DNA from: Bryobacterales bacterium
GTDB taxonomy: Bacteria > Acidobacteriota > Terriglobia > Bryobacterales > Bryobacteraceae
Direction: 5' to 3'
DNA: 12,498 nucleotides
Assembly (NCBI GenBank): GCA_003132905.1
Contig: PKZC01000453.1
Coordinates: 6,360-18,857 of the forward strand
The position numbers and the translations under genes are program-made. The notes beneath the pieces were generated by a model. The model had not been told where the DNA came from. It did no database searches and saw only the letters and a program-made list of their open reading frames with translations. Below are positions 1 to 12,498 of this stretch, piece by piece; position 1 is the first letter of the stretch, and each line of letters starts with the position of its first letter.

Positions 1-296
1 CCATGGGAAAGATTGTCCACCACTGCCCACTCCTCGGCCACTCGTATCGGATCGTGCAGCGGCAGCACCACGCTGCCCGCGCGGATCTGCACATTTTCAG
101 TAATCATCGCCAATGCTGCGCTAGTTATGGCCGGGTTCGGAAACTGGCCGCCGAACGCATGAAAGTGCCGTTCCGGAGTCCAGATGGCGGTGAATTTATT
201 CCGGTCGGCGAATTTGGCGCCTTCGAGCAGCAGCTTGTACTTGTCGCCGTTATCGCGCTCGTCGCTGGCGAAATAAAACAGGCTGAAATCGAGAGA
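1..296 (-). other. Luciferase-like monooxygenase (MupA/Atu3671-type) domain inserted in the NRPS adenylation domain
   Basis: Residues about 677-774 of the NRPS match the N-terminal part of the natural-product luciferase-like monooxygenase family. Visible are DFSLFYFASDE (679-689), KYKLLLEGAKFAD (695-707), FTAIWTPERHFHAFGG (711-726), PNPAIT (729-734) and IRAGSVVLPLHDPIRVAEEW (747-766). Members are FMN-dependent TIM-barrel oxygenases and are known to occur as domains inside NRPS or PKS proteins. It begins about 36 residues after A4, so the A domain is split between A4 and A5. The rest of the barrel, and whether A5-A10 and a carrier domain resume after it, lie beyond the window. The oxidised position in the product is unknown. 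Confidence 0.88.
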
Positions 297-2324
297 ACGG
301 TCTCGGAGTCCCGATGCATCCGGCGGGCTGGGCAACTGCCGATTATCCTCTTGCAGAACGATTTTAAAACCGCGAGCCAGGGTCCAGAAAAGCTCCAGGA
401 CGGAGATGTCGAAAGAGATGCTGGTGACAGCCAACCAGGTGCCGGGAGCGTCTTCACCGAAGCGCTGGTCCATTGCGGTGAAAAAGTTCGCCACGTTCCG
501 GTGGCTCACCATTACGCCCTTCGGTTTGCCTGTCGAACCCGACGTGTAGATCACATAAGCGAGGCTTTCACTCGATACTTTCCCGCTCAACCGACCCCGG
601 CTGCATTTTTCAAGCGCGGCGCGCTCGGCGTCCAGGTAATCTTGCGTCAGGACTATCCCAGCGTGTGCGTCGGAGAGTACATACTTCAGGCGCTCGGCCG
701 GATAAGACGGATCAACGGGCACGTAAGCGGCGCCCGCCTTCCATGTGCCCAGCAATGCAACCATCAGATCCAGAGATCGCTCCATCGAGATCGCCACCCG
801 ATCTCCGGCTTGCACGCCTTTGGATCGCAGCAGGTGCGCCAGTTGATTCGCCCGGGCATCCAATTCCTGATACGTCAGGCTTTGATCGCGAAACACGACC
901 GCGGTGGCTTGCGGGGATCGATCTACTTGCTGCTCGATCAATTCGTGGATTCGCTTGTCACGGGGATAATCAGCCTGGGTATCGTTCCAGAGTTCCAGTT
1001 GACGTTGCTCCCCGGCAGTCAGGAGGGGCAAGCTCGACAGAGGGCCATCCACGCCGCTCGCCATCGCCTGGATCACGGTCTCCAAATGCCCCAACATACG
1101 CTGGATGGAAGCAGCATTAAAACGCTCCCGATCGTAAGCCAGCCGCAGCGTTAAAGTGGCGCCTGCATAGGCGTACAACGTCAGCGGATAATTGGTGCGC
1201 TCTAGGAGTTGAACCTGCCGATGGCTCCAGTTCCCACCCTGGGACTGCATCTTCGAATTGAGATCGTAATTGTCAAAGACCAGGATGCTTTCAAACAACG
1301 GCGAGCCGTGCGGCGCTTCGCTCCAGGCTTGAATGGATGCCAAAGGAGTGTGTTCGTACTCTCGAACGGTCGCCTGTGAGGCGCGAATTCCTTTTAGCCA
1401 CTTGGACAGAACTTGGTCGCCGTCAAGGTGGACACGTACCGGAAGCGTATTGATAAACGCGCCCACCCTCTCGGCGGCGTCGGTGCTAAAACTTCGGCAG
1501 GCGCGCGTTGCACCAAACACTACGTCGTTCGATGCCGTGTAGCGGCTCAAGATCAAGGCCCAAGCGCCTTGCACGATCGTGTTCAGCGTGATTTCCTCGC
1601 GCGTGGCCCATTCCCGCAATGCCTGCGTGGTGGCGGCGCAAAGGCTGATTTCCTGCTCGCCACGGCCGGATTCGCCTGCCTGCAGCGGGTCCATGGCCGG
1701 TATCGGATTGGGCAGGACGAAGCCCCGCAGATATTCCTTCCAAAATCGCTCTGCTCTGGATAGATCGAGCGTATCCAGCCACGCGATGTATTGGCTGTAC
1801 GGCCGCGGTGTTGGAAGCTGGATTTCGACGCCCGCACGATGGCTATCGTAGAGCGCGAACAACTCGTTCAAGACGATCGGAAACGAACGGCCGTCTAATA
1901 TCGCATGGTGAAAGGTCCAGACCAGTTGGAAGGCAGCACCGCTCAGTTGAAACAGGGAGAAGCGGCACAACGGCGGAGTGTCGAGCGCAAAACCGGCCCT
2001 TCGATCTTCTTCGAGGAAGCCATCCAGGTGCGCGCGCTGCGCTTCCGATGATAGAGCGGTCAGGTCGGTGGTCGAAAAGAAAGGCTCGACGCCCGAAGAA
2101 ACTCGCTGCATCGGCTGCGCCAGGCTTTCCCAATGAAAACTGGTACGCAGCACATCATGCCGGTCCACTAACTTCTGGCACGCATCCCGGAGAGAACCGG
2201 CATCAACAGCCTGGTCGAAAGTGCATGCTAACTGTTCGATATCCACACCCGAATGTCCATCCTGGATGTGGTGAAAGAGCATGCCCTCCTGGATCGGCGC
2301 TAAGCGATACCACGCTGAGTGCAT
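1..2324 (-). CDS. Nonribosomal peptide synthetase, C-A module with luciferase-like monooxygenase insertion (partial, runs off left edge)
   Basis: The first 774 codons of a large NRPS are visible and the 3' end lies outside the window. A condensation domain begins almost at once: motif LAPIQEGMLFH at residues 8-18, RHDVLRTSF at 55-63, catalytic HHAILDG at 139-145 with both His and Asp intact, and VGAFINTLPVRV at 287-298. An adenylation domain follows with A1 (LTYQEL, 483-488), A2 (LGTWKAGAAYVPVDPSYP, about 525-542), A3 (YTSGSTGKPKG, 593-603) and A4 (FDIS, 638-641). From about residue 677 the sequence becomes a luciferase-like monooxygenase domain instead of continuing to A5. The enzyme should condense an upstream acyl or peptidyl group with an activated amino acid in the cytoplasm; the amino acid cannot be predicted because most of the specificity pocket is missing. 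ATG 2322-2324 is the first start after an in-frame TAA just upstream. No Shine-Dalgarno is evident. Domain identity is secure; product and chemistry are unknown. Confidence 0.95.
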   Translation of the reverse strand, partial: MHSAWYRLAPIQEGMLFHHIQDGHSGVDIEQLACTFDQAVDAGSLRDACQKLVDRHDVLRTSFHWESLAQPMQRVSSGVEPFFSTTDLTALSSEAQRAHLDGFLEEDRRAGFALDTPPLCRFSLFQLSGAAFQLVWTFHHAILDGRSFPIVLNELFALYDSHRAGVEIQLPTPRPYSQYIAWLDTLDLSRAERFWKEYLRGFVLPNPIPAMDPLQAGESGRGEQEISLCAATTQALREWATREEITLNTIVQGAWALILSRYTASNDVVFGATRACRSFSTDAAERVGAFINTLPVRVHLDGDQVLSKWLKGIRASQATVREYEHTPLASIQAWSEAPHGSPLFESILVFDNYDLNSKMQSQGGNWSHRQVQLLERTNYPLTLYAYAGATLTLRLAYDRERFNAASIQRMLGHLETVIQAMASGVDGPLSSLPLLTAGEQRQLELWNDTQADYPRDKRIHELIEQQVDRSPQATAVVFRDQSLTYQELDARANQLAHLLRSKGVQAGDRVAISMERSLDLMVALLGTWKAGAAYVPVDPSYPAERLKYVLSDAHAGIVLTQDYLDAERAALEKCSRGRLSGKVSSESLAYVIYTSGSTGKPKGVMVSHRNVANFFTAMDQRFGEDAPGTWLAVTSISFDISVLELFWTLARGFKIVLQEDNRQLPSPPDASGLRDRSLDFSLFYFASDERDNGDKYKLLLEGAKFADRNKFTAIWTPERHFHAFGGQFPNPAITSAALAMITENVQIRAGSVVLPLHDPIRVAEEWAVVDNLSH

Positions 2325-2332
2325 TATCCCGG

Positions 2333-2361
2333 ATTGTAATTAGAACGCAAGTTTCTTTAAA
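2333..2361 (-). promoter_or_regulatory. Candidate sigma70-like promoter for the NRPS
   Basis: Read on the minus strand, TTTAAA (2356-2361, 4 of 6 matches to the -35 consensus) and TACAAT (2333-2338, 5 of 6 matches to the -10) are separated by exactly 17 nt. Transcription would start within a few bases of the NRPS ATG, giving an almost leaderless mRNA, which agrees with the absence of a Shine-Dalgarno. The 65-nt gap is AT-richer than its surroundings. This is a sequence match only, and read-through from the upstream gene is also possible. Confidence 0.3.
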
Positions 2362-2389
2362 TTGACTGATAGTACTAAGGCTGCTTATG

Positions 2390-3637
2390 CTACTTCCTGT
2401 TTCCAGTGTAACTCATCCTCCAGATCCTGCGGCCGGCATCGTCGGAGATCAGCAAGCTGCCATCGGGCAATTGCAATAATCCCACTGGCCGCCCCCAGAC
2501 ATCCTGGGCGTCCGGAGAGAGCATCCAGCCTGTTACAACCTCCCGGACAGCGCCGGCCGGCTTGCCGTTGTGAAAGGGCAGGAAGCCCACCGAGTATCCA
2601 ACTCGTTTGGAGCGATTCACCGAGCCATGGAAAGCCACAAACGCACCGCCCCGGTATTCAGGAGGGAACTGCTGGCCCGTGTAAAAGAGGATGTCGAGGG
2701 GCGCTATGTGCGATCCCAGCAAGACGTCGGGAGTGATGGTCGACGCCACCAGCTTAGAAATCTCCAGCGTCTGCGACAGCCCGCCGGGATGGCGCAACAG
2801 ATGTTCCATGAGTTTGGCGCCCGAATTCCAGGGATCGGCATGCGGACCGATGTAGGCGTAAGGCCAGCCGTAAAATCCTTTGGGCTCGACATGCGTTAAA
2901 TAATCGGGGACCAGGTCGTCGCCTAAATCGTCACGTTCCTGCACCGAGGTCCACAACGTATCGGTCCCCGGATACCACCGCAGCGCCACTGGGTTCCGCA
3001 GACCCGCCGCGAAGATTTCAAATCCCGATCCGTCGGGATTGTAGCGGGAAATTGTGGCGCGACGCGGGTCTTCTCCTAGGTTGTCGTTGGAACCAGAGCC
3101 GATTCCGAGATAGAGCTTCGCTCCCTTGCGGTCGAACAGTAGGGTACGGGTGCGGTGAAAACCTCCCTGGCCTTGGAGCGATATGATTTCCTGCCCCTCG
3201 CCCACCGACATTGCGTGGGCGTTGAACTTATATCGCTTTACCGACTCGGGTTCTGAAACATACAGATAATCCTTCCAAAACGCGAGCCCGTAAGGACGGT
3301 CCAGGCCAGTGATTAAAGGCTTTCTCTGGTTGGGCGGCGAAAGCACATAGACCGTCCCGTCTGGCTTCGTCGCGCTGTCGCTGATCAAAACTTCTCCGCC
3401 TGGCCCTAAAGCCATAAACCGGGGAATGTGGAAATCCTCGGCGAACACTTCGATCCGGAAGCCGCGGGGAACTTGCAATGTAACGCCCGAGGGTTGAGGT
3501 ACGATTTTCGGAAAATTGTAGACGGAAGGTGTGGCGTAGGGAGCCGCTAATTGCGGCTCGGTTCCGGCGTCGGAGACGAACGCACATCCCAGCAAGACGG
3601 CGGCCGGCAAGAATTTCAGCGACCTAGGCGGTCTCAC
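2390..3637 (-). CDS. Secreted PQQ-type glucose/sorbosone dehydrogenase-like beta-propeller protein
   Basis: The 415-residue protein fits the glucose/sorbosone dehydrogenase (GSDH, L-sorbosone dehydrogenase) six-bladed beta-propeller family, whose members oxidise sugars or aldoses in the periplasm with PQQ. An N-terminal hydrophobic segment (about 8-20) with LLGC at 15-18 indicates export and could be a lipobox. Blade features are GGEVLISDSAT (80-90), GLDRPYGLAF (111-120), FHRTRTLLFD (160-169; a conserved His-x-x-Arg appears in this position in the family), LYLGIGSGSND (175-185), GLRNPVALRW (212-221), GFYGWPYAY (254-262) and the closing GRPVGLLQLPDGSLLISDDAG (382-402). There is no fused cytochrome c domain. 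The start is a GTG (3635-3637) chosen because it gives a complete signal peptide; no strong ribosome site precedes it. The substrate is not predictable. It lies 65 nt after the repeat-protein gene and 65 nt before the NRPS, probably in one transcript. Confidence 0.85.
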   Translation of the reverse strand: MRPPRSLKFLPAAVLLGCAFVSDAGTEPQLAAPYATPSVYNFPKIVPQPSGVTLQVPRGFRIEVFAEDFHIPRFMALGPGGEVLISDSATKPDGTVYVLSPPNQRKPLITGLDRPYGLAFWKDYLYVSEPESVKRYKFNAHAMSVGEGQEIISLQGQGGFHRTRTLLFDRKGAKLYLGIGSGSNDNLGEDPRRATISRYNPDGSGFEIFAAGLRNPVALRWYPGTDTLWTSVQERDDLGDDLVPDYLTHVEPKGFYGWPYAYIGPHADPWNSGAKLMEHLLRHPGGLSQTLEISKLVASTITPDVLLGSHIAPLDILFYTGQQFPPEYRGGAFVAFHGSVNRSKRVGYSVGFLPFHNGKPAGAVREVVTGWMLSPDAQDVWGRPVGLLQLPDGSLLISDDAGRRIWRMSYTGNRK

Positions 3638-3702
3638 AGGCCGAGCTTACTATACTTGTTCTCTCAGGGAATAGTAGGATTGCACCTTAGTCCACTGGCA
3701 GC

Positions 3703-4686
3703 TTACTTTTGCGCTTGAGGCCGCAGCCTGCTCTTACGCTGCTGAAAAGCCGCTGTCACCGAAGCCATTTCCGGACCAGTGAGCAATGAGGGATCGCACG
3801 ACGGCAGTCCCTTTTTGCAGGCCTCCACATTCCGGCTTCGAAAGCCGGCGCGGGTTGCGTTCAGATCCGATGGTTGCAGCTCGAGGGGTTGGCAATTCGC
3901 GAGTCCATCTCTACAGGCCGCCTGGTTGCGCCGCTCAAAGGTGGTCCGCACCGCCTTGGCTTCGGCTGGTGTCAGTAAGGTGGGATCGCAGCTGAAGAGA
4001 CCATCCTGGCAATGCTCCAAGTTACGTCTTGCGACCGCGACTTTTACCACCGACGCTTGGGTGGCATTCAGCTGTAGCGGATCGCAGGTGGGAGAGCCCT
4101 CATTGCAGCGCTCCAAATTGCGGCGGAGCGATGTGGTCTGGACGGCCTTGCTTTGAAGCGGAGTCAGGCGGGTTGTATCGCAGGTCGCAGAACCTTCCAG
4201 GCACTTGTCGTAGTTCCGTTGTTCCGAAGTCTTGTGAAGCGCGTCGGCGTCCTTGGAGGTCAGTAATAAAGGTTCGCAGGTGGGCGAGCCGGTATCGCAT
4301 TTTGTCAGATTCCGGCGGTAGCGAGCCGCCTGGACCGCGTTCGCCTCGGCCGGGGCAAAGCGGGTGGGATCACACAGCGTCGAACCCTCCATGCAGGAAT
4401 CGAGGTTCTTTTTCTTCGAAACCTGGGACACTTGCTTGATTTCGTCTGGACTGAGGGCCGAAACGTCGCATCCCGACAATCCATGCAGGCAGTTGTCCAG
4501 ATTCGAGTCGCGCGGAGTCTCGCCTGGTTTGGGCTTAGACTTCGCCAAGGGCTTGGACTGGGGGCTCGACTGGGCCGCTTCAGCAGCCCCGAGCATCGCC
4601 AGGCTCAGGCCGAACAGGCCCAAACCGCATCCAATGCCTAAACCGCATCCGAGGAAGCCAAAAAAGAGGGTCGGCCGAACCAGCAT
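3703..4686 (-). CDS. Exported protein of eight 32-residue Cys-pair repeats, function unknown
   Basis: I do not recognise a named family for this 327-residue protein. Residues 1-39 are a glycine- and leucine-rich export signal with a plausible cleavage site after AEAA (about 35-38). A short Lys/Pro/Ser linker (39-61) follows. Residues 62-317 are eight tandem repeats of exactly 32 residues with no insertion or deletion, ending in a basic 10-residue tail. Each repeat has the pattern N-x3-C-x2-G-x3-C-(D/E/Q), then a hydrophobic residue at 17, often LTP-x-(E/Q/D) at 17-21, and usually Arg-Arg or similar at 31-32. All sixteen repeat cysteines are present. In the periplasm or outside the cell each C-x6-C pair could form a disulfide, and the second half of each repeat looks helical. 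ATG 4684-4686 is preceded by a weak GAGAGA. It is the first gene of the leftward set. A binding or structural role is a guess. Confidence 0.8.
   Translation of the reverse strand: MLVRPTLFFGFLGCGLGIGCGLGLFGLSLAMLGAAEAAQSSPQSKPLAKSKPKPGETPRDSNLDNCLHGLSGCDVSALSPDEIKQVSQVSKKKNLDSCMEGSTLCDPTRFAPAEANAVQAARYRRNLTKCDTGSPTCEPLLLTSKDADALHKTSEQRNYDKCLEGSATCDTTRLTPLQSKAVQTTSLRRNLERCNEGSPTCDPLQLNATQASVVKVAVARRNLEHCQDGLFSCDPTLLTPAEAKAVRTTFERRNQAACRDGLANCQPLELQPSDLNATRAGFRSRNVEACKKGLPSCDPSLLTGPEMASVTAAFQQRKSRLRPQAQK
3736..4503 (-). repeat. Eight tandem 96-bp coding repeats (32 residues each)
   Basis: The coding DNA for residues 62-317 divides into eight units of exactly 96 bp, 768 bp in total. The protein units start at residues 62, 94, 126, 158, 190, 222, 254 and 286. 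Asn at unit position 1, Cys at 5, Gly at 8 and Cys at 12 are invariant in all eight. Other positions differ substantially between units, so the array is old and maintained by selection rather than recently duplicated. Confidence 0.92.
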
Positions 4687-4774
4687 CGTTACCAGTTTCT
4701 CTCAATTTCCCTTTTTTGTCATGAAGATTGCTCGTACTGGTACTACCTAAGGACCACCTAGGCCTTCGTGTTCA

Positions 4775-4804
4775 TTGACACTTGTCATTGAGATCCGCCA
4801 TACT
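4775..4804 (+). promoter_or_regulatory. Candidate sigma70 promoter for the polysaccharide operon
   Basis: TTGACA (4775-4780) is a perfect -35 consensus. CATACT (4799-4804, 4 of 6 matches) lies 18 nt downstream as a -10. Transcription would begin near 4811, leaving a leader of about 195 nt before the GTG at 5007. The -35 box sits inside a palindrome TGACA-CT-TGTCA, so a bound regulator would probably block RNA polymerase. A second, weaker pair is CTGACG (4841-4846), 17 nt, TATTAG (4864-4869). Confidence 0.45.
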
Positions 4805-4853
4805 CCAGAAAGAACGCTGACGTTTGTAAAAACCAACTCGCTGACGTTTGTAA
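4776..4853. promoter_or_regulatory. Array of three operator-like 12-bp elements, including an exact 15-bp direct repeat
   Basis: Copy 1, TGACACTTGTCA at 4776-4787, is an inverted repeat with 5-bp arms. Copies 2 and 3, TGACGTTTGTAA at 4818-4829 and 4842-4853, are identical to each other and match copy 1 at 9 of 12 positions. They form part of an exact 15-bp direct repeat (4815-4829 and 4839-4853) with a period of 24 bp. Copies 1 and 2 are 42 bp apart, close to four helical turns. Copy 1 overlaps the -35 box and copies 2 and 3 lie just after the predicted transcription start. This layout is typical of cooperative binding by a dimeric regulator; which protein binds is not known. Confidence 0.5.
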
Positions 4854-4994
4854 GAAATAGCAATATTAGGTATTTCTGGCGCGTTGAGAGGGCAGTTCGA
4901 GCCGTTCCGGCGACCCCTAACGGGACCACTGAGTGGGACCGAAAAAGCGGTAGCTTGTCCAATTGCTAGGCAATCCTTATCCGTTGATCGATTT

Positions 4995-5000
4995 AGGAGG
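4995..5000 (+). promoter_or_regulatory. Strong ribosome binding site that fixes the GTG start at 5007
   Basis: AGGAGG is a full Shine-Dalgarno match placed 6 nt before GTG 5007-5009. It decides the start over in-frame ATG 4884, which has no comparable site and would add 41 residues without recognisable character. Confidence 0.85.
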
Positions 5001-5006
5001 CATTCC

Positions 5007-5351
5007 GTGGCCGTATTGAAACCCAGGGAACGACTAGTGTATTTCCGAGTTTCGGAAGATGAATTCCGTCAATTTGTGAGCGTGTGCGAGCAAGCCGGCG
5101 CCCGCAGCGTGTCGGACTTGGCCCGCAATGCGGTGCAGCGATTGATCGCCGAAGGTCAGAAACAGCGCGACGGAAATGAACTTGAAGAAAAGATGCAGGT
5201 GCTCGAGCGTCTTATAGCTGCTGTGACCGAACAGTTACAGCTATTGTCGAGTCAGAGCAGGGAAACGGCGGTAGCGGCTCTGCCCCGCGGCGCCGAACGG
5301 TTCTTTTGGGAAACCAATGGAACGGATCAAAACAGTCGGAGAGAAGAATAA
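5007..5351 (+). CDS. Small ribbon-helix-helix-type protein with coiled-coil tail, putative regulator of the polysaccharide operon
   Basis: This 114-residue protein has a short strand (LVYFRV, 10-15), a helix (SEDEFRQFVSVCEQAG, 16-31), a turn and a second helix (SVSDLARNAVQRLIAEG, 34-50). That is the beta-alpha-alpha pattern of ribbon-helix-helix DNA-binding domains, which dimerise and insert the paired strands into the major groove. Residues 57-85 are rich in Glu, Leu and Gln with heptad-like spacing and probably form a coiled coil. The tail is polar. It is the first gene of the rightward operon and its stop is only 2 nt before the next ATG. Control of its own operon through the upstream element array is an attractive inference. 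An alternative is a small partner of the adjacent kinase. The fold call is by pattern only. Confidence 0.7.
   Translation: MAVLKPRERLVYFRVSEDEFRQFVSVCEQAGARSVSDLARNAVQRLIAEGQKQRDGNELEEKMQVLERLIAAVTEQLQLLSSQSRETAVAALPRGAERFFWETNGTDQNSRREE
5338..5346 (+). promoter_or_regulatory. Ribosome binding site that supports the ATG start at 5354
   Basis: GGAGAGAAG lies at the end of the preceding gene, 7 nt before ATG 5354. It favours this start over the in-frame ATG at 5306, which overlaps the preceding gene by 46 nt and has no purine-rich site. Confidence 0.75.
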
Positions 5352-5353
5352 CC

Positions 5354-7636
5354 ATGCGACTCCTTTCAAGCGGCCCGGATGACCCCATGAACGGCCTGGT
5401 GCATGACGACCGTCCGGTATTTCCAACCATCGCTCGCCAGCCTTATATCTTGCCGAACGGCAACGAGGAGCCGGAGCCTCCGCAAACATTTGATGTTCTG
5501 GCGTTGGCGCGGAGATACTGGCTGCTGCTGTTTTTGTTTCTGATTCTCGGCGCGGCGGCCGGATTTGCTTCTGTCGTCCTCAGCTCCCCGATGTACAAGA
5601 CCCTGCTGTTGATGGAGGTTCAAAGCCCCAACAGCGCTCTAACAACCCCCGGGGTGGCGCCGGCCAGCGCCGAGACCAGCGAGGTGGACATTCAGACGCA
5701 GGTGAACATCCTGCATAGCGAGACCTTTTTACGGCGCGGCGCTGAGCGGATGCAATCGGAAACGGTGCCGCTTGCGCCCACCGGCAGAGACATCTTTTCC
5801 CGTCTGCGCCAGCGCATCCATCCTGTCACGCAGGATCCTTTGGAGGCTGCCAGGACCGGTCTGCTGGTGGCAGTGGGTACATTTGAAGCGCGGCCTGTCA
5901 CCCGCACCCGTCTGATCGAACTCAGCTGCGAATCCACCAGCCCGGAAGTGGCCGCGGAATTCTTGAACGCCATGGCGCAGGAGTTTGTCGACGACACCTC
6001 CCATTCCCGCATCCAGACCGCGCAGAAGACCAGCGAATGGCTGGCCGCCCAGATTGAAGAAACCAAATCGCGCGTTCAGGAAGCAGAAGAGAAGTCGCGC
6101 GATTTCGTGCAGGCTTCCGGCAACGTATTCGCGGGACAAGACGCCACGCTCGACGATACGAAACTGGCGCAGCTCAAGGGTGAACTCGCCAAAATTCAAA
6201 ATGAACGGATAGCGCGGCAGACTCGCTACGAGCTGACCGAGCATAACGCGCCCGAAACGCTGGCCGAAGTGCTGGACGATCCGACGCTGCGGGGCTACAA
6301 GGCGCAACTGGAGACGCTCAAACGCGACCGCGCGGTGCTCACTATCACTTACACTGCGAAAAACGAGAAAGTTCAAAAGATCGACGCGCAGATCGCCGAG
6401 ATTCAGAAGTCTTACGACAGCCAGCTGTCCAGCACCGTAAAACGCATCCGGAACGATTACGAAGCGTCCTTGCGGCAGGAGAAATTGCTGGTCGGCGCCT
6501 ACGATTCGCAATCGCAGCGGGTGGGATCGGAAGCCAGCAAGACCGCCCAATACAATTCACTGAAGCGCGAGGTGGACACCCAACACCAGATGTACCAGAC
6601 GCTTTTGGTGCAACAGAGCCAGGCCAACCTGAGCAGCTCCGTACCCATTAATCCGATCCGGATTGTGGAGCAGAGCAATCCGCCCGAAGAGCCCTATAAA
6701 CCCAAGCCTATCCTGAACATCTCTTTGGGCACCCTGTTTGGCGTGGTGCTGGCGGGTGGCATCGTTTTCCTGAGAGAGCGGATGGATCGCAGCATTAAGA
6801 ATCCAGGCGCTTCGCGACGGCTCTTCAACGCGCCGGAATTAGGCGTGATTCCCAATCTTGGTTCGAACGGAAATATGGTCGCCAAGGTGAACGGACACGG
6901 AGCCAAAGGCGTGCTGCTGAATGGCGCTCACGACGATTCGACGGCGCTAGCCACCTGGCAGAGCGGCCCGGCGTTTATTACCGAGTCGTTCCGCGGAACC
7001 CTGGCGTCGATTCTTCGGAATCAGGCGTCCAACAAGAATCAAAAGATGATTCTGATCACCAGCCCCGGACCCGCGGAGGGGAAGACCACCGTGGTGCAAA
7101 ATCTGGGCATCGCCCTGGCCGAGTCCGGCCGTAAAGTGCTGCTGGTGGACGCCGATTTTCGACGGCCGCATTTGCATAGAAAATTCAGCCTGCCGAACGA
7201 ATGGGGGCTTATCGACGTCCTCTGCGACGACCGGCCCTTGAGCGAGTACTCGCCCGAACAGATGGGTGTATTTACCGGATTCCCCGGCTTGTCCATTCTC
7301 CCCAACCGGGTCACCCACCACAACATATCCAAAGCGCTTTACTCGCCGCGGCTCAGAACTATCCTGGACACGCTGGTGCATCGTTACGATATGGTGATCG
7401 TGGATGCCCCGCCGATCTTGAGCGTGGCCGACACGCGCATCGTGGCATCGCTCACCGATGCGATTATTTTAGTTCTCCGGTCCGGCGTCACACAGCGCGA
7501 TGCCGCCATGGAAACTTACCAACTCATTCAAGAAGACGGCTTGACGCTACTCGGTACGGTGCTGACGGATTACGATCTCACCAGCGACCGCCGTCGGCAG
7601 TACTACTACGATTATGGCGATCCCACTCGAGCATAA
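5354..7636 (+). CDS. Polysaccharide co-polymerase fused to a BY-type tyrosine kinase (Wzc-like)
   Basis: The 760-residue inner-membrane protein sets polysaccharide chain length and couples it to tyrosine autophosphorylation. After a soluble N-terminus, TM1 spans about 55-76 (YWLLLFLFLILG...). A long periplasmic region with extended helical, Glu/Lys/Gln-rich stretches (about 200-410) leads to the proline-rich NPPEEPYKPKP (about 442-452) and TM2 (about 453-474), the usual Wzz arrangement. The cytoplasmic kinase has Walker A GPAEGKTT (572-579), Walker A' VLLVDADFRRP (595-605) and Walker B MVIVDAPP (680-687). The C-terminus ends in a tyrosine cluster, YYYDY at 750-754, the expected autophosphorylation site. 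Size and single-chain architecture resemble proteobacterial Wzc more than the split forms. It begins 2 nt after the preceding gene and overlaps the exosortase gene by 23 nt. The architecture is certain; the polymer it controls is not known. Confidence 0.93.
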   Translation: MRLLSSGPDDPMNGLVHDDRPVFPTIARQPYILPNGNEEPEPPQTFDVLALARRYWLLLFLFLILGAAAGFASVVLSSPMYKTLLLMEVQSPNSALTTPGVAPASAETSEVDIQTQVNILHSETFLRRGAERMQSETVPLAPTGRDIFSRLRQRIHPVTQDPLEAARTGLLVAVGTFEARPVTRTRLIELSCESTSPEVAAEFLNAMAQEFVDDTSHSRIQTAQKTSEWLAAQIEETKSRVQEAEEKSRDFVQASGNVFAGQDATLDDTKLAQLKGELAKIQNERIARQTRYELTEHNAPETLAEVLDDPTLRGYKAQLETLKRDRAVLTITYTAKNEKVQKIDAQIAEIQKSYDSQLSSTVKRIRNDYEASLRQEKLLVGAYDSQSQRVGSEASKTAQYNSLKREVDTQHQMYQTLLVQQSQANLSSSVPINPIRIVEQSNPPEEPYKPKPILNISLGTLFGVVLAGGIVFLRERMDRSIKNPGASRRLFNAPELGVIPNLGSNGNMVAKVNGHGAKGVLLNGAHDDSTALATWQSGPAFITESFRGTLASILRNQASNKNQKMILITSPGPAEGKTTVVQNLGIALAESGRKVLLVDADFRRPHLHRKFSLPNEWGLIDVLCDDRPLSEYSPEQMGVFTGFPGLSILPNRVTHHNISKALYSPRLRTILDTLVHRYDMVIVDAPPILSVADTRIVASLTDAIILVLRSGVTQRDAAMETYQLIQEDGLTLLGTVLTDYDLTSDRRRQYYYDYGDPTRA

Positions 7637-8525
7637 GCCGGTCGAAGGCGCGGTTACGCCGGCCGCGCCATCAATGACCGTTCATACGGTGCCAGCCATT
7701 CAGGCGCTGGCACTCGGCGCACTACTCGTTGTGGCCTTCTGGCCGGTGTTAGTCGGCATCTACGGAAGCTGGTTTGACGACCGTGCCTATATGGAGCACG
7801 GCATCCTGGTGGTCCCGGCCGCGGCTTACATGGCATGGGCGAAGCGGGACAAATTAGCGGCGATTTCACCGGCCCCGTCCAGGTGGTGGGGTGTGGGCCT
7901 GGTGGCGTGGGGCGCTGTGCAAGCCCTGTTGGGCACGCTGGGACAGTGGGCGTGGGCGAGCCGGATGGCGTTCCTCATTTCCTTCGTCGGTTGCATCATC
8001 CTGGTCTATGGTTTTCGGATGCTGAAGGAGCTCACGTATCCTTTATGCACCCTGCTTTTGATGATCGCCCCGCCGAGTTTCGTTTTCGAGCGCCTCACCT
8101 TACAGCTCCAGTTGCTGGCCAGCCGGTTAGGGGCCGCCGCCCTGGAAGCGCTCGGCTACTCGGTTCTGCGCGAGGGCAACGTCCTTGAGATGGTGGGCAT
8201 CAAGCTGTCGGTGGAAGAAGCCTGCAGCGGAATTCGATCATTGGTCGCCATTGTGTTTATGTGCGTGCTTTACAACTACTTCTTCGTCGAAAAGAAGTCC
8301 ATGCGGGTTTGGATACTGCTGCTGGCGATTCCCATCGCCATTCTGGGAAACGCGGTCCGCATCATCGCCACCGGCGTCGCGGGCCAATATAATCACGCCT
8401 GGGTGAGTGGCGCGACGCACGAGGCTTTTGGCTACGTCAGTGTGCTCGTAGCCGCGGCCGGTTGCATCGGCGTCCACATGGCGCTGTTGGGCTTTGAAAA
8501 GATGCGGGAGGCTCGTCATGCTTGA
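7614..8525 (+). CDS. xrt: Exosortase, integral membrane transpeptidase-like protease
   Basis: This 303-residue protein has about eight hydrophobic segments (around 28-50, 61-76, 90-106, 113-133, 138-155, 205-226, 232-256 and 272-295). It carries the exosortase signature: EEACSGIRSL with catalytic Cys204, PIAILGNAVRIIATG with Arg249, and HEAFGY with His269. Exosortases recognise C-terminal sorting signals (PEP-CTERM and variants) on secreted proteins and cleave or transfer them at the membrane; their genes usually sit in exopolysaccharide loci, as here. ATG 7614 lies inside the end of the kinase gene with no clear ribosome site, suggesting translational coupling. ATG 7674 is an alternative that would remove 20 residues without touching the membrane core. 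The subtype (XrtA or another) cannot be fixed by eye. It overlaps the following EpsI gene by 8 nt. Confidence 0.92.
   Translation: MAIPLEHKPVEGAVTPAAPSMTVHTVPAIQALALGALLVVAFWPVLVGIYGSWFDDRAYMEHGILVVPAAAYMAWAKRDKLAAISPAPSRWWGVGLVAWGAVQALLGTLGQWAWASRMAFLISFVGCIILVYGFRMLKELTYPLCTLLLMIAPPSFVFERLTLQLQLLASRLGAAALEALGYSVLREGNVLEMVGIKLSVEEACSGIRSLVAIVFMCVLYNYFFVEKKSMRVWILLLAIPIAILGNAVRIIATGVAGQYNHAWVSGATHEAFGYVSVLVAAAGCIGVHMALLGFEKMREARHA
8506..8511 (+). promoter_or_regulatory. Ribosome binding site that fixes the EpsI start at 8518
   Basis: GGGAGG lies 6 nt before ATG 8518-8520, inside the end of the exosortase gene. It favours this start over the in-frame ATG at 8494, which would add eight residues. 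Confidence 0.75.
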
Positions 8526-9216
8526 TTCAAACTCTGAGAATCCCAAAGCGAATGTGCTGCGTTCGGCGCTGAAGGTCTGGCTGCTACCCGTGGTCGCCAT
8601 ACTGGCCGCGCAGGGAGCAGCCATGCATGTTCTTTCGATTCCGGAGAAAAATCTGGTCATTCCTCAGCTGGCTAACGTTCCCAGCCAGCTGGGGGCATGG
8701 AAAACCGTCTCGGAACAATCGCTCGACCCGGACGTCCAGGCTTATCTGAGGCCGGATTCTTACATCCTGCGCGATTATGCGAATCCGCAAACGGGCAGCA
8801 CGGTGAATGTGTTCGTAGCGTATTTCAAGTCTCTGCAAAGCGGCTATGGTCCGCATTCGCCGGCAGTCTGTTTACCGGGGAACGGATGGCTGGTGCACGA
8901 GCAAAAGCTTATCAATCTTTCTGTTCCGGGCCGCGATGCCGGCATCACGGTAAACAAGTTCATTCTGGAAAAGGCGGACCAGCACATCCTGGTGCTCTAT
9001 TGGTATCAAAATGACCGCAATGTATGGGCCCAGGAGATCCAGGGAAAAATCAGGTTGATTCCCGACTTGATTAAATACAAGCGGTCCGACGTCAGCTTGG
9101 TTCGGTTGGTTCAGCCCCTGCGCGGCGACGATGCCAGCGGGGCGCTTCCGGAGCTAAAGCAGTTCACCAACTCGCTTTTTCCGGCGCTCTCCGAGGATTT
9201 CCGCCGAGCCGACTAG
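8518..9216 (+). CDS. epsI: EpsI family exosortase-associated protein
   Basis: The 232-residue protein belongs to the EpsI (DUF3485) family, found fused to or next to exosortases. Residues about 19-40 form a single membrane anchor or uncleaved signal, leaving a periplasmic domain. The family hallmark GYGPHSPAVCLPGNGW is at 109-124, with His113 and Cys118. Other expected elements are the early LGAWKT (57-62) and VLYWYQN, well after the hallmark. The biochemical role of EpsI is poorly defined; co-occurrence points to a role with exosortase or in polymer export. It overlaps the exosortase gene by 8 nt, and the next gene starts 12 nt after its stop. Confidence 0.9.
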   Translation: MLDSNSENPKANVLRSALKVWLLPVVAILAAQGAAMHVLSIPEKNLVIPQLANVPSQLGAWKTVSEQSLDPDVQAYLRPDSYILRDYANPQTGSTVNVFVAYFKSLQSGYGPHSPAVCLPGNGWLVHEQKLINLSVPGRDAGITVNKFILEKADQHILVLYWYQNDRNVWAQEIQGKIRLIPDLIKYKRSDVSLVRLVQPLRGDDASGALPELKQFTNSLFPALSEDFRRAD

Positions 9217-9228
9217 CGGCGGCGTTGC

Positions 9229-10470
9229 ATGCGAGTGGTCTATCTCAATCCGTCCGGCCAGATGGGCGGCGCCGAAATGAGCTTGATGGATTTACTCGCG
9301 AGCATGCGCGCGGCCGAGCCGGGCTGGGATTTTTGGGTGGTGCTGGGCGAAGACGGTCCCTTGGCAGGCCAAGCAAGGGCCGCGGGTGCGCAGGTGATCC
9401 TGTCGCCGTTCCCTCGCGCACTGGCGCGATTGGGCGACTCCGGAAGCGGTCCGCTGCGCGCTTTGTGGTCTTGTTTCAAAGCGATGCCCGGAACCATGCG
9501 CTACGCCTCCAGCCTGCGCCGGACTTTGAAGGAATTGCAGCCCGACATCGTGCACACCAATGGATTCAAAATGCACGTCTTGGGTGCTTGGGCGCATCCT
9601 GCAAACACCCCTGTCGTCTGGCACGTGCGGGACTACGTCAGCACGCGGCAACTGATGAAGCGGCTACTGCGCATGCACGCCGGACGCTGCGCGGCAGCCA
9701 TCGGAAATTCCGAAAGCGTCGCCAGGGACATTCAGAAGGTCTGCGGTCCCCAACTTGAGACGCTGTGCGTCTATAACGCGATCGACCTGAAGCGCTACTC
9801 GCCGATGGGCGAAAAGATGGATCTCGATTCTCTTGCCGGTCTCGAGCCGGCGTCCCCGAACACGGTCCGCATTGGGCTTGCAGCCACGCTGGCCCATTGG
9901 AAAGGGCATGCGGTATTTCTACGGGCGCTGGCGCGGCTGCCCCAGGATCTTTCCTGCCGGGCTTACGTGATCGGGGGACCGATCTATCAAACGGACAATA
10001 GCCAGCGCACGCTGGACGAGCTGCGCGCCTTGGCCGCCGAACTGGGAATCGCAGATCGGGTGGGCTTCACTGGCTACGTTGCCGACACCGCCTCAGCGAT
10101 TCGCGCCCTCGACATCCTGGTTCATGCCAGTACCCAGCCTGAGCCTTTTGGCCGCGTGATCGCCGAGGGCATGGCTTGCGGCCGCGCGGTGATTTGCAGC
10201 GCCGCTGGTGGCGCCGCTGAATTGATCGCCGACGGAACGGACGCGCTGGCTCATCCACCAGGCGACGACGCGGCTTTAGCGGAACGCATCGCCGAACTGG
10301 TGCGCGATCCCGAACTGCGGGCCCGCTTGGGGCGAGCGGCGAGAATCACCGCCGAGCGACGGTTCGAACGCAGCCGATTGCCGGAAGAAGTGATCCCCCT
10401 GTATCAACGCCTCCGCGGGGCTCTCGCACCGCAACCGGAAGCGAGTTTGACTGGCGCGGTGACACGATAA
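9229..10470 (+). CDS. GT4-family glycosyltransferase
   Basis: The 413-residue cytoplasmic protein has the GT-B fold pattern of retaining family 4 glycosyltransferases. The N-terminal domain opens with a strand and a glycine loop (MRVVYLNPSGQMGGAEMSL, 1-19) and has IVHTNGFK (107-114). The C-terminal donor-binding domain has IGLAATLAHWKGH (about 223-235), the strand-loop VGFTGYV, and the E-x7-E motif EPFGRVIAE with Glu305 and Glu313. It should add a sugar from a nucleotide-sugar donor to a lipid-linked oligosaccharide during polysaccharide repeat-unit assembly. Donor and linkage cannot be read from the sequence. It lies 12 nt after epsI and shares one base with the next gene (TAATG, 10468-10472), implying coupled translation. 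Confidence 0.92.
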   Translation: MRVVYLNPSGQMGGAEMSLMDLLASMRAAEPGWDFWVVLGEDGPLAGQARAAGAQVILSPFPRALARLGDSGSGPLRALWSCFKAMPGTMRYASSLRRTLKELQPDIVHTNGFKMHVLGAWAHPANTPVVWHVRDYVSTRQLMKRLLRMHAGRCAAAIGNSESVARDIQKVCGPQLETLCVYNAIDLKRYSPMGEKMDLDSLAGLEPASPNTVRIGLAATLAHWKGHAVFLRALARLPQDLSCRAYVIGGPIYQTDNSQRTLDELRALAAELGIADRVGFTGYVADTASAIRALDILVHASTQPEPFGRVIAEGMACGRAVICSAAGGAAELIADGTDALAHPPGDDAALAERIAELVRDPELRARLGRAARITAERRFERSRLPEEVIPLYQRLRGALAPQPEASLTGAVTR

Positions 10471-12374
10471 TGTGCGGAATTCTTGGAGCTATCGGTTCAA
10501 ATGCGCCGCAGATGACCGAGCGCGTGATAAGCGCCGCCAATCTGATGAGTCATCGTGGCCCGGACGATTGGGGCACCTACACTGACGACTATGCCGCGCT
10601 CGGGTTCCGCCGGCTCTCCATCATCGATCTTTCGCCGGCCGGCCATCAGCCCATGGTGAGCAAGGACGGCAACACCGTCCTGGTTTTTAATGGCGAGATT
10701 TACAACTACCTGGAGCTGCGCAAAGAGCTGGAGCCGAATTTTCCGTTTTCTTCCCAAACCGATTCCGAAGCGCTGTTGAACGGATATCGGGCCTGGGGAT
10801 GGGAAAAGCTTCTCGAACGCATCGATGGCATGTTCGCCTTTGCCATCTGGGACAAACGCGCGCGGCGCATCCACCTGGCTCGCGATCGGGCAGGGAAGAA
10901 GCCGCTTTTTTACGCGCACGTAGGCGGACAGCTGTTGTTCGCATCGACGCTGAACTCCATTTTGGAGCTGCATCGTTCCAAGCCGGAGATTGACCCCAAG
11001 GCCATCGACGCTTATCTGGTATACCAGGCGGTGCCTGCGCCCCTGACAGCATTCCAGGGCGTGAAGCAATTGCCGCCGGCGCACCAGCTCACCTTCGACG
11101 TCGACACGCAGAAGCTCAAGATCAATCGATATTGGGACGTACAGTATACGCCGAAGCTGAAGCTATCGGAAGAAGAACTGCTCGAAGAGCTGGATGCTCG
11201 TCTGCGGCGGGCCGTCCGCCAGCGCCTGATGAGCGACGTGAAGCTGGGCGCATTTTTATCGGGTGGCGTGGATTCCAGCCTGGTGGTGGCTCTCATGGCG
11301 CAGGAAATGCGCCAGCCCGTGGAATCGGTGGTGATCGGATTTGCCGATCCGGCGTTCGATGAACGGCGTCACGCGCGCGCGGCGGCGAGGCATCTCAACG
11401 TCAACCTGTACGAGCACGAACTCCCGGTCGACGCCCTCGACACGTTGCCCGAGATCATCTGGCATTACGGCCAGCCGTTTGCCGACCCGTCCATGGTGCC
11501 TACCTACTATGTCGCCAAGTACGCGCGCGAGCATGTCACCGTAGTGTTGAATGGTGACGGCGGCGACGAATTGTTCGGCGGTTACTCGCGGCCGGTGGTG
11601 GCGCGGGCCGCGGCGCCGTACAAGAAGTTAGTTCCCGCCGGAATCCGGCGCTCGGTGGGCGACTGGTTTGCTGGGACGCAAAATCCGATGCTGCGCAAGG
11701 CCAGCCTGCTGGCGCGGGCCGGGCAATACGACGGCTATCGTGGATTTCTCTACGAACGTGGTTTTCAGGAATATCGCGACCTGATGTATACCGATGCGTT
11801 TCGCGCCGAGACCGCTTCAGTCGCTCCCAGCGAATACTATCGCGCGGTTTGGGAGCAGGCCGACGGCTGCGACGACGTCGATCGCGTGCTGTGCCTTGAT
11901 TTCAAGACCTATTTACCCGACCAATTGCTCACCAAGATGGATGTGTCCACCATGGCGCACAGCGTGGAAGCGCGGTCGCCTCTGTTGTCCAAAGAGCTGA
12001 TCGAATTTGCGGCCCTGATTCCGGCTTCCCTGCGTCTGCGCGGCTACAACACCAAATATCTTTTGAAGAAGCTGGCGGCGCGCTATGTGCCGCCCGAAAT
12101 CGTCTATCGCAAGAAGCGCGGCTTCGTCATGCCGATTTCAGGCTGGCTGCGCGGCGAACTGGCCGGAAGCATGCGAGCGGTGTTGCAGAGCCGTTCTTTT
12201 GTCGAACGCGACTGGATTCGTCCAGACTCCGTCAATCGCATGATCTCTGAGCACGCCAGTGAGCAACGCAACTGGAGCGAGCAGCTCTGGACGCTGTTCG
12301 TTCTGGAACTGTGGGCGCGGACAGCTTTGGATAATACCTTGGACCGCGATGTGCCTCTGCACGCGGTGGCTTAA
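10470..12374 (+). CDS. asnB: Asparagine-synthase-like glutamine amidotransferase, exosortase/polysaccharide-locus type
   Basis: The 634-residue protein has both halves of glutamine-hydrolysing asparagine synthase. The N-terminal class II glutaminase has nucleophile Cys2 (MCGILGAIG), SHRGPDD, FNGEIYNY and TDSEAL. The C-terminal ATP-pyrophosphatase domain has the PP-loop SGGVDSS at 264-270 and NGDGGDELFGGY at 361-372, then KMDVSTMAHSVEARSPLL near 490-510. It releases ammonia from glutamine and transfers it to an adenylated carboxylate. Enzymes of this size in exosortase loci form a recognised group (exosortase-associated amidotransferase 1) thought to amidate sugar carboxylates rather than make asparagine, and the location between two glycosyltransferase genes fits. 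Acting on free aspartate cannot be excluded. The start codon overlaps the preceding stop by one base and the next gene begins 2 nt after its stop. Confidence 0.9.
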   Translation: MCGILGAIGSNAPQMTERVISAANLMSHRGPDDWGTYTDDYAALGFRRLSIIDLSPAGHQPMVSKDGNTVLVFNGEIYNYLELRKELEPNFPFSSQTDSEALLNGYRAWGWEKLLERIDGMFAFAIWDKRARRIHLARDRAGKKPLFYAHVGGQLLFASTLNSILELHRSKPEIDPKAIDAYLVYQAVPAPLTAFQGVKQLPPAHQLTFDVDTQKLKINRYWDVQYTPKLKLSEEELLEELDARLRRAVRQRLMSDVKLGAFLSGGVDSSLVVALMAQEMRQPVESVVIGFADPAFDERRHARAAARHLNVNLYEHELPVDALDTLPEIIWHYGQPFADPSMVPTYYVAKYAREHVTVVLNGDGGDELFGGYSRPVVARAAAPYKKLVPAGIRRSVGDWFAGTQNPMLRKASLLARAGQYDGYRGFLYERGFQEYRDLMYTDAFRAETASVAPSEYYRAVWEQADGCDDVDRVLCLDFKTYLPDQLLTKMDVSTMAHSVEARSPLLSKELIEFAALIPASLRLRGYNTKYLLKKLAARYVPPEIVYRKKRGFVMPISGWLRGELAGSMRAVLQSRSFVERDWIRPDSVNRMISEHASEQRNWSEQLWTLFVLELWARTALDNTLDRDVPLHAVA

Positions 12375-12376
12375 AT

Positions 12377-12498
12377 ATGCGAAATAACCCCATGCGCGTA
12401 ATGCACGTAGTGCCCGGCAAGCTGTTCGGAGGCGTGGAAACTCACCTGGTAACGCTGGCCCGCTTCCGCGATCTCTGCCCGGATATGGAGCCGCATTA
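12377..12498 (+). CDS. GT4-like glycosyltransferase, N-terminal fragment (runs off right edge)
   Basis: Only 40 codons are visible. They read a strand followed by a glycine loop and helix (MRVMHVVPGKLFGGVETHLV at residues 6-25), the standard opening of GT4 glycosyltransferases and closely parallel to the start of the gene at 9229. ATG 12377 is used here; in-frame ATG 12392 is equally credible because the conserved strand begins there. It lies 2 nt after the amidotransferase gene and clearly continues the operon. Donor and acceptor are unknown. Confidence 0.75.
   Translation, partial: MRNNPMRVMHVVPGKLFGGVETHLVTLARFRDLCPDMEPH

Follow-up and report, generated by a model that had tools for sequence, protein, structure and literature searches.

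A nonribosomal peptide synthetase module from a Bryobacterales bacterium with a luciferase-like monooxygenase inside its predicted glycine adenylation domain

The window analysed here, a stretch of 12,498 nucleotides from a contig of a Bryobacterales bacterium (PKZC01000453.1, positions 6,360 to 18,857), contains the 5' part of a nonribosomal peptide synthetase (NRPS) gene that, read from its sequence, is an intact glycine module interrupted by an oxygenase between adenylation motifs A4 and A5, a kind already described. We propose that this module, in which a luciferase-like monooxygenase (LLM) is embedded in the adenylation (A) domain between the condensation (C) and carrier (T) domains, probably loads glycine, joins it to an upstream chain and hydroxylates its alpha carbon by means of the embedded flavin-dependent LLM, with either amide cleavage or carry-on of the oxidised unit to follow. 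The anatomy, the single reading frame, the glycine code and the family membership of the module come directly from the sequence.

The minus-strand frame opens with ATG and stays open for 774 codons up to the window edge (Table 1). Motifs C1-C5 and A1-A4, for which we presume the usual names and consensus sequences of the C1-C5 and A1-A10 series, were all located and in order, as claimed in an earlier reading of the letters alone (hereafter, the sequence-only reading). The Pfam AMP-binding match (PF00501) covers residues 464-663 (E 5.4e-58), and residues 484-667 align to positions 1-201 of the adenylation profile TIGR01733. The LLM starts with LDFSLFYFASDE at residue 678 (window position 293), so that the distance of about 36 residues given earlier between FDIS (last residue 641) and the LLM is exact. 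Both Bac_luciferase (PF00296, residues 690-773, E 1.2e-13) and TIGR04020 (residues 680-774, profile positions 1-96 of 341) match here, in agreement with the suggestion of a MupA/Atu3671-type LLM inside the A domain after A4; the TIGR04020 score of 163.5 bits lies below the family cut-off of 244.45, the domain being truncated at the window edge.

Table 1 Features of the NRPS gene in the window
Feature	Window position	Strand	Basis or remark
NRPS gene, 5' part, C-A[LLM]-T module	3..2324	-	Open frame; 774 of 1419 codons; runs past left window edge
Condensation domain, residues 6-443	996..2309	-	Pfam PF00668, E 1.1e-86
Active-site motif HHAILDG of condensation domain	1890-1910	-	Motif location
Adenylation (A) domain, N-terminal part, residues 464-667, motifs A1-A4	324..935	-	PF00501, TIGR01733, motifs
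Motif A4 (FDIS), residues 638-641	402..413	-	Specificity residues 1-3: D, I, L
36-residue stretch from A4 to LLM, residues 642-677	294..401	-	Motif location
Luciferase-like monooxygenase (LLM) domain, first 97 residues (678-774)	3..293	-	TIGR04020 680-774, PF00296 690-773

A search with the related protein P0001 yielded a public protein of 1419 residues, P0241, which agrees with the window piece at all 774 residues and represents a cluster of 6 member sequences from 5 contigs. On this full-length protein TIGR04020 scores 511.8 bits, above its cut-off of 244.45, and spans profile positions 1-340 of 341 (residues 680-1017). TIGR01733, which the window piece leaves at position 201, is re-entered at position 205 in P0241, placing the LLM between A4 and A5. 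One frame holds PF00668, PF00501, PF13193 and PF00550, the content of an NRPS C-A-T elongation module, together with motifs A1-A10 and the carrier site GGHSL; the complete LLM followed by A5-A10 and a carrier in a single frame, which the sequence-only reading had named as support for its view, is thus present. An early stop or frameshift, or an assembly join near position 296, either of which would have undone that view, was sought and ruled out: P0241 continues the window without a break, P0242 (named Bryobacteraceae, 91.5% identical to the NRPS piece over 774 residues) and P0243 (92.2% over 760) align unbroken across the A4-LLM junction, GC content is even (0.577 in both 1-300 and 301-600), and A5-A10 and T follow in frame. 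With an identical protein in a cluster that spans several contigs and close relatives crossing the junction at 91-92% identity, a broken or falsely joined gene is extremely improbable.

The layout has thousands of relatives and is an established design, of which this gene is a real and ordinary example. Of the 7997 candidates scored in a first search, 6961 reached E 0.001 or lower; the relatives used below are the best 120 listed from each of two NRPS searches (~8000 scored candidates), with length limits that exclude long multimodular proteins. An A4-like motif precedes the LLM landmark PERHF by 60-120 residues in 119 of 120 best-listed relatives (P0020 being the exception by the pattern used), and a strict A4 pattern occupies the same place in 207 of the 216 relatives listed from both searches and is absent in 9. 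A scan of genome contigs yielded 80 loci, of which the best matched a segment at 54% identity; 16 of them hold 17 LLMs typed as A4-inserted, spanning Cyanobacteriota, Verrucomicrobiota, Bacteroidota, Pseudomonadota, Bacillota and Myxococcota. This typing assigned 27 of 81 LLM matches to A4, the 54 classed as 'other' comprising some in long frames, possibly missed cases, and weak fragments. Locus L041 belongs to genome G001; searches through 257 genomes from the order of G001, 399 from its class and 396 from its phylum (1052 in total, some repeated) gave no relative of P0241 above 62% identity.

In a tree of 83 LLM domains, built by a quick method with SH-aLRT support only, the A4 label required 4 changes compared with a shuffled mean of 27.4, and A4-inserted LLMs therefore cluster; that they do not emerge as a single clade counts against the proposed reading. 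P0241 groups with P0001, P0244 and P0249 (support 99). The tree omits L104, L106 and L108, which occupy the same places as L085-L087, and matches below 300 bits; its 13 P-numbered entries were labelled A4 without a pattern test, P0301 among them lacking the strict pattern, and its labels 'contained' and 'standalone' rest on frame length alone.

Two of the loci show further arrangements. The acidobacterial locus L104 (11704-18987) encodes a carbamoyltransferase, then a C-less A[LLM]-T unit and then an A-less C-T-thioesterase unit; its first A[LLM]-T may serve in starter loading. At L108 (10138-14772) a formyltransferase domain is fused N-terminally to A[LLM]-T, and hexapeptide-transferase and nucleotidyl-transferase genes adjoin; among the 216 best-listed relatives from both NRPS searches, 21 are annotated with PF00551. 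Around the NRPS gene itself, a weak Glucose/Sorbosone dehydrogenase match (PF07995, E 3.8e-10) lies on the same strand at window positions 2390-3637 (minus), 65 bases before the NRPS start. A 327-residue protein at 3703-4686 (minus) matches nothing in Pfam or NCBIfam at E 0.001, contains eight copies of a C..G...C[DEQ] motif at an exact spacing of 32 residues, and has a hydrophobic N-terminus that suggests export. Positions 5348-12374 carry an exopolysaccharide and exosortase run on the plus strand, opposite to the NRPS gene and separated from it by two minus-strand genes: a tyrosine autokinase-like chain-length protein, an exosortase, an EpsI-like protein, a group-1 glycosyltransferase and an asparagine-synthase-like amidotransferase. 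The last of these (10470-12374) shares 94% identity with P0121, whose cluster includes a member named as a Bryobacteraceae bacterium; judged from this relative and from P0242, the host probably belongs to the Bryobacteraceae (Acidobacteriota).

The A domain of P0241 carries a glycine code and probably selects glycine. The window itself shows only the D, I and L of the specificity code; the code of P0001, read by motif anchors under a position numbering that we take to be the standard one, is DILQLGMVW, and the same residues were read by eye from P0241. In excerpts of a 2025 survey, DILQLGMIWK is the code given for each of four MOX-bearing glycine domains (PMC12283262). The pattern DILQ[LMFIAV]G[ML][IV]W fits 163 of the 176 relatives that were fully anchored (40 of the 216 listed gave no complete code), while 10 have an unread position and 3 differ at one position. 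In the 16 named-genome loci, all 17 split A domains have D, I, L and Q and fit the glycine pattern, a full count reached because four odd codes proved to be misreadings. Uninterrupted A domains from these 80 loci served as a control: 19 of the 53 also have a glycine-like code, and the code alone is therefore no marker of oxidation. Position 322 is M in 172 of 176 LLM-split domains and in 6 of the 19 uninterrupted glycine-like ones, the other 13 having L.

Likened by description, the modules of myxothiazol and melithiazol, which we take to be the oxygenase-interrupted glycine modules MtaG and MelG, share with P0241 the A4-A5 oxygenase insert and the glycine A domain. In the available text of PMC10204066 their oxygenase separates A4 from A5 in an A domain for glycine, the glycyl alpha carbon is hydroxylated and the product is a primary amide. 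Their thioesterase is fused or encoded next, whereas P0241 has none fused; because the search for a fused thioesterase was negative, we do not class P0241 as a myxothiazol-type terminal amide-releasing module. SolF of solanimycin likewise has a flavin oxygenase inserted in a glycine A domain, and alpha-hydroxyglycine occurs in solanimycin B, but that insert is described as lying between a8 and a9 (PMC10204066, in part). P0241 is not of this A8-A9 interrupted type (SolF, methyltransferase type), since its A8 ends at residue 1221 and its A9 starts at 1271, with no insert in the 49 residues between. Corallorazine-like clusters, for which the portion of PMC11342130 at hand gives 38 pathways, also have an MOx within a glycine-recruiting A domain; they are reported from Serratia and Pseudomonas in a dipeptide pathway, whereas the present gene is acidobacterial. 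The puwainaphycin oxygenase domain of PuwE (PDB 6KET) has the same LLM fold as the predicted model of P0001 and belongs to the same family, the two being 50% identical with TMt 0.92 and an rmsd of 2.4, and a phmmer comparison of the PuwE oxygenase with the LLM of P0241 gave E 7.8e-117. PuwE differs in standing between PKS and NRPS modules rather than inside an A domain and in acting on an acyl chain, the step assigned to it giving a 2-hydroxy acyl chain (PMC4219810, as excerpted). A possible glycine oxygenase in microsclerodermin was not borne out by the accessible part of PMC6163206 and was not used.

The chemistry set out next, including when it takes place, where the flavin comes from and what becomes of the product, is our inference. 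The A domain would activate glycine and load it onto the T domain, and the C domain would join it to the chain delivered by an upstream carrier. The LLM would then hydroxylate the alpha carbon of the carrier-bound glycyl unit with O2 and reduced flavin supplied from elsewhere, and the resulting N-acyl alpha-hydroxyglycyl thioester would either break to a terminal primary amide and glyoxylyl-S-T, following the myxothiazol precedent, or be passed on. For glycine A domains with such inserts, alpha-hydroxylation or cleavage of the glycyl unit is described in the available sections of PMC10204066, PMC11342130 and PMC12283262, and glycyl alpha-hydroxylation by inserted oxygenases also in those of PMC9396620. 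The view in the sequence-only reading that the substrate of such domains is mostly unknown was thus too pessimistic for the A4-A5 site, the first three papers placing such domains in glycine A domains and P0241 and nearly all readable relatives having a glycine code; its proposal of an oxidation during chain assembly fits the evidence from the sequence. That reading also held that the gene is not tied to a described product, and none could be assigned here from the part of the cluster that the analysis covered. LLMs of this family in polyketide lines are assigned diverse oxidations, for example hydroxylation and chain shortening (PMC8739492, in the text at hand), and the LLM of P0241 might accordingly act on another substrate or position, or be inactive in a module that merely adds glycine. 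We consider this unlikely, since the full LLM scores at twice the family cut-off, many of its residues, PERHFH among them, are invariant across 48 relatives, and LLM insertion is strongly associated with glycine codes.

What becomes of the oxidised unit is weighed between release and extension. It is quite conceivable, if short of probable, that the module is terminal: the alpha-hydroxyglycyl unit would break, a primary amide would be released, and the glyoxylyl residue would be cleared from T by a thioesterase encoded elsewhere. This would be the outcome described for myxothiazol in the excerpted PMC10204066, and five relatives that are 64-70% identical over the window piece (P0247, P0249, P0250, P0251 and P0254) have a thioesterase directly after T, that of P0249 being seen by Pfam. 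Against release, P0241 has no thioesterase (no PF00975) and stops 41 residues past the carrier match, and a KS or C domain comes next in 11 of the 19 loci read from relatives. The same absence of a thioesterase agrees with extension, a possibility we advance tentatively, in which the oxidised glycyl unit would be carried on to a downstream C or KS domain. In 5 of the 19 loci (L002, L006, L007, L015 and L106) the next gene is a KS gene, in 6 (L009, L010, L011, L013, L014 and L104) a C domain comes next, either within the frame itself or in the gene after it, and a retained alpha-hydroxyglycine is described, albeit from an insert at another site (PMC10204066, in part). Extension is opposed by the closest thioesterase-bearing relatives, which end at that thioesterase; moreover, KS, C and thioesterase are all absent downstream in 4 of the 19 loci with flanks (L004, L008, L012 and L108), and in another 4 the frame leaves the stretch (L001, L003, L005 and L016).

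The downstream reading covers 19 loci, with L110-L112 and L115 left out; these are mostly distant relatives and therefore leave the fate for P0241 undecided. Among the 216 listed relatives, 160 are complete through the carrier domain; 131 of these end there, 25 continue into a thioesterase, 3 into a further C domain and 1 into a longer tail. Since more modules in this small set of loci have a KS or C domain next than have nothing, amide release may not be general. A bolder version of extension, which we hold to be doubtful, is that in the thioesterase-less Bryobacteraceae form the oxidised glycine would be a reactive internal alpha-hydroxyglycyl (N-acyl hemiaminal) thioester passed to a downstream C or KS domain, and that C-less relatives of the P0005 type would use this chemistry to make a glyoxylyl-type starter from glycyl-S-T. 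If this were true, A4-A5 LLM modules would be a general device for electrophilic two-carbon units, with amide release merely one outcome.

The gene adds an acidobacterial lineage to the known oxygenase-in-adenylation design, and it yields a prediction for the module: glycine would go in, and alpha-hydroxyglycine or a primary amide would come out.
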